This document shows, one piece after another, positions 1-64,000 of a stretch of DNA of 64,000 bases. The stretch is from Acidobacteriota bacterium (lineage in GTDB: Bacteria > Acidobacteriota > Vicinamibacteria > Vicinamibacterales > 2-12-FULL-66-21). The first letter of the stretch is position 1, and every line of letters starts with the position of its first letter. The stretch is taken from NCBI GenBank assembly GCA_016184105.1, contig JACPDI010000014.1:1-64000 (forward strand), written 5' to 3'. A program made the translations under genes and the position numbers. Below the pieces are notes generated by a model. The model saw only the letters and a list, made by a program, of their open reading frames with translations, was not told where the DNA came from and ran no database searches.

Positions 1-95
1 ATGGTGCCTCCCTCTTCTGACGTGCAGCGGACTACTGGGTGATCCAATCCCCCGAGAAGCCAGCCTTGTATCACCGCCCCGGAATGAAGTCAATA

Positions 96-129
96 AAGAC
101 GCATTTCCACGCGTCTTCTCGCATATACT
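96..129 (+). promoter_or_regulatory. Possible operator and -10 element for the GntR-oxidase pair
   Basis: A perfect 7-bp inverted repeat (AAGACGC at 96-102, GCGTCTT at 111-117) sits just before a TATACT hexamer at 124-129. Transcription starting about 136 would give a leader of roughly 55 nt to the ATG at 192. No good -35 is visible. Autoregulation by the GntR protein is inferred only from position. Confidence 0.3.
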
Positions 130-191
130 GGCCCCATGTCATAAAGTTGAAAGCTTCCGCGGCTGACGAAATCAAGCGATTGGGTCATCCA

Positions 192-932
192 ATGGACCAC
201 TTGCCCGAACACTCGGCGCACTCCAAGCTCCATAACTTCTCCGCTGTCCGTCCCCATCGGTTGTTTCAGGATGTGGTGAGCCAGGTCATGGGGCTCATTT
301 CGAGCGGCGAACTGCCGCCGGGCAGCCGTCTGCCCACCGAACGTCAGCTCACGAAGCAAATCCGCGTCAGCCGCAACGTGCTGCGCGAGGCGTTCCGGGT
401 TCTCGAGGAGCGAGGCATCATCCTGGCCAGGCCTGGCGACGGTCGATACGTGCGCGCGCTCAAATCCGCCCGCGTTCAGGAGCCGACCAGCGCGGTCGAG
501 CAACTCGAGCTCGCGACCATATTCGACATCCTCGAAGCGCGCGAAGTGATCGAGACACAGACGGTCGCGCTCGCCTGCTCGCGGATTACGCCGCCTCACG
601 TGACGCGGCTGCGGGAGGCGGCCGGGCGCACGGGGAGCTGGCAGGACAATCTCGAATTCCATGTCAGCCTGGCGTCGGCCACGCATAACTACATGCTCGA
701 ACGCCTGGTTCGGGAACAGATCGAGTTGCTGCGCGACCTCCACCAGCGGCAGCATTACACGGCCCGAGACCAGAGCATCAAGCTCCTCAAGGAGCACGCG
801 CAGATCGCGGAGGCGGTCATCGCGCGGGATGCGGCGACGGCAAAGAGGTTGATGCGGCGGCATTTGGCGCATACCCGCCGGAGCCTCAGCGACCTGCACG
901 GCGCCGCGTCCCGGCCAAACGGAGACGAGTGA
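192..932 (+). CDS. GntR-family transcriptional regulator (FadR/FCD type)
   Basis: DNA-binding regulator of about 246 aa. An N-terminal winged helix-turn-helix (SSGELPPGSRLPTERQL, then SRNVLREAFRVLEERGII) is followed by an all-helical FCD-type ligand domain with 'EAREVIETQTVALA' and a closing 'RRHLAHTRRSL' helix. The reading frame stays open upstream to about 39, but that N-terminal part does not look like the family, so I chose the ATG at 192 (MDHLPEHS); the start is uncertain. The stop overlaps the next gene's GTG by 4 bp, so the regulator and the FAD oxidase are co-translated and the regulator probably senses a substrate or product of that oxidase. The ligand cannot be read from the sequence. 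Confidence 0.85.
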   Translation: MDHLPEHSAHSKLHNFSAVRPHRLFQDVVSQVMGLISSGELPPGSRLPTERQLTKQIRVSRNVLREAFRVLEERGIILARPGDGRYVRALKSARVQEPTSAVEQLELATIFDILEAREVIETQTVALACSRITPPHVTRLREAAGRTGSWQDNLEFHVSLASATHNYMLERLVREQIELLRDLHQRQHYTARDQSIKLLKEHAQIAEAVIARDAATAKRLMRRHLAHTRRSLSDLHGAASRPNGDE

Positions 933-2077
933 CGATCCGCCGCACAGACATCACCATCATCGGCGCTGGTATCGTGGGGCTGTCACTGGCGTGGCACCTT
1001 CAGCGGCTCGGCGTCGACCGGGTGGTGGTGCTCGAGCGCGGAAGCGCCGGCGGCCAGTCAACCGGCCTCGCCGCGGGCGGGATCAGGCGGCAGTTCGCCA
1101 CGCGCATCGAGATCGAGATGACGCTCGCCGGCTGGCAGTTTTACGAAGCTGTCCTCTCCGATCCGAGCTTTCCTGGCAAGTTTGAACCGGCCGGGTACGT
1201 CTTTCTGGCCGGCCCTCAGCAAGCCGAGAGCTTGCAGCGCGCGTGGGCCCTCCAGCACGAGCTGGCCTTACCCGTACGATGGCTGGAACGCAGCGATCTG
1301 GCAGACCTGTGTCCCTACTGCGACCTGGCGGGGCTCTCGTGCGGAACACTCTGCGCGGACGATGGTTTCATCCGTCCATCGGAGGTCGTGCAGTGGCTCC
1401 TGCGCGAGTGTCGGTCGCGAGGGATCCTGATTCGCGAGCACACCCCCGTTGACGCCCTCGAGGTCTCGGCCGGCCGCATCCGGGCAGTTCGGAGCGGCAG
1501 CGCGAGGACCTTCTCCGATGTCGTCGTGAACGCGGCAGGAGCCTGGGCAGGCGTCGTCGGAACCATGGCGGGCGTGAACATCCCTGTGGAACCGTCCCCG
1601 CGGATAAAGTTGATCGCCGAAGGGAACACCGGGCTACCTGGTGAAACGCCGATGATCGTCGACCTGCCGAGTGGAACCTATCTACGGTCGAATCGCGCGC
1701 GCACGACTGTCGGCGTCAAGCCGGAGAAGCGAGTGGTGAGCTTCCGTGTCGAGGCCGACGTCGGGCTGCTGCTTTCGATGCTGCGACGAGCCAGCGCGCG
1801 ATTCCCCGGATTGCGCCATGCGCAGGTGCGAGGCGTGATTAAAGGATTGTACGAACTGACGCCTGACGGCCTGCCTTTGGCCGGACCTGTTGCGGGTGTA
1901 GCCGGCCTCTATGTCGCCGCCGGGTTCAACGGGCACGGCATCATGCATGGACCTGGCGTGACGCGCGCGCTGGCACAGCTCATTGTGACCGGTAGTGCCG
2001 AAGCGCTGGATCTCGAAAGACTGCACCCGGATCGTTTCGAACGCCGCGCAGCCGAAGAGCGGGTCAGTTTCCTCTGA
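929..2077 (+). CDS. FAD-dependent oxidoreductase, DAO family
   Basis: A 382-aa flavoprotein of the D-amino-acid-oxidase/sarcosine-oxidase-beta/HcnC superfamily. The N-terminus carries the dinucleotide-binding fingerprint (IIGAGIVGLSLAWHL, then VVVLERG), followed by GLAAGGIRRQF, typical of sarcosine-oxidase-beta-like members. The C-terminal signature GLYVAAGFNGHGIMHGPGV is the second FAD contact region. It would oxidise a secondary amine or amino acid, passing electrons to O2 or a quinone; the substrate is not determinable. It starts with GTG inside a GTGA overlap with the upstream regulator. No transmembrane segment or signal peptide is visible, so it is probably cytoplasmic. Confidence 0.85.
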   Translation: MTIRRTDITIIGAGIVGLSLAWHLQRLGVDRVVVLERGSAGGQSTGLAAGGIRRQFATRIEIEMTLAGWQFYEAVLSDPSFPGKFEPAGYVFLAGPQQAESLQRAWALQHELALPVRWLERSDLADLCPYCDLAGLSCGTLCADDGFIRPSEVVQWLLRECRSRGILIREHTPVDALEVSAGRIRAVRSGSARTFSDVVVNAAGAWAGVVGTMAGVNIPVEPSPRIKLIAEGNTGLPGETPMIVDLPSGTYLRSNRARTTVGVKPEKRVVSFRVEADVGLLLSMLRRASARFPGLRHAQVRGVIKGLYELTPDGLPLAGPVAGVAGLYVAAGFNGHGIMHGPGVTRALAQLIVTGSAEALDLERLHPDRFERRAAEERVSFL

Positions 2078-2209
2078 GAGGCGGCATCGGCGGTACCTCC
2101 GATGGCCTTCGGCGAGGAGATCGCCCTTCCGGTATGACAGCCACCGCACGCCGCGAGCGATTGACGCGGCAACGGCGAGCCGGTACCGTACGAGCCAGGG
2201 ACACTCTCA

Positions 2210-3280
2210 ATGAATCAGGCGGGCGGCGCGCGGCGGATCGATGTCGGAGTTCTCGGTGCGACCGGAATGGTCGGCCAGCAGTTTCTCGCGCAGCTCACCG
2301 CGCACCCGTGGTTCCGCCCGCGATGGCTCGCCGCGAGCGAGCGCTCCGAAGGACGGACGTATCGCGAGGCCGCGTCCTGGCGGCTCGCGGGCGCGCCGCC
2401 GCCGGATCTCGCCGACACGCGCATCGAAGCGTGCGTGCCCGGCAAGGGCCCGCTCGTGATGTTTTCCGCGCTCGACGCGAAGGCCGCAGGCGAGATCGAG
2501 CCGGCGTTCGCGCGAGCAGGCCACATCGTGATCAGCAACGCCCGCAGCTTCCGCATGGACCCGTCCGTGCCGCTGCTGATCCCCGAGATCAATCCCGACC
2601 ACCTCGGCTTGCTCCCGCGCCAGCGCCGCGAGCGCGGCTGGCGCGGAGCGATCGTCACCAACCCGAACTGCTCGACGGTCGTGCTCGCCATGGTACTGGC
2701 GCCGCTGCGCCAGTTCGGGCTCTCCGCGGTGAACGTGACGACGCTGCAGGCGGTGTCGGGCGCGGGATACCCGGGCGTCCCGTCGCTGGACATCCTGGGC
2801 AACGTCATCCCCGCGATCGGCGGAGAAGAAGAGAAGATCGAAAGCGAGACGCAGAAGATTCTCGGCGCGTTCGATGCCGAGGCGGTTGTCCCCCACCCCA
2901 CCGTCGTCAGCGCGCACACGACGCGGGTGCCGGTCGTCGACGGCCACACCGAGATGATCTCGCTGCGCCTGGATCGAGGCGCGTCTCCGGAGGATGTCCG
3001 CGCCGCGCTGGCCTCCTGGCGCGGGCGCCCGCAGGAACTCGGCCTGCCGAGCGCGCCGGCCGAGCCGATCGTGTGCCTCGACGATCCACTTCGCCCGCAG
3101 CCGCGGCTCGACGTGATGCGGGGCGGAGGGATGACCGTGTCGGTTGGACGCATTCGTCCCTGCCCGGTGCTCGGGCTGAAGCTGGCGGCCCTCGGCCACA
3201 ACACGATTCGCGGGGCAGCGGGAGCGGCGGTGCTCAATGCCGAATTGATGCGGGCGGACGGGTGGATCGAGGGGGACTGA
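2210..3280 (+). CDS. asd: Aspartate-semialdehyde dehydrogenase, archaeal/fungal-like type
   Basis: Reduces L-aspartyl-4-phosphate to L-aspartate-4-semialdehyde with NADPH, the shared step before the lysine and threonine branches. The 356-aa protein has the NADP-binding GATGMVGQQF near residue 14, the catalytic cysteine in NPNCSTV (Cys154), the GYPGVPSLDILGN segment, and an acid-rich GGEEEKIESETQKILG stretch characteristic of the archaeal/fungal-like branch rather than E. coli Asd. VSAHTTRVPV carries the substrate-binding histidine region. It converges on thrC, with only 16 bp between stops. Its separation from lysC by the thrBC pair suggests separate control. Start ATG 2210. Confidence 0.94.
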   Translation: MNQAGGARRIDVGVLGATGMVGQQFLAQLTAHPWFRPRWLAASERSEGRTYREAASWRLAGAPPPDLADTRIEACVPGKGPLVMFSALDAKAAGEIEPAFARAGHIVISNARSFRMDPSVPLLIPEINPDHLGLLPRQRRERGWRGAIVTNPNCSTVVLAMVLAPLRQFGLSAVNVTTLQAVSGAGYPGVPSLDILGNVIPAIGGEEEKIESETQKILGAFDAEAVVPHPTVVSAHTTRVPVVDGHTEMISLRLDRGASPEDVRAALASWRGRPQELGLPSAPAEPIVCLDDPLRPQPRLDVMRGGGMTVSVGRIRPCPVLGLKLAALGHNTIRGAAGAAVLNAELMRADGWIEGD

Positions 3281-3296
3281 CCCTTCCTGTGTGCTG

Positions 3297-4610
3297 TCAC
3301 GAAAGCAGGCGCGCGCGAAGCGACTCGAGCGCCGGCGGAATCTCCTGTTCCTGTCTCGGCAGATTCAACAGCCGCTCCAACGCTGGAGGAACGGCGACCG
3401 GCCGGCCAAGCAGCGGCTCGACGATGTCGTTGAACTTCGCCGGGTGTGCGGTCGCGACCAGGATCCAGTGTTGGTGCGCGCGCCTCCGCGCCAGCATCCG
3501 GTACACGTGCGCGGCCGTCGCGCCGTGCGGGCACCAGGCATACCCCAGTGACGCAGCGTCGCCTGCAATCGCCGCCCGAATCTCCTGGTCCGTGACCGAA
3601 TAGGCGGACACCCGCTCGCGCACCCGATCGTCATCCTCATACAACCAGCGCAGCCGGTGCACGTTGGATGGATTCCCCACGTCCATCGCCGATGCCAGCG
3701 TCGGCACGCCCGGCCGCGGGCGCCACGATCCGCCATCCATGTAGTCCGCGATCGTCCGGTTCTCATTGGTCGCCAGGACGATGTCGCCGATCGGAAGTCC
3801 AATCTCGCGCGCCCAGATGCCGGCCACAGCGTTGCCGAGATTTCCGGCGGGGATGATGAACCCGGGCTTTCGTCCCTCGCGCCGCCAGATCTGCAGGGCG
3901 GCCGCCGCGTAGTAGGACATCTGCGGCAGCAGCCGTCCCAGGTTGATGCTGTTGGCCGATGAGAGCGCATGGCTGCGCGCCAGCTCCGGATCGCGGAACG
4001 CCTCGTTGACGACGCGGTGGCAATCGTCGAAGCTCCCGGACACGGCAAACGTCCGCACGTTGTCGCCCCAACAGGCCAGCTGCTGCGCCTGGCGATCGGA
4101 CACGCGCCCCTTCGGGTACAGCAACGCGATCTCGACCCACGGCCGCTTGTAAAACGCGGCGGCCACCGCTCCGCCCGTGTCTCCGGAGGTCGCGACCAGG
4201 ATGGTCAGGCGCTGCGCGGATCCGCGCCGGGATCGCGGCGTAACGCGCTCCAGGCTTGCGGCGAGGAAACGCGCGCCGAAATCCTTGAACGCGCACGTGG
4301 GGCCGTGAAACAGCTCCAGGACGCTCGCAGGCCCCGGCGCCCGATCGAGCGCCACCAGCGGCGCGGGGAAATTCAAGGCCTCGCGGCAGATCGCCGCCAG
4401 CTCCGGCTCGAGCGCGCTGCCCGCCACAAAGGGGGCCAGCAGACGCTCGGCAATGCCCGGAAGAGACTCCAGTCCGTCGAAGTCAGAAACGGTGAGCGCC
4501 GGCAGTTGCGTCGGGACGTACAGGCCGCCGTCCGGCGCGATGCCCTTGATGATGGCCTCGCTCAGATCGCTGGCCGAGACCGCGGCGCTTCCGGTACTGG
4601 TGAACTTCAT
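3297..4610 (-). CDS. thrC: Threonine synthase
   Basis: PLP enzyme converting O-phospho-L-homoserine to L-threonine. The 437-aa protein begins MKFTSTGSAAVSASDLSEAI. The usual PLP-lysine region is present (LFHGPTCAFKDFGARF), as are the phosphate-binding loop ATSGDTGGAVAAAF and the PAGNLGNAVAGIW segment. The frame is open upstream, but the ATG at 4610 gives the family N-terminus and overlaps the thrB stop in an ATGA quartet, so the two are translationally coupled. It is the second gene of a leftward thrB-thrC operon. Its length matches the bacterial class with the 'APDGGLYVPT' N-terminal motif. Confidence 0.95.
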   Translation of the reverse strand: MKFTSTGSAAVSASDLSEAIIKGIAPDGGLYVPTQLPALTVSDFDGLESLPGIAERLLAPFVAGSALEPELAAICREALNFPAPLVALDRAPGPASVLELFHGPTCAFKDFGARFLAASLERVTPRSRRGSAQRLTILVATSGDTGGAVAAAFYKRPWVEIALLYPKGRVSDRQAQQLACWGDNVRTFAVSGSFDDCHRVVNEAFRDPELARSHALSSANSINLGRLLPQMSYYAAAALQIWRREGRKPGFIIPAGNLGNAVAGIWAREIGLPIGDIVLATNENRTIADYMDGGSWRPRPGVPTLASAMDVGNPSNVHRLRWLYEDDDRVRERVSAYSVTDQEIRAAIAGDAASLGYAWCPHGATAAHVYRMLARRRAHQHWILVATAHPAKFNDIVEPLLGRPVAVPPALERLLNLPRQEQEIPPALESLRARLLS

Positions 4611-5542
4611 GACTGTTTTATGACGTGGGCTCCCGGCGTATCGATCGGCGAGATCCACGAGTCGCTTTCGAGGCCGACCGACCGGAACGCGCCGGCCATG
4701 GCCGCGCGCACGGCGTCCGCCCGGGACTGCTCGCACCAGGCGAACACCGACGGGCCCGCGCCGGATATGGAGCACCCGAGCGCGTCGGCTCGAAGCGCGG
4801 CGGCCTTGACCTTCTCGAACCCGGGAATGAGCTGCTTGCGCTGCGGCTCGATGAGCACGTCCTCGAACGAGCCGCGGATCAGCGGCAGGTCGGCGGTGAA
4901 ACAGCCCGCGAGAAACCCGGCGAGGTTGGCCTGCTGCCAGACGACATCGGAGAGGCTGACCGTGCGGCTGAGGATCTCCCGCGCTTCACGCGTCGACAGC
5001 TCGAGGTGCGGGTGTACGACGACCGAGCGCAGGGCCGCGGGCACGGGGATCTGCTTCACGATCGGCTGCTCGATCCCGACGGTGAGCACGAGCCCGCCGT
5101 AGAGCGACGGCGCGATGTTGTCCACGTGGGCCGTGCCGCTCGCCGCCGCCTCTCCGGCGATCGCGAACTTGAGCAACTGGAGCTTGTCGAACGGCGCTGG
5201 AAGCAGCGCGTTGGCCGCCACCACGGCGGCCACGGCGGAGGCGGCCGAGCCGCCAAGGCCGGAGCGCATCGGGATCCCCTTTTCGATCGTCAGCTCGAAT
5301 GCGTGGCCACCGCCGAGCGCTTCGGCCAGCGCCGCCACGGCCACCGCCGCCGTGTTGCGCTCGGGGTCGTACGGCAGGTCCGCCGCGATGCCGGAAATGC
5401 CCGCGATGCGCACGCCGCGCCCGGCGATCCGCTCGGCTCTGACGCGATCGCCAATCGAGGACAGGCTGTGGCCGAGGACATCGAAGCCGACGGCGACGTT
5501 GCCGACGCTGGCGGGCGCGAATGCAACGGCCGCTGTCTGCAT
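4607..5542 (-). CDS. thrB: Homoserine kinase (GHMP family)
   Basis: Phosphorylates L-homoserine to O-phospho-L-homoserine, the substrate of the adjacent threonine synthase. The 311-aa protein shows the three GHMP-kinase signatures in order: ASVGNVAVGFDVLG at the N-terminus, the ATP-binding PMRSGLGGSAASAVAAVVAAN near residue 90, and a C-terminal GCSISGAGPSVFAW glycine loop. It is the first gene of the thrBC operon, divergent from lysC across a 254-bp spacer that holds the lysC attenuator. No homoserine dehydrogenase is present in the window, so the intervening step must be encoded elsewhere. Confidence 0.95.
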   Translation of the reverse strand: MQTAAVAFAPASVGNVAVGFDVLGHSLSSIGDRVRAERIAGRGVRIAGISGIAADLPYDPERNTAAVAVAALAEALGGGHAFELTIEKGIPMRSGLGGSAASAVAAVVAANALLPAPFDKLQLLKFAIAGEAAASGTAHVDNIAPSLYGGLVLTVGIEQPIVKQIPVPAALRSVVVHPHLELSTREAREILSRTVSLSDVVWQQANLAGFLAGCFTADLPLIRGSFEDVLIEPQRKQLIPGFEKVKAAALRADALGCSISGAGPSVFAWCEQSRADAVRAAMAGAFRSVGLESDSWISPIDTPGAHVIKQS

Positions 5543-5593
5543 CAGAGGGGGCTCCGCCGTTCGTGGCCGAAGGGCGAACCTATGACACCCTCG

Positions 5594-5636
5594 ACGAGAA
5601 GTCTCGTTTGACGTAGCGGAACGGGGTCATTATACT
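5594..5636 (+). promoter_or_regulatory. sigma70 promoter of the lysC-dap operon with adjoining palindrome
   Basis: A near-consensus housekeeping promoter: -35 TTGACG at 5608-5613, a 17-bp spacer, and -10 TATACT at 5631-5636. The start of transcription is predicted near 5642-5644. A palindrome ACGAGA-AG-TCTCGT (5594-5607) abuts the -35 box on its upstream side and could be an operator. It is also placed to affect thrB on the other strand. Confidence 0.75.
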
Positions 5637-5646
5637 TCGTCAAGTC

Positions 5647-5727
5647 ATGACGCTCACGTGCACGCGCACCCAGACTCGAAAGCGGATTAAGCGGGCCAGC
5701 AGGCCGCGGTGGTGCATGCGCGCGTAA
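5647..5727 (+). CDS. Putative Thr-rich leader peptide of the lysC operon attenuator
   Basis: A 26-codon ORF (ATG 5647, TAA 5725-5727) beginning MTLTCTRTQT. Five of its first ten codons are threonine (acg, acg, acg, acc, act), and Lys12, Ile14 and Lys15 codons follow. Threonine and lysine are the end products of the pathway that lysC enters. It starts only 3-5 nt after the predicted transcription start, so it would be translated from an essentially leaderless mRNA; no Shine-Dalgarno is visible. It lies entirely upstream of the U-tract terminator at 5756-5790. By analogy with thrL of enteric bacteria it would couple threonyl-tRNA charging to termination. No homology can be claimed at this length. 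Confidence 0.5.
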   Translation: MTLTCTRTQTRKRIKRASRPRWCMRA

Positions 5728-5755
5728 CGTCCTCGAACAATTGGAGCGATACTGG

Positions 5756-5790
5756 ACGCCGGCCTGCACCACAGGCCGGCGTTTTTTTTT
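5756..5790 (+). terminator. Intrinsic terminator in the lysC leader (attenuator stem)
   Basis: An 11-bp perfect stem (5756-5766 with 5772-5782), a 5-nt loop CACCA and an uninterrupted T run to 5790, ending only 12 nt before the lysC ATG at 5803. An upstream leader segment, GTGGTGCA at 5709-5716, is the exact complement of TGCACCAC at 5765-5772, spanning the stem tip and loop. GGCC at 5702-5705 can add pairs with 5774-5777. The two pairings are mutually exclusive. GCACC at 5666-5670, within the Thr-codon run, can in turn pair with GGTGC at 5711-5715. This is a plausible 1:2 / 2:3 / 3:4 attenuation set. Confidence 0.7.
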
Positions 5791-5802
5791 GCGGGAGTGG
5801 CA

Positions 5803-7269
5803 ATGGAGGAGAACGGTCGGGTGGTCATCATGAAGTTCGGCGGCACCTCCGTGGCGGACGCGGAAGCCATCGCGCGCGTCGTCCGGCACGTGATGGCGCG
5901 GGCCGGCCGGCATTCGTCGAACGCGCAGCCCGTCGTCGTCGTCTCGGCGCTGGCCGGCGTCACCGACCGGCTGCTCGCGCTCGCCACCGCGGCCGAGCAG
6001 GCGGACGCGCAGGCGCTGCGCGCGGGCGTCGAGGCGCTGCGGGCGCGTCATCTGCAGGTCGCGGCGGAGGTGGCGCCGAAGCCGATCGCCGATCTGGCGA
6101 CCGCGATCGACGCGGAATTCGCGGCGATCGGCGCGCTCCTCGACACCGCGGCCGCCGCGCGTCACGCCTCGCCGGCGGTCGTCGACGCCGTCGCGGGAAT
6201 CGGCGAGCTGCTCAGCAGCCGGATCGTCCACGCGGCGCTGGCCCGCGCGGGCGCGCCCGCCGCGTGGGTCGATGCGCGGCGCGTCATCGTGACCGACGAC
6301 CACTTCACGGCGGCGATCCCGCTGGTGGCGGACACGGAAACCGCCATCGCGCGCGAGATCCGTCCCCTGCTCGCCGCCGGGCAGATGCCGGTCGTCGGCG
6401 GCTATATTGCGGCCACGCGCGACGGCATCCCGACCACGCTCGGGCGCGGCGGGTCGGACTACTCCGCGGCTCTCCTCGGCGCGGGGTTGGACGCGTGCGA
6501 GATCCAGATCTGGACGGACGTCGACGGCATGATGACCACGGATCCCCGCATGGTCTCCGGTGCGCGCGTCGTCTCGCAGCTCTCGTTCGGGGAAGCGTCC
6601 GCGCTGGCGCACTTCGGCGCGAAGGTGCTGCATCCCGGCACGATCCTGCCGGCGGTCGCCAAAGGCATCCCGGTGAGGATCCTCAACAGCCGGCGCTTCG
6701 ACGGGCGCGGCACCGAGATCGCGAGCGTCGCGTCGGGGGGCAGCAACGTCGCCGCCATCGCGTGCAAGCGCCGCGTCACGCTGGTCAACTTCACCTCCAC
6801 GCGCGCGTTGATGGTCTGGGGCTTCCTGCGGCGGGTGTTCGAGGCCTTCGAGCGCCATCGGACGCCGGTGGACCTGCTGGCCATGTCGGAAGCCGGCGTG
6901 TCGGTCGTCATCGATGACGACCGGCGTCTCGAGGCCATCGTCCAGGGCCTGGCGGATATCGCCGTCGCGCACGTCGAGCGCGCAATGGCGATAGTCTGTG
7001 TGGTCGGCGATGGTCTGCGTGAAGAGCCGCGGCTGGCGGAACGCATGATGGGAGCGCTCGACCGGTTCCAGGTGTGGATGGTCTCGCAGACCGCGTCGCA
7101 GCGCAGCCTCGCGGTGGTCCTCCGGGATACCGACGCGGCCGCGGCGACCTCGCGGCTGCACACCGAGTTCTTCGGGGCCAGGGGACCTGAAGAGCCGCTG
7201 CGTCATTCGAGGGCCGCGGACACCGCCGCCCGGGCGGTGCGCGGTCCGGTCCGCGAGATCAGGCCGTGA
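5803..7269 (+). CDS. lysC: Aspartate kinase, monofunctional
   Basis: Phosphorylates L-aspartate, the committing step of lysine, threonine and methionine synthesis. The kinase domain starts MKFGGTSVADAEAIARVV and contains the substrate/ATP motifs GGYIAATRDGIPTTLGRGGSDYSAA. Two C-terminal ACT repeats (from about residue 320: VTLVNFTSTRALMVWGFLRRVF and VDLLAMSEAGVSVVIDD) match E. coli LysC-type allosteric domains, so end-product inhibition, most likely by lysine, is expected. I chose ATG 5803, which has GGGAG six bases upstream; GTG 5797 and ATG 5830 are alternatives. There is no homoserine dehydrogenase domain. First gene of a five-gene operon with 4-bp overlaps, controlled by the leader upstream. 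Confidence 0.94.
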   Translation: MEENGRVVIMKFGGTSVADAEAIARVVRHVMARAGRHSSNAQPVVVVSALAGVTDRLLALATAAEQADAQALRAGVEALRARHLQVAAEVAPKPIADLATAIDAEFAAIGALLDTAAAARHASPAVVDAVAGIGELLSSRIVHAALARAGAPAAWVDARRVIVTDDHFTAAIPLVADTETAIAREIRPLLAAGQMPVVGGYIAATRDGIPTTLGRGGSDYSAALLGAGLDACEIQIWTDVDGMMTTDPRMVSGARVVSQLSFGEASALAHFGAKVLHPGTILPAVAKGIPVRILNSRRFDGRGTEIASVASGGSNVAAIACKRRVTLVNFTSTRALMVWGFLRRVFEAFERHRTPVDLLAMSEAGVSVVIDDDRRLEAIVQGLADIAVAHVERAMAIVCVVGDGLREEPRLAERMMGALDRFQVWMVSQTASQRSLAVVLRDTDAAAATSRLHTEFFGARGPEEPLRHSRAADTAARAVRGPVREIRP

Positions 7270-7967
7270 GCGTCCCGCTGCTGCTGATCGGGCACGGGCG
7301 CATGGGACGCCAGGTCGAGGCGCTCTGCGGCGAGTTCGGCATGCACGTGGCGGGCGTCGTGACCCACGCGTCGGCGGACCATCCCGAGCGCTGGCCCGCC
7401 GCGGATCTGGCCATCGATTTTTCCCGTGCCGAGGCCGTGCCGGTGAATCTGCCGCGGCTCGCGGCGCGCGGCACCAGCGTCGCGATCGGCACGACGGGCT
7501 GGCAGGATCATGAAGCCGCTCTGCGCGCCGAGGCGGAGCGCCATGGCATCGGCGTCGTGTCCGCCTCGAACTTCGCGCTGGGCGTGAACCTGTTCCTCGT
7601 GCTGGCAGAACGGGCCGCAGAGCTGTTCGCTGCCCATCCGGGCTTTGGCGCCTGGATTCACGAGCAGCATCACGCCGCCAAGCGGGATGCTCCATCGGGA
7701 ACGGCGCTCGCCATCGAGCGCACCCTCCGGCGTTCGGGCTACGCGCACCGAATCGATGTGGCATCCACCCGGGCGGGAGAAATGCCCGGCGCGCACACGC
7801 TGGGCTTCGATGCGGCCTCGGAGACGATCACCCTGACGCACACCGCGCGCGACCGCGCGGCGTTCGCCCGCGGCGCGCTCGCCGCCGCCGCCTGGCTGCG
7901 CGGGCGCCGCGGCTGGTTCGGCATGAAAGACGTCCTCGGCGTTCAGCAGCAACAGGAGCAGCGATGA
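7266..7967 (+). CDS. dapB: 4-hydroxy-tetrahydrodipicolinate reductase
   Basis: Reduces the dapA product to tetrahydrodipicolinate with NAD(P)H. At 233 aa it is shorter than the E. coli enzyme (273 aa). The nucleotide-binding start is a relaxed PLLLIGHGRMGRQVE, followed by the family motifs AIDFSRAEAV, AIGTTGW, SASNFALGVNLF and the catalytic/substrate loop EQHHAAKRDAPSGTAL. GTG start within a GTGA overlap with lysC; the stop overlaps dapA. The fingerprint is GxGRMG, so cofactor preference cannot be stated. Confidence 0.93.
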   Translation: MSVPLLLIGHGRMGRQVEALCGEFGMHVAGVVTHASADHPERWPAADLAIDFSRAEAVPVNLPRLAARGTSVAIGTTGWQDHEAALRAEAERHGIGVVSASNFALGVNLFLVLAERAAELFAAHPGFGAWIHEQHHAAKRDAPSGTALAIERTLRRSGYAHRIDVASTRAGEMPGAHTLGFDAASETITLTHTARDRAAFARGALAAAAWLRGRRGWFGMKDVLGVQQQQEQR

Positions 7968-8875
7968 CGCGAAGCACTTGGACCGGATGCGGGACCGCGC
8001 TCGTGACGCCCTTCAGGCAGGACGGAACGCTCGACGAGCCGGCGATTCGACGGCTCGCGCGCCGCCAGGTGGACGCGGGCATACACTTCCTCGTCCCGTG
8101 CGGGACAACCGGTGAAAGCCCGACGCTCTCTGAAGACGAGCGCGTGCGGATCGTCGAGATTGTCGTCGACGAAGTGGCCGGCCGGGTGCCGATCCTGGCC
8201 GGGGCGGGTGGATACGATACGCGGGAAGTCATCCACACGGCCCGCCGGATGAAGCAGGCCGGCGCCTCAGGCATCCTTTCGGTCACCCCCTACTACAACA
8301 AACCCACTCCCGAAGGCCTCGTGCAACACTACAGCGCGATTGCCGGCGAGGCCGGCCTTCCGATCGTCGTGTACAACGTCCCCGGACGCACCGGCTGCAA
8401 CGTCGACGCGGCCACGCTGCTGAAGCTGAGCGCGATCCCGGGCATCGTCGGGGTCAAGGAGGCGTCGGGCCAGATCGCCCAGATCTGCGAGGTCTGCCAC
8501 GCCGTGCCGCGAGACTTCATCGTCTTGTCGGGCGACGATGCGCTGACCCTGCCGGTGATGGCGGTGGGCGGGCGCGGGGTGATCTCGGTGGCGTCGAACG
8601 AAGTGCCCGCCGCGATGGTGCGGCTGGTCGAACTGGCCGAGCAGAATGACTTCGCCGCCGCGCGGGGGATTCACGCGCGGCTGCTGCCTTTGATGACGGC
8701 GAACTTCGTGGAGTCCAATCCCATCCCGGTGAAGGCGGCGATGGCGGCGATGGGACTCATCGAGGAAGTCTACCGCCTCCCGATGGTGCCGCCACGCGCC
8801 GAATCCCGCCGCCGCATTCTCGACGCGCTGACGCTCGTCTCCGCCAGCGAGCCGGCGGGAGCGCCCGCGCGATGA
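7964..8875 (+). CDS. dapA: 4-hydroxy-tetrahydrodipicolinate synthase
   Basis: Condenses pyruvate with aspartate semialdehyde at the lysine branch point. The 303-aa TIM barrel shows the pyruvate-binding PCGTTGESPTLSEDE, YNVPGRTGCNVD with the catalytic tyrosine, and the Schiff-base lysine in GVKEASG (Lys165). GDDALTLPVMAVGGRGVISVASNEVP completes the signature. ATGA overlaps on both sides couple it to dapB and dapD. Confidence 0.95.
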   Translation: MTRSTWTGCGTALVTPFRQDGTLDEPAIRRLARRQVDAGIHFLVPCGTTGESPTLSEDERVRIVEIVVDEVAGRVPILAGAGGYDTREVIHTARRMKQAGASGILSVTPYYNKPTPEGLVQHYSAIAGEAGLPIVVYNVPGRTGCNVDAATLLKLSAIPGIVGVKEASGQIAQICEVCHAVPRDFIVLSGDDALTLPVMAVGGRGVISVASNEVPAAMVRLVELAEQNDFAAARGIHARLLPLMTANFVESNPIPVKAAMAAMGLIEEVYRLPMVPPRAESRRRILDALTLVSASEPAGAPAR

Positions 8876-9726
8876 CCACCGTGCTGAGGGATGAAATCGA
8901 CCGGCTCACGCTGGCTTCCGAGACCGAGCCGCTCGATCCGGCACGCCTGAAAGAGACGGTCGCGCGGCTTCGCGCGGCGCTGTCGGCCGGCGAGGTTCGC
9001 GCAGCCGAGCCTGATGCCGACGCCCCGGCGGGCTGGCGCGCGAACGAGTGGGTGAAGCGCGGCATCCTCCTCGCGTTCCGCGCCGGCGAGCTGGTCGATG
9101 TGTCGGCCGACCATGGGCGCTGGCCGTTCTTCGACAAGGACACGCTGCCGCTGAAGCCGTTGACGCTGGCGTCCGGCGTGCGGGTCGTGCCCGGAGGATC
9201 GAGCGTCCGCGACGGCGCCTACCTCGGACGACGGGTGATCTGCATGCCGCCGATGTACATCAACATCGGCGCGTATGTCGGAGACGAGACGCTGGTGGAC
9301 TCGCACGCGCTGGTCGGATCGTGCGCGCAGATCGGGCGCCGCGTGCACCTGAGCGCGGGAGCGCAGATCGGCGGCGTGCTCGAACCGGTCGGGGCGCTGC
9401 CGGTCATCGTCGAGGACGAGGTGCTGGTCGGCGGCAACTGCGGCGTCTACGAGGGTGCGGTGATCAAGCGCCGCGCGGTACTTGCCGCCGGAACGGTCCT
9501 GACGGGGTCCACGCCGGTCTACGACCTGGTCAACGATCGGATCGTCCGGGGGACGCGCGGCGAGCCGCTCGTGATCCCGGAGGGAGCCGTCGTGGTGTCG
9601 GGCACGCGGCCGATCGCCTCCGGGCGCGGCGCGGAGTTGGGGCTGTCGATCTCCGCCGCGATCATCGTCAAGTACCGGGACGACCGCACCGACGCGAGGA
9701 CGGCGGTCGAGCAGGCGCTTCGGTGA
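8872..9726 (+). CDS. dapD: Tetrahydrodipicolinate N-succinyltransferase
   Basis: Transfers succinyl from succinyl-CoA to tetrahydrodipicolinate, committing this organism to the succinylase route to diaminopimelate. The 284-aa protein has a helical N-terminal domain and a left-handed beta-helix of hexapeptide repeats beginning about residue 100 (VPGGSSVRDGAYLGRRVICMPPMYINIGAYVGDETLVDSHALVGSCAQIG). The DapD signatures SAGAQIGGVLEPVGALPVIVEDEVLVGGNCGVYEG and YDLVNDRIVRGT are present. It overlaps dapA and the downstream M20 peptidase by 4 bp each. Confidence 0.94.
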   Translation: MTTVLRDEIDRLTLASETEPLDPARLKETVARLRAALSAGEVRAAEPDADAPAGWRANEWVKRGILLAFRAGELVDVSADHGRWPFFDKDTLPLKPLTLASGVRVVPGGSSVRDGAYLGRRVICMPPMYINIGAYVGDETLVDSHALVGSCAQIGRRVHLSAGAQIGGVLEPVGALPVIVEDEVLVGGNCGVYEGAVIKRRAVLAAGTVLTGSTPVYDLVNDRIVRGTRGEPLVIPEGAVVVSGTRPIASGRGAELGLSISAAIIVKYRDDRTDARTAVEQALR

Positions 9727-10724
9727 ACGTCGTCTCGTTCGCGCGGGCGCTGATCGACATCGACTCGACGACGGGATGCGAGGCGGCGGCCGGCGCGTGG
9801 CTGGCGGCGGAACTGGAGGCGCTCGGCTACCGCGTCGCCCGGCAGCCGGTGGGCGACGGCCGGTACAACGTGCTCGCGACGCTCGACGCGCCCTGCGTCG
9901 TGTTCTCGACCCACTACGACTGCGTTCCGCCGTTCTTCCCGAGCCGGCTGTCGGACGGCCGCCTGTATGGGCGCGGCGCGTGCGACGCGAAAGGGATCCT
10001 GGCCGCGCAGGTCGCGGCCGCCGAGCGGTTGCGCGCCCAGGGGGAGCGCCGGGCGGGACTGCTGTTCGTGGTCGGGGAAGAGCGCGGAAGCGACGGCGCC
10101 GCGGTGGCGAACGCGGCCGCATGCGATTCGCGGTACCTGATCAACGGCGAGCCGACCGACAGCCGGGTGGCGTCCGCCACGCGCGGCGTTCTTCGCGTGC
10201 GGCTGCGCGCCAGCGGGCGCGCCGCGCACTCCGCCGCGCCCGAAGCGGGGATCTCGGCGATCGAGAAATTGATCGACGCGCTCGTCCGCCTGCGCGCGCT
10301 GCCTCTTCCCGCCGATCCGGAGCTTGGCGCGACGTCATATTCGATCGGCCTCATCGAGGGGGGCGTGGCGCCGAACGTCATCCCGCCGCACGCCTCCGCC
10401 GAGGTGATGTTTCGAACGGTTGGCGATCACGAGGCAGTGCTGGCGGCCCTGCGCCCGATATCGGACCTGGTGGCGGTGAGTGAAGTGCTGACCGTGCCCG
10501 CGGTCAGGTTTCGGGTGCCCGCGGGCCTCGACGTCGACGCCGCGGTCTTTCCGTTCACGACGGATGTGCCGTTCCTGGATCGCTGGGGAACGCCGCTGCT
10601 CTTCGGGCCGGGATCGTTCCTGGTGGCGCACACCGCAGACGAGCACGTGGCGATCGCGGAGCTCGAGGCGGGTGTTGACGTCTACGAGCGGCTGGCGCGA
10701 TGGTGCCTCGCGAAGCTGGGCTGA
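9723..10724 (+). CDS. M20-family metallohydrolase, probable succinyl-diaminopimelate desuccinylase
   Basis: A 333-aa zinc amidohydrolase. Metal ligands are recognisable as His in FSTHYDCV, bridging Asp in GRGACDAKG, the Glu pair in VGEERGSDGA, the acidic residue in INGEPTDS and a C-terminal His in VAHTADEHV. The middle part (RLRASGRAAHSAAPEAGISAIEKL) is the dimerisation lid. The frame is open upstream inside dapD, but GTG 9723 forms a GTGA overlap with the dapD stop and gives the right N-terminus. As the last gene after dapD it most likely performs the DapE step. On motifs alone an ArgE or LysK-type deacylase cannot be excluded, and it is shorter than typical DapE (about 375 aa). Confidence 0.8.
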   Translation: MNVVSFARALIDIDSTTGCEAAAGAWLAAELEALGYRVARQPVGDGRYNVLATLDAPCVVFSTHYDCVPPFFPSRLSDGRLYGRGACDAKGILAAQVAAAERLRAQGERRAGLLFVVGEERGSDGAAVANAAACDSRYLINGEPTDSRVASATRGVLRVRLRASGRAAHSAAPEAGISAIEKLIDALVRLRALPLPADPELGATSYSIGLIEGGVAPNVIPPHASAEVMFRTVGDHEAVLAALRPISDLVAVSEVLTVPAVRFRVPAGLDVDAAVFPFTTDVPFLDRWGTPLLFGPGSFLVAHTADEHVAIAELEAGVDVYERLARWCLAKLG

Positions 10725-10741
10725 GGTTCGCCCCCGCACGC

Positions 10742-12349
10742 TCACGCGCCCGCGCTCCCGAAGCGCTCGCGCAACACGGATTTCTGCATCTTCCCCGTGG
10801 ACGTCTTCGGGATCTCCGTGACGATCTCGAACGCGTCGGGCAGGGCCCAGGACACGAAGTGCGGCGCGAGGAACGCGCGCAGCTCCTCCGGCGTCGCGCT
10901 CGCGCCGGGCCGGAACACGACGACGGCAAGCGGGCGCTCCCCCCATTTCGCGTCGGGCATCGCGATCACCGCCGCCTCGGCGACCGCCGGATGCCCGGCG
11001 AGCGCGTTCTCGATCGCCAGCGAGCTGATCCACTCCCCTCCCGACTTGATGACGTCCTTGATGCGGTCGCGGATCTCGACCGTGCCGCGCGGGCCAATCG
11101 TCACCAGGTCACCGGTCCGGAACCAGCCGTCAGCGGTGAAGCGATCGGTCGAGTCGTCGCCGTAGTACGCGCTCGCCACCCAGGGCCCGCGCACCTCCAG
11201 CTCGCCCATCGTCTTTCCGTCCCACGGCACGTCCGAGTCCGCAACGCGCGCGCGAATCTCCACGAACGGAGCGGGCTGCCCCTGCGTGCAGCGATAGCGG
11301 TACCGCTCTTCGATCGGGGCGCTCGCCAGATCTGACGGCAGCTCGGCGACGGTGCCGAGCGGCGTCGTCTCCGTCATGCCCCACGCGTGGAGCACGCGCA
11401 GGTGGTGCCGCTCCTGGAATCCGCGCAGGATCGCCGGCGGGACCGCGGCGCCCCCCACGAGCATGGTGCGCATGCTCGAGAGGTCGTAGACCCCGGGCTT
11501 CGCATCGAGCGCCTGCAGGATGCCCGCCCAGATCGACGGCACGCCCGCCGTCACGGTGACCCGCTCGGCCGACATCAGCTCGAGCAGGCTCGTGGGATCG
11601 AGATAAGGACCGGGAAACACCTGCGCCGCGCCCGCCATCGCGGCGGTGAACGGCAGCCCCCACGCGTTGACGTGAAACATCGGGACGACGGGGAGCGCGA
11701 CGTCGTCTTCGCGAAGGCCCATCGCGCAGCTCAACCCGGAAGCGAGCGAGTGGAGCACGATCGCGCGGTGCGAATACAGCACTCCCTTGGGCCGCCCCGT
11801 CGTGCCGCTCGTGTAGCACATGGCGGCGGCCTCCCGTTCGTCAATCTCGGGCTCGGTGAACGCGGCGCTGCCCGTGTCGAGCAGCGATTCGTAATCGAGC
11901 ATGCCCGCCGGCGCCGGCTGGCCGTCCCCCATTACGATCAGCTTGGCGTCGGGCACGGCGGAACGAAAGCGCTCGAGGAGCGGGAGCAGCGTGGCGTCCA
12001 CGAGGATGGCGCGATCCCCCGCGTGCGTCGCGATGTAGCCGAGATCGTCTGGATGCAGCCGGAGGTTCAACGTGTGCAGCACCGCTCCGGCGAGCGGGAT
12101 TCCGAAATACGCTTCGAGGTGGCGGGAGTGGCTCCACGCGAGGGTTGCGACGCGATCTCCCGGGCGGATGCCGAGCGCCCGGAGCGCCGCCGCGAGCCGC
12201 CGGGCCCGCGACCCGATCTCCGCGTAGGTGGAGCGGTGGATCGACTTGTCCGCCCGCCGGCTGACGACAGGCTTGTGCGGAAAGAGTGTTTCGGCACGCC
12301 GGAGAATGGCTGACAGCGTGAGCGGGAAGTCCATCATCAGACCGTGCAT
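10742..12349 (-). CDS. AMP-dependent acyl-CoA synthetase (medium/long-chain fatty acid type)
   Basis: A 535-aa ANL-superfamily ligase activating a carboxylic acid to acyl-AMP and then acyl-CoA. Motifs in order are the P-loop-like CYTSGTTGRPKGVLYSH, VVPMFHVNAWGLPFTA, the HAWGMTETTPLGT A5 motif, the DGWFRTGDLVTIGPRGTVEIRDRIKDVIKSGGEWIS hinge and the C-terminal catalytic lysine in PKTSTGKMQKSVLRER. Overall arrangement resembles AlkK/FadD-like medium-chain enzymes. Start at 12349, with ATG 12337 as alternative. It converges on the dap operon and is divergent from the TonB-dependent receptor. It stands alone, with no beta-oxidation genes nearby. Confidence 0.88.
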   Translation of the reverse strand: MHGLMMDFPLTLSAILRRAETLFPHKPVVSRRADKSIHRSTYAEIGSRARRLAAALRALGIRPGDRVATLAWSHSRHLEAYFGIPLAGAVLHTLNLRLHPDDLGYIATHAGDRAILVDATLLPLLERFRSAVPDAKLIVMGDGQPAPAGMLDYESLLDTGSAAFTEPEIDEREAAAMCYTSGTTGRPKGVLYSHRAIVLHSLASGLSCAMGLREDDVALPVVPMFHVNAWGLPFTAAMAGAAQVFPGPYLDPTSLLELMSAERVTVTAGVPSIWAGILQALDAKPGVYDLSSMRTMLVGGAAVPPAILRGFQERHHLRVLHAWGMTETTPLGTVAELPSDLASAPIEERYRYRCTQGQPAPFVEIRARVADSDVPWDGKTMGELEVRGPWVASAYYGDDSTDRFTADGWFRTGDLVTIGPRGTVEIRDRIKDVIKSGGEWISSLAIENALAGHPAVAEAAVIAMPDAKWGERPLAVVVFRPGASATPEELRAFLAPHFVSWALPDAFEIVTEIPKTSTGKMQKSVLRERFGSAGA

Positions 12350-12388
12350 GGCGCTCTCCTACGGAGGGAGATTCTACCGGCAGACGGC

Positions 12389-12417
12389 TTGCCGCCGTAT
12401 GGCGAATCTGGTCTAAT
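12389..12417 (+). promoter_or_regulatory. Predicted sigma70 promoter of the TonB-dependent receptor
   Basis: TTGCCG at 12389-12394, a 17-bp spacer, and TCTAAT at 12412-12417, about 42 bp before the GTG start at 12459, which has GGAGG eight bases upstream. Pattern match only. Confidence 0.4.
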
Positions 12418-12458
12418 GCGCTCACCCAGCGGCCGGTCCTCTTCATGGAGGCGTACAC

Positions 12459-15400
12459 GTGCTCATCAGGCGCAGCTTCGGATTGACGCTCCTGCCCATC
12501 ATCGTGGCGCTCGCTGCCACCACGCTGTCCGCGGCCGCACAGAGCCGCGCGACGACCGCGGATCTCAGCGGCATCGTGCTCGATCAATCGAAAGCGGTCC
12601 TGCCCGGCGCGACGGTGGTCGTCACCAACATCGCGACGGGGGTCGAACGCACGACGGAAACGGGGGGGGACGGCCGCTTCATCGTGCCCGCCCTCCCGCC
12701 CGGCTCCTACTCGATCCGCGTCAGCCTGCAGGGTTTTGCCACGCAGGCCATGCCGCGCCTCGATCTGGCGCTCGGCCAGGAAGCGGAGGTGAGCTTCGTG
12801 CTGTCGATTGCCGGCGCGGCCGAGCTCGTCACCGTCACGGCTGAGGCCGGGATGGCCGACGTGCAGCAGACGGCGGTTGCCACGGTGGTCTCGCAGCAGC
12901 AGATCGAGGCACTCCCCATCAACGGCCGGAATTTCATGACGTTCTCGATCCTGACGCCCGGCGTCACGACCGACCGGACGCCGCAGCAGGGAGCCTCCGC
13001 CACCTCGGGGCTGACGTTTGCGGGCCAGCGCGCGCGGTCGAACAACATCACGGTTGACGGGCTCGACAACAACGACGCGACGCTCGGCTCCGTGCGGGCG
13101 ACGTTCAGCCAGGAAGCGGTGCAGGAGTTCCAGGTCATCACCAACTCCTACTCGGCGGAGTTCGGCAAGGCGTCGGGCGGCGTCGTGAACATCGTGACGC
13201 GGAGCGGCAGCAACGATCTCCGGGGAAACGCGTTCTATTACTTCCGCGACGAGTCGCTCAACGCCAAGGAGCACTTCGAAAAGAAGAACCCGGCGGGCGA
13301 TCGGATCGACCGGAAGAAGGCGCCGTTCAGCCAGCAGCAGTTCGGCGGCACGCTGGGAGGCCCGATCCGGCGGAACCAGTCGTTCTTCTTCCTCTCGGCC
13401 GAACGCCTCGACACGCAGGCGAACAACTTCGTCAACATCGACGACAAGACGCCGGTCACCGTCTTCGGACAGAACGTCGGCACCGCCGTCGACATCCTGC
13501 GGCGCGCGGGCTTTCCGGTCGAAGTCGGCAACGTCCCGTACGACGTCGAGTCGTCGCAGATCCTCGCGAAGGTGGACACCAACGTCACCGCGAACCACGC
13601 CGTGGCGGTGCGCCTCAACTGGGCCGACCTGTTGAACGAGAACATCGAGCCGTGGGGCAGATTGCGCGGAGCCGCGGCGCGTACCTGGACAGCCGCGACC
13701 TCATGGCGGCGGTGTCCCTGACCTCGGTGTTCTCCTCCGCCTTCGTCAACGAGCTGCGGTTCCAGGTCGCCAACCGCGATCAGAAGATCAACTCGCTCGA
13801 TCCCACCTGCACGGGCGGGTGCGACCAGGAAAACGAAGGGGGACCGACGCTGGAAATCGGCGCGATCGGCGTCGGCCGCCACCGGTTCACGCCGCAGCCG
13901 CGCGAGAACCGCCGCTACCAGGTCGTGGAGACGTTCAGCGCCGCGGCCGGCGCGCACCACCTGAAAGCCGGCCTCGACTTTTCGTACATCGATCACATCT
14001 CGCAGGCGCTGCCGCTGCACTTCGGCGGCCGGTATATCTTCGCGCCGCTCCCCGCCATTCCGGCGCTGGGGCTGCCCGCGCCGATCAGCGCGATCCAGGC
14101 GGTCGCGCTCGGCCTTCCCGCCGCGTACGTGCAGGGATACGGCAACGCGTCGGTGCCGTACGGATACAAGGATGTCTCCCTGTTCCTGCAGGACGACTGG
14201 CGGATGGCGGACACCGTGACGCTGAAGGCCGGCGTGCGCTACCAGAACCAGTTCTGGGAGAAGACCACCCGCGTCGTGAACGGCCTGGCGCCGCACGGCT
14301 GGCCGAAGGACAACAACAACATCGCGCCCCGCCTGGCGATCGCGTGGGACGTGACAGGCGACAAGAAGACGTCCGTGCAGGCGTCGTACGGGATCTTCTT
14401 CGACAATCACATCACCGCGATCTGGGGCATCACCGAAGGCATCAGCGGAACGGCGGAGCAGGTGCGCACGCTCGCGGTCCGCATCCCGCAGTCGGTGCTC
14501 GCCTGGCGCGCGCCAGGGCGCCGGCTGCCGGAGCCGACCACTCCGTTTCCCAGCCTGGTGCTGTCGATCGATCCCGGGATGAAGACGCCGTACGCCCACC
14601 ACGCGTCGGCGGGGATCGAACGCGAGCTGGGGACGGACATGGCCATGTCCGCGCATTTCGTGTACGCGCGCGGCCTCGATCAGCTCGGCACGATTGACTA
14701 CAACCCCGTCACGAACCCGCTGACCCAGGGACGGCCGCTCGACGTCGGCGGCAGACCCGGAACATCGGCGTCGGTGCTGCAGTACACGACGTGGGGCGAG
14801 ACCTGGTACAAGGGGCTCGCGCTGTCGGTGCGAAAGCGTTTCAACGGGCGGCATCAATTCCTCGCCTCCTACACGCTGTCGAAGGCGGAGGACACATCGG
14901 CGGACTACCAGAGCTTCTTCATCCCGCAGGACAACGGGTTCGGGCGCAACCCGAACGATCCCGACGGGCTGCCGATTGGATTCACGCCGTCGGCGGAACG
15001 CGGCCCCTCGCTGCAGGATCAGCGGCACCGGTTCGTGTTCAGCGGCGCGTACGTGCTGCCGTGGAACGTCACGGTGTCCAGCATCGTGACGCTGGCGTCC
15101 GGGCGCCCCTACAACATCCTCGCCGGCGCGGATCTGAATGGCGACGGCAACGGCGGCGCGACGGCGCCGGACCGGCCGAGGACGGACCCGGCCAACCCCG
15201 CCACGTCGATCGGGCGGAACGCGGGCGTGCTGCCGAATCAATACACGGTGGACGCGCGCGTGGCGAAGCGGTTTGGCATCCGCAACGCGGCGACGATCGA
15301 CGTGATGCTCGAAGCGTTCAACCTGTTCAACACGACCACCTACACGAACGTCGATAATATCTTCGGTACGCGTGCGTACCCCGGCAGCCCGCTGCCCACC

Positions 15401-15466
15401 TTCGGCCAGTTCACGGAAGCCGCCCCGCCATTCCAGGCACAGCTCGCCGTGAAAATCGGTTTCTAG
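12459..15466 (+). pseudogene. Oar-like TonB-dependent receptor, interrupted by a single frameshift
   Basis: Outer-membrane receptor/porin with an N-terminal signal peptide (to about residue 30), a carboxypeptidase-regulatory beta-sandwich (LSGIVLDQSKAVLPGATVVVTNI) and a plug domain (QQQIEALPINGRNFMTF, TVDGLDNNDATLGS, SGGVVNIVTRSGSN). A long beta-barrel follows, ending in aromatic FQAQLAVKIGF. The first frame runs 12459-13721 but leaves homology after IEPWG; the barrel continues in the next frame from about 13652 (QIARSRGAYLDSRD). Restoring one G in the four-G run at 13654-13657 gives one continuous protein of about 1002 aa with no other lesion. That suggests a one-base deletion, either a sequencing or assembly slip or a very recent mutation. 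GTG start with a good Shine-Dalgarno. Confidence 0.85.
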
Positions 15467-15477
15467 TCGATCGCACA

Positions 15478-15504
15478 GGGGGCGGACCTGAAAGGTCCGC
15501 CCCC
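15478..15504 (+). terminator. Terminator-like hairpin after the TonB-dependent receptor
   Basis: A perfect 12-bp GC-rich stem (15478-15489 with 15493-15504) closed by a GAA loop, 11 bp after the receptor stop. No T run follows, so it is either a Rho-independent terminator lacking the U tract or an mRNA 3'-end stabiliser. Confidence 0.55.
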
Positions 15505-15660
15505 GCAACCGCAGCCGCTCCTCCGACGCGATCCGTGCTACTCTGACTGCAGCTTTCCTGAAGCCTTCCTGCCTGTCCTGCTGGTAGCCAGACTCACTAA
15601 AGCGAGAGCGGCATCCGTTGGCCGGCTCGGCAGCTCTTTCAAGCAGGCGGAAGGAATCCC

Positions 15661-15816
15661 ATGCTCACCGCGTTTTCACTGACGGGCTTCGTGTGGGTGC
15701 TGGCGACCCTGGCGGCCATCGCTATCGTGACGCTTCTTGCCGCGCGCAACGCGCGTCCGGCCAGTTCGATCGCCCTGGTGCTGTACGAAACGGAGCACCC
15801 GGAGCGGACGCGATGA
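15661..15816 (+). CDS. Small single-span membrane protein
   Basis: A 51-aa protein beginning MLTAFSLTGF, with a strongly hydrophobic span covering about residues 6-27 and a polar, charged C-terminus (YETEHPERTR). It has a clear Shine-Dalgarno (GGAAGGA) upstream, and its stop overlaps the next ATG (ATGA), which argues that this short ORF is real. No family is recognised. It heads a three-gene unit with a 95-aa alpha-helical protein and a zinc-ribbon protein, so a small membrane complex or regulator is conceivable, but this is inference. Confidence 0.6.
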   Translation: MLTAFSLTGFVWVLATLAAIAIVTLLAARNARPASSIALVLYETEHPERTR

Positions 15817-16100
15817 GCAGGAGGCACGGCGGACCGGCACGCCCTGCGGCCGGACACGCCGACCTGCTCGACCCCTACCGCCACCTGGCGTTTCGAGTCA
15901 TCGCGCAGGCGTGGCGCGACCTGTTCACGAGTGGCGCGGCCTCCTCGGAACGCGAGAGCGCGCGCGCATTCCTGAGCGGCGCCGGCCTGCTGGCGCACTG
16001 GTGCGAACTGGCCGACATGGACGCGGGCGCCGTGCGCTCCCGCGTCCACATGCACATCGCGAGGGGGCGGAGCGCCGCCGTCGCGGGAAAGGGGCGCTGA
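15813..16100 (+). CDS. Small hypothetical protein, second gene of a three-gene unit
   Basis: A 95-aa protein starting MSRRHGGPARPAAGHADLL. The frame is open further upstream, but the ATG at 15813 overlaps the previous stop by 4 bp and is the plausible start. The centre (LDPYRHLAFRVIAQAWRDLF) and the following SERESARAFLSGAGLLAHWCELADMDAGAVRSRV look amphipathic-helical and may bind DNA or protein, but no known motif is evident. It contains one cysteine. The zinc-ribbon gene begins 2 bp after its stop, so the three are likely co-expressed. Confidence 0.6.
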   Translation: MSRRHGGPARPAAGHADLLDPYRHLAFRVIAQAWRDLFTSGAASSERESARAFLSGAGLLAHWCELADMDAGAVRSRVHMHIARGRSAAVAGKGR

Positions 16101-16101
16101 C

Positions 16102-16302
16102 ATGCGCACACGGCTTCCGCAGACGACGGAAGGACTCCCCATCGCGCCGCCGGAGGCGTGTCCGTTCTGCCGTTCGAAGACACTGACGACCACGAGCCGG
16201 ACGATCACGTCCGCCACGTACTGGCGCTGCACGAGCTGCGGCGAGATCTGGAACGCGTCGCGACTGGAATCCGGCAGCCGCGGCTGGCAGCGCTACCGCT
16301 GA
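16102..16302 (+). CDS. Small zinc-ribbon protein
   Basis: A 66-aa protein with a classical four-cysteine zinc ribbon: CPFC near residue 20 and CTSC near residue 46, separated by a beta-rich stretch ending SATYWRC. WNASRL follows the second knuckle. It probably binds one Zn2+ and contacts nucleic acid or a partner protein. No catalytic region is present. It is the last gene of the small unit, and its stop lies 7 bp from the convergent DoxX gene. Confidence 0.7.
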   Translation: MRTRLPQTTEGLPIAPPEACPFCRSKTLTTTSRTITSATYWRCTSCGEIWNASRLESGSRGWQRYR

Positions 16303-16309
16303 GGCGTGC

Positions 16310-16696
16310 TCACGATTTCCTTCGAAACACGCGATCCGCGCTGAGCATGCCGGCGCCGCGCGTGGCGATGAAGAGGAACGCGAAGCAGTACAGCACCGCC
16401 AACTCCCCCTGGTTCACAATCGGCCACACGCCTTTCGGGGCGTGCGCCATGAAGTACGCGGCGGCCATTTCGCCGCTCGCGACCAACGCGGCCGCCGTCG
16501 TAAACAGGCCGACCATCACCAGCAGCCCCCCCGCCAGCTCAATCACACCGGCCACCCAGAACAGGGATCCCATCGGCACCACCTGCCCGCCGTAGAGGCC
16601 GAACAGCTTCTGCAGCCCGTGAAACAGAAACAGCAGGCCCGTGACGATGCGAAACGCGGCGTAGGCATACCCTTCGAGGCTCATTCGTGCTGCCAT
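16310..16696 (-). CDS. DoxX-family membrane protein
   Basis: A 128-aa, four-helix inner-membrane protein. RIVTGLLFLFHGLQKLFG is the DoxX N-terminal signature, followed by hydrophobic spans around VAGVIELAGGLLVMVGLF, TTAAALVASGEMAAAYFMAH and ELAVLYCFAFLFIATRG. The frame is open far upstream, but ATG 16696 has GGAGG eight bases before it and gives the family's normal length. ATG 16684 is an alternative. Family members are tied to thiol or quinone redox balance; here there are no informative neighbours. Confidence 0.85.
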   Translation of the reverse strand: MAARMSLEGYAYAAFRIVTGLLFLFHGLQKLFGLYGGQVVPMGSLFWVAGVIELAGGLLVMVGLFTTAAALVASGEMAAAYFMAHAPKGVWPIVNQGELAVLYCFAFLFIATRGAGMLSADRVFRRKS

Positions 16697-16718
16697 GCGT
16701 GCTCCTCCTGCGCGGCAA

Positions 16719-16749
16719 TTGTATCCGCTCCGGGGATCACGACTATAAT
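16719..16749 (+). promoter_or_regulatory. Candidate promoter of the subtilase gene
   Basis: A perfect TATAAT at 16744-16749 lies 44 bp before the ATG. The best -35 is TTGTAT at 16719-16724, giving a long 19-bp spacer, so the -35 assignment is weak. Confidence 0.4.
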
Positions 16750-16793
16750 GCCTTTCCCCGCGGGCCCACGGCCGTACTGGCAGGAAGGACGAT

Positions 16794-19700
16794 ATGCAGT
16801 CGAGCTGCGTCCGCGCGCTCCGGGGCGTTCGTTTCGGGCTGGTCCCCCTCTTCCTGCTGCTCGCGGGCGCCGCCGCATCGGCGCAATCCCCGCATATTCC
16901 CCAGCACCTGCGTGACCGCGCCGCGCGAGACGGGTCGGCCCGCGTCATCGTGGAACTCGGTGCCGGCACCCGCGCGGCGGACGTCCTCGCCGGCATGCCG
17001 GAGCACGCACGCCGGGTGCACCGCCTGTACCGCACGATCCCCTATCTCGCGCTCGATGCCACGCCGGTCGCGTTGAACGCCCTCGAAACAATGACGGGCA
17101 GCGTCCTGCGCGTCATGGAGGATGCGCTCGTCCGCCCGGCGCTCGCCGACAGCGCGGGCATCGTGCAGGCAGACCAGGTGTGGGCGTCCGGTTACGACGG
17201 CAGCGGAACGGCGATCGCCGTGCTCGACACCGGCGTGGACGGCTCGCACCCGCTGCTCGCCGGAAAGGTTGTCGCCGAGGCGTGCTTCTCGAGCACGGTG
17301 CGGGGAGAGAGCGAGTCGTTCTGCCCCGGCGGCGGCGACGAGGAAACGGGAGCCGGCACGGGGGCGCCCTGCGAACTCCCGGAGTGCCTGCACGGCACGC
17401 ACGTCGCCGGAATTGCGGCGGGCAACGGCGCGGGCGCGGGACAGTCCTTCAGCGGCATCGCGAGCGGCGCGTCGCTCGTCGCGGTGCAGGTGTTCTCACG
17501 CATCGTGTCGGCCACCACGTGCGGCGGCCCGGCGCCGTGCGCGGCCGCGTACACATCGGATATCCTGGCCGGGCTCGAGCACGTTCAGAGCCTTGCGCTC
17601 TCGCACAACGTCGCGGCGGTGAACATGAGCCTTGGCGGCAGCACGTTCACCGCGCCGTGCGATGGCCAGCCCTACAAGCCCGCCATCGACAACCTCCGGT
17701 CGATCGGCGTGGCGACGGTGGTCGCATCGGGCAACAGCGGAGCGACGAACGCGATCTCCACGCCAGCGTGCGTGTCCTCGGCGATCAGCGTGGGAGCGAC
17801 CACCAAGACGGATGCGGTCGCGTACTTCTCGAATGTCTCGCAGTACTTGACGCTGCTCGCACCAGGCGAAGCGATCGTCTCCTCGGTGCCAGGCGGCGGA
17901 TGCCAGGCGTTGAGCGGGACGTCGATGGCCGCACCCCACGTGGCGGGGGCGTTCGCGCTCGCCCGCCAGGCCGCACCGCACATCGACGTCGTCGCGCTCC
18001 GCAACGCGTTCCGGTCCACCGGTCTCCCCGTCACGGATACGCGGCTGTTTGGAACCGCCACGACCCCGAGGATCAGGATCTTCCAGGCGCTCGCGGCCCT
18101 CGTGCCGATCACGAACCCGCCGCCGCAGGCGATCTCGCTGAGCCCGTCGAGGGCACGCGCCGGCGCGGGACTCGCGCTCGCCGTGGCGGGCTCGGGGTTC
18201 AACGCGTTCTCGGTCGTCCACTGGAATGGGTCGCCGCGTCCCACGACCGCGACGAGCACGACCCGCGTCGTCGCGTCGATTCCGGCATCCGATCTTCCGG
18301 CGGCCGGTACGGCCCAGATCACGGTCGTCACGCCGGAACCGGGCGGAGGCACGTCTGGCCCGCTGACGTTCACCGATCCGCCCCCGTCACTGGCGATCAC
18401 GCAGTCGCTGGTGGCGCCGCAAACGTCCGTGACCGCGACGCTCACGAACGGGTATGGCAGCTGGTGGGATTGGCTCGGGCTCTTCCCGGCCGGCGCGCCT
18501 GATACGGGCTACCTGCAGTGGACGTATGTGGGCAGCGGCGTCACGGATCGCACGTGGACGGTCGCGATGCCCTCCACGGCCGGCGCGTACGAATTCCGGC
18601 TGTACGTAAACGACGCGCGGGCGGCGACGAGTCCGGCAATCACGGTTGATCCGACGGTGAATCCGACGCCATCGATTCAATCGCTCTCTCCGGCCGCAGC
18701 CGCGGTTGGAGGCGCGCCGTTCACGCTGACGGTGGGCGGCGACACGTTCGTGAGCGCCTCGGTGGTGCGGTGGAACGGCTCGAATCGCCCGACCACGTTC
18801 GTGAGCGCCACGCAGCTTCGGGCGACGATTGGCGCCGCCGACATCGCGGCGCCCGGCACCGCGATGGTCTCGGTTGCAACACCGGCCCCCGGCGGTGGGG
18901 AGTCCTCATCGTTGATCTTCGCGATTCAGCCGCCGCCGGCGCTGACGGTCGGCTCGGCGAGCGTCACGGCCGGCGCGAGCGTCACGGTGACGCTCACGAA
19001 CGGCTTCGGGGGTGTCACGGATTGGCTCGCGCTTGCGGCCAGTGGCGCGCCGAACAACAGCTACGTCCAGTACGTGTACGTGGGCACCGGCATCACCACC
19101 CGCACCTGGACGGTGGCCATTGCCTCGCCAGGAACGTACGAGTTCCGCCTGTTTCTGAACGGGGGATACACCCTGGCGGCCACGAGCCCGGCGGTCACGG
19201 TGTCATCAGCGTCGACAACACCGCCGCCCGGCGGGTCGCCCGCGCTGTCAGTCAACGCGACAACGGTGCCGGCAGGCGCCCCAATCACGGTGACGCTGAC
19301 GGACGGATACGGGGGCGGCACGGACTGGCTCGCGTTTGCCGCAACGACCGCGCCCAACGGGAGCTACTTGAGATACACCTACGTTGGCGCCGGCGTGACG
19401 ACGCGCACGTGGACCGTCACGGCGCCGTCCACGCCCGGCACGTACGAATTTCGGCTCTTTCTGAACAACGGGTACACGCGAGCCGCGACCAGCCCCCCGG
19501 TGACGGTGCAGGCTCCCACAACGACGCCGACGCTCACCGTGAGCGCGACGAGCGTCGCGCCAGGCACGAACGTGACCGTCACGTTGCACGACGGGTACGG
19601 CGGAAGCTGGGACTGGCTCTCGCTCTCGGCGGCGGGTTCTTCTGCGCAGAGCTACCTGCGATACACGTACGTCGGCGGCGGCGTCACGACGCGCACGTGG

Positions 19701-19805
19701 ACGGCGCCGATGCCGACCACGCCGGGCTCCTACGAATTTCGCCTGTACCTGGACAACAGCTACACGATCACCGCACGAAGCCCGGTGATCACGGTCACAC
19801 AATGA
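16794..19805 (+). CDS. Secreted subtilisin-like serine protease with IPT and four C-terminal repeats
   Basis: A 1003-aa exported S8 peptidase. The signal peptide (FGLVPLFLLLAGAAASAQS) ends near residue 31, followed by an inhibitor-like propeptide (ARVIVELGAG ... VMEDALVRP). The catalytic triad is Asp145 (AVLDTGVDG), His200 (HGTHVAGIAAG) and Ser377 (GTSMAAPHVAGA), with the oxyanion Asn in ASGNSG. The C-terminal half holds two IPT/TIG domains (about 445-527 and 618-705) and four copies of an ~88-aa module (about 532-617, 715-802, 815-905, 912-1002) with the pattern DWL-x-L ... YVGxGxTTRTWT ... YEFRLY/F. The modules probably mediate binding to a polymer or surface. A TATAAT lies upstream. Confidence 0.92.
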   Translation: MQSSCVRALRGVRFGLVPLFLLLAGAAASAQSPHIPQHLRDRAARDGSARVIVELGAGTRAADVLAGMPEHARRVHRLYRTIPYLALDATPVALNALETMTGSVLRVMEDALVRPALADSAGIVQADQVWASGYDGSGTAIAVLDTGVDGSHPLLAGKVVAEACFSSTVRGESESFCPGGGDEETGAGTGAPCELPECLHGTHVAGIAAGNGAGAGQSFSGIASGASLVAVQVFSRIVSATTCGGPAPCAAAYTSDILAGLEHVQSLALSHNVAAVNMSLGGSTFTAPCDGQPYKPAIDNLRSIGVATVVASGNSGATNAISTPACVSSAISVGATTKTDAVAYFSNVSQYLTLLAPGEAIVSSVPGGGCQALSGTSMAAPHVAGAFALARQAAPHIDVVALRNAFRSTGLPVTDTRLFGTATTPRIRIFQALAALVPITNPPPQAISLSPSRARAGAGLALAVAGSGFNAFSVVHWNGSPRPTTATSTTRVVASIPASDLPAAGTAQITVVTPEPGGGTSGPLTFTDPPPSLAITQSLVAPQTSVTATLTNGYGSWWDWLGLFPAGAPDTGYLQWTYVGSGVTDRTWTVAMPSTAGAYEFRLYVNDARAATSPAITVDPTVNPTPSIQSLSPAAAAVGGAPFTLTVGGDTFVSASVVRWNGSNRPTTFVSATQLRATIGAADIAAPGTAMVSVATPAPGGGESSSLIFAIQPPPALTVGSASVTAGASVTVTLTNGFGGVTDWLALAASGAPNNSYVQYVYVGTGITTRTWTVAIASPGTYEFRLFLNGGYTLAATSPAVTVSSASTTPPPGGSPALSVNATTVPAGAPITVTLTDGYGGGTDWLAFAATTAPNGSYLRYTYVGAGVTTRTWTVTAPSTPGTYEFRLFLNNGYTRAATSPPVTVQAPTTTPTLTVSATSVAPGTNVTVTLHDGYGGSWDWLSLSAAGSSAQSYLRYTYVGGGVTTRTWTAPMPTTPGSYEFRLYLDNSYTITARSPVITVTQ

Positions 19806-20436
19806 TGCGCTTGCGGACCGCGTACAGCACGATCTCCGCCGTGTTGTGCAGATTCAGCTTCTGCATGAGATTCGCGCGGTGCGTTTCAATCGTGGAGACG
19901 CCGAGCTCGAGGAGTGATGCCACCTCCTTGTTGGAACGTCCTTCAGCGAGGAGCTGAAGGACCTCCTTCTCGCGGTCGGTCAGCAGGTGGTACGTGTCGG
20001 TCAACCCGCGTGACTGGAGCTGGCGCATGTAGTCCTCGACGAGGACATTGGTCACCGTGGGGCTGAAGAACGTCTTGCCGGACGAGACCGACCGCACCGC
20101 CGGGATGAGGTCCTCGTCGGTGGCGTTCTTCAGCAGGTACGCGCGCGCGCCGGCCGCCAGCGCGCGCAGGATGTAGGACTCGTCGGTATGCATGCTCAGG
20201 ATGACGACGCGCGGAGGCTGCTCGAGCTTCTGCAGCCGCGCGGTCAGCTCGATGCCGTTCATGGTCGGCATCGCGATGTCGGCGACCACGAGGTCCGGCC
20301 GCAGCTCCTCGCAGAGCCGGAACGCCTCCAGCCCGTCTGCCGCTTCACCCGCCACCTGCACGCCTGGCTCGGTCTCGAGCAGGCTCTTGAGGCCGCGCCG
20401 CACGATCGCGTGGTCGTCAACCAGCAGGATGCGCAA
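19795..20436 (-). CDS. NarL/FixJ-family response regulator
   Basis: A 213-aa two-domain regulator. The receiver starts LRILLVDDHAIVRRGLKSLL with the acidic pair; the phospho-acceptor Asp is in DLVVADIAMPTMNG, the conserved Thr/Ser in VILSMHTDES and the Lys in AYLLKNA. The C-terminal LuxR HTH reads LTDREKEVLQLLAEGRSNKEVASLLELGVSTIETHRANLMQKL. I chose TTG 20436, which has GGAGG about eight bases before it and directly precedes the conserved receiver start; it overlaps the kinase gene by 20 bp. It is the cognate partner of the sensor kinase immediately upstream. Confidence 0.88.
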   Translation of the reverse strand: MRILLVDDHAIVRRGLKSLLETEPGVQVAGEAADGLEAFRLCEELRPDLVVADIAMPTMNGIELTARLQKLEQPPRVVILSMHTDESYILRALAAGARAYLLKNATDEDLIPAVRSVSSGKTFFSPTVTNVLVEDYMRQLQSRGLTDTYHLLTDREKEVLQLLAEGRSNKEVASLLELGVSTIETHRANLMQKLNLHNTAEIVLYAVRKRIIV

Positions 20437-21781
20437 CTGGTGCCGCCTCCACGAGCCCCTCGACCGGTATGTGAATGAGGATTGAAGTCCCGCCGCCGGG
20501 CTCCGTGCTGATCGCCATGGTCCCGTGGAGCTCGCGCACCCGCTCCTCCATCCCGCGCAGGCCGAGACCGTCCGGCCGCCGGCCCGGCTCGAAGCCCACC
20601 CCGTCGTCGCGAACGAACAGGTCGAGCCCGCCGTCGCGCGCGCTGACGCCGACGGCGATGCGATGCGCCCTGGCATGCCGGGCGCAGTTGGTCAGCGCCT
20701 CCTGCACGACACGGTAGACGCATGTCCGGTGGCGGTCCGGCAGCATCTCGAGCGCGCCGTCCACGCTCAGATCCACCGGGATGCCGGAACGCGTGCTGAA
20801 ATCCCTGGCGTGCCACTCGAGCGCCGGCGTGAGCCCGAAGTCGTCGAGCATGCTCGGCCGGAGGCCCATGGAGAGGTCGCGCACCGTGTGGAAGATCTCG
20901 TCGATGAGATGCCGGCATTCGGCCACCGCCGCCGATACGCGGCTGCCGTCCTGCGTGCCGACCCGCTCGAGCCGGCCGAGCTCCAACCGGAGCGCCGTGA
21001 GCATCTGCCCCACGTGATCGTGAAGCTCACGCGAGAGGTTCTTGCGCTCCTCCTCCTGCGTGGCCACCAGCTGCTGTGAGAGCGAGCGCATCTGCCGCTC
21101 CGCCTCCTCGGTCACGGCCCGCTGCTGTTCCGATCGCGCCTCGAGCACCTTGAGCCGAACGGTGACGACGAGCGCCACGACCAGGCCGAACAGTACGCTC
21201 TGCCAGAGCAGCGCGTGCAGGTCGTCGCGAAACGCCACCTGACGGCGCCGCACCTCGGCACGCTGTGCGGCCAGGTTCGCATTGTTCAGCTCTTCGATTT
21301 CCCGCGCGATCCCCAGCACCGCCTCGCGGCGCGGCAGCACCTCGGTCCGGAGGAAGCGCGCGCTGCGCAGAATCTTCTGGACGAGCGTCCAGTCGAACAG
21401 CGGCTCGAACGCGGTCCAGTAATCGTCGAGCTTCTCCGCCAGGCTCGCGATCCGCTCGTCGTCGCGTCCATCCTTCCGCGCGATCGCGCCCAGCTCGTCC
21501 AGCGTCGTCGTGGTCGTTCGCCTGAAGGCCGCCAGTTGCTGCCGGTACTCGGGGGCGCGTTCGTTGTCGGTGTCGAGCAGATAGTCGCGAATGAAGATGC
21601 CGGACAGGTGAACGTCGGAGCGCAGACGCCTGAGCTTGGCGTCCACCTCGGAGTGGTGAGCGTTCAACCGGTCGAGCTGGGCCTGGATGTCCTGCGCGCG
21701 TCTGGAGGCGGTGGTCACCGACAGGGCGACGAGCAGCAACAGGGCACCGAGGCCCAACGCGGCGACCGGCCAGGTCCGCAT
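20417..21781 (-). CDS. Membrane sensor histidine kinase (HisKA_3 type)
   Basis: A 454-aa NarX/DegS-like kinase. An N-terminal transmembrane helix (VAALGLGALLLLVALSV) precedes a roughly 180-aa helical extracytoplasmic region resembling a CHASE3/four-helix sensor (RLRSDVHLSGIFIRDYLLDTDNE). A second span (LLWQSVLFGLVVALVVTV) and a coiled coil lead to the dimerisation/phosphoacceptor motif SRELHDHVGQMLTALRLEL and an HATPase_c domain (VVQEALTNCARHARA, DDGVGF, GLGLRGMEERV). The upstream open frame lacks features, so I chose ATG 21781; GTG 21790 is possible. The stimulus is unknown. It is divergent from otsA, which makes an osmotic or envelope link conceivable but unproven. Confidence 0.87.
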   Translation of the reverse strand: MRTWPVAALGLGALLLLVALSVTTASRRAQDIQAQLDRLNAHHSEVDAKLRRLRSDVHLSGIFIRDYLLDTDNERAPEYRQQLAAFRRTTTTTLDELGAIARKDGRDDERIASLAEKLDDYWTAFEPLFDWTLVQKILRSARFLRTEVLPRREAVLGIAREIEELNNANLAAQRAEVRRRQVAFRDDLHALLWQSVLFGLVVALVVTVRLKVLEARSEQQRAVTEEAERQMRSLSQQLVATQEEERKNLSRELHDHVGQMLTALRLELGRLERVGTQDGSRVSAAVAECRHLIDEIFHTVRDLSMGLRPSMLDDFGLTPALEWHARDFSTRSGIPVDLSVDGALEMLPDRHRTCVYRVVQEALTNCARHARAHRIAVGVSARDGGLDLFVRDDGVGFEPGRRPDGLGLRGMEERVRELHGTMAISTEPGGGTSILIHIPVEGLVEAAPVAHPAG

Positions 21782-21906
21782 CCTGAACACGACCTCACAA
21801 GCGTAACGCGCGGCGGCCCGCGCCGCCATCCCGGAAAGGGGGGAGGGGCTTTCTCCCCGATCAACCCGATTCCAACGGCCGGGTGCCGCGGTGTTAACTC
21901 GCGTGC

Positions 21907-23505
21907 ATGCCCAGTCTGGCGTTTGCCGACATGCTGCCCCTTGCGGCCGACCACGTGGCCTGGACGCGCGAGTCATTCACCCGCTGGTTCCGCTCGCTGG
22001 AGTTCGACGAACGGATCATCGTGCTCTCGAATCGAGAGCCTGTCTGTCACGAGTTCAATGGGAGTGACGCGCCTCTCGCCGTGCGTGGGGGGTCCGGTGT
22101 CGTCAACGCGGTGGAGCCGCTCATTCGCGCGACGTCCGGCGTCTGGGTTGCCGCGGCTGGCGGATCGGCGGATCGCCTGGTGCCGCTCGAGCGCGACGGG
22201 CTACCCGTGCCCTCCGGCGCGCCGGAGTACCGGCTGCGCCGGGTGTGGCTGACACCGGAGGAACAACAGGGCTACTACGCGGGATGCGCGAACGAGGCGC
22301 TGTGGCCCCTGTTTCATCGCGCGCACGTGAAACCGGTGTTCCGATCCGACGATCTGTCCGCGTACTGGTCCGTGAACGCGCGGTTTGCCGATGCGGTGTG
22401 TGAAGAAGCGACGAACGTCGCGTCGCCGACCCACGCCGGCACGACCGGCGCGCCGGTGGTGCTCGTCCAGGATTACCATTTCGCCCTCGTCCCCGTGATG
22501 CTTCGCGAGCGCCTGCCCCGGAGCACGATCGTGACCTTCTGGCACATCCCGTGGGTGGACTGGCGGACGTTCCAGGTATGTCCCTGGCGCGATCACCTTC
22601 TCGAAGGGCTGCTCGGCTCCGACATCATCGGATTCCAGACCGCCGCCGACTGTCACAATTTCCTCGAGACGGTGGCGCGGTGGGGCGAAGTGCACGTGGA
22701 TCGCGAGCAGGGCATCGTGACGTACCAGCGGCACCGCGTGCGCGTTCGCGAGTACGCCGCGTCGGTCGAATGGGATCCCGAACGCGAGCGCCGGACGCTG
22801 CCCGTCTGGGCGTGCCGCGCGGCCGTCCGGCGCGCGCTGGCGCTGCCCGCGCACATCCGACTCGGGGTCGGCGTCGATCGCCTGGACTACACGAAGGGAA
22901 TCGAGGAGAAGTTCCTCGCCGTCGAGCGGCTCTTCGAGTGCTTTCCCGACATCGCCGGCCGGTTCGCGTTCGTGCAGCTCGCGCAGCCGACACGCGGTGC
23001 CCTTCCCGTCTATCGCGATCTGCGGTCGCGCGTGAGAGCGACGGCCGACCGGATCAATCGCCGCTTCGGCGAGGGGGACTACCGCCCGATCCTGCTGCTC
23101 GAAGGGAATCACGGCGCGGACGAGATCGACCGGTACTTCCGCGCGGCGGATGTCTGTTACGTCAACAGCCTGCACGACGGGATGAACCTGGTGAGCAAGG
23201 AGTTCGCGAGGGCGCGCGACGATCTGCGCGGCGTGCTCGTCATGAGCGAGTTCGCGGGAGCCGCGCGGGATCTTCCAGGGGCCGTATTGGTCAATCCCTA
23301 CGACCTGGACGAGTCAGCGCGCGCGCTGGCGGGAGCGCTGGGCATGCCGGAACAGAGCCAGCGCGAGCGGATGCGGCAGATGCGCGAAAACGTCGCAGAG
23401 TTCAGCGCGCATCGCTGGGGCGCACGTATCCTGGCCGACGTGATCCGGCTGCGCCAGGATGACCGGCATCTGGGTGCAACCCAGGCCCGCATGTCCGCGG
23501 GATAG
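21907..23505 (+). CDS. otsA: Trehalose-6-phosphate synthase (GT20)
   Basis: A 532-aa glycosyltransferase joining UDP- or ADP-glucose to glucose-6-phosphate. GT-B landmarks are [10 protein letters not shown] at residue 38, the N-terminal glycine loop [24 protein letters not shown] with the substrate-binding Tyr-His, FWHIPW, the phosphate/nucleotide-binding [15 protein letters not shown] and the catalytic [20 protein letters not shown]. An N-terminal extension of about 35 residues precedes the catalytic core. No trehalose-6-phosphatase (OtsB) is adjacent, so the phosphatase is encoded elsewhere. A glucosylglycerol-phosphate synthase is the main alternative within GT20. Confidence 0.88.
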
Positions 23506-23514
23506 AATCATGGC

Positions 23515-24096
23515 ATGCGGATTCTCGTCTTCGGGGCGGCGCTGCGCGCCGGCTCCTATAACAGGAAGCTCGCCGCGCTCGCCGCCGCACGCTTCGCCGC
23601 GCTCGGCGCCGAGGTCGATCACGCCGACTTCCGCGAGTTCGAGTCGCCGATCTATGACGGCGACCTCGAGGCCACGTCGGGGCTCCCGCCCCGGGTGCGG
23701 CAATTCAACGAACGCGTCAAGGCCGCCGGCGCGTTCGCCATCTCCACGCCCGAATACAATTTTTCTGTGCCTGGATCCCTGAAGAATCTCATCGACTGGT
23801 CGTCGCGCGAGCGGCCCATCGTGTGGAAGGGCAAGCCGGGCCTGCTGCTCGGCGCGTCGCCGTCGACGATCGGCGCCCAGCGCAGCCTGTGGGCGCTGCG
23901 CGTGCCGCTCGAGGCGCTGGGGGCGCACCTGTACCCGGACATGTTCTCGCTCGCGCAGGCCGACCAGAAACTCGACGCGTCCGGGCAGATCACCGATGAA
24001 AAGCTGGTGAAAAGGCTGAGCGACCTGACGGCGGCGTTTCTCGCGTTCGCCGGCGCGCTGTATTCACCGCGGAACGCGCAGAAGACGCAGAGGTGA
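23515..24096 (+). CDS. NADPH-dependent FMN reductase
   Basis: A 193-aa flavodoxin-like protein. The FMN phosphate loop is GAALRAGSYNRKLA near residue 6, and the family signature ISTPEYNFSVPGSLKNLIDWSSR binds the isoalloxazine ring. The GKPGLLLGASPSTIGAQRSLWALR segment is typical of ArsH/SsuE-like reductases. It would reduce FMN or quinones with NADPH in the cytoplasm. It follows otsA by 9 bp on the same strand, probably in one transcript, and converges on a secreted hypothetical gene with a strong hairpin between. Confidence 0.88.
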   Translation: MRILVFGAALRAGSYNRKLAALAAARFAALGAEVDHADFREFESPIYDGDLEATSGLPPRVRQFNERVKAAGAFAISTPEYNFSVPGSLKNLIDWSSRERPIVWKGKPGLLLGASPSTIGAQRSLWALRVPLEALGAHLYPDMFSLAQADQKLDASGQITDEKLVKRLSDLTAAFLAFAGALYSPRNAQKTQR

Positions 24097-24122
24097 CCCG
24101 CGGACGGGAAACCGTCCGCGGG
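24097..24122. terminator. Bidirectional terminator-like hairpin with GAAA tetraloop
   Basis: A perfect 11-bp stem (24097-24107 with 24112-24122) closed by a GNRA-type GAAA loop, between convergent genes and abutting the FMN reductase stop. No T tract on either strand. Confidence 0.6.
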
Positions 24123-24134
24123 CATGATGCCAGG

Positions 24135-24719
24135 TTAGTTCTGGACCGACGGGCAGGTGCCGGTGGTCTCGCGGACGCTGGTCACCTCGAGCTCCTTCAG
24201 TTTCAAGTCCTTGCTCGTCACATCGATGCCGCTCGGCGGCGTGCCGGCCGTCGGGCCGCCGGTCGGCCCGGTCGCGCCGCGCTCACCCGCCTTCAGCGTG
24301 CCGGTGATCTCCACGCGGCGGCCGACGAACTGCTCGACCTGGCCCTCGTTCGCTCCGGTCAGCTCGTACGCCAGACCTGCGGTCGACGCGGCGCCGGAAG
24401 TGCCGGTCGGCGTTTCAGCCGGGGTTTCAGGTGTGCCGGCCGATGCCTTCCTGGCGTTCGCAAGCACGAACTCGTTCCCGACGCCGACGCCCGTTCCCAT
24501 GGCGCCACCGCGACCCTGATCGTGCGTCCTGCGATAGTCGGCCTCGCGCACCACGCACCCGACCACGGTAATTTCGGACTCCTGCCGTGGAGCCGAGGTC
24601 GCGGCCTGGCTCTGGGGCTGCGCGGGTGTCTGCCCGGCCCCTGTCGTCTGCGCGAACACGGCCGTACCCAAGATCGCCACAGCGGCAAGGGTCACGGCGC
24701 TCGACAACGTCACTTTCAT
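24135..24719 (-). CDS. Secreted hypothetical protein with an OB-like region
   Basis: A 194-aa exported protein: signal peptide MKVTLSSAVTLAAVAILGTAVFA cleaved near residue 23, then a Pro/Gln/Thr-rich linker. The mature part contains VVGCVVREADYRR, NEFVLANARK, AYELTGANEGQVEQFVGRRVEITGTLK and LKELEVTSVRETTGTCP, a beta-rich pattern seen in many acidobacterial secreted proteins. The 'VGRRVEITGTL' strand-turn-strand suggests a small OB-type barrel. Two cysteines may pair. Proline- and glycine-rich inserts separate the strands. I chose ATG 24719 because it has GGAGG upstream and begins the signal peptide. Function unknown. Confidence 0.7.
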   Translation of the reverse strand: MKVTLSSAVTLAAVAILGTAVFAQTTGAGQTPAQPQSQAATSAPRQESEITVVGCVVREADYRRTHDQGRGGAMGTGVGVGNEFVLANARKASAGTPETPAETPTGTSGAASTAGLAYELTGANEGQVEQFVGRRVEITGTLKAGERGATGPTGGPTAGTPPSGIDVTSKDLKLKELEVTSVRETTGTCPSVQN

Positions 24720-24794
24720 TGGCTTGCCTCCTGCTGAGTGATTCACGTTGCCGACCTCTCCTGCAAGCACCGGACCTCACGAACCTCTGCCGCA

Positions 24795-26330
24795 TCACTC
24801 CTTCAGCGCCACCGGTTCGTCCTCGGGTTCGAGCGTCGTCATCTCTGCGGCGAGCATCTGCTCGCCCGCGCCGGCGCGCACGCGGCCGGCGCCCTCCTCC
24901 GCCGGAAGCGCCAGCGCCACCAGGAATCCGGCGGCGCTGATCACCGCGCCGGTGGCGAACACGCGGCGGAGCGCGGCGCCCAGCGCAGCACGCGACGCGG
25001 GATCGAGGGAAACGGCCGAGGCGCCCGCGCCCTCCGACGCGCCAAGCCCGCCGTTCGTCGCCATCCCCGCCGCGAGAATGGCGCCCATGATCGTCACCCC
25101 GATGGCGCCCCCGATGCTCCGCGCGAACTGGTTCAGCGAGGTCGCGAGCCCAAGCTCGGCGCGCGAAACCGATCGCTGCACGTGCAGCAGCAGCGACAGC
25201 ATCGAGAAGCCCATGCCGCACCCGATGAGCGCCATGATGCTGATGAGCGTCCCCCAGCGCGGCTCGGCGCCAATGAGCCCGAGAAAGACGAACGCGATCG
25301 CCACGAGCGCCGCACCGATCTGTGTGGTGATGCGATAGCCGATGCGCAGCATCAACCGCACGCCAATAACGGACGTCGAAACCCATCCGAGGAACAGCGG
25401 CGTCAGGATCTGCCCCGCCTCTGTCGCGGTCAGTCCCATCGTGCCCTGGACGAACAGCGGCACGAAGGCCACGGCGCCGAACATCGCGACACCGATCAGA
25501 AACACGATGATGTTCGACAGCGCGATGAGACGGTGCGACAGGAGAGCCAGCGGCAGGATGGGGTGCGCCGTGCGGCGGTACGCCGTAATGAGGCCCGCGA
25601 CGCACGCGGCCGACACCACGAACCACGGCCACCGTACGCCGACCACATCCGACAGCCCGACGAGCAGCGCGGCGACGCTGCCGGTCAGGAGCGCCGCCCC
25701 GCGCCAGTCCACGTGCGCATGCTGCGCCGGGGCGCCGCCCGGCAGCGTCCGTCCGACGACGATCGCGGCGACCAGCGCGAGCGGCACGTTGATGAGAAAG
25801 ATCCACCGCCACGAGATCGCATCGGTGATGTAGCCGCCGGCGAGCGGCCCGAGGATCGATGCAACGCCCCACATCCCGCTGAACACCGCCTGCATCCGCG
25901 CGCGTTCGCGCAGCGTGTAGATCTCGCCGACAATCGTCACCGACACGGGGACGATGCAGCCGGCGCCGAGCCCCTGGACCGCGCGAAAGACGACGAGCTG
26001 CAGCATCGACTGCGCCGCGCCCGCCAGCGCGGATCCGATCAGGAAGATCCAGAGCCCGATCAAGTACAGAGCCCGCCGGCCGCGAAGGTCCGAGAGGCGC
26101 CCCCAGACCGGCACCGACGCGGTGGACGTGAGCATGTACGCGCTGAACACCCAGCTGTAATGCGCGAGACCGCCGAGCCGCGCGATCACCGTCGGCATCG
26201 CGGTCGCCACCACCGTGGCTTCCAGGGCGCCGAGCGCCATTCCGAGCAGCAGTCCGCCGGTGACAATCTGGCGGCGGAGCGGGGAGAGAGGTACGGACGG
26301 GGATGACTCGTCAGGGGCGGGCGCCGACAT
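24795..26330 (-). CDS. MFS drug exporter, DHA2 (14-TMS) family
   Basis: A 511-aa inner-membrane proton antiporter. The EmrB/QacA signatures are present: motif D near LGMALGALEATVVATAMPTVI, motif A GRLSDLRGRRALYLIGLW, and motif C GAGCIVPVSVTIVGEIY. Roughly 14 hydrophobic spans are apparent, with a central region LLTGSVAALLVGLSDVVG between the two halves. It likely exports hydrophobic or cationic compounds. The C-terminus is charged and cytoplasmic. It lies 48 bp downstream of the NtrC-type regulator gene on the same strand and may be co-transcribed with it. There is no membrane-fusion partner, so export stops at the periplasm unless one is supplied elsewhere. Confidence 0.88.
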   Translation of the reverse strand: MSAPAPDESSPSVPLSPLRRQIVTGGLLLGMALGALEATVVATAMPTVIARLGGLAHYSWVFSAYMLTSTASVPVWGRLSDLRGRRALYLIGLWIFLIGSALAGAAQSMLQLVVFRAVQGLGAGCIVPVSVTIVGEIYTLRERARMQAVFSGMWGVASILGPLAGGYITDAISWRWIFLINVPLALVAAIVVGRTLPGGAPAQHAHVDWRGAALLTGSVAALLVGLSDVVGVRWPWFVVSAACVAGLITAYRRTAHPILPLALLSHRLIALSNIIVFLIGVAMFGAVAFVPLFVQGTMGLTATEAGQILTPLFLGWVSTSVIGVRLMLRIGYRITTQIGAALVAIAFVFLGLIGAEPRWGTLISIMALIGCGMGFSMLSLLLHVQRSVSRAELGLATSLNQFARSIGGAIGVTIMGAILAAGMATNGGLGASEGAGASAVSLDPASRAALGAALRRVFATGAVISAAGFLVALALPAEEGAGRVRAGAGEQMLAAEMTTLEPEDEPVALKE

Positions 26331-26378
26331 CAGGACATGATGTCACGGTTGACCGGCAGGTCACACGACGCGCGATCG

Positions 26379-27791
26379 TCAGGCCTCTTCCTCTGCATCC
26401 GTCCGCTCCTCGCGGCTGATGCGATCGGCGAGGCCAAACTGCTCGAGCCGCCGGTAGAAGGCGCGCCGGCTGAGCCCGACGAGCCGCGCGGCCACTGCCT
26501 TGTTGCCGCCGGCCTGATCGAGCGCGGCCACGATCCGCTCGCGGTCGACATCGGGCCGCTGGACGGCGGGGGCTCCCCCGCCGAGCGATCCCGGCGCGGC
26601 ATTCCAGAGGCTTCCGGACAACTCGCGCTCGCTGATGAAATCCCCCTCGGCGAGCATGCACGCACGCTCGAGCACGTTGCGCAGCTCGCGGACGTTGCCC
26701 GGCCAGTGAGCGGAGACCAGCAGCTGCTCGGCGGCCGGCGTCAGCCCGGTCACGCGTTTGCCGAACTTTTCGTCGAACTCGCGGACGAACGCGGCGGTCA
26801 GGTACGGGATGTCCTCGCGGCGCTCGCGGAGCGCCGGCAACGCGATCGGGATCACGTTCAGCCGGTAATACAAGTCGCTGCGGAAGCGCCCCGCAGACAC
26901 TTCCGCCGCCAGGTTGCGATTGGTGGCCGCGACGATGCGGACGTCCACGCGGCGCGGCTCCAGGGAGCCGACACGCTGCACTTCGCCCGTTTCAATGACG
27001 CGCAGCAGCTTGGCCTGGACCGCCGGCGGCAGCTCGCCCACCTCGTCGAGGAACAAGGTGCCGCCGTTGGCCGCCTCGAACAGCCCGGCCTTCGTGTCGG
27101 CCGCGCCCGTGAACGCGCCGCGGACGTGACCGAACAACTCCGATTCGAACAGGCTCTCGACCACGGCCGAGCAGTTGATCGCGACGAAGCGCCGGTCGCG
27201 GCGGGGCCCGACGTCGTGCAGCGCGCGCGCGACCAGTTCCTTGCCGGTGCCCGTCTCGCCGCTCACGAGCGCCGTCCGGACGTGCGGCGCCAGCCGGCGT
27301 ATGAGCGCGAACAGATCCTGCATGGCGGGCGCGCGGCCGATCATCCCGCAGAATTCCAGCTGCCGCGCGACATCCCCTTCGACCGCGAGCAGCCCCCGGC
27401 GGCGCTCGGCCTCTTCTCTCGCCGCGTCGAACGCCTGGCGCAGGCGGTCGAAATCGAGCGGCTTGGCCAGGCAGTCGATCGCACCGCGCTTGACCGCCTC
27501 CACGGCGGTGTCGATCGTGGCGTGGCCCGACATCAGGATGATGTGGCAGTGCGGGTCCACGTCACGCACGCGGCTGATGACGTCGAGGCCGCCGACATCC
27601 GGCATGCGCAAATCCACGAGGACGAGGTCGGCGCGGCGCGCGCGCACCTGCTCGAGCGCCTCCGTGCCCCCCTGGCACAGTACGACCTCGAACCCTTCGC
27701 CCGCGCCAAAGCGGCTGATGACCGCAAGCACCTGCGGGTCGTCGTCCACGACGAGGAGAACGGGCCTGGAAGCGTCTGCCGGCTGGGCCAT
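26379..27791 (-). CDS. NtrC-family sigma54-dependent response regulator
   Basis: A 470-aa activator with three domains. The receiver (residues about 10-125) has [12 protein letters not shown] and the phospho-Asp in [13 protein letters not shown]. The AAA+ domain (about 150-380) has Walker [13 protein letters not shown], the sigma54-contacting GAFTGA loop intact, Walker [13 protein letters not shown] and the arginine-finger region [27 protein letters not shown]. The C-terminal Fis-type HTH is [26 protein letters not shown]. It is fully equipped to open sigma54 promoters. It is divergent from the NarL-type kinase at 27836; no NtrB-type kinase is adjacent. Confidence 0.92.
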
Positions 27792-27835
27792 CGGGAATGT
27801 TGCATATCGTATACTCTCTGCGGGATTTCCTCCTC

Positions 27836-28549
27836 ATGGCAGGAACCGGGGCCCGACAGCTCGCCGAGGCGCAGCAGCTCCACGACGCGCTGCGCCAGCT
27901 CGCCGCGGAAACCGAGGCGGCGCGGGAGGCGGAGCGCTCGCGCATCGCGCGCGAGCTGCACGATGAGCTCGGCCAGTTGCTGACCGGGCTCAAATTCGAT
28001 ATCTCCTGGCTGACCGCGGAACTGGCGCGCACGCCCGGCCAGCCCACGGTGGATGTCGCCAACAAGCTGCAGGCGATGGCGGGCCTGGTCGAGGTCTCCA
28101 TCAAGACCGTCCAGCAGATTGCGAGCGAGCTGCGCCCGCCGGTCCTCGATCATTTCGGCCTCGCCGAGGCCGTGCAGTGGGAGGGCGCGATGTTCGAGCG
28201 GCGGACGGGAATCCGCTGCCGGGTGTCGGGCCGCCTTCGCCGGGAGCTGGCGACGGACCGCGCCACGGCGGCGTTCCGGATCGCGCAGGAGGCGCTCACC
28301 AACGTCGCGCGCCACGCCGGGGCGGGTGCCGTCCGCGTCGCCCTGCGCGAGACGAGCCGCGAGATGGTGCTCGAAATTCGCGACAACGGCCGCGGCATCA
28401 GCGCGCGTGCCGCGTCGGACCCGGGCTCGACGGGGCTGCTCAGCATGCAGGAACGTGCGCGCCTTCTTGGAGGCTCCCTTCGAATCACCGGCGCCCGCGG
28501 GCGCGGCACGACGATCGTGCTGAGGATCCCCCTGCAGCAGACGACATGA
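27836..28549 (+). CDS. Cytoplasmic sensor histidine kinase (HisKA_3 type)
   Basis: A soluble kinase of about 237 aa without membrane spans or an obvious sensor domain. A short coiled coil (ARQLAEAQQLHDALRQLAAE) precedes the phosphoacceptor motif ARELHDELGQLLTGLKFDI. The HATPase_c domain shows IAQEALTNVARHAGA, the Asp in IRDNGRGI and the G2 box GSTGLLSMQERARLLGG. ATG 27797 is in frame, but a TATACT hexamer (27810-27815) overlaps that region, so I prefer ATG 27836. The lack of a sensor domain suggests it takes its signal from a partner. Coupled by ATGA to the response regulator downstream. Confidence 0.85.
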   Translation: MAGTGARQLAEAQQLHDALRQLAAETEAAREAERSRIARELHDELGQLLTGLKFDISWLTAELARTPGQPTVDVANKLQAMAGLVEVSIKTVQQIASELRPPVLDHFGLAEAVQWEGAMFERRTGIRCRVSGRLRRELATDRATAAFRIAQEALTNVARHAGAGAVRVALRETSREMVLEIRDNGRGISARAASDPGSTGLLSMQERARLLGGSLRITGARGRGTTIVLRIPLQQTT

Positions 28550-29163
28550 CCGGCGGATCCACCCACGTGCTGCTCGTGGACGATCACCCCGTCGTGCGCG
28601 CCGGCCTCAAGCAGGAACTGGCGGGCACCGGCATCACGGTCGACGAAGCCGGCACCGCCGAGGAAGCGATCGCCCGCCTCCGCGCCGGACGCTGTGACAT
28701 CGTCGTGCTCGACATCACGATGCCGGGCAGGAGCGGGCTCGACCTGCTGAAAGACCTGCGCCGCGAGCGCCCCGCGCTGCCCGTGCTCGTGCTGAGCATG
28801 CACCCGGCGGCGCAGTTCGCGCGGCGCGTCCTGAGCGCGGGCGCATCGGGCTACCTGACGAAGGACAGCCCGCCGGGAGAGCTGGCGAAGGCCATCGAGA
28901 AGGTGCGCGCCGGCCAGCGGTACCTGGGCCCCGGCACTCCGCAGGAGCCCGGCGGGACCCCGCAGCACGACCGGCTGTCGGACCGGGAATACCAGGTGAT
29001 GCGCATGCTGGCGGCGGGCAAGTCCGTGTCGCAGATCGCGACCGACCTTTCGCTCAGCATCAAGAGCATCAGCACGTACCGCGTCCGCATCATGCGGAAG
29101 ATGGGGCTGAAAACCAACGCGGACCTGATTCGCTACGGGCTCGACAACAACTTGGTGGATTGA
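28546..29163 (+). CDS. NarL/FixJ-family response regulator
   Basis: A 205-aa partner of the preceding kinase, starting in an ATGA overlap. The receiver has HVLLVDDHPVVRAGL, the phospho-Asp in DIVVLDITMPGRSG, the switch Ser/Thr region VLVLSMHPAAQFA and the Lys in GYLTKDSPP. The LuxR HTH is LSDREYQVMRMLAAGKSVSQIATDLSLSIKSISTYRVRIMRKM. Its stop lies 7 bp from the convergent copper ATPase gene. Confidence 0.9.
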   Translation: MTGGSTHVLLVDDHPVVRAGLKQELAGTGITVDEAGTAEEAIARLRAGRCDIVVLDITMPGRSGLDLLKDLRRERPALPVLVLSMHPAAQFARRVLSAGASGYLTKDSPPGELAKAIEKVRAGQRYLGPGTPQEPGGTPQHDRLSDREYQVMRMLAAGKSVSQIATDLSLSIKSISTYRVRIMRKMGLKTNADLIRYGLDNNLVD

Positions 29164-29170
29164 CGCGTGC

Positions 29171-31594
<2,424 letters not shown>

Positions 31595-31598
31595 CTCG

Positions 31599-31967
31599 TT
31601 AGCCTCGCTGTCGATCGAACAGCGTGACGAGCTCGTCGTACATCGCCTCGGACGCGCCGGGCGCATCACGCTTCAGGGTGCCGGTCACGCAGTGGCGGAG
31701 GTGGTTGCGCAGCAGCCCGCGGCCGACGCCGCGCAGCGCCTCGTGCACCGACGAGATCTGCGTGAGGATGTCGGCGCAGTAGCGGTCTTCGGCCACCATC
31801 TTCTGGAGGCCGCGGACCTGCCCCTCGATGCGGCGCAGGCGGGTCAGGTTCGACGCCTTGATTTCCGGATCGACCGAGAGGGCTTTGCGGCCGTCGCCGT
31901 GCGCGCCGCAGCCGCATGCGGCCGCCTGGTTGGGGGCGTCCGCCGGTGACGCGGTCTTCCTGGGCAT
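31599..31967 (-). CDS. csoR: CsoR-type copper-sensing repressor
   Basis: A 122-aa member of the CsoR/RcnR family of all-helical metal-responsive repressors. The Cu(I) triad Cys-His-Cys is visible: Cys in [10 protein letters not shown], then His and Cys in [31 protein letters not shown] is the DNA-binding/tetramer helix. An unusual Cys/His-rich N-terminal tail ([11 protein letters not shown]) may add metal contacts. An ATG at 31985 is in frame but lies inside the -10 hexamer, so ATG 31967, with GGAGG five bases before it, is the start. It precedes copA by 4 bp, so copper induction of its own operon is expected. Confidence 0.92.
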
Positions 31968-31983
31968 GGGGGCCTCCGGAGAC

Positions 31984-32014
31984 ATTATACATATACCCCC
32001 TATCCCTATGTCAA
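31984..32014 (-). promoter_or_regulatory. csoR-copA promoter with a C/G-tract operator in the spacer
   Basis: On the minus strand, consensus -35 TTGACA (32014-32009) and -10 TATAAT (31989-31984) are separated by 19 bp. The spacer carries a G-tract sequence (AGGGATAGGGGGTA) of the kind CsoR proteins bind. The long 19-bp spacing is unusual for a simple repressed promoter. Predicted transcription start is near 31977, right at the Shine-Dalgarno. Confidence 0.7.
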
Positions 32015-32031
32015 CAGGAGCGCGCGCGATG

Positions 32032-33263
32032 TCACGAGAGGCGGACCGGGAGCGCGGTCGCCACCGTGCCGAACTGCCGTGCGGCGCTGCCGATCGCGGG
32101 CGCCACGGCAATCATCGGCGTCTCCCCCGCGCCGGCCGGCGGCAGGTCGCGCCGATCGAGGAACACGAACTCCATCGCGGGCACATCCTTGAACCGCGGC
32201 ACGCGGTATTGCCCCATCGTCCCGTTGAGGATCTGCCCGCCCGAGAACTCGATCTGCTCGAACAGCGCACCGCCGAGCGCCTGCACGACGCACCCTTCCG
32301 CCTGGTTTCGCAGACCGTCGGGGTTGACGATCGCGCCGCACTCGAACGCGGTCACGATCCGCTCGGCCCTGAAGCCATCGGCGGTCCTGGATAACTCCGC
32401 CGCCGTGGCCACGACGCTCCCCTTCTCGGTGCCGCACGCGATCCCCAGCGCGCGTCCCGGGTGCGAGGGGCGCGGCCATCCCGCCTTCTCCGCGGCCGCG
32501 GCCAGCACGCGGCGCAGCCGCGCGTCCTGCAGGTGTGTGAGCCTGAACTCCACCGCGTCCACGCCAAGCTCGCGCGCGATTTGATCCATGTGCATCTCGC
32601 GGGCGTAGTTGTTCGCGTTCGCCGCGAGCGCGCGGTACGACCCCTGGCGCAGGGGCGAATCCGCCGCGCGGTACTCGATGCGCTGATTCGGGACGGCGTA
32701 GGGCGTCCGGATGCCGGCCGCGCCGGAGTTGTAGTCGTCGAACGCCCACAACACGACCGCGCCCGCCGCGTCCACGCCCGCGACGATATCGATGACGCCC
32801 GCGGGACGGAAGTAGCCCCACATGAACTCCTCGTCGCGGGTCCACACCACCTTCACCGGACGGCCCGCCGCTTTTGCCAGCCGCGCCGATTCGATCGCGT
32901 GCTCGCCGCGATGCTTGCCGCCGTAGGCGGAGCCCACGTCCGGCACGATGACGCGCACGCGGTCCTCGGACAGCCTGAAGGCGTCCGCCACCTCGGCGCG
33001 CACGTCGAAGGGACGCTGGGTCCCGGCCCAGACGGTCACCTTCCCGTCTTTCCACTCGGCCACCGCCGCGTGCGGCTGGTCACGCACGATCGCGCCGCCG
33101 CCCCGCCGACGAGCACCGTGCACGCGCCGCACTGTCCCTCGCCGCAGCCGTACTTGCTTCCGGTCAGCCCGAGTTCCGACCGGAGAATCGTCAGCAGATT
33201 GTCGCCGGGCGCCCCTTCGACCTGGTGCGCCCGCCCGTTGATGCGAAGTGTGTATTGGGGCAT
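32032..33263 (-). pseudogene. Xanthine-dehydrogenase/isoquinoline-oxidoreductase-type remnant (small and large subunits fused by deletion)
   Basis: The 5' part (33263 to about 33095) encodes the N-terminus of a CoxS-like [2Fe-2S] subunit: [15 protein letters not shown] and [18 protein letters not shown] with three of the four plant-type cluster cysteines. It then breaks, out of frame, into the C-terminal half of a molybdopterin-binding large subunit (about 33090-32032): [79 protein letters not shown]. Everything between, including the second iron-sulphur domain and the N-terminal molybdopterin part, is missing, so no functional enzyme can be made. The large-subunit frame itself is clean, suggesting recent loss. 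Confidence 0.8.
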
Positions 33264-33285
33264 AGCCTTCCTTCAGGGGACCGCG

Positions 33286-35451
33286 TCAGTGGTGCAGCGA
33301 GTACGTCATCTTCGCAACCAGCGATCGATTGGATCTTCCCCCGAAGGCGCCGGCCGTCCGCCGCGTTTCGTTGTAGACGAGGTAGAAGTTGTCAATCGTC
33401 CTGAAGATGCGGTTGAGCCGGAGCTGCAGCACGGCCAGGCTGCCGGCGCTGTTGAACTGGACGTTCGCCGACGCGAGGAGCGTGGTGGTGAACGACACGT
33501 TCGAGCTGAGCCCGAGCAGGTGCGTCGTGAAGGCCCCCTCGACAAGATCGATGTCGTTCAGCTCGTAGCTGGACTCCAGGGAGAAGTTCTTTCCGGGCCG
33601 GTACGCGAACGCGAGCTCGTACGATCCGTGCGTGCCGTCATAGAACTGGCCGACGTTGGCTTCCGCCCTGCCGCTCACCTTCCGCCCGTTGTACGTCTCG
33701 ATGCTGATCTCGGCCAGGTTCCAGCTGTAGCGCCCCGGCGGCAGGACGATGCCCTCGTGAATCTCGAACGGGTCCGGCAGATGTTCCACCTGGTTCTCCA
33801 CCTTCCCGGCGAGCTTGTCTCCGGTCTGGAAGAGAACGCCGAACATCACGTTGCTCTCGCTCGACAGGAGCCGCCCGTCCTGCTCGTGGAAGTACACCGC
33901 CGACGGGGTCACATCGTACTGCCGCACCAGGCGTCCTCCGGGGCGGGGCTTCACCGACAATCGCGCGCCCAGCATCCGGTCGTCGCGGCGGATGAACCCC
34001 ACGCCCGCGCGAAAGTCGTCGTCGATGTCGAGATAGTTGACGCCGGCCTCGATCAGGTCGGAGCGCCATTCCGCGCCGGCCTGCCTGGCCCAGCGCGTGC
34101 CCTCCACGCCGGCGTCGGTCGCGGCGGCGGCGAGCGCGGCGACGTTGAGATGATTCCAGAAGACGAACCGCGCGTCGATGCCGGCGACGCGGTTGCGGTC
34201 GCCGGCGCCCTGGCGGCTGGTGGCGATCGCCCCGATGTAGGATCGGCCGAGCAGCTCCTTGCGGATCCTGGCGACGCCGAAGTTCTCGCCGTCGCGCCCG
34301 GCGGTGCGATCGGCCTGCACGTTCAACACGCCCACGTCGAACCCGCCGGCCTTCCCCGTGAGTTTTCCCCCGGCGACGATCGGGATCGGCTCGCCGCCGG
34401 GTGAAAGGCCAATCGAACGGGTGTAGACGATCTCGAGCGGGCGCGACACGAACGGCAGCAGCCCGACTCCCATGCGCAGCAAGTCCGCCCCTTCGATGAA
34501 GAACTGCCGGCGCTCGGGAAACGACAGGCTGAAACGCGTGAGGTTGACCCTTTGCTCGTCCACCTCCGCCTGCGCGAAGTCCGGGTTCACGGTGAGATCG
34601 GCAGTCAGGTTCGTCGTCACGGCGAACTTCACGTCGTCGAGCCCGATCTCGCGGAGCAGGCTCGCGGGGCGCGAGGGCGACACGGCGTCAAGTCGTTCGG
34701 CGCCCGCCAGCACGTACGGCCGGACCCGCAACCGTTCCGCCTGGCGGATCTCCCGCAGCCCCGTGAGGTGACCGGCCTGGGAGACGTGCGTGAACGCGAA
34801 GTTGCGGTTCCACGCCGCCCAGTATGCGATCTCGTTCTTCCTCTTGATCACGCGCTCGAAGTTAATCCCCCAGGTCTGCTCTCTCGCGCCGGTGAACCGC
34901 AGCGTCTTGAAGGGGATCGCGATCTCCACCGTCCATCCCGTCTCTCCGAGCGCCGCGACCGCGCGCCAGTCCTCGTCCCAGGTGGCATCCACCGCCGTCG
35001 CCTCGTTTCGGATGATGCCGTCGAACCGGGTGCCGCGTGCGTTGGTGCGGAAGACGAACGCGTTGCGGTGATCGTGGTACGTGTCGAGCAGCACCGCGAA
35101 GCTGTCGTCGCTCTCGAGCGGGTTGTCGCGCCGCAGCTCCGCCGCGCGAATGAGATGCGGCTCCCGATCCGACAGCTCCGCCGCGATGTACACGTGTGTC
35201 CTGTCGTAGACGACGCGCACGCGCGTGGCCTCGGTGGCGCTCCGGCCCTCGACCGGCTCCTTCTGCCGGAAGTCGGCCATCGCCGCGGCGCCCATCCACG
35301 CCGCGTCGTCCAGGCGCCCATCGAGGGTCGGCCCCTGTTCGACGGCGCGTGCGGCGCTCGCCGGCGGGCCCGCCGGATCCGGGCCCGGCACCTGCGCGAG
35401 CACGGCTGGTCCGCCGACGAGCACGAACGAGAGCAATGCGGCTCTTCGCAT
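33286..35451 (-). CDS. DUF5916 outer-membrane protein with CBM9-like N-terminal domain
   Basis: A 721-aa protein with signal peptide (MRRAALLSFVLVGGPAVLAQ). The N-terminal ~200 residues resemble a CBM9-type carbohydrate-binding sandwich (PTLDGRLDDAAWMGAAAM, YIAAELSDREP, EIAIPFKTLRF). The remainder is a beta-barrel-like DUF5916 domain (PDFAQAEVDEQRVNLTRFSLSFPERRQFFIEGADLL) ending NRSLVAKMTYSLHH. It probably sits in the outer membrane; function unknown. The frame runs open upstream, but ATG 35451 starts the signal peptide, 8 bp after the preceding DUF5916 gene's stop, so the two paralogues are co-transcribed. Its C-terminal aromatic residues fit outer-membrane insertion. Confidence 0.8.
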   Translation of the reverse strand: MRRAALLSFVLVGGPAVLAQVPGPDPAGPPASAARAVEQGPTLDGRLDDAAWMGAAAMADFRQKEPVEGRSATEATRVRVVYDRTHVYIAAELSDREPHLIRAAELRRDNPLESDDSFAVLLDTYHDHRNAFVFRTNARGTRFDGIIRNEATAVDATWDEDWRAVAALGETGWTVEIAIPFKTLRFTGAREQTWGINFERVIKRKNEIAYWAAWNRNFAFTHVSQAGHLTGLREIRQAERLRVRPYVLAGAERLDAVSPSRPASLLREIGLDDVKFAVTTNLTADLTVNPDFAQAEVDEQRVNLTRFSLSFPERRQFFIEGADLLRMGVGLLPFVSRPLEIVYTRSIGLSPGGEPIPIVAGGKLTGKAGGFDVGVLNVQADRTAGRDGENFGVARIRKELLGRSYIGAIATSRQGAGDRNRVAGIDARFVFWNHLNVAALAAAATDAGVEGTRWARQAGAEWRSDLIEAGVNYLDIDDDFRAGVGFIRRDDRMLGARLSVKPRPGGRLVRQYDVTPSAVYFHEQDGRLLSSESNVMFGVLFQTGDKLAGKVENQVEHLPDPFEIHEGIVLPPGRYSWNLAEISIETYNGRKVSGRAEANVGQFYDGTHGSYELAFAYRPGKNFSLESSYELNDIDLVEGAFTTHLLGLSSNVSFTTTLLASANVQFNSAGSLAVLQLRLNRIFRTIDNFYLVYNETRRTAGAFGGRSNRSLVAKMTYSLHH

Positions 35452-35459
35452 GCGCGGGT

Positions 35460-37631
35460 TCAGAACGCCACGAGGTGCGTGTACTTGAACTGCAGCGCGC
35501 GGCGCGTCGCGCCTGCCAGCCGGACCTCGTTCCACACGACGTAGATGTCGCTGAGCGGCCGGTGAATGAGGTTGAGCCGCACGTTCGAGAGCCACGCGTC
35601 GAGGTCGCCGTTGTACTGCACGAAGGCGTTGAGGAACATTCGCGGCGTGAACGAGTAGTCGAGACGCAGACCGAGCAGGGTCGGGTCGAACGCGCCCTGG
35701 GGCAGGCTGATCGAGTTGCGGCCGATGGTGACGCTTGCCGAGAAATGCTGGTTGACGCGCACGCGGAGCCCGCCCGTCGCCGTGCGCTGGCGGCCGTCCC
35801 AGAATTCGCCGATTTGGGCGTGGATGTTTCCCGACAGCGCGGCGCTCTTGTTCGACTGGTAGCTCACGCTGGCGTGCTCGAAGGCGTACTCCCCTGCCGC
35901 GACGGTCAGGCCGGAGGCGCCCAGCGGAAAGCCTTCCAGAATCCGCTCCCGCGTGGTCGTCACGCCCGCCTTGAAGTCACCACCATCGGCGAACACAATC
36001 CCGAAGCTCACGCCGCCGACCCTCGTCAGCACGTCACGGTACCGATCGTCGGCGGTGATCTCGGCGTCGGCGCCGATGGTGTACTCGCGTATGGCGGTGT
36101 CGGTGCGCGCGGGGCGGAGCACCCGCGTGTACTCGCCGAAGAAGGTGCCGCTGGCCGGCCGCCGCACGAAACCGAGGTCGTGGCGGAAGGCGTCGCCAAC
36201 GTGGACGAGCGTGGCGCGCGCCCGATGCGCGCGGTGATCCAGCCGCAGGCCGGCGCGCCCCGCCCAGTCGCTCTCCGCCTCAACGGTGCTGCTGCGCATC
36301 GCGAACGCTTCCATCTCGAGCGTTCGAACGGGCCGGTAGCGGAGGTCCGCGCCGGCGACGCGATTGAATGCCGCGGCGCCGCTCGCCTCACGGCCGAAGT
36401 AGAACACCCCCGCGGTGACCGACGCCGACAGGTCGCGCGTGAGGCGTACGGCGCTGAAGTTGTCGCCCGGCACATCCTCGAACTCGCGCGTCTGCACGGT
36501 GAGAATCCCGACGCCGTTTCGACCCGCACGACCCGTCAGCCTGAGGCCGCCGATGACGGGAACCGGCCGGCCGCCTCTCAACCCGATGCGGCGGCTGAAG
36601 AACGGCAGCAGATCGCGCCGCGGCTCCTGGTTTTCCGGTTCCACGATCCCAATCTGGAAGCTCCCCGGGCTCTCCAAGAAGAACTCGCGCTTCTCGGGGA
36701 AGAACAGGCTGAACCGCGTCAGGTTGATCTGCTGCTCGTCGGCCTCCACCTGGGAGAAATCCGTCCGGAACGTCCCGTCGAGCACGAGCGATGAGGTGAT
36801 GCCCCACTTTGCGTCCAACCCGCCGTCGCCGTCTCCCGTCCAGCCGCCCCCTTCCGGCTCGCCGCGTCCCACCGATCCGGTCGCGAACGGCTTCGCCTGA
36901 ACATGGCGGCCGCGCCGCACGCCGGCGATGCCCTTCAGCACGCCGGCATACGCCACGTTGTAGTGCGAAAACTGCCGCGGCACCGGAGACCAGGTCGTGG
37001 TTTCGTTGTCCCGCCTGGCGACGCGCACGAGGTTCAGGCCCCACTCCTGCTCGGGCCGCTCGGGAAAGCGCAGCGTCTTGAACGGAATCGCGATTTCCGC
37101 GGTCCAGCCGTTCGGGCGGATGGCCGTGCGGACGAACCAGATCCCGTGCCAGTTGGCGTCGGCGCGCCGGCCGTTGTCGTACGACTGTGTCTCGCGCTGC
37201 GCGCCGCCGGGATTGGTGAGAAAGCCGAACGCATTGCGCCGGTCGAGGAACGTATCGAGCACGACGCCGAACATGTCGCTGTCGCGCCCGTTGAAGTCCC
37301 GCTTCAGATCGTTGATGATCACCCGCTCCGGTGCGGGGTCGTAGAGCATCGCGCCGACGTACAGCGTCGAGTCGGTGTAGAGGAAGCGCACCTCCTCGCG
37401 GCGCGTCGACAGCTCGAACTCGGTCGGCTGCTGCTGGTAGAAATCGGTGGCGGGCTCGGCGAGCTGCCAGGCGGCCTCGTCGAGCAGGCCGTCGATGACA
37501 ATCGGCTGTTCGATCCTGACGGCCGTTGCCCGCTTCGACGCGCGAATCGCTTCGATGTCCGCGGGCGCACGCGGAGGGTCGGCAGCAGTCGCGGCCAGCA
37601 CCGACGCGGTCAGCAACGAGGCAAGAAGCAC
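35460..37631 (-). CDS. DUF5916 outer-membrane protein, upstream paralogue
   Basis: A 723-aa paralogue of the next gene in the operon. GTG start gives a signal-like MLLASLLTASVLAATAADPP. The CBM9-like region shows PIVIDGLLDEAAWQLAEPATDFYQQQPTE and EIAIPFKTLRFPE; the barrel domain shows TDFSQVEADEQQINLTRFSLFFPEKREFFLE, nearly the same block as in the paralogue. Its GTG directly abuts the stop codon of the substrate-binding-protein remnant, so that deletion event placed or preserved it in the operon. Possible roles are polymer binding at the surface or passive passage of substrate; both are inference. Final residues KYTHLVAF fit a barrel C-terminus. Confidence 0.8.
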   Translation of the reverse strand: MLLASLLTASVLAATAADPPRAPADIEAIRASKRATAVRIEQPIVIDGLLDEAAWQLAEPATDFYQQQPTEFELSTRREEVRFLYTDSTLYVGAMLYDPAPERVIINDLKRDFNGRDSDMFGVVLDTFLDRRNAFGFLTNPGGAQRETQSYDNGRRADANWHGIWFVRTAIRPNGWTAEIAIPFKTLRFPERPEQEWGLNLVRVARRDNETTTWSPVPRQFSHYNVAYAGVLKGIAGVRRGRHVQAKPFATGSVGRGEPEGGGWTGDGDGGLDAKWGITSSLVLDGTFRTDFSQVEADEQQINLTRFSLFFPEKREFFLESPGSFQIGIVEPENQEPRRDLLPFFSRRIGLRGGRPVPVIGGLRLTGRAGRNGVGILTVQTREFEDVPGDNFSAVRLTRDLSASVTAGVFYFGREASGAAAFNRVAGADLRYRPVRTLEMEAFAMRSSTVEAESDWAGRAGLRLDHRAHRARATLVHVGDAFRHDLGFVRRPASGTFFGEYTRVLRPARTDTAIREYTIGADAEITADDRYRDVLTRVGGVSFGIVFADGGDFKAGVTTTRERILEGFPLGASGLTVAAGEYAFEHASVSYQSNKSAALSGNIHAQIGEFWDGRQRTATGGLRVRVNQHFSASVTIGRNSISLPQGAFDPTLLGLRLDYSFTPRMFLNAFVQYNGDLDAWLSNVRLNLIHRPLSDIYVVWNEVRLAGATRRALQFKYTHLVAF

Positions 37632-37805
37632 CTACTTTTCCACCAGCGCGAGCGCCTTCTTCAGGTACTTGGGGTCGTAGTAGCGCTCCGGCTCCGGCGG
37701 CGTGCCGCCCCACGTGCCCTCGACCTCGGCGCGCAGCGCCAGGCCGTTCCTGAACGCCTCCCCCTCGAACGCCGCGGTCGGGCGTTCGTGCGTTGCCAGC
37801 CCCCT
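37632..37805 (-). pseudogene. C-terminal remnant of a TauA/NMT1-like substrate-binding protein
   Basis: In one minus-strand frame, ending at TAG 37634-37632, the translation reads FRNGLALRAEVEGTWGG, then PPEPERYYDPKYLKKALAL. It aligns with the C-terminus of the intact substrate-binding protein at 53145-54134 (VLELRAEIEGQWGG, then APERYVDSTYHDAAL). Only about 50 residues remain; upstream the frame runs into the end of the alpha/beta-hydrolase gene, whose stop is at 37804. No start codon or signal sequence is left. It marks a deletion in the operon. Confidence 0.65.
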
Positions 37806-38808
37806 ACCGTGATGAGTGCGTTCGCGCGCCGGCTCCGGACCAATGGTCGATGAAGTTGATCACGTTCGCGTTGAATTCGCCGGGGTATTCCCGGTAGTGA
37901 AAGTGTCCCGCGTGGTTGGCGATCAGCATCCGCACGCGCGGATTCCGGGCGGACACGACCTCGAGCAGCGCGAGGCCGTTGCGCAGCATCGCCGACGGAT
38001 CGTTCTTTCCCCAGTAGAGAAGAATCGGCATCCGCAGCACGGACTCGGTCCGCACCCGCTCGTGCACCTGCTTCTTCCACGCGTCAAACTGCGATCGCAA
38101 CGGCTCGCCCGCCCCCGCGGCGATCTTCGCCACCGTTTCCCGCGCCTTCGGCAGGCCCGCCATGTAGACGCCGGTCGCAAAGAACCGATCATCGAACGCC
38201 ACGTCCGGCAGGTACGAGATCGCGCGCAGCCGGCACTTCCACTCCTCCGCATCCGGCTCGCGCGGGCAGCCGGCGAGGACTTTCTGCCGATCGGTCTCAC
38301 CGGTATCGGGCGCCGCCGTGTTCGAGTCGACGATCACCAGCGTGCGGACCACCTCCGGGTGCGCCACCGAAAGGAAGAACGCCAGCCCGCCGCCGCGTGA
38401 CTGCCCGACGACGTGCACCTTGTCCAGCTTCATCGTCTGGATGAATCGGAACATGTGAGCGACTTCACCCTGGATGTTGAAGTCCTTGTCGTCTTTCGGG
38501 TTCCCGGTCATGCCGGACGCCAGCTTGTCGGGGGCGAACACGTGGAATCGCCGGCTCAGCCCGGGAATGTTCTTCACCCACGTATTGGCGCTCGAGTGCC
38601 CGGACCAGCCCTCGCCGTGGAGCAGGAGCAGCGGCTCTCCCGTCCCCGCCTCGTAGTAGCGGGTGCGGACGCCGTCCACGTCGATGAATTTCGCGTTCAG
38701 GCCGCCGAGGGCACCATCGGGCGAGACGCCCGCGGGTTGTGCCGCACCGGCCGGCGGGAGGAGCGCGCAGGCGAGCGCAACGGCGAGCGCCGGAATCTTG
38801 AATCTCAT
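37804..38808 (-). CDS. Secreted alpha/beta hydrolase, meta-cleavage-product-hydrolase-like
   Basis: A 334-aa exported hydrolase with signal peptide MRFKIPALAVALACALLPPAGA. The fold's oxyanion region is LLLLHGEGWSGHSS, the nucleophile elbow is VVGQSRGGGLAFFLS (Ser), the acid is in LYWGKNDPSAM and the base in NHAGHFHYREYPGEF. A cap domain lies between about residues 175 and 250. CRLRAISYL is near-identical in pattern to CRLIALGHT of its neighbour, showing tandem duplication. It overlaps that paralogue's stop by 4 bp. The substrate is probably an ester or C-C bond released outside the cytoplasm; not predictable. Confidence 0.85.
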   Translation of the reverse strand: MRFKIPALAVALACALLPPAGAAQPAGVSPDGALGGLNAKFIDVDGVRTRYYEAGTGEPLLLLHGEGWSGHSSANTWVKNIPGLSRRFHVFAPDKLASGMTGNPKDDKDFNIQGEVAHMFRFIQTMKLDKVHVVGQSRGGGLAFFLSVAHPEVVRTLVIVDSNTAAPDTGETDRQKVLAGCPREPDAEEWKCRLRAISYLPDVAFDDRFFATGVYMAGLPKARETVAKIAAGAGEPLRSQFDAWKKQVHERVRTESVLRMPILLYWGKNDPSAMLRNGLALLEVVSARNPRVRMLIANHAGHFHYREYPGEFNANVINFIDHWSGAGARTHSSR

Positions 38809-39818
38809 GAGCGGTTCTTCCAGAAGTCGATAAACGCCACCAGGTCGGCGTTGAATTCTTCGGGGTGTTCGCGGTAGGGAAAGTGTCCGGCTTCGTTGAT
38901 GACGATCATCTTCACGCGCCGGTTCCTGGCGCCGACCACGTCGAAAAACCCGAGCTCACCGCGCATCATCGCGTGCGGGTCGTCGGCATCCCAGGACAGC
39001 GTGTCCTGCTTCGCGCCGTAAATCAGGATCGGCATCTGCAAGACACCCGCGCGCGCCCGGTCCCATGCACGCTCCCGGTACGCCCGGGTCGCCGCCGCGC
39101 GGGCGTCGGCCGGCATCGCAGCGTACTTCGCGCGCGCTTCGCGCGACTTGGGCTGATCGGCCATCCACGCGTCCGCCGCCAGGAACTCGGCATCGAAGGT
39201 GGCTTCGGTGTGGCCGAGCGCGATCAATCGGCATCGCCGTCCCTCGTACGTCGTCTGCGGCGCGCACTTCTCCTGGAGGACGTCCAATTTCGTGGGGCCG
39301 TCACCCGCCGCCGGCATCCCGGGGCCATGCGCCACCACCGTCAGGGTCTTGATGACCTCGGGGTGCTCGACGGCGAGATAGAAGACCAGCGCCCCGCCGG
39401 ACGAATGGCCGACCAGGTGGACCGGCCCGAGCTTCATCGCCTGAATGAAGTCGTACATGTGCCGGACCTCGCCTTCCGTGCCGAGATCCGTGTCGTCGGT
39501 GGGGTTGCCGGTCATGCCGGCGGCGCTCTTGTCCACGGCAAGCACGCGGAAGCGCTGCGCAAGCCCGCGGATGTTGCGCGACCAGTTGTTGGCAGACGAC
39601 GTGGTCCCGCGGCCGCCGCCGTGCACCAGGACCATCGGCTCGCCGCTGCCGTACTCGTAGTACCGCGTCGACACGCCGCGGACCTGGACGAATCTGGGCG
39701 TCAGGCCGTCGACGGCGGCGTCCCTGGCCACCGCCGCTGGTTGTGCGGGCGCTCCGCCGCCCGGCAGGACGGCGGAGCCGAGAAGAAGCGCTGCCGCGAA
39801 CGCAGATGGCCGTCGCAT
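38805..39818 (-). CDS. Secreted alpha/beta hydrolase, tandem paralogue
   Basis: A 337-aa exported hydrolase, signal peptide MRRPSAFAAALLLGSAVLPGGGAPA. Catalytic features are MVLVHGGGRGTTSSANNWSRN, the nucleophile LVGHSSGGALVFYLA, the acid region YGAKQDTLSWDADDPHAMM and the base NEAGHFPYREHPEEF. The frame is open through the receptor gene upstream, but ATG 39818 shares its A with the receptor's TGA stop (TGATG) and begins the signal peptide. It is translationally coupled to both the receptor and the second hydrolase, suggesting that the three act on one imported compound. Confidence 0.85.
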   Translation of the reverse strand: MRRPSAFAAALLLGSAVLPGGGAPAQPAAVARDAAVDGLTPRFVQVRGVSTRYYEYGSGEPMVLVHGGGRGTTSSANNWSRNIRGLAQRFRVLAVDKSAAGMTGNPTDDTDLGTEGEVRHMYDFIQAMKLGPVHLVGHSSGGALVFYLAVEHPEVIKTLTVVAHGPGMPAAGDGPTKLDVLQEKCAPQTTYEGRRCRLIALGHTEATFDAEFLAADAWMADQPKSREARAKYAAMPADARAAATRAYRERAWDRARAGVLQMPILIYGAKQDTLSWDADDPHAMMRGELGFFDVVGARNRRVKMIVINEAGHFPYREHPEEFNADLVAFIDFWKNRS

Positions 39819-42800
39819 CAGAAGACGAACTTGATCCCGAACTGCGCCTGCCGCGACGGCGTGACCGTGCGGGTAATGCGTCCGGCGTCCGCGCGGCGGC
39901 GCGTCGCATTCGTCCACAACGCCCCGACCGGCACCGCGAAGTTGGCGCGGTTGGTGACGTTGAAGATCTGCGCCTCGACGTCGAACCGGCTGCTTCCGCG
40001 CATGCGGAAGCTCTTCGTGAACGACCAGTCCATCGTGAACAGCCCAGGGCCACGCAGGATCCGGGACGGCACGTTGCCGAGGAACCCCGGCTCGTTCAAC
40101 TGGAAGCAGTTCACGTCGAAGTACCGGTCCACGCCCCCGAGGATCACGTTGCCGGGGTTGCACCCCGGCGCCCAGTCGGGGCGATCGCCGAGCGAGCGGG
40201 TGCCGATGTTCTGTCGCGAGCGGTTGAACCCGGTCGCGACGTTGAACGGGTAGCCGCTCTGGACCGTCGTGATGGTGCTCCAGCGCCAGCCGCCGAGCAG
40301 CACGCCGGTCACGCCGGCCAGATTGCGACCGGGCAGATCCCACGTCGTCGTGAAGTTCGCCGAGTGCACCGTCGTGAACGAGCAGTTGCCGCGGCCGGTG
40401 CTCGGATCGCGCGAGTACTGCATCGCGGTGGGGCCGCCCGTGTTCTGCACCGCGTTGTTCAGCTCCCCGGACACATCGTCCTTGCAGTCGGTCCAGGTGT
40501 AGTTCGCGGTGAAACCCAGGCCTTCGGTGGCGCGGCGCTCCACCCGGAACTGCACGGACTTGTACGACGAGGCGTAACTGAAGTTGCCGTAGCCGATGCG
40601 CCCGAAGTTCGGATTCGGGCGCGTCAGGCCCGGCGCCCAGAAGTACCGGCCGTCGGACAGCACCTCGGGCACCAGGCGGTTGCCATAGTCGCTGTTGACG
40701 ATCGTGCCGCTCGGAAGGTGACGGCCCTCGGAGGCCACCCACGAGACCGTCGCGCTCGTCCGCGCGCCCAGCTCCCGCTGGATCGCCGCGTGGTAGGAGT
40801 AGAGCACCGGCGTCTTCGGCCTGTACTCGATCGACGCGATGTCCGGCGCCACGTTGGCGCGCACGAACCCGTCGAAGACATTCGGGAACGATCGCGGCGA
40901 GTTGATGGAGACCTGCGTGGCAATCGGGAAGTTGTTGCTCATCTCGCGCAGGCTGTACGGCGTGATCTGGTTGTAGAACACACCGCCGCCCCCGCGCAGG
41001 CTCGTCCGGCCGTCGCCGAAGACGTCCCAGTTGAAGCCGAGCCTCGGCGCGACGTTCCCCTTCTGCCCGATCAGAATCGGGTTGCCGACGTGCGGCGCGG
41101 GATCCAAAGGCCCGCCGCGCAGGTTCGAGATCTCACCTTCCGCCTCGTCCATCTGCAGCAGCGCTTCCCACCTGAGGCCCGCCGTCATCGTGACGCGGGG
41201 GCCGACCCGAATGCTGTCTTCGGCGTACACCGCGGCCGTCTGGCTGCGGAAGTCGGTCTCCGGCTTGCTGCCCGGCAGCAGGATGTTCACGCGGTCCGCC
41301 CGCCCCCGCAGCAGGTCGCTCAGCGACGCGAAGTCCGTCTCCCCTTTGAGCTGCTCGGCCGCGTACGATCCGTCGTCAGCGGCACGGAGGTACGACGCGC
41401 CGAACTGCCACGAGTGCGCCCCGCGGACGTAGTTCAAATCGAGGTCGAAGCTGATGGCGCGGTGGGTGTACCACACCGGGCCGTTGCCCGACGAGGCCAG
41501 CGCCGAGAGGCCCGACGTGCTGAGCTGCGGAAACTGTCCCGCGCCTGTCGGCGTGGGGCGGTAATCCTCGGCGATGTAGAGCGCGGGATCGATGTCCACG
41601 AGCGCGTGGTTTTCATCGAGGTACCGGTTCCAGTTGTAGCCGAAGCGGACGCTGCCCACCAGCGTCGGCGAGAAGGTGTGGGAGTCCTGCACGCTCCAGA
41701 TCATCTTGTCGCGGAGCGAGTACCCCGCAAACGACGTGGTCGGCTCCGGCGTGAGGCTTTCAGACCAGTCGCCGGTGAACACCGACCACAGCGTGTTATT
41801 CGGCCTGAGCTGATGGTCGACGCGCAGCGTGATGTACTGCTCGTCGATCTTCTGCTCCGGATTGGCGAAGAATTCCGCGGTGCCGTCGCCCAGATCCCGG
41901 CCGTTCGGCAGCGGATAGAGGTTCAGGTAGGGCACCATCTGCGGCGCCACTCCCACGAAGACTTCCTGGCCCGAGGGGCTGGGCACGTACCCCTGGCGCG
42001 CGCGCGCCGTCGGAACGAACCCGAGCAGCGAGAGCCCGAGGCGCTGCCGGAACTGTTCGTAGTTGGTGAAGAAGAACGTCTTCCCCTTCAGGATGGGCCC
42101 GCCCAGAGAGGCGCCGAACTGGTGACGCGTGAAGGGCGGCGGGTCGTCGCCGCGGTCGAAGAAGTTCTTCGCGTCGAATCTGTCATTGCGGAAATATTCG
42201 TAGGCGCTGCCGGCGAACGAGTTGGTGCCGGATTTCGTGATCATGTTGACCACGCCCCCTTGCTTCATCCCGTAGGCCGCGCTGTAGTCGCTCGTCAGCA
42301 CCTTGAATTCCTGCAGCCCTTCGACGCCCATCATGATGTTCGCCGCGCTGACCGGCGCGGTGCCGAACGTCGTGCCCGCGTCCACGCCGTTGAGCAGATA
42401 CCGGTTCTGCTCCGGCCGGGAGCCGCGCACGCTGATGTTCGCGCCGTACAGCCCGTTGTACGCCGCCTGTGACTGCACCCCGGGCTGCAGGACCGCGAGC
42501 TGCTGGATGTCGCGCGCGTTGAGCGGGAGCGCCTGGATCATCTTCTGATCGATGAGTGCACCGACGGATGTAGACGTGGTCTCGACGACGGGCGCTTCGC
42601 TCGTGACGGTCACCGTTTCCCGCAGCGACCCGACCTCGAGCGTGAAGTTGATGACCACCTCGGCTCCGACGGTCAACTGGATGTTTTGGCGGATCTGGGT
42701 CTTGAACCCTTCCATTTCGGACCGGATTTCATACGGCCCAATCGGCAGCTGCGGCACGCGGTACCGCCCCTGGCCGTCGGTGACCGCCGCATGGACCTGC

Positions 42801-42958
42801 TCCGTGCCCGTGTGCTTGATCGTGACGGTCGCGCCAGGCAGCACGCCGCCGCTGTTGTCGGTGACCGTGCCCAGCATGGTCGCCGTCGTCTGCGCCTGCA
42901 GCGGCGCCGAGAGACCGAGCACGACCATCGCGGACAGGAACACCCTGCGACACTTCAT
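39818..42958 (-). CDS. Oar-like TonB-dependent receptor
   Basis: A 1046-aa outer-membrane receptor. Signal peptide MKCRRVFLSAMVVLGLSAPLQA; carboxypeptidase-regulatory domain TMLGTVTDNSGGVLPGATVTIKHTG; plug domain IQALPLNARDIQQLAVLQPG, YLLNGVDAGTTFG, KQGGVVNMITKSGTNSFAGSAYEYF; then a large barrel ending AQFGIKFVF. Without ligand data the substrate is unknown, but its position in a catabolic operon between hydrolases suggests uptake of the compound they process. I chose ATG 42958, with GGGAGGA upstream and an ATGA overlap with the preceding hydrolase gene. Intact, unlike the receptor at 12459. Confidence 0.9.
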   Translation of the reverse strand: MKCRRVFLSAMVVLGLSAPLQAQTTATMLGTVTDNSGGVLPGATVTIKHTGTEQVHAAVTDGQGRYRVPQLPIGPYEIRSEMEGFKTQIRQNIQLTVGAEVVINFTLEVGSLRETVTVTSEAPVVETTSTSVGALIDQKMIQALPLNARDIQQLAVLQPGVQSQAAYNGLYGANISVRGSRPEQNRYLLNGVDAGTTFGTAPVSAANIMMGVEGLQEFKVLTSDYSAAYGMKQGGVVNMITKSGTNSFAGSAYEYFRNDRFDAKNFFDRGDDPPPFTRHQFGASLGGPILKGKTFFFTNYEQFRQRLGLSLLGFVPTARARQGYVPSPSGQEVFVGVAPQMVPYLNLYPLPNGRDLGDGTAEFFANPEQKIDEQYITLRVDHQLRPNNTLWSVFTGDWSESLTPEPTTSFAGYSLRDKMIWSVQDSHTFSPTLVGSVRFGYNWNRYLDENHALVDIDPALYIAEDYRPTPTGAGQFPQLSTSGLSALASSGNGPVWYTHRAISFDLDLNYVRGAHSWQFGASYLRAADDGSYAAEQLKGETDFASLSDLLRGRADRVNILLPGSKPETDFRSQTAAVYAEDSIRVGPRVTMTAGLRWEALLQMDEAEGEISNLRGGPLDPAPHVGNPILIGQKGNVAPRLGFNWDVFGDGRTSLRGGGGVFYNQITPYSLREMSNNFPIATQVSINSPRSFPNVFDGFVRANVAPDIASIEYRPKTPVLYSYHAAIQRELGARTSATVSWVASEGRHLPSGTIVNSDYGNRLVPEVLSDGRYFWAPGLTRPNPNFGRIGYGNFSYASSYKSVQFRVERRATEGLGFTANYTWTDCKDDVSGELNNAVQNTGGPTAMQYSRDPSTGRGNCSFTTVHSANFTTTWDLPGRNLAGVTGVLLGGWRWSTITTVQSGYPFNVATGFNRSRQNIGTRSLGDRPDWAPGCNPGNVILGGVDRYFDVNCFQLNEPGFLGNVPSRILRGPGLFTMDWSFTKSFRMRGSSRFDVEAQIFNVTNRANFAVPVGALWTNATRRRADAGRITRTVTPSRQAQFGIKFVF

Positions 42959-44043
42959 GACGTCCTCCCATTCAGTACTTGCTGGCGTCGGCGCGAGGTG
43001 TGGTGCGCGTGCTTCAGGTGCTTGTCGAAGAACGCCATCACCAGATCGAACGCCTTCCGCTGGATCGCGTCCGGCTTGTACGCGCCGTCCGGCCCCGCGT
43101 ACAAGAAGCCGTACCCGTGTACCGGATGATCGAAGCTGGCCCAGGTCGAATCCTTCCCTGCTTCCTTCATCCACTCGTGTGTCAGCTTGAAGATTCCCTG
43201 CAGGTGGTCATCGTCTCGGCCGAGGTGAAGAAACGGCGTGCGGATCGGCTGGATGCGGGCCATCGCCCGGCGTTTGTCGGCGTGCGTCCGGACCACCTCG
43301 ATGTCCTGGTACTGGATTTCGGTGCCCTTGCGGGGCGCCGCCGGTCCGGTATCGACGCCGAGAAACTCGTGCGCCGCCCCCTCGTTCGGCACCGCGGCGC
43401 CGAACGTGATCTCGCTCGCGGCTTTCAGCATCAACTCGCCGCTGTGGCTCACGCCGTAGGTGCCGACGGCGTCCTTGTCCACGTACGGCAAGGACTGCAG
43501 GTAGTGGATGAGGGCGATGTAGTCGTCTGAGTCGAGGGAGGGATTTGACTTCAGCGTGCGCTGGCCGCCGCTGATGTTGTCGGAGAGGTTCTCGGACCGG
43601 TCGATTTTCTCGTACAGATAAGGAATCTCGTTGCGGTACTCGGCGTACGCGACGACGTAGCCACGCCCGAGCATCTCGTCTGTCATAGGGCCGAGGCGGC
43701 CGACCTGCCGCTCGACTTCGGGCATACCGCCGGCGCCATTGCCGGATCTCATTAGAATCGCGGGGAACGGACCCTTGCCGGCAGGCTTGCGAATGCCGAC
43801 CGGAACGTAGATCTCGTCTCGCGTGAGCACGAAGGTCAGGTCGACGGGAGTTGACGCGCCCGCGATCGTTTTCGTGATGGTGTAGCCGTGAACGGTAGCG
43901 TGAAGTGCGGGTGGGGCGCCCGGAACACCCTTGGCCTGGCCGGGCGCGGGGCGCGATTCGCGCGCGCCGGGTCCCGCCATGCTTGACGCACCAGCCGCCG
44001 CAAACACCAGGGCCGCCGCGAACCCGGAAAGACGAAGAGTCAT
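42955..44043 (-). CDS. Secreted alpha/beta hydrolase of the dienelactone/prolyl-peptidase-like group
   Basis: A 362-aa exported enzyme and the first gene of the leftward operon. The signal peptide covers about residues 1-26 (MTLRLSGFAAALVFAAAGAS). FPAILMRSGNGAGG is the oxyanion region, VGTYGVSHSGELML carries the nucleophile Ser, GRDDDHLQG the acidic residue and FDHPVHGYGFLY the base His. The same C-terminal pattern (DHPVHGY) occurs in the hydrolase at 54157, so they are relatives within one island. ATG 44043 is preferred over 44082. Expression is predicted from the divergent promoter at 44107-44135. Confidence 0.85.
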   Translation of the reverse strand: MTLRLSGFAAALVFAAAGASSMAGPGARESRPAPGQAKGVPGAPPALHATVHGYTITKTIAGASTPVDLTFVLTRDEIYVPVGIRKPAGKGPFPAILMRSGNGAGGMPEVERQVGRLGPMTDEMLGRGYVVAYAEYRNEIPYLYEKIDRSENLSDNISGGQRTLKSNPSLDSDDYIALIHYLQSLPYVDKDAVGTYGVSHSGELMLKAASEITFGAAVPNEGAAHEFLGVDTGPAAPRKGTEIQYQDIEVVRTHADKRRAMARIQPIRTPFLHLGRDDDHLQGIFKLTHEWMKEAGKDSTWASFDHPVHGYGFLYAGPDGAYKPDAIQRKAFDLVMAFFDKHLKHAHHTSRRRQQVLNGRTS

Positions 44044-44085
44044 GGGGTGCCTCCGCGGCTGGCAGGAAAGTCCGAGGGACACCGA

Positions 44086-44168
44086 TTGCTGCCAGTGTTG
44101 GGCGGCACTATAATCAGACCATTAGACCATGTCAAGCCTATTGGTCTTGTGATATGGTGGTCATACCA
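44086..44168. promoter_or_regulatory. Overlapping divergent promoters with FCD-regulator operator sites
   Basis: Rightward: TTGCTG (44086-44091), 17 bp, TATAAT (44109-44114). Leftward: TTGACA (44135-44130), 17 bp, TATAGT (44112-44107). The two -10 boxes overlap. The leftward spacer contains TGGTCT twice as a direct repeat. TGGTCATACCA at 44158-44168, immediately before the regulator's ATG, is an exact TGGT-N3-ACCA palindrome, the operator form used by PdhR/LldR-type FCD regulators; another TGGTCT half-site lies at 44142-44147. Autoregulation together with control of both arms is inferred. Confidence 0.72.
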
Positions 44169-44894
44169 ATGTATAGGACAGTCCAGCAGCCATCCAGGCT
44201 GTATGAACAGATCGTCGAGCAAATCGAGGCGTCGGTCGTCGGCGGGTCGCTGAAGCCGGGCGACCAGCTTCCGCCGGAGCGGGAGCTGGCGGAGCGGTTC
44301 GGCGTCAGCCGGACCGCCGTGCGCGAGGCGATCAAGACGCTGCGCGAGAAGGGGCTCGTCGAAGCCTTCCCCGGCCGCGGTACGTTTATTACCAACCAGA
44401 CCACGCAGAACATGCGCGGGTCGCTCGCGCGCATCGCGCGCACGGCGCAGGACGAGGGGCTCACCCATCTCGTGGAAGTCCGCGAGATTCTCGAGCCCGA
44501 GATCGCCGCGCGTGCCGCCGCCCGCCGCCGGCGGGACGCCGACCTGACGGCGATGCGAGAGGCGGTGAGCGCCATGGACGCCGCGCTCGATGACGCCGAC
44601 GCCTTCGTCGAGGGGGACCTCGACTTCCACCTCGCGCTCGCCGAGGCGTCCGCCAATCCGATCTTCCTGACCCTGATCGACTCGATCGTGGGACTGCTGC
44701 GCGAGCAGCGCAGCCGCATCTCGTTCGTGCCGGGCGGTGCGGAGCGGGGACAGTTTCACCACAAGCGCATTCTCGCGGCGGTCGAGGCGGGGGACGCCGA
44801 CGCGGCCCGAGACGCGATGCGCGATCACATGAAGCAGGTTCGCGAGGACTCGGAGGCAGGCGCGCGGATCCAGGCGGAAACGACGCAGCCCTGA
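44169..44894 (+). CDS. FCD-family GntR regulator of the catabolic island
   Basis: A 241-aa regulator, MYRTVQQPSRLYEQIVEQIE at the N-terminus. Winged HTH: GSLKPGDQLPPERELAERFGVSRTAVREAIKTLREKGLVEAFPGRGTFI. The FCD domain holds the family metal/ligand-site residues: EVREILEPEIAARAA, the Asp-x3-His of DLDFHLALAEAS, and FHHKRILAAVEAGDADAARDAMRDHM. ATG 44169 abuts the operator palindrome; ATG 44154 is an alternative but would start within it. FCD regulators usually respond to a carboxylate intermediate, fitting the dicarboxylate-type transporter and 2-oxoacid dehydrogenase genes downstream. Confidence 0.9.
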   Translation: MYRTVQQPSRLYEQIVEQIEASVVGGSLKPGDQLPPERELAERFGVSRTAVREAIKTLREKGLVEAFPGRGTFITNQTTQNMRGSLARIARTAQDEGLTHLVEVREILEPEIAARAAARRRRDADLTAMREAVSAMDAALDDADAFVEGDLDFHLALAEASANPIFLTLIDSIVGLLREQRSRISFVPGGAERGQFHHKRILAAVEAGDADAARDAMRDHMKQVREDSEAGARIQAETTQP

Positions 44895-44913
44895 GCCTCC
44901 CATCGAATGGCGT

Positions 44914-45795
44914 ATGGCAAATCTCGGCTTTGTAGGTCTGGGCACGATGGGCGGCCAGATGGTCAAGCGGCTGCTCGACCACGGGCACGTGGTCACCGGC
45001 TACAACCGCACGCGCTCGAAGGCCGGCTGGCTGATCGACGCGGGGATGAAGTGGGCTGACTCCCCGCGCGAGGCCGCGCAGGCCGGGGACGTGATTTTCA
45101 GCATGGTGACGGACACCAGGGCGCTGAAAGCCATCACCGACGGGCCCGACGGCATCCTGTCGGCGCTCGGGCCGGGCAAGACCTACATCGATATCAGCAC
45201 CGTCAGCCCGGCGGTCAGCCGCGAGGTGGCGGCCCGGGTCGCAGAGACCGGCGCGGTCATGCTCGACGCGCCCGTGTCGGGCAGCGTCATCACGCTGCAG
45301 GAGGGCAAGCTGTCGCTGATGGTGGGCGGGCCGACGGACGCGTTCGACCGCGTGAAGCCGATCCTGCAGGACATCGGCCCCAAGGTGACGCACGTCGGCG
45401 ACAACGGCCTGGCCGTCTGCATGAAGATCGCCGTCAACCTGAGTCTTGCGGTCCAGATGCTCGCGTTCAGCGAAGCCGTGCTGCTCGCCGAGAAGAGCGG
45501 CATCCCGCGCGCGACCGCGGTCGACGTCCTGACCAACAGCGCGATCGCCTCACCGATGGTGAAGTACCGCGGCCCGTTCGTGCTCGCCCTGCCGCCGGAA
45601 GCCTGGTTCAACTGCGACATGATGCAGAAGGATCTGAACCTCGCGATCGAGATGGGGCAGCGTCTGGGCGTGCCGCTGCCCACCACCGCCGTGAGCAACG
45701 CGTTTCTCTCCGCCGCGCGCGGGATGGGGCTCAGGGCCGAGGACTTCGCGGTGATGTTCGACGTGCTGGCGTCGATGTCCGGGGTGTCCCGATGA
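44914..45795 (+). CDS. 3-hydroxyisobutyrate-dehydrogenase-family oxidoreductase
   Basis: A 293-aa NAD(P)-dependent beta-hydroxyacid dehydrogenase. The N-terminal Rossmann fingerprint is NLGFVGLGTMGGQMVKRLLDHGHVVTGYNRT, the substrate loop is DAPVSGSVITLQEGKLSLMVGG and the catalytic lysine region is GLAVCMKIAVNLSL. KDLNLAIEMGQRLGVPLPTTA is the C-terminal interdomain helix. It could oxidise a 3-hydroxy acid to a semialdehyde, or reduce one, which would link it to the aldehyde dehydrogenase five genes on. The stop overlaps the E1alpha start by 4 bp. First catalytic gene after the regulator. Confidence 0.88.
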   Translation: MANLGFVGLGTMGGQMVKRLLDHGHVVTGYNRTRSKAGWLIDAGMKWADSPREAAQAGDVIFSMVTDTRALKAITDGPDGILSALGPGKTYIDISTVSPAVSREVAARVAETGAVMLDAPVSGSVITLQEGKLSLMVGGPTDAFDRVKPILQDIGPKVTHVGDNGLAVCMKIAVNLSLAVQMLAFSEAVLLAEKSGIPRATAVDVLTNSAIASPMVKYRGPFVLALPPEAWFNCDMMQKDLNLAIEMGQRLGVPLPTTAVSNAFLSAARGMGLRAEDFAVMFDVLASMSGVSR

Positions 45796-46790
45796 GCACG
45801 GTCGTCCGGAAGGCGGGCGTCGAGCCGGCGGTGACCGCGGCCCGCTGGCTGGAGATGTACGCGCAGATGGTCCAGATCCGCGCGTTCGAGGAGAAGGTCA
45901 ACGACCTCTACACGAGCGCGATCATGCCCGGGCTCGCGCATCTCTACACCGGGCAGGAAGCGGTCGCGGTGGGCGTCTGCCAGGCCCTGCGCCGCGACGA
46001 CTACGTGACCAGCACGCACCGCGGCCACGGCCACTGCCTGGCCAAGGGGGCCTCGCCGGATCGGATGTTCGCGGAGCTGCTCGGCAAGGAAGCCGGGTAC
46101 TGCGCGGGCAAGGGGGGCTCGATGCACATCGCCGACCCCGACACCGGCAACCTCGGCGCCAACGCGATCGTCGGCGGCAGCACCGGCATCGCGACCGGCG
46201 CGGCGTTCAGCGCGCGCTGGCTGAAGACCGGCCGCGTCTCCGTCTGTTTCTTCGGCGAGGGGGCGCTCGGCCAGGGCGTGCTGTACGAAGTGATGAACAT
46301 CGCGCAGCTCTGGAGCCTGCCGGTCATCTACGTCTGCGAGAACAACCAGTACAACGAGTACACGCATTTCACCGAGACGACCGCGGGGGACATCCTCGCG
46401 CGCGCCGCCGCGTTCGGCCTGGCGCGCGAGCGCGTCGACGGGCAGGAGGTCGCCGCGGTGTTCGCCGCCGCCTCACGGCTCGTCGAGCGGGCGCGGCAGG
46501 GGGCGGGCCCCGGCTTCCTGCTCTGCGAGACGTACCGGTATCACGGCCACCACGTCGGCGACATCAGCCGCTCGTACTATCGCAGCAAGGAGGAGGAACA
46601 GGACTGGGCCGCCAACCGCGATCCGATCGCGCGTTTCGGCGACTGGCTGCGCGGCCAGGGGCTGGCCGACGCGGCCGCGCTCGGCGAACTGCGCGCGCGC
46701 GTCACCGCCGAGATCGACGCCGCGGCACAGTTCGCGCTGAACGCGCCGTACCCCGATCCCTCGCAGGTGGAACGCCATGTCTACGCGTGA
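45792..46790 (+). CDS. 2-oxoacid dehydrogenase E1 component, alpha subunit
   Basis: A 332-aa thiamine-diphosphate subunit of a pyruvate/acetoin/branched-chain-type complex. TSTHRGHGHCLAKG contains the phosphorylation-loop-like histidines, GKGGSMHIADPDTGNLGANAIVGG is the family core, and FGEGALGQGVLYEVMNIAQLWSLPVIYVCENN is the TPP/Mg motif. CETYRYHGHHVGDISRSYYRSKEE marks it as PdhA/AcoA-like. It overlaps E1beta by 14 bp. No E3 subunit is in the window, so dihydrolipoamide dehydrogenase must be borrowed from elsewhere. Confidence 0.9.
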   Translation: MSTVVRKAGVEPAVTAARWLEMYAQMVQIRAFEEKVNDLYTSAIMPGLAHLYTGQEAVAVGVCQALRRDDYVTSTHRGHGHCLAKGASPDRMFAELLGKEAGYCAGKGGSMHIADPDTGNLGANAIVGGSTGIATGAAFSARWLKTGRVSVCFFGEGALGQGVLYEVMNIAQLWSLPVIYVCENNQYNEYTHFTETTAGDILARAAAFGLARERVDGQEVAAVFAAASRLVERARQGAGPGFLLCETYRYHGHHVGDISRSYYRSKEEEQDWAANRDPIARFGDWLRGQGLADAAALGELRARVTAEIDAAAQFALNAPYPDPSQVERHVYA

Positions 46791-47784
46791 GGCGGCCGGC
46801 GGCGCGCGCGAGCTGACGTTTGCCGCGGCGATCCGCGAGGCGCTCGCCGAGGAAATGCGGCGCGATGATCGCGTGGTCATTCTCGGCGAGGACGTCGCGG
46901 AGGCCGGCACCCCCTTCAAGGTGCTGTCCGGCCTTGCCGAGGAATTCGGCACGAGCCGCGTCATCGACACGCCGATCTCCGAAGCCGGGTTCACGGGGAT
47001 TGGCGTCGGCGCCGCGATGACCGGCATGCGCCCGTTCATCGACATCATGTTCGGCGACTTTCTGACGCTCACCATGGACCAGATGGTGAACCAGGCGGCC
47101 AAGATCCACTACATGTCCGGCGGCAGGTGGAAGGTCCCCATGGTGCTGCGGACGACGCTCGGCGCGACGCGCCGCTCGGCCGCGCAGCACTCCCAGTCGC
47201 TGCACGCGTGGTACAGCCATATTCCGGGCCTCAAGGTGGTGCTGCCCTCGACCCCGTACGACGCCAAGGGCCTTCTCAAGGCCGCCATCCGCGACGACAA
47301 CCCGGTCGTCTTCTTCGAAGACAAGATGATGTACAAGCTCTCGGGGCCGGTGCCGAACGAGGACTACACGATCCCGCTCGGCGTCGCCGACATCAAGCGC
47401 ACCGGCACCGACATCACCCTGATTGCGACGAGCAGCATGGTGCAGGTGGCGCTGGCCGCCGCGCAGCGCCTCGACCAGGCGGGCATCAGCGCCGAGGTCG
47501 TGGATCCCCGGACGACGCTGCCGCTCGACCGGGCGACGATCGTCGAGTCGGTCCGGAAGACGTCGCGCGCGATCGTCATCGACGAGGGGTACGAGCAGTG
47601 CGGCATCACGGCGGAGATCGCCTCGGTCATCGCCGACGAAGCGTTCTATCACCTGGACGCGCCGGTGAAGCGGATGGGCGCGATGAACGTGCCGGTGCCG
47701 TTCTCGCCGCCGCTCGAGGATGTGACGGTCCCCACGCCGCAGACGGTGTTTGACCAGGCCCGCGCCCTGTGCGGCAAGGCCTGA
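46777..47784 (+). CDS. 2-oxoacid dehydrogenase E1 component, beta subunit
   Basis: A 335-aa transketolase-like subunit. The TPP pyrimidine-binding half begins LTFAAAIREALAEEMRRDDRVVILGEDVAEAGTPF with its catalytic Glu; SRVIDTPISEAGFTGIGVGAAMTGMRPFIDIMFGDF and the C-terminal VVDPRTTLPLDRATIVESVRKTSRAIVIDEGY are classical PdhB/AcoB blocks. It pairs with the upstream alpha subunit as an alpha2-beta2 decarboxylase. The M24-fold gene is inserted between this gene and E2, an unusual break in an E1-E2 operon. Confidence 0.9.
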   Translation: MSTREAAGGARELTFAAAIREALAEEMRRDDRVVILGEDVAEAGTPFKVLSGLAEEFGTSRVIDTPISEAGFTGIGVGAAMTGMRPFIDIMFGDFLTLTMDQMVNQAAKIHYMSGGRWKVPMVLRTTLGATRRSAAQHSQSLHAWYSHIPGLKVVLPSTPYDAKGLLKAAIRDDNPVVFFEDKMMYKLSGPVPNEDYTIPLGVADIKRTGTDITLIATSSMVQVALAAAQRLDQAGISAEVVDPRTTLPLDRATIVESVRKTSRAIVIDEGYEQCGITAEIASVIADEAFYHLDAPVKRMGAMNVPVPFSPPLEDVTVPTPQTVFDQARALCGKA

Positions 47785-47797
47785 GGAACGAGGAGAC

Positions 47798-49138
47798 ATG
47801 GCGCTCAAGACCTACGGCACGATGGCGGTGGACTGGGAGCAGCGCGTCGATTTCGACCGGCTCCGCCGCGAACGGCTGGCGCGCGCGCGCGCCGAGATGG
47901 ACAGGACGGCGCTGGGCTCGCTGCTCTGCTTCGACATGAACAACGTGCGGTACATCACCGCGACGCACATCGGCACGTGGGCGCAGGACAAGGCGAACCG
48001 CTTCACGCTGTTGCCCCGCGGCCACGAACCGATCCTCTGGGACTTCGGGTCGGCGGCGCGGCACCACCAGCTCCACTGCCCGTGGCTCGGCGAGCGCTCG
48101 CGCCCGGGAATCTCGCTGCTGCGCGGCGCGATGTCCCCCGAGATGGGACGCGCCGAGGACGTCGCGCGCAAGATCCGGATCGAGCTGGAGTCGCGCGGCC
48201 TGCACAAAGAGCCGGTCGGCATCGACATCATCGAGCCGCCGGTGCTCTTCGCGCTGCAGAAGGAAGGGCTCACCGTCGTGGACGGCCAGCAGGTCCTGTC
48301 CGACGCGCGCGTGATCAAGACGCAGGACGAGATCACGCTGCTGAACATGGCGGCGATGATGGTCGACGCGGCGTACGACGAACTGTACCGCGCGATGAAA
48401 CCCGGGATGCGCGAGAACGAGGCGGTCGGCCTCGTCTCCAAGGTCCTGTACGACCTCGGATCGGAGTACGTCGAGGCCGTGAACGCGATCTCCGGCGAGC
48501 GCTGCAACCCGCATCCGCACGTGTTCTCGGATCGCGTGCTGCGTCCGGGCGACCCCGTGTACTACGACATCCTGCACTCGTACATGGGCTATCGCACGTG
48601 CTACTACCGCTGCTTCTCCGTGGGATTCGGATCGCGCGCGATGGTGGACGCCTACAAGCGGTGCCGCGATTACCTCGACGCCGCCATCGAGCTGATCCGC
48701 CCCGGCCGCACCACCGCCGAGGTGGCCGCGGTCTGGCCGCGCGCGCAGGATTTCGGGTTCGCCAGCGAGGAGGCCGCCTTCGCGCTGCAGTACGGCCACG
48801 GCGTCGGCCTGGCCATCTGGGAGAAGCCCGTCATCAGCCGGCTCGTGTCGCTCGAACATCCGTACGAGTTGAAGCCGGGGATGGTCTTCGCGCTCGAGAC
48901 ATTCTGGCCGTCGACCGACGGCTGGAGCGCCGCCCGCATCGAGGAAGAAATCGTCGTGACCGAAGCGGGGCACGAGGTGATCACGCGCTTCCCCGCCGAG
49001 AAGCTGCTCGTGGCCGGCGCGCACTACGTCACGGTTGACGGGCCGCTGCCCGCCACGCGCGAGGTCGAGGTGGCACCGAGCGCGGACGTGAAGGCGTTGA
49101 TTGACGCGGGCGCGAGGACGGAACGCGTGGGGGTCTGA
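47798..49138 (+). CDS. M24-fold (pita-bread) enzyme with a substituted metal ligand
   Basis: A 446-aa protein of the Xaa-Pro peptidase/creatinase/DddP superfamily. The N-terminal creatinase-like domain spans about residues 20-190 (SLLCFDMNNVRYITATHIG). In the C-terminal domain the expected five metal ligands fall at Asp257 (VYYDILHSYMGY), residue 268, His334 (YGHGVGLAIWEKP), Glu367 (FALETFW) and Glu382 (RIEEEIVV). Position 268, eleven residues after Asp257 where aspartate is normal, is Cys (RTCYYRCF). Ordinary dimetal peptidase chemistry is therefore doubtful; a lyase or hydrolase on a small substrate is more likely. ATG 47798 has GAGGAG upstream. Confidence 0.82.
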   Translation: MALKTYGTMAVDWEQRVDFDRLRRERLARARAEMDRTALGSLLCFDMNNVRYITATHIGTWAQDKANRFTLLPRGHEPILWDFGSAARHHQLHCPWLGERSRPGISLLRGAMSPEMGRAEDVARKIRIELESRGLHKEPVGIDIIEPPVLFALQKEGLTVVDGQQVLSDARVIKTQDEITLLNMAAMMVDAAYDELYRAMKPGMRENEAVGLVSKVLYDLGSEYVEAVNAISGERCNPHPHVFSDRVLRPGDPVYYDILHSYMGYRTCYYRCFSVGFGSRAMVDAYKRCRDYLDAAIELIRPGRTTAEVAAVWPRAQDFGFASEEAAFALQYGHGVGLAIWEKPVISRLVSLEHPYELKPGMVFALETFWPSTDGWSAARIEEEIVVTEAGHEVITRFPAEKLLVAGAHYVTVDGPLPATREVEVAPSADVKALIDAGARTERVGV

Positions 49139-49142
49139 GCGA

Positions 49143-50294
49143 ATGGCCGTACACGTCGTGATGCCTGCCCTCGAGATGGCGCAGGAAACGGGCAAGCTCG
49201 TCGCGTGGCGGAAGCAGGAAGGCGAGTCCGTCCGCAAAGGCGAGCTGCTGATGGAAGTCGAAACCGACAAGGCCGTCGTCGAGATCGAGGCGTCGGCGGA
49301 CGGCGTGCTCGCCGGCGTTCGCGCCCGCGAAGGGGACGTCGTCGCCGTGGGCCAGACGATCGCCTGGATCGTCGCGCCGGGCGAGCAGCCACCCGCCGAG
49401 ACCCAGCCGGCCCGGACGGGACGCGAGACCGTCCACCATCAGGCGGCGGACATGCCACCGCCCTCGCGCGCGGCGGCGGACGCAGGCGCGCGGCCGTTGA
49501 TGTCACCCAAGGCACGCCGGCTGGCGGCCGAGCGCGGCGTCGCGGTGGAGGCAGGCTCCGGACCCGGGGGCGCCGTCCTCGCGGCGGACCTCGCGGGATC
49601 GGCCGCGGCATCGGCGTCGGCCGGGGCGCTGCCCGCGACGTGGCGCGTGATGGCGGAGCGCATGGCCGCGTCGTGGTCCACCGTGCCGCACTTCTTCGTC
49701 GCCCGCGATGTCGATGCGGGTTCGCTCGCGGCCCTGCGCGCGCGCCTCAACACGACCGCCGGCGCGCCCCGCGAGATCACCGTCACCGATCTGCTCGTGG
49801 CGCTCGTCGCGCGGGCGCTCCGGAGGCATCCGGGCATCAACGCGAGCTGGATGGACGGCGCCGTCCAGGCACACGCGCAGGTCAACATCGGTGTCGCGAT
49901 TGGCGTTGACAACGGCGTGGTCGCCCCGGTCATCCGTGACGCCGACCGCCTGGACGTTGCCGCCCTCGCCGAGCGCCGCGGCCAGCTCGTCGATCGCGCG
50001 CGCGCCGGCCGCCTGCAGCCGTCCGATCTCACCGGCGGAACCTTCACCATCAGCAATCTGGGCATGTACGAGGTCGATGCCTTCAGCGCGATCGTCAACG
50101 CGCCGCAGGCCGCGATCCTCGCGGTCGGGCGGATCGCCGACCGCGTGGTCGCGCGGGAGGGCCGTCCCGCCGTGCGCCCCATGATGAGCGTCACGCTCTC
50201 CTCCGATCATCGCGTGATCGACGGCGTCCGCGCAGCGGCGTTCCTCGCCGACCTCGCGCGCCTGATCGAAGACGCAGAGGGGTCGCTGTCATGA
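49143..50294 (+). CDS. 2-oxoacid dehydrogenase E2 component (dihydrolipoamide acyltransferase)
   Basis: A 383-aa transacylase. One lipoyl domain (residues 1-80) carries the lipoylated lysine in VETDKAVVEIEAS. A Pro/Ala-rich linker leads to a peripheral-subunit-binding domain (MSPKARRLAAERGVAVEAGSGPGGAVLAADL). The catalytic domain ends with the acyltransferase motif SSDHRVIDGVRAAAFL, and TFTISNLGMYEVDAFSAIVN is the CoA-binding core. It hands the acyl group from E1 to CoA. Start ATG 49143, 4 bp after the M24 gene; overlaps the aldehyde dehydrogenase start by 4 bp. Confidence 0.9.
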   Translation: MAVHVVMPALEMAQETGKLVAWRKQEGESVRKGELLMEVETDKAVVEIEASADGVLAGVRAREGDVVAVGQTIAWIVAPGEQPPAETQPARTGRETVHHQAADMPPPSRAAADAGARPLMSPKARRLAAERGVAVEAGSGPGGAVLAADLAGSAAASASAGALPATWRVMAERMAASWSTVPHFFVARDVDAGSLAALRARLNTTAGAPREITVTDLLVALVARALRRHPGINASWMDGAVQAHAQVNIGVAIGVDNGVVAPVIRDADRLDVAALAERRGQLVDRARAGRLQPSDLTGGTFTISNLGMYEVDAFSAIVNAPQAAILAVGRIADRVVAREGRPAVRPMMSVTLSSDHRVIDGVRAAAFLADLARLIEDAEGSLS

Positions 50295-51784
50295 GTCGCC
50301 CCGATCGGCTGCGCGGCGACAGCCGCCGGCCGGCCGCCGCAAGCCTCGACCGTCCGGCGCTGGGCGAGTTCCACTGTCTGATCGCCGGCCGTCGCGTCAC
50401 GACGGGACAGCTCTCGCACGTGCGCAGCCCCTACGACGACACGCTCGTCGCGGTGACGCACCGCGCGGGACCGCGCGAGATCGAGCAGGCGATCCAGGGC
50501 GCCGCCGAGGCGTTCCCGATCACGCGGCGCCTGCCCTCCTGGCAGCGGTCGCAGGTCCTCGAGAGCGTCAGCGCCGGGATCGCCTCGCGCGCCGAGGAGC
50601 TGGCGCGCGTCCTGGCCCTCGAGGCGGGCAAGCCGATGAAGGCCGCCCGTCTCGAGGTCGCACGCGCGGCGTTCACCTTCAAGGTGGCGTCCGAGGAGGC
50701 GCGGCGGATCTACGGCGAGATCGTCCCGCTCGACTGGCTGCCGGGCAGCGAACGGCGCGAGGCGCACGTGCGGCGCGTGCCCCTCGGGCCCGTGGCGGGC
50801 ATCACCCCCTTCAATTTCCCGTTGAACCTGGTCGCGCACAAGGTGGCGCCCGCCGTCGCGGCGGGAGATCCCGTCATCATCCGGCCCGCGAGCCAGACGC
50901 CGGTCTCCTCCCTGCTGCTGGCCGACCTGATCCTCGAGGCGGGCTGGCCCGCCGGAGCGCTCAGCGTCGTCCCGAGCAGCACCGCCGACGCCGCGCCGCT
51001 CGTGGAGGACGACCGCATCACGCTGCTGTCGTTCACGGGCAGCCCCGCCGTCGGGTGGGAGTTGAAGCGCCGCGCCGGGCGCAAGCGCGTGACCCTCGAG
51101 CTCGGTGGCAACGCCGCCGTCATTGTCCACAGCGACGCGGACCTCGCCTACGCCGCCGAGCGCATCGCGTGGGGCGGCTTCTCGTACGCCGGGCAGTCGT
51201 GCATCTCGGTCCAGCGCGTCTTCGTCCATGCGCCGGCGTACGAGCGTTTCCGCGAGCTGTTTCTCGGGCGCGTCAGGGCGTTGAAGGCGGGCGACCCGCT
51301 CGCCGAAGCGACCGACGTCGGCCCGCTCATCGACCGCACCGCCGCCCAACGCGTGCGGGCCTGGATCGACGAGGCGCGTGGTGAAGGCGCGCGCGTGCTC
51401 GCGGGGGGAACGCTTCAGGGGTCGGTGCTCGCGCCCACGGTGCTCGAGGACGTGCGGCCGGAGATGCGCGTGGCCTGCCAGGAAGTGTTCGCGCCGCTCG
51501 TCGGCCTCGTGCGCTACGACGAGGTGGCGGCGGCGATTGCCTCGGCCAACGCGAGCGACTTCGGGCTGCAGGCGGGCGTGTTCACGCACGACGAGCGGAT
51601 TATCACCGCCGCGATCGAAGGCATCGACGCCGGCGGCGTGATGGTGAACGACGTCTCCACGTTCCGCATCGACCACATGCCCTACGGCGGACTGAAGCTC
51701 TCCGGGTTCGGCCGGGAGGGCGTGCGCTACGCCATCGAAGAAATGACCGAGATGAAGCTCGTGACCTACAACCACCGGATGTAG
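50291..51784 (+). CDS. NAD(P)-dependent aldehyde dehydrogenase
   Basis: A 497-aa ALDH-superfamily enzyme oxidising an aldehyde to its acid. GITPFNFPLNLVAHKVAPA is the cofactor-binding loop, FTGSPAVGWELKRRAG the Rossmann glycine motif, Glu270 (LELGGNAAV) the general base and Cys304 (GQSCISVQRVF) the nucleophile. The overall pattern is closest to the lactaldehyde/glyceraldehyde-3-phosphate-type group. The 35-residue N-terminus before GEFHCLIAGRRV is longer than usual. It probably acts on an aldehyde generated by the operon's dehydrogenase or lyase, upstream of the 2-oxoacid complex. Confidence 0.9.
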   Translation: MSRPDRLRGDSRRPAAASLDRPALGEFHCLIAGRRVTTGQLSHVRSPYDDTLVAVTHRAGPREIEQAIQGAAEAFPITRRLPSWQRSQVLESVSAGIASRAEELARVLALEAGKPMKAARLEVARAAFTFKVASEEARRIYGEIVPLDWLPGSERREAHVRRVPLGPVAGITPFNFPLNLVAHKVAPAVAAGDPVIIRPASQTPVSSLLLADLILEAGWPAGALSVVPSSTADAAPLVEDDRITLLSFTGSPAVGWELKRRAGRKRVTLELGGNAAVIVHSDADLAYAAERIAWGGFSYAGQSCISVQRVFVHAPAYERFRELFLGRVRALKAGDPLAEATDVGPLIDRTAAQRVRAWIDEARGEGARVLAGGTLQGSVLAPTVLEDVRPEMRVACQEVFAPLVGLVRYDEVAAAIASANASDFGLQAGVFTHDERIITAAIEGIDAGGVMVNDVSTFRIDHMPYGGLKLSGFGREGVRYAIEEMTEMKLVTYNHRM

Positions 51785-51801
51785 CCGGCGGGGAGGGACC
51801 C

Positions 51802-53148
51802 GTGACACAGGCGGCCCGAAAGAAACCGCTCTACCGTCAGCTCTGGGTGCACGTGCTGATCGGCATGACGCTTGGCGTGTTGCTCGGACACTTTGCCCCG
51901 GCCACCGGCGCCGCGATGAAGCCGCTCGGCGACGCCTTCATCAAGCTGATCAAGATGATCATCGCGCCGATCATCTTCGTCTCGGTGGTCGCCGGCCTCT
52001 GCAAGATGTCGAACATGAAGGAGGTCGGCCGCATCGGCGTGCGCGCCGCAGTCGCCTTCGAGATCGTGTCCACCGTCGCGATGATCGTCGGGCTCATCGT
52101 CGGCCTCCTGGCGCGCCCCGGCGCGGGTTTCAACGCGGATCCCGCCTCGCTCGATGCGGGAGCGGTGTCGGCGTACGCCGGCCGGTCGAGCGCGCCCGTT
52201 GGCACCGTCGACTTCTTCCTCGGGATCATCCCCGAGACCGTCGTCGGCGCGTTCGCCACGGGGTACATCCTGCAGGTGCTGTTCTTCTCGATCCTCTTCG
52301 GGCTGGCGCTGCTCCGTCTCGGGGAGAAGGGGCGCCCGCTGGTGCATCTCATCGAGCAGCTGTCGTCCGCGTTTTTCGCGGCGCTCGCGCTCATCATGAA
52401 CCTCGCGCCCATCGGCACGTTCGGAGCGATGGCGTTCGCGATCGGCAGGTACGGCATCGGCTCGCTCGTCCCGATGTTCAAGGTGGTGGCGGCGGTCTAT
52501 CTCACCTGCTTCTTCTTCGTCATCGTCTTCATGGGGCTCCTCGCCTGGGTCGTGGGCTTCTCCATCTGGAAGTACCTCGCCTACATCAAGGAGGAGATCC
52601 TCCTCGTGCTCGCGACCTCCACGTCAGAAGTCGCGCTGCCGCGCCTCATGAACAAGCTCGAACGCGCGGGCTGCAAGCAGAGCGTCGTGGGCCTGGTCGT
52701 GCCCACGGGTTACTCGTTCAACCAGGACGGCTCCGCGATCTACCAGACGATCTCCGTGATGTTCATCGCGCAGGCGATGAACATCCACCTGACCTGGGGG
52801 GAGATTCTCACGTTCCTCACGGTGCTGCTCTTCAGCTCGAAGGGAGCCGCCGGCGTCTCCGGCTCCGCGTTCGTGGTCCTCGCGGCCACGCTCGCGTCGG
52901 TCGGCACGCTGCCGGTCGCCGGCATGGCGCTGCTGCTCGGCATCGAGCGGTTCATGTCGATGGCGCGCGGGACCACGAACATGATCTGCAACGGCGCGGT
53001 GACGATCTTCGTCGCGTGGTGGGACAAGGCGCTCGACCTCGCGGAGCTGCGGCGCGCGCTCAGCGGGGGGGCCGCGTGGCCCGGCGCGGCGGCGGAGGCG
53101 GCGGACGTCCGCCCGGCGGCGGCGCGTGCCGAGGTGGAGCGCACGTGA
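51802..53148 (+). CDS. dctA: Dicarboxylate/amino-acid:cation symporter, DctA type
   Basis: A 448-aa inner-membrane DAACS-family carrier with about eight spans and two re-entrant loops. Signatures: LWVHVLIGMTLGVLLGHFAP, FIKLIKMIIAPIIFVSVVAGL, the hairpin TSTSEVALPRLMNKLERAGC and VPTGYSFNQDGSAIYQTISVMFIAQ, and the C-terminal SSKGAAGVSGSAFVVLAATL and RGTTNMICNGAVTIFVAWWDKAL. Substrate-binding residues fit C4-dicarboxylates, although related carriers take other small carboxylates. The C-terminus is an Ala/Arg-rich tail. GTG start; the stop overlaps the substrate-binding protein gene. Confidence 0.9.
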   Translation: MTQAARKKPLYRQLWVHVLIGMTLGVLLGHFAPATGAAMKPLGDAFIKLIKMIIAPIIFVSVVAGLCKMSNMKEVGRIGVRAAVAFEIVSTVAMIVGLIVGLLARPGAGFNADPASLDAGAVSAYAGRSSAPVGTVDFFLGIIPETVVGAFATGYILQVLFFSILFGLALLRLGEKGRPLVHLIEQLSSAFFAALALIMNLAPIGTFGAMAFAIGRYGIGSLVPMFKVVAAVYLTCFFFVIVFMGLLAWVVGFSIWKYLAYIKEEILLVLATSTSEVALPRLMNKLERAGCKQSVVGLVVPTGYSFNQDGSAIYQTISVMFIAQAMNIHLTWGEILTFLTVLLFSSKGAAGVSGSAFVVLAATLASVGTLPVAGMALLLGIERFMSMARGTTNMICNGAVTIFVAWWDKALDLAELRRALSGGAAWPGAAAEAADVRPAAARAEVERT

Positions 53149-54134
53149 GGCGGCGCGCCTGGTGCCTGCTCGTCGCGTGCGCGGCGCTGGCCGGGGCACG
53201 GCCGGCGGCGCAGGCGCCTGCCGCGCGGCGGCTCAACGTCGTCGCGTTCTCGAGCGTGCCGACCTTTCCGCTGCGCGTCGCCGAGGCGCGCGGCCTGTTC
53301 GCCGCCCGCGGCCTCGCGGTGCACGTCGAGATCACGCCGAACTCGCCGGCGCTTCGCGACGGCCTGGCGGCAGGCAGGTACGACATCGCGCACGCCGCCG
53401 TCGACAACGCGATCGCGATGGTCGAGACCGCGGGCACGGACGTCGTCATCGTGCTCGGCGGCGACGACTCGATGAACGAGGTCATCGTCCAGCCCGGGAT
53501 CCGATCGATCGCCGACCTCAAGGGGCGCAGCGTCCTCGTGGATGCGCCGAACACCGCCTACGCGCTGCAGTTGAGGAAGATCCTGCGCGCCGCGGGGGTG
53601 CGCGAGGGGGACTACGAGCTGAAGGCGATCGGCGGGACGCCGCAGCGGATGAAGGCGATGCTCGCCGAAAGCACGAACGCCGCGTCGATGCTGAATCCGC
53701 CGTTTTCGATCCAGGCGGTGCGCGGCGGGCTCCGCTCGCTGGGGACCGCGGCCAGCCTGCTCGGCGCGTACCAGGGCATGGGCGCGTTCGTCCGCCGCGA
53801 CTGGGGGCGCGCGAACCGGCAGACGCTGGTCGATTACCTGTCGGCGTTCGTCGAGGCCCAGCGGTGGCTCGTCGCGCCGGAGCACAAGACCGAAGCCGTC
53901 GACCTGATGGCGCGTGCGCTGCAGCTCGATCGCGATGTCGCCGCGGAGACCTACGCGCGTGGCGTTGCCGCGCTGGCGCCGGACGCGCGGATTGACCTCG
54001 CAGGCCTTCGCAGCGTCCTGGAGCTGCGGGCGGAGATCGAAGGGCAATGGGGCGGGCGCGCGCCCGCGCCGGAGCGGTATGTCGATTCGACGTATCACGA
54101 CGCGGCGCTCGCGGCGTTGAAGGCCGGCCGCTGA
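53145..54134 (+). CDS. TauA/NMT1-like periplasmic substrate-binding protein
   Basis: A 329-aa exported protein; signal peptide VRRRAWCLLVACAALAGARPAAQ. The two-lobed binding fold is marked by LNVVAFSSVPTFPLRVAEARGLFAARGLAVHVE, DIAHAAVDNAIAMVE and the IADLKGRSVLVDAPNTAYALQLRKIL hinge. No ABC permease or ATPase genes accompany it, so it either serves a distant transporter or acts as a binding or sensory protein beside DctA. GTG 53145 overlaps the dctA stop; the open frame upstream is a dctA shadow. A remnant of a close relative lies at 37632-37805. Confidence 0.85.
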   Translation: MRRRAWCLLVACAALAGARPAAQAPAARRLNVVAFSSVPTFPLRVAEARGLFAARGLAVHVEITPNSPALRDGLAAGRYDIAHAAVDNAIAMVETAGTDVVIVLGGDDSMNEVIVQPGIRSIADLKGRSVLVDAPNTAYALQLRKILRAAGVREGDYELKAIGGTPQRMKAMLAESTNAASMLNPPFSIQAVRGGLRSLGTAASLLGAYQGMGAFVRRDWGRANRQTLVDYLSAFVEAQRWLVAPEHKTEAVDLMARALQLDRDVAAETYARGVAALAPDARIDLAGLRSVLELRAEIEGQWGGRAPAPERYVDSTYHDAALAALKAGR

Positions 54135-54144
54135 TCGGCCGGCG
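54124..54144 (+). terminator. GC-rich hairpin at the end of the substrate-binding-protein gene
   Basis: An 8-bp perfect stem GCCGGCCG/CGGCCGGC (54124-54131 with 54137-54144), loop CTGAT, spanning the stop codon. No T tract. It may attenuate read-through into the next gene or stabilise the upstream mRNA. Confidence 0.4.
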
Positions 54145-54156
54145 GGGAGGACTCGA

Positions 54157-55176
54157 ATGGTGCGGACGCTTGCGCTCGTCTGCTGCGGCGTGTGGTGTCT
54201 CCAGGCGCCGGTTGCAGGGCAGGAACCCGCGAAGGTCTTCGGCCTGGAACAGACGAAGGCCTTCGGCCCGGTGCGCGTCACCGAGCCGTGGGAATCGATC
54301 GTGGTCACCGAGGCGGTGCCCAACTCGGACATCCCCGCCGAGATCACGCTGCTCGAGACCGTCGACGGCCTCTTCACGCCGATCGGCATCCGCCGCCCCA
54401 AGGGGCGCGGGCCGTTTCCCATCGTGCTGTTCTTCACGGGCAACGGCGGCTCCGGCCTCGCCCACGTCCGCGACTACATCAACAACCGCGCGTACACCAT
54501 GGAGCGCTTCCTCAAGGAGGGCTACGCGGTCGGCTTCCTGAACTACCGCGCGGAAAGCTGGTTCACCTACACCGTTGCGCCGCCGCTCAGGCTCGGCAGG
54601 CAGCAGGCGAACCAGGCGACCAACCGGCCGGTGCTCGAGTACGACGACCTGATGACGATCGTCGAGTACGTGAAGCGGCTGCCCTACGTGGACCCGAACC
54701 GCGTGGGGCTGGTCGGCAACAGCCACGGCGGCGGGATGATCCTGCGGGCCGCGGCGGAAGGGATCGGCGCGCGGGCCGCGATCGTGTCCGAGCCCGACGC
54801 GAGCGAGTTCCTGCAGATGAAGGAGGCGGTGTTCGCCGCCGACAACCCAATCTACCGCACGGTCGAATCGGTCGCGCCGCACCTCGACAAGGAGGTGGCC
54901 ATGGAGCGCATCCGCCGGATCACGCTGCCGATCCTGCTGATGAACCGCGACCAGGACGAGCTGCAGGGGCTCTTCGAGACCGTGTACGTCTGGATGAAGG
55001 AAGCCGGGAAGACGATCACGCGCGTGTCGTTCGATCACCCCGTGCACGGCTACATCATCCGCGTGCCCAGGGACGAAACAGGCGTGTACCGCCCGGACCG
55101 GATTCAGCTCGAGGCCATCCAGATGGCCCTCGATTTCTTCAAGGCACAGATGCCGTCCGAACACTCAACGAGGTGA
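54157..55176 (+). CDS. Secreted alpha/beta hydrolase (dipeptidyl-peptidase/acyl-esterase-like)
   Basis: A 339-aa exported serine hydrolase with signal peptide MVRTLALVCCGVWCLQAPVAGQ. FPIVLFFTGNGGSG is the oxyanion loop, VGLVGNSHGGGMILRAA carries the nucleophile Ser, LLMNRDQDELQG the acid and SFDHPVHGYIIRV the His. Same architecture and C-terminal motif as the hydrolase at 42955, so the island has a related enzyme in each arm. GGGGAGG upstream gives a good start. It follows the binding-protein gene and precedes the Tat-exported pair, probably in the same transcript. Confidence 0.84.
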   Translation: MVRTLALVCCGVWCLQAPVAGQEPAKVFGLEQTKAFGPVRVTEPWESIVVTEAVPNSDIPAEITLLETVDGLFTPIGIRRPKGRGPFPIVLFFTGNGGSGLAHVRDYINNRAYTMERFLKEGYAVGFLNYRAESWFTYTVAPPLRLGRQQANQATNRPVLEYDDLMTIVEYVKRLPYVDPNRVGLVGNSHGGGMILRAAAEGIGARAAIVSEPDASEFLQMKEAVFAADNPIYRTVESVAPHLDKEVAMERIRRITLPILLMNRDQDELQGLFETVYVWMKEAGKTITRVSFDHPVHGYIIRVPRDETGVYRPDRIQLEAIQMALDFFKAQMPSEHSTR

Positions 55177-55179
55177 CAC

Positions 55180-56856
55180 ATGTCGATGTCGCGCACGGAT
55201 CCGGATTCATCGGAAGCACAGGGGCCACACGACAGTGAGGAGCGGAGCGGCATCAGCCGCCGCGCGCTCCTGACGGGCGCCGCGGGCGTGGCGATCGGCA
55301 CGCTCGCGCACGCCGTCAGCGCGCGCGCGCAGGTGACCGGCCTCACACCGGGGGGCGGCACCGTGCCGTTCCGCCTGCCGAAGGGCGCGCTCCCCTTCCT
55401 CGATCGAAAGCAGTACCTCCACAACATGGAGGTCCACGCGCACCTGCCAGGCGTGCGGTTCACGACCGGCGAGCCGCTCGTCGTGATGTACGCAAGAGGC
55501 TCGCAGCGGCTCCTGCCGGGGGGCGCCGGGTTCCTCGATGTCAGCGACGGCCGCAAGCCGGTCCTGATCGAGACGGGCAAGGTTCGCACCGGCGGCGCCG
55601 TGGCGTACAACTCGAATCTCAAGAAGTGGATCATGGTGGTGTCGGCGGGGCGGCCGCTCTCCGGGGCGAATCCCCAGTACCCGCTCGGCCAGCACCACCC
55701 GGAATATCGCGACAAGATCCTCAACTGGGAAGGTCATCGCGGCATCCGGACCTACGACGTCACCAACCCGGCCAGGCCGGTCCTGCTGCAGGAATTCAGC
55801 ACGGGGAAGCGCGGCGGCGGTACCCACCACAACTTCTACGACGGCGGCAAGTACGCCTACCTCGACGCGGGCTGGGACGACGAGCTGCGGATGGAGAACG
55901 CGCAGCGTCCATCGAGCAACGGCATCATGATTGTCGACATGACCGACCCGGCCAACATCAAGGAAGTGTCCCGGTGGTGGGTGCCGGGGCAGCGCGTCGG
56001 CGAAGAGGAAGAATACAAGAAGTACTGGTTCGCCGGCGATCAGTCGTCATGGACCGGCAACCACGGCGCGCTGACCGTCCCCAAGCGCGTCGAGGACGGC
56101 GGGAGGTACGGCTACGGCGGCTTCGGGCACTTCGGACTGTTCGTGTTCGACCTCACCGACGTCCGGAACCCGAAGCCGATCGCGCGCTTCCAGGCGCCGT
56201 TCGAGTCGATGGGCGGCATTCCGTATCACACGGTCTATCCGCTCGCCGCCAACATGCGCCATCCGCGCCTGCAGAACCTGCTCATCGGCGTGCCTGAAAC
56301 GGTGCAGCCGGACTGCCGCGAACCGTACAAGCCGGTGCAGGTCATCGACGTCAACGACCCGAAGAACCCGCGTCTGGTCGGCATCTTCCCGCGCCCGGTC
56401 GCACCGAAGGATGCCCCGTACGCGGACTTCTGCCAGGCGCGCGGCCGATTCGGCTGGCACAACACGCACGCCTGGGCGGCGCCGGGCATCGAGCGTCCGG
56501 AAGTCCTCGGCGTGACCGCCTTCGCGGCGGGCATCCGGCTGTTCGATCTGTCCGACCCGGCGCAGCCGAAGGAAACCGCGTGGTTCGTGCCGGCGCGCGA
56601 CGGCGAGATCGAGGATTACGAGACCTGGTTCCGCGGCACGGCGGAGAGCGTGTACATCGAATGGGACCGCAACCTGATCTGGCTCGGCACGCACGAGGGC
56701 ACGTACTGTCTCTCGTCGCCGGCGCTCGGCAAGCCGATCTTCGAGCCGAGACCGGTCGAGCGCTGGTCGCAGGCGCACGTGAACGCCGGCTGGGACGATC
56801 ACACGTCCAAGAGCGTGTACTTCGGCCGCGGACTGCGTGAACGGCTCGGGCTGTAG
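55180..56856 (+). CDS. Tat-exported LVIVD-like repeat protein (beta-propeller), copy 1
   Basis: A 558-aa protein with a twin-arginine signal (SGISRRALLTGAAGVAIGTLAHAVSARA) around residues 22-50, implying export folded, perhaps with a cofactor. The body has repeated IRTYDVTNPARPVLL, IMIVDMTDPANIKEVSRWW, LFVFDLTDVRNPKPIARF, VQVIDVNDPKNPRLVG and IRLFDLSDPAQPKETAWF units, the pattern of LVIVD-type propeller blades. Dense conserved His/Trp/Asp residues (HHNFYDGGKYAYLDAGWDDELRMEN, GHFGLFVFD) suggest an active or metal site. No EC activity can be assigned. Start ATG 55180, 3 bp after the hydrolase. Confidence 0.72.
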   Translation: MSMSRTDPDSSEAQGPHDSEERSGISRRALLTGAAGVAIGTLAHAVSARAQVTGLTPGGGTVPFRLPKGALPFLDRKQYLHNMEVHAHLPGVRFTTGEPLVVMYARGSQRLLPGGAGFLDVSDGRKPVLIETGKVRTGGAVAYNSNLKKWIMVVSAGRPLSGANPQYPLGQHHPEYRDKILNWEGHRGIRTYDVTNPARPVLLQEFSTGKRGGGTHHNFYDGGKYAYLDAGWDDELRMENAQRPSSNGIMIVDMTDPANIKEVSRWWVPGQRVGEEEEYKKYWFAGDQSSWTGNHGALTVPKRVEDGGRYGYGGFGHFGLFVFDLTDVRNPKPIARFQAPFESMGGIPYHTVYPLAANMRHPRLQNLLIGVPETVQPDCREPYKPVQVIDVNDPKNPRLVGIFPRPVAPKDAPYADFCQARGRFGWHNTHAWAAPGIERPEVLGVTAFAAGIRLFDLSDPAQPKETAWFVPARDGEIEDYETWFRGTAESVYIEWDRNLIWLGTHEGTYCLSSPALGKPIFEPRPVERWSQAHVNAGWDDHTSKSVYFGRGLRERLGL

Positions 56857-56910
56857 AGGGCGCCGCGAAGAGAAGAGGGCGCTGAGAAGCGGGAGGTCGC
56901 GTCGAAGAGA

Positions 56911-56944
56911 ACGCCGGGGGCAGCCACAGGGGTCGCCCCGGCGT
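56911..56944 (+). terminator. Hairpin between the tandem Tat-exported genes
   Basis: A 9-bp GC-rich stem (56911-56919 with 56936-56944) with flanking AGAG/CTCT able to extend it, loop 16 nt, in the 142-bp gap between the paralogues. No T tract. May separate the two transcripts or be an mRNA-stability element. Confidence 0.4.
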
Positions 56945-56998
56945 CCTCTCTCCGCATCGCTCCGGGCTCCTCAACCTCGCAACTCCCTGGAGGGTCTC

Positions 56999-58615
56999 AT
57001 GAGCATCAGTCGCAGAACGATGATCAAGGGCGTGGCCGGGGCGGCGCTGGGCGCTGTGGCCGGCGCCGTGTCCGCGCGCGCGCAGGTCAGCGGCGTCATG
57101 CCCGGCGGAGGCACCGTGCCGTTCCGCCTGCCGATGGGCGCGCTCCCCTATCTGGATCGCAACCAGTACGTACACAACATGGATGTTCATGCGTTCGTGC
57201 CCGGCCCGGAAACCGCCGGGGGCGAGCCGCTGATGAACATGTGGGCGAAGGGACGACAGCGCTTGCTCCCGGCCAGCGGCGGCTGGCTGGACATCACCGA
57301 CCCGGTCAAGCCGGTCGAGGTGAAGGCGGGATCGATCCGCCTGCGGAAGATCTGCGTCGCGTACAACACGGCCCTGCGAAAGTGGATCGCCGTCGAGTCG
57401 GTGGAACCGCCCATGCCGCGGCACACGCCGAAGTACCCGCGCGGCCAGCACCACCGCGAATGGGTCGAGCAGACGACGCTCGCCTATAAGGGGCTGCGGG
57501 GGTTCCGGACCTACGACATTTCAGATCCGGCGCGGCCCGTCCTGCTGCAGGAGTTCGATACGGGACAGACCGGTTTCGGCACCCACACGAACTTCTACGA
57601 CGGCGGGAAGTACGCGTTCCTCGACTGCGGCTGGGACGACCAGCTTCGCATGGAGAACCCGCAGCGCCCGTCGAGCAACGGCATCATGATCGTCGACATG
57701 GCCGATCCGGCCGCGGTCAGGGAGATGTCGCGCTGGTGGGTGCCGGGACAGCGCGTCGGCGAGGAAGACGAATACAAGAAATACTGGTTCGCCGGCGACC
57801 AGTCCTCGTGGACCGGCGTGCACGGCGCGCCCACCGTGCCGAAGCGCATCGAGGATGGCGGCAGGTACGGCTACGGCGGATTCGGCCACTTCGGCATGTT
57901 CGTGTTCGACTTCAGCGACGTGCGAAATCCGAAGCCCGCCGGCCGCCTGATGTACGACTTCGAGACCCTCGGCGGCATTCCGTATCACACCGTTGCGCCG
58001 GTCTTCGCCGACGCGGCCCACCCGCAGCTGCAGGATCTCGTCATCGGCATGCCGGAAACCATCTACGGCGATTGCCGCGAGCCGTTCAAGACGCCGCTCA
58101 TCATCAGCGTCAAGGATCCCGCGCACCCGCGCGTGGTCGGACGGTTCCCGCGGCCGATGCCGCCGAAGGAAGCCCCGTACGCCGACTTCTGCCAGGCGCG
58201 CGGGCGATTCGGCACGCACAACATCCAGGCCTGGGTCGCACCCGGGACCGCTCGCCCCAACGTCGTCGTGATCACCTGGTTCAACGCCGGCATCCGCATC
58301 CACGACATCTCCGATCCCGCCCGGCCGAAGGAGCTTGCGTGGTTCGTTCCACGGCGCACCGGGGAGATGGACGACTACATGAGTTGGTACCGCGGGACGT
58401 CGGAGAACGTGTTCGTCGAGTGGGATCGCAACCTGATCTGGATCGGCACGCACGAGGGGACGTACTGCCTCTCGAGCCCCGCGCTCGGCAAGCCGATCCT
58501 CGAACCGCGCCGGATCGAGCGGTGGACGGTGCCGCACGCCAACAGGGGCTGGGACGATCAGACGCCGACCAGCGTGTACTTCGGCCGAAGCCGACGCCAG
58601 TTCATCGGCAATTGA
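56999..58615 (+). CDS. Tat-exported LVIVD-like repeat protein (beta-propeller), copy 2
   Basis: A 538-aa tandem paralogue of the preceding gene. Tat signal MSISRRTMIKGVAGAALGAVAGAVSARAQ. The same blade units recur: FRTYDISDPARPVLLQEF, IMIVDMADPAAVREMSRWW, MFVFDFSDVRNPKPAGRL, LIISVKDPAHPRVVGRF, IRIHDISDPARPKELAWF. The block KKYWFAGDQSSWTG is identical in both copies, and GGRYGYGGFGHFG is conserved. I chose ATG 56999, which has TGGAGGG upstream. Divergence is greatest in the N-terminal third, suggesting two related substrates or a heteromer. Function unknown. Confidence 0.72.
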   Translation: MSISRRTMIKGVAGAALGAVAGAVSARAQVSGVMPGGGTVPFRLPMGALPYLDRNQYVHNMDVHAFVPGPETAGGEPLMNMWAKGRQRLLPASGGWLDITDPVKPVEVKAGSIRLRKICVAYNTALRKWIAVESVEPPMPRHTPKYPRGQHHREWVEQTTLAYKGLRGFRTYDISDPARPVLLQEFDTGQTGFGTHTNFYDGGKYAFLDCGWDDQLRMENPQRPSSNGIMIVDMADPAAVREMSRWWVPGQRVGEEDEYKKYWFAGDQSSWTGVHGAPTVPKRIEDGGRYGYGGFGHFGMFVFDFSDVRNPKPAGRLMYDFETLGGIPYHTVAPVFADAAHPQLQDLVIGMPETIYGDCREPFKTPLIISVKDPAHPRVVGRFPRPMPPKEAPYADFCQARGRFGTHNIQAWVAPGTARPNVVVITWFNAGIRIHDISDPARPKELAWFVPRRTGEMDDYMSWYRGTSENVFVEWDRNLIWIGTHEGTYCLSSPALGKPILEPRRIERWTVPHANRGWDDQTPTSVYFGRSRRQFIGN

Positions 58616-58616
58616 T

Positions 58617-58685
58617 AATCGGGGGATCGGGCAACGGCACAATCGGCAATCGGATTATCGATCGTGCAATTCCCCGATCCCCGAT
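58617..58685. repeat. Imperfect inverted repeat between convergent genes
   Basis: Arms built on ATCGGGGGATCGGG (from 58618) and CCCCGATCCCCGAT (58672-58685) flank shorter AATCGGCAATCGG copies. The 9-base AGGGGTCCT is repeated directly at 58702-58710 and 58715-58723. Probably a bidirectional terminator or repetitive spacer between the convergent propeller and ahcY genes. Confidence 0.45.
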
Positions 58686-58721
58686 CAATGCCCCGATGGG
58701 CAGGGGTCCTGGTCAGGGGTC

Positions 58722-60221
<1,500 letters not shown>

Positions 60222-60296
60222 CGTCTCTCCTCTAACGATTCACCACGAAGGCCGCCAAGGCCACGAAGACGGGCACTGGTGTCCTGCTTCGTGCTC

Positions 60297-61247
60297 TTAG
60301 TGGTCTTTGGGATCCAAGACCCGGGCTGTCGCCACGAATAATGCCGGGCCCTTCGCGTCGGGCGCCGGCGGTAACGATCGAAATTTCGGCCGGCAGAACC
60401 CGGCCGCCTGCATCCACGTCGAGAGCTGGTCTTCCGGGAATCCCAGCCAGACGTGGCCCATCTGCTGTTTATATTCCTCCCGGTCGTGCGGCCACATGTC
60501 CACGATGAGCAGGGTGCCGCCCGGCTTGACCGCGCGGGCGGCCTCGCGCAGCGCCGCCGCCGGATCCGGCAGGTGGTGCAGCACCAGGACCGCGAGTGCG
60601 ACATCCACCGACGCGTCCTCCAGCGGGAGCGATTCCAGCTCGCCGCGCCGCAGCTCCACGTTCGCATGATCGCGCAGCCGCTTGCGGGCCGCGGCCAGCA
60701 TCTCGGTCGACCCGTCAACCGCAATCACGCGCGCCACGTTCGGCGCGAGCACGGCGGCAACCTGCCCCGTCCCGCAGCCGAGATCGGCGACCACCCGCCG
60801 GGGGTCGAGCAGGCCGAGAAGAGCGAAGACGTAAAACTCGCTGCCGAACAATTCGTCGCGCAGCTTGTCCCACTGCCCCGCCGCGGTGGCGAAGAACTCC
60901 TGCGACGCGGTGCGACGCCGCGTGAGCGCTGACGCCAGGCGCCGCGCATCCTGCCCGGCCGCCGGCAGCGTCATCACGTGCTCGCGGACGACGTGCCAGA
61001 GCCGCCGCGGCCCCGTGCCGTTGTCGCGCAGCGTGAGCGTGTAGAACCGGCTCGTCCCGTCCTTCCGCGACGCCACCCAGCCGGCATCCCCCAGCACTTT
61101 CAGGTGCCGGCTCACCGTGGACTGCGGCAGCTGCAGAACGCTGCAAATCTCCGACACCGTCAGCTCGTGCCGCTCCAGCACGACGAGCATGCGGGTGCGG
61201 ACAAGATCGCTCAGCGCCGAGAGGTCGTCCAGGAGGCCAGCCGTCAC
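60297..61247 (-). CDS. SahR-like ArsR-family regulator fused to a SAM-dependent methyltransferase domain
   Basis: A 316-aa fusion. The N-terminal ArsR winged HTH (residues 1-75) reads LVRTRMLVVLERHELTVSEICSVLQLPQSTVSRHLKVLGDAGWVASRKDGTSRFYTL. It lacks an ArsR metal-binding ELCVCDL box, having ELTVSEICSVL. The C-terminal class I methyltransferase fold (about 125-316) has the SAM motif VVADLGCGTGQVAAVLAP, the acidic VIAVDGSTEML and VDVALAVLVLHHLPDP. SahR regulators described in Proteobacteria have this layout, sense SAH and repress ahcY. GTG start at 61247. Whether the second domain methylates or only senses is not decidable. Confidence 0.85.
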   Translation of the reverse strand: MTAGLLDDLSALSDLVRTRMLVVLERHELTVSEICSVLQLPQSTVSRHLKVLGDAGWVASRKDGTSRFYTLTLRDNGTGPRRLWHVVREHVMTLPAAGQDARRLASALTRRRTASQEFFATAAGQWDKLRDELFGSEFYVFALLGLLDPRRVVADLGCGTGQVAAVLAPNVARVIAVDGSTEMLAAARKRLRDHANVELRRGELESLPLEDASVDVALAVLVLHHLPDPAAALREAARAVKPGGTLLIVDMWPHDREEYKQQMGHVWLGFPEDQLSTWMQAAGFCRPKFRSLPPAPDAKGPALFVATARVLDPKDH

Positions 61248-61258
61248 TGCATCTATAT

Positions 61259-61274
61259 ATCCGGATTAACGGAT
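61259..61274 (-). promoter_or_regulatory. Inverted repeat upstream of the SahR-like gene
   Basis: ATCCG-N6-CGGAT, also containing the palindrome ATCCGGAT at 61259-61266, lies 12 bp before the GTG start. It is a candidate autoregulatory operator. A G-quadruplex-capable tract adjoins on its upstream side. Confidence 0.45.
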
Positions 61275-61282
61275 GAAATCAA

Positions 61283-61301
61283 CCCTCCCACCCTCCCACC
61301 C
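61283..61301 (-). repeat. G-quadruplex-forming tract upstream of the SahR-like gene
   Basis: On the minus strand, five GGG runs separated by single bases (alternating T and A), in the probable promoter or leader of the regulator gene. Single-nucleotide loops favour a very stable parallel quadruplex. On the plus strand it reads as repeated CCCTCCCA, followed by CCAATCC-like copies to about 61328. Confidence 0.6.
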
Positions 61302-61373
61302 TCCAATCCCCCAATCCTCCAATCCTCAAGTTCCTGTGTCGGATTGTCGGCGCGTCAGGCGCCAGCCGTCTGA

Positions 61374-61404
61374 GTCTAAATCTCTGAATATTGGGTGTTT
61401 AGAC
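61374..61404 (+). promoter_or_regulatory. Inverted repeat upstream of the sigma54 promoter
   Basis: GTCTAAA (61374-61380) and TTTAGAC (61398-61404) form a perfect 7-bp inverted repeat with a 17-bp spacer, in an AT-rich island about 22 bp upstream of the -24 element. It could be an activator or repressor site; it is nearer than typical sigma54 enhancers. Confidence 0.4.
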
Positions 61405-61425
61405 CTGCCAACCCGTCTTGCGACG

Positions 61426-61440
61426 TGGCACCTTCGTTGC
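61426..61440 (+). promoter_or_regulatory. sigma54-type promoter of the nfnA operon
   Basis: TGGCAC (61426-61431), five bases, TTGC (61437-61440). This matches the sigma54 -24/-12 consensus with correct GG-N10-GC spacing. Predicted transcription start is near 61452, about 50 nt before the GTG at 61501. Confidence 0.7.
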
Positions 61441-61500
61441 CTGAGGAGTACCGCCGGTTATCCGTCTGCCAGAAAGTCGGCATTCAGTGGAGGGCCCTTC

Positions 61501-62349
61501 GTGGCACGCATTCTCAGCATCAGTTCTCTCGCGCCGGGCGTTTCGCGCCTGTGGCTCGACGCGCCGCCCATCGCGAAAAAGCGCCAGCCGGGCCAGTTCG
61601 TCATCCTCCGGATCGACGAGCAGGGCGAGCGCATCCCCCTCACCATTGCCGACGTGGACGTCGCGCGCGGCGCCATCTCCGTCATCGTGCAGGCCGTCGG
61701 CAAGTCGACGCGCCAGCTCTGCGCGATGCACGGGGGAGACGACGTGCTCGACGTGGTTGGGCCGCTGGGGCTGCCGACGCACATCGGCGAGCGCGAGCAG
61801 GTGTGCTGCGTCGGCGGCGGCATCGGCACGGCGGTCGTCTACCCCATCGCGCGCGGCGTGAAGGACAAGGGAGGCAAGGTCGTCGCGATTATCGGCGGGC
61901 GCTCGAAGGATCTCGTCATCCTCGAACAGGAGCTGCGCCAGATCGCCGACGACGTCATCGTCACCACCGACGACGGGAGCTACGGGCGCAAGGGGCTGGT
62001 CACCCACGCGCTCCAGGATTTGATCGAGAAAGGCCACGCGTTCGACAACGTCGTCGCCGTCGGGCCGATCCGCATGATGCAGGCGGTCTGCGACCTCACC
62101 CGGCCGCTGAAGCTGCGGACGACGGTGAGCCTCAACCCCGTGATGGTGGACGGCACCGGCATGTGCGGCGGGTGCCGCGTCACGGTCGGCGGCCAGCAGA
62201 AATTCGTGTGCGTGGACGGACCCGAGTTCGACGGCCACGAGGTCAACTTCGCGGAGCTGGCAGCACGCCTCGAGGCGTATCGCGACCAGGAACGCGCGTC
62301 GATGGAGCGGATGCAGCAGATGTCCGCCGTCGGCATGGAGGCGTGGTAG
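61501..62349 (+). CDS. nfnA: NfnA-like ferredoxin-NADP+ oxidoreductase subunit (FAD, [2Fe-2S])
   Basis: A 282-aa ferredoxin-reductase-fold protein of the NfnA/SudB/PyrK-like group. The FAD-binding barrel (GQFVILRIDEQGERIPLTIADVD) is followed by an NAD(P)-binding domain (QVCCVGGGIGTAVVYPIARGVKDKGGKVVAIIGGRS, VTTDDGSYGRKGLVTHAL) and a C-terminal [2Fe-2S] loop GTGMCGGCRVTVGGQQKFVCVDG. The upstream frame is open but not homologous; GTG 61501 has GGAGG upstream. It pairs with the next gene to exchange electrons between NADH, NADPH and ferredoxin, by bifurcation or simple transhydrogenation. Confidence 0.88.
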   Translation: MARILSISSLAPGVSRLWLDAPPIAKKRQPGQFVILRIDEQGERIPLTIADVDVARGAISVIVQAVGKSTRQLCAMHGGDDVLDVVGPLGLPTHIGEREQVCCVGGGIGTAVVYPIARGVKDKGGKVVAIIGGRSKDLVILEQELRQIADDVIVTTDDGSYGRKGLVTHALQDLIEKGHAFDNVVAVGPIRMMQAVCDLTRPLKLRTTVSLNPVMVDGTGMCGGCRVTVGGQQKFVCVDGPEFDGHEVNFAELAARLEAYRDQERASMERMQQMSAVGMEAW

Positions 62350-62354
62350 GAACG

Positions 62355-63773
62355 ATGGCGAAAAAGGTTGGACGCAAGACGCGCCTGCCGATGCCCTGCG
62401 CGGATCCGCACGAGCGGGCCCGCGCGTTCACGGAGGTGGCGCTCGGCTACGAAACGGCGATGGCCGTCGAGGAAGCGGACCGCTGCATCGTCTGCAAGAA
62501 CCGGCCGTGCATCGCGGGCTGCCCGGTCGAGATCGACATCCCGAAGTTCGTCGAGCAGATCGCGCAGAAGGATTTCGAGGGGGCCTGGCGCACGCTGACC
62601 GACAAGAACGTCCTGCCTGCCATCTGCGGCCGCGTCTGCCCGCAGGAAGAACAGTGCGAGCAGAAGTGCACGCTCGGCGTGAAGTTCGAGCCGGTCGCGA
62701 TCGGACGGCTCGAGCGGTTCGCCGCCGATTACGCCGCGGCGGCGGGGCTCAAGAGCGACGCGCCCGTGGAGAGTCCCACGGGCCGGTCGATCGCGATCGT
62801 CGGCTCCGGACCGGCCGGGCTGACCGCGGCGGCCGACCTCGCGCGCCTGGGCCACCGGGTGACGATTTTCGAGGCGCTGCACAAGCCCGGGGGGGTGCTG
62901 ATGTACGGCATCCCCGAATTCCGGCTGCCGAAGGACATCGTCCAGCAGGAGATCGAGACGCTGCGCGACCTCGGCGTCGAGATCAAGTGCAACCACGTCA
63001 TCGGCCGGACCTTCACGATCGACGAGCTGATGGTGGAGCTGGGGTACGACGCCGTGTTCGTCGCGACCGGCGCCGGGCTGCCGCACTTCCCGAAGATTCC
63101 CGGCGTGAACCTGATCGGCGTCTACTCCGCCAACGAGTACCTGACGCGCTCCAACCTGATGAAGGCGTACCGGTTCCCTGAGTACGACACGCCCATCATC
63201 CGCGGGAAGCACGTGGCGGTGATTGGCGGAGGCAACACGGCGATGGACGCGGTCCGGACGTCGCTGCGGCTCGGCGCGGACCGCGCGTACCTGATCTACC
63301 GGCGGTCGCGAACGGAGATGCCCGCGCGGCACGAGGAAGTCGAGCACGCCGAGGAAGAAGGGGTGCAGATCGAAATGCTCGCGGCCCCGGTGGCCGTGCT
63401 CGGCGACGAGAAGAACCGCGTGCGCGAGATTCGCTGCACCCGGATGGAACTGGGGGAGCCGGACGCATCCGGCCGCCGTTCGCCGATCGAGATCACGGGC
63501 TCCGAGTTCGAGCTCGCGGTCGACACGGTCGTGTTCGCCGTCGGCCAGGGTGCGAACCCCCTGATCCGGCAGACGACGCCGGACCTGCCGACGAACAAAT
63601 GGGGCAACCTCATCGCCGACGACCGCACGGGCGCGACAACGAAGAAGGGCGTTTTTGCCGGCGGCGACATCGTCACGGGCGGCGCAACCGTCATTTCCGC
63701 GATGGGCGCGGGGCGCCGTGCCGCGCGCGCGATCGATCGATATCTCGCCAACCCGCTTCCAGACGGAGCGTAG
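62355..63773 (+). CDS. nfnB: NfnB-like / glutamate-synthase-small-subunit-like flavoprotein
   Basis: A 472-aa FAD/NAD(P) oxidoreductase. The N-terminal domain carries [4Fe-4S] cysteine motifs [20 protein letters not shown] and [19 protein letters not shown]. Two Rossmann folds follow: [28 protein letters not shown] for FAD and [22 protein letters not shown] for [27 protein letters not shown] closes the FAD site. The GltD fold is shared, but adjacency to NfnA and to a ferredoxin oxidoreductase gene favours ferredoxin:NADP chemistry over glutamate synthesis. ATG 62355, 5 bp after nfnA. Confidence 0.88.
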
Positions 63774-63775
63774 CC

Positions 63776-64000
63776 ATGCTCGCAGTCAGGTTTCACGGCC
63801 GGGGAGGGCAGGGAACCGTCATCGCGTCGAAGCTGCTGGCCTGCGCGATGTTCCGCGAAGGATGGCAGGTCCAGGCGTTTCCCGCGTTCGGCGCGGAGCG
63901 CAGCGGCGCGCCCGTGGCCGCGTTCCTCCGGGCGGATCGCGATCCGATCACGATCCACTACCAGGTGTACGAGCCGGATCACGTGGTCGTGCTCGATGCC
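63776..64000 (+). CDS. 2-oxoacid:ferredoxin oxidoreductase gamma subunit (partial, cut by window end)
   Basis: The first 75 codons of a pyruvate/2-oxoisovalerate:ferredoxin oxidoreductase gamma subunit: [30 protein letters not shown], then [26 protein letters not shown] and [12 protein letters not shown], the canonical opening of the family. It would help pass electrons from 2-oxoacid oxidation to ferredoxin, which the NfnAB-like pair could convert to NADPH. Starts 2 bp after the nfnB stop, so it is co-transcribed. Alpha, beta and delta subunits are expected beyond 64000. Confidence 0.88.

Follow-up and report, generated by a model that had tools for sequence, protein, structure and literature searches.

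A gene lying inside a dehydrogenase operon of the acidobacterial window analysed here (64,000 nucleotides of contig JACPDI010000014.1) specifies an M24-fold protein, hereafter M24-Cys, in which a cysteine, Cys268, occupies the place of an aspartate metal ligand. This cysteine is a trait of a whole clade, neither a sequence error nor an isolated substitution, and the clade is an ancient and widespread branch of the M24 superfamily, apparently uncharacterised. We somewhat favour the view that the window protein is a non-peptidase hydrolase or lyase of small molecules, which employs the Cys268 thiolate in an altered metal site and feeds a dedicated complex.

Active-site residues and the Cys268 clade

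The open reading frame (47798–49138, + strand) is intact and translates to 446 amino acids plus a stop. The ribosome-binding site GAGGAACGAGGAGACATG fits the chosen start codon, and the stretch upstream of the ATG, GAGGAACGAGGAGAC, resembles such a site. At 121.6 bits against PF00557 [Peptidase_M24; Pfam gathering cut-off 23] the product belongs to the M24 or pita-bread superfamily. Translation bore out the initial annotation, which had listed Asp257, Cys268, His334, Glu367 and Glu382 and had noted that Cys268 follows Asp257 by eleven residues, as in methionine aminopeptidase (MetAP). The ligands of the dinuclear site of E. coli MetAP are D97, D108, H171, E204 and E235 (PMC2238726); the D97–D108 spacing is the same, Cys268 (codon TGC, 48599–48601) falls on the D108 position and His239 on that of H79. 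Instead of the five ligands D-D-H-E-E of a dinuclear M24 metallopeptidase, all clade members present D-C-H-E-E. An AlphaFold model (39 close orthologues) has a mean pLDDT of 60.8, with residues 236–278 and most of 323–351 below 50, which is too low to place Cys268.

From the 336 relatives that a scan of a genome collection gave, we retained the 80 best loci, which are all acidobacterial and 80–90% identical. Cys268 is found in each of these 80 and in eight plasmid loci of Rhodococcus, Streptomyces, Paenarthrobacter and Rhodobacterales; the actinobacterial and rhodobacterial homologues are 52–64% identical. Five genomes of the same order as the window carry copies 81–90% identical, all with Cys. 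Four haloarchaeal homologues (34–37% identity) have it as well, in the form GYRSCYYR. The initial annotation had raised the possibilities that homologues in the same operon retain Asp at this position, or that Cys268 is a sequencing error. Asp was never encountered in the former, and since Cys occurs in 88 of 88 homologous loci and in 4/4 haloarchaeal ones, from independent genomes, neither error nor chance accounts for it.

The context of the cysteine is GYR[TS]CYYR throughout, corresponding to GYxxDxxR in other M24 members. Across 21 diverse Cys proteins no cysteine other than Cys268 is invariant; Arg266, Tyr269 and Tyr270 are likewise invariant in the clade, being absent or rare in Asp relatives, and Glu367 is followed by Thr where Asp homologues usually have Pro. 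His239, Asp257, His334, Glu367 and Glu382 are kept across the clade, so that the D108 position alone is changed. Acidobacterial M24 paralogues at 35–37% identity, which are as distant as the haloarchaeal proteins, have Asp in place of Cys268 and Tyr in place of His239. The Cys proteins form a single clade in a maximum-likelihood tree (97/93 support, 98% of bootstrap trees) on which one Cys/Asp change suffices; long branches are present and the deeper order is unsure. Because Cys268 is invariant and confined to a single clade, with the other four ligands and His239 retained, a non-peptidase reaction on a small molecule is favoured.

A different role for the same residue would be that of catalytic nucleophile or acid-base rather than ligand, in a metal-free or mononuclear site such as those of the creatinase and ectoine-hydrolase branches, perhaps with a covalent thioester or thiohemiaminal intermediate. 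We regard this as unlikely, though by no means negligible: the absolute invariance of Cys268 and the invariant Tyr-Tyr pair that follows, unseen in Asp homologues, would suit a nucleophile, and loss of ligands has precedent in the superfamily, where an ectoine-hydrolase-type protein (L147) and its sister (L144) have lost most of them. The four other metal ligands of M24-Cys are fully conserved, unlike those of that branch. For the same reason the comparison with metal-free M24 members drawn at the outset is of limited reach, 4/5 ligands being kept here.

The DNA pattern for YRTCYYR was found in 11 of 297 acidobacterial genomes. Orthologues (76–84% identity) are held by seven of seven pattern-positive genomes re-searched and by none of eight pattern-negative ones, so the gene is patchily distributed and the motif diagnostic. 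Two scans of viral contigs for more divergent M24-Cys relatives found none, and targeted searches of the openly accessible literature found no paper on the family. The window's own genome encodes a second site-altered M24 protein (L005, contig C27, 1504–2733) with E-E-H-H-G at the ligand positions. The SRVP_15 genome (L109 and L078 contigs) contains a complete operon plus a second M24-Cys copy that has no operon partner within 10 kb.

The operon and its conservation

The operon of the window (Table 1) runs GntR, HIBDH-type, E1 alpha, E1 beta, M24, E2, aldehyde dehydrogenase, DctA, and this order, at least in its core, recurs in relatives. The order E1 alpha, E1 beta, E2 is that of acetoin and 2-oxoacid dehydrogenase operons; the window operon differs from them in the insertion of M24 between E1 beta and E2 and in the addition of HIBDH and DctA. 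The E1 beta gene is an extra copy, the genome's other E1-beta-like genes being at most 47% identical to it. With E1 alpha no pyruvate-dehydrogenase equivalog model reaches its cut-off, and a subfamily model is the only one that E1 beta passes. The E1/E2 complex is a dedicated one, for a 2-oxoacid or an acyloin (acetoin-like) substrate.

Table 1. Location of the M24-Cys gene, its motif and the operon genes in the window
Feature	Position	Strand	Remarks
GntR/FCD regulator	44154..44894	+	PF00392, PF07729; conserved upstream in relatives
3-Hydroxyisobutyrate-dehydrogenase-family NAD(P) enzyme (HIBDH-type)	44914..45795	+	Nearest solved chains 3pef, 3pdu; conserved
Dehydrogenase E1 alpha (thiamine diphosphate)	45792..46790	+	Conserved
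Dehydrogenase E1 beta	46777..47784	+	Directly upstream of M24
M24-fold enzyme, 446 aa	47798..49138	+	Ligand set D257-C268-H334-E367-E382 plus H239
Motif GYRTCYYR, residues 264–271 (diagnostic)	48587..48610	+	Holds Cys268; clade-invariant except Thr/Ser267
E2 acyltransferase, lipoyl and E3-binding domains	49143..50294	+	Directly downstream of M24
Aldehyde dehydrogenase, lactaldehyde/sulfoacetaldehyde type	50291..51784	+	SSADH-type enzyme instead in many relatives
DctA-type dicarboxylate carrier (SDF family)	51802..53148	+	Found in 18/44 full-flank acidobacterial loci

In the 80 best of the 336 relatives, all acidobacterial, the gene next to M24 could be assessed upstream at 72 loci and downstream at 71: E1 beta is the immediate upstream neighbour at 67 of the former (median gap 49 nt), E2 the immediate downstream neighbour at 67 of the latter (median gap 46 nt). 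The 44 of these 80 loci with full flanks include HIBDH in 41, GntR in 36 and DctA in 18, as well as a TonB-dependent receptor (31), a secreted alpha/beta hydrolase (30) and an SSADH-type aldehyde dehydrogenase (20). M24 is the most conserved operon product in each of five near relatives: its identity is 81–90%, and that of the remaining operon genes, with one exception in each, 54–84%.

A similar gene set exists in other phyla, more loosely in haloarchaea. On plasmids of Rhodobacterales, genes for M24, E1 alpha, E1 beta, a lipoyl protein, an SSADH-type enzyme, E2 and sometimes E3 follow one another, in most with HIBDH and SDR genes close by. The Streptomyces plasmid has HIBDH, M24, SSADH-type, E1 and E2, and Paenarthrobacter plasmids have HIBDH and M24, on one of them with fused E1 and E2. 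Near three of the four haloarchaeal copies examined there are E1 alpha/beta and/or SSADH-type genes. Two observations count against the favoured reading, namely that in the window genome a different aldehyde dehydrogenase stands in for the SSADH-type partner and that M24 occurs without E1/E2 in a few acidobacterial loci (e.g. L109, L113) and on the Rhodococcus plasmid.

Its location between E1 beta and E2 might suggest that the protein is a catalytically dead M24 subunit which scaffolds or regulates the E1/E2 complex. A non-catalytic M24 protein, Ebp1, offers a precedent (PMC3888471). We hold this to be very improbable, given the extreme conservation with which the full set of potential ligands and His239 is kept, and given that the gene does not adjoin E1/E2 in haloarchaea and some bacteria.

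Several neighbouring features deserve mention in their own right. Directly 3' of DctA, 53166–54134 specifies what by eye is an NMT1-like periplasmic binding protein, with homologues at 43–47% near the M24 operon in four loci (L059, L102, L111, L121). Further on, 55180–56856 and 56999–58615 encode, one after the other, two similar proteins that have Tat-like signal peptides and that by eye resemble LVIVD-repeat proteins; several acidobacteria (these four loci and L086) have homologues of about 41–43% identity next to the operon. One operon (L036 of genome G007, 6034–7790) contains a tandem duplicate of the HIBDH-type gene. An Edaphobacter locus (L097, 13959–14837) has a bicupin protein after DctA, with related proteins in seven acidobacterial loci, and on the plasmid of Paenarthrobacter sp. 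R1 (L126) the M24 module sits a few kb from the flavin reductase gene sulR, in a transposase-rich sulfonamide-degradation region.

Three links to known pathways were considered and dropped. A role in sulfonamide degradation, raised by Paenarthrobacter plasmids with sad/sul genes, was abandoned because the passages searched in the sulfonamide-degradation papers make no mention of the M24 gene and the acidobacterial operons have no sad/sul genes. The ureidoglycine pathway, raised by the Edaphobacter bicupin next to DctA, was set aside because the bicupin scores 37 bits where the cut-off is 338, a weak likeness to ureidoglycine aminohydrolase. As for a glyoxylate-carboligase pathway, the top scores of the haloarchaeal thiamine-diphosphate genes are of acetolactate-synthase type and under the cut-offs, and the haloarchaeal "oxidoreductase" next to them belongs to the extended SDRs and not to HIBDH.

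Comparison with characterised M24 enzymes

Creatinase, a non-peptidase, has in common with M24-Cys the fold and a two-domain architecture; the match of the window protein to it (PDB 7yto) is only 29 bits. The ectoine hydrolase DoeA/EutD (PDB 6twk) likewise has the M24 fold and a catabolic role, with a small molecule as substrate. M24-Cys nevertheless scores 65.8 bits vs a cut-off of 613 with TIGR02993 (DoeA), and that identity was rejected. The DoeA-like L147 (442 bits with this model) has lost most ligand positions, whereas M24-Cys retains four plus Cys.

The best solved-structure match, nearly full length, is DddP (PDB 4s00, 4b28; E 5e-25), a non-peptidase with a small carboxylate substrate and with most of the same ligands. 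DddP is also the top NCBIfam match [NF043017], at 116.7 bits vs an equivalog cut-off of 600. Its Asp307 and its proposed catalytic residues Tyr366 and Asp377 (PMC4108388) correspond to Cys268, Ala329 and Ile340 of the window protein, and across the Cys clade the latter two positions are Ala/Gly/Thr and Ile/Leu, respectively. M24-Cys differs also in its operon, which includes E1/E2. DddP identity was therefore rejected on the score and on the missing catalytic residues, and a DddP-type lyase of DMSP or some related onium compound, whose C3 product would go to HIBDH and the aldehyde dehydrogenase, strikes us as highly doubtful in spite of its being the closest match in both searches. The parallel with DddP made in the initial annotation holds for fold and rough ancestry; it does not extend to the catalytic candidates, which are replaced in the clade.

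M24-Cys shares with Xaa-Pro dipeptidases (PepQ) and MetAP the site layout D-x(10)-[D/C], H, E, E and the His79 position, and differs in the Cys for the second Asp, in Glu-Thr vs Glu-Pro and in its catabolic operon. The identities were rejected at 67.6 bits vs 630 for archaeal PepQ [NF040821] and 53.1 bits vs 171.35 for type I MetAP [TIGR00500]; the window protein falls short of the cut-off of every curated peptidase equivalog. Public records annotate homologues as "Xaa-Pro peptidase family protein," and fold and Pfam family agree with an ordinary peptidase or dipeptidase of this type which tolerates a Cys ligand and handles a dipeptide within a catabolic operon. Indeed, dipeptide cleavage by a peptidase-type site in which one ligand is altered is conceivable. 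We consider such an enzyme improbable, since Cys in place of Asp is strictly kept clade-wide, Thr follows Glu367, and the operon with its 2-oxoacid dehydrogenase complex is conserved and has no peptide transporter in its core.

Proposed function and significance

The initial annotation had taken the altered site and the operon together to indicate chemistry other than peptide hydrolysis. The conserved operon lends support to this; the chemistry itself is a prediction from sequence. Since the genes of a dedicated thiamine/lipoate dehydrogenase complex share the operon of M24, the enzyme probably degrades a small molecule and not a peptide. The flanking by E1 beta and E2, the top conservation of M24, the recurrence of the module across phyla, the dedicated E1 beta and the failure to reach any peptidase cut-off all favour this reading.

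Under this small-molecule reading M24-Cys would be a cytoplasmic, probably dimeric non-peptidase of the M24/creatinase fold. It would carry out hydrolysis or elimination of a small organic-acid-like substrate, presumably taken up via DctA. The metal site responsible would have Cys268 in place of one carboxylate ligand, beside Asp257, His334, Glu367 and Glu382, with His239 perhaps acting as proton shuttle or substrate contact. The product, directly or via the HIBDH-type dehydrogenase, may pass to the E1/E2 complex, where cleavage or oxidative decarboxylation would yield an acyl-CoA, with E3 possibly common to this complex and the housekeeping enzyme; the aldehyde dehydrogenase might deal with aldehyde or semialdehyde by-products. 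Metal binding by the thiolate, the dimeric state, the non-peptidase activity and the order of the steps are what we infer. More tentatively still, the clade may constitute a cross-domain class with a thiolate-for-carboxylate M24 site and a reaction new to the fold; this reaction would be the committed step in a catabolic pathway, so far undescribed, of soil, marine and haloarchaeal organisms, with a dedicated 2-oxoacid/acyloin dehydrogenase at its end.

All catalytic-type M24 relatives examined have Asp at the D108 position; Cys marks a single clade, which has members in Acidobacteriota, Actinomycetota, Alphaproteobacteria and haloarchaea and is tied to one metabolic module. If the proposed function is correct, several hundred Xaa-Pro peptidase annotations are probably misleading (one scan gave 336 related stretches), and the family would provide a naturally occurring Asp-to-Cys exchange at a metal site that has been studied in depth and would mark an uncharacterised catabolic route in many soil acidobacteria.
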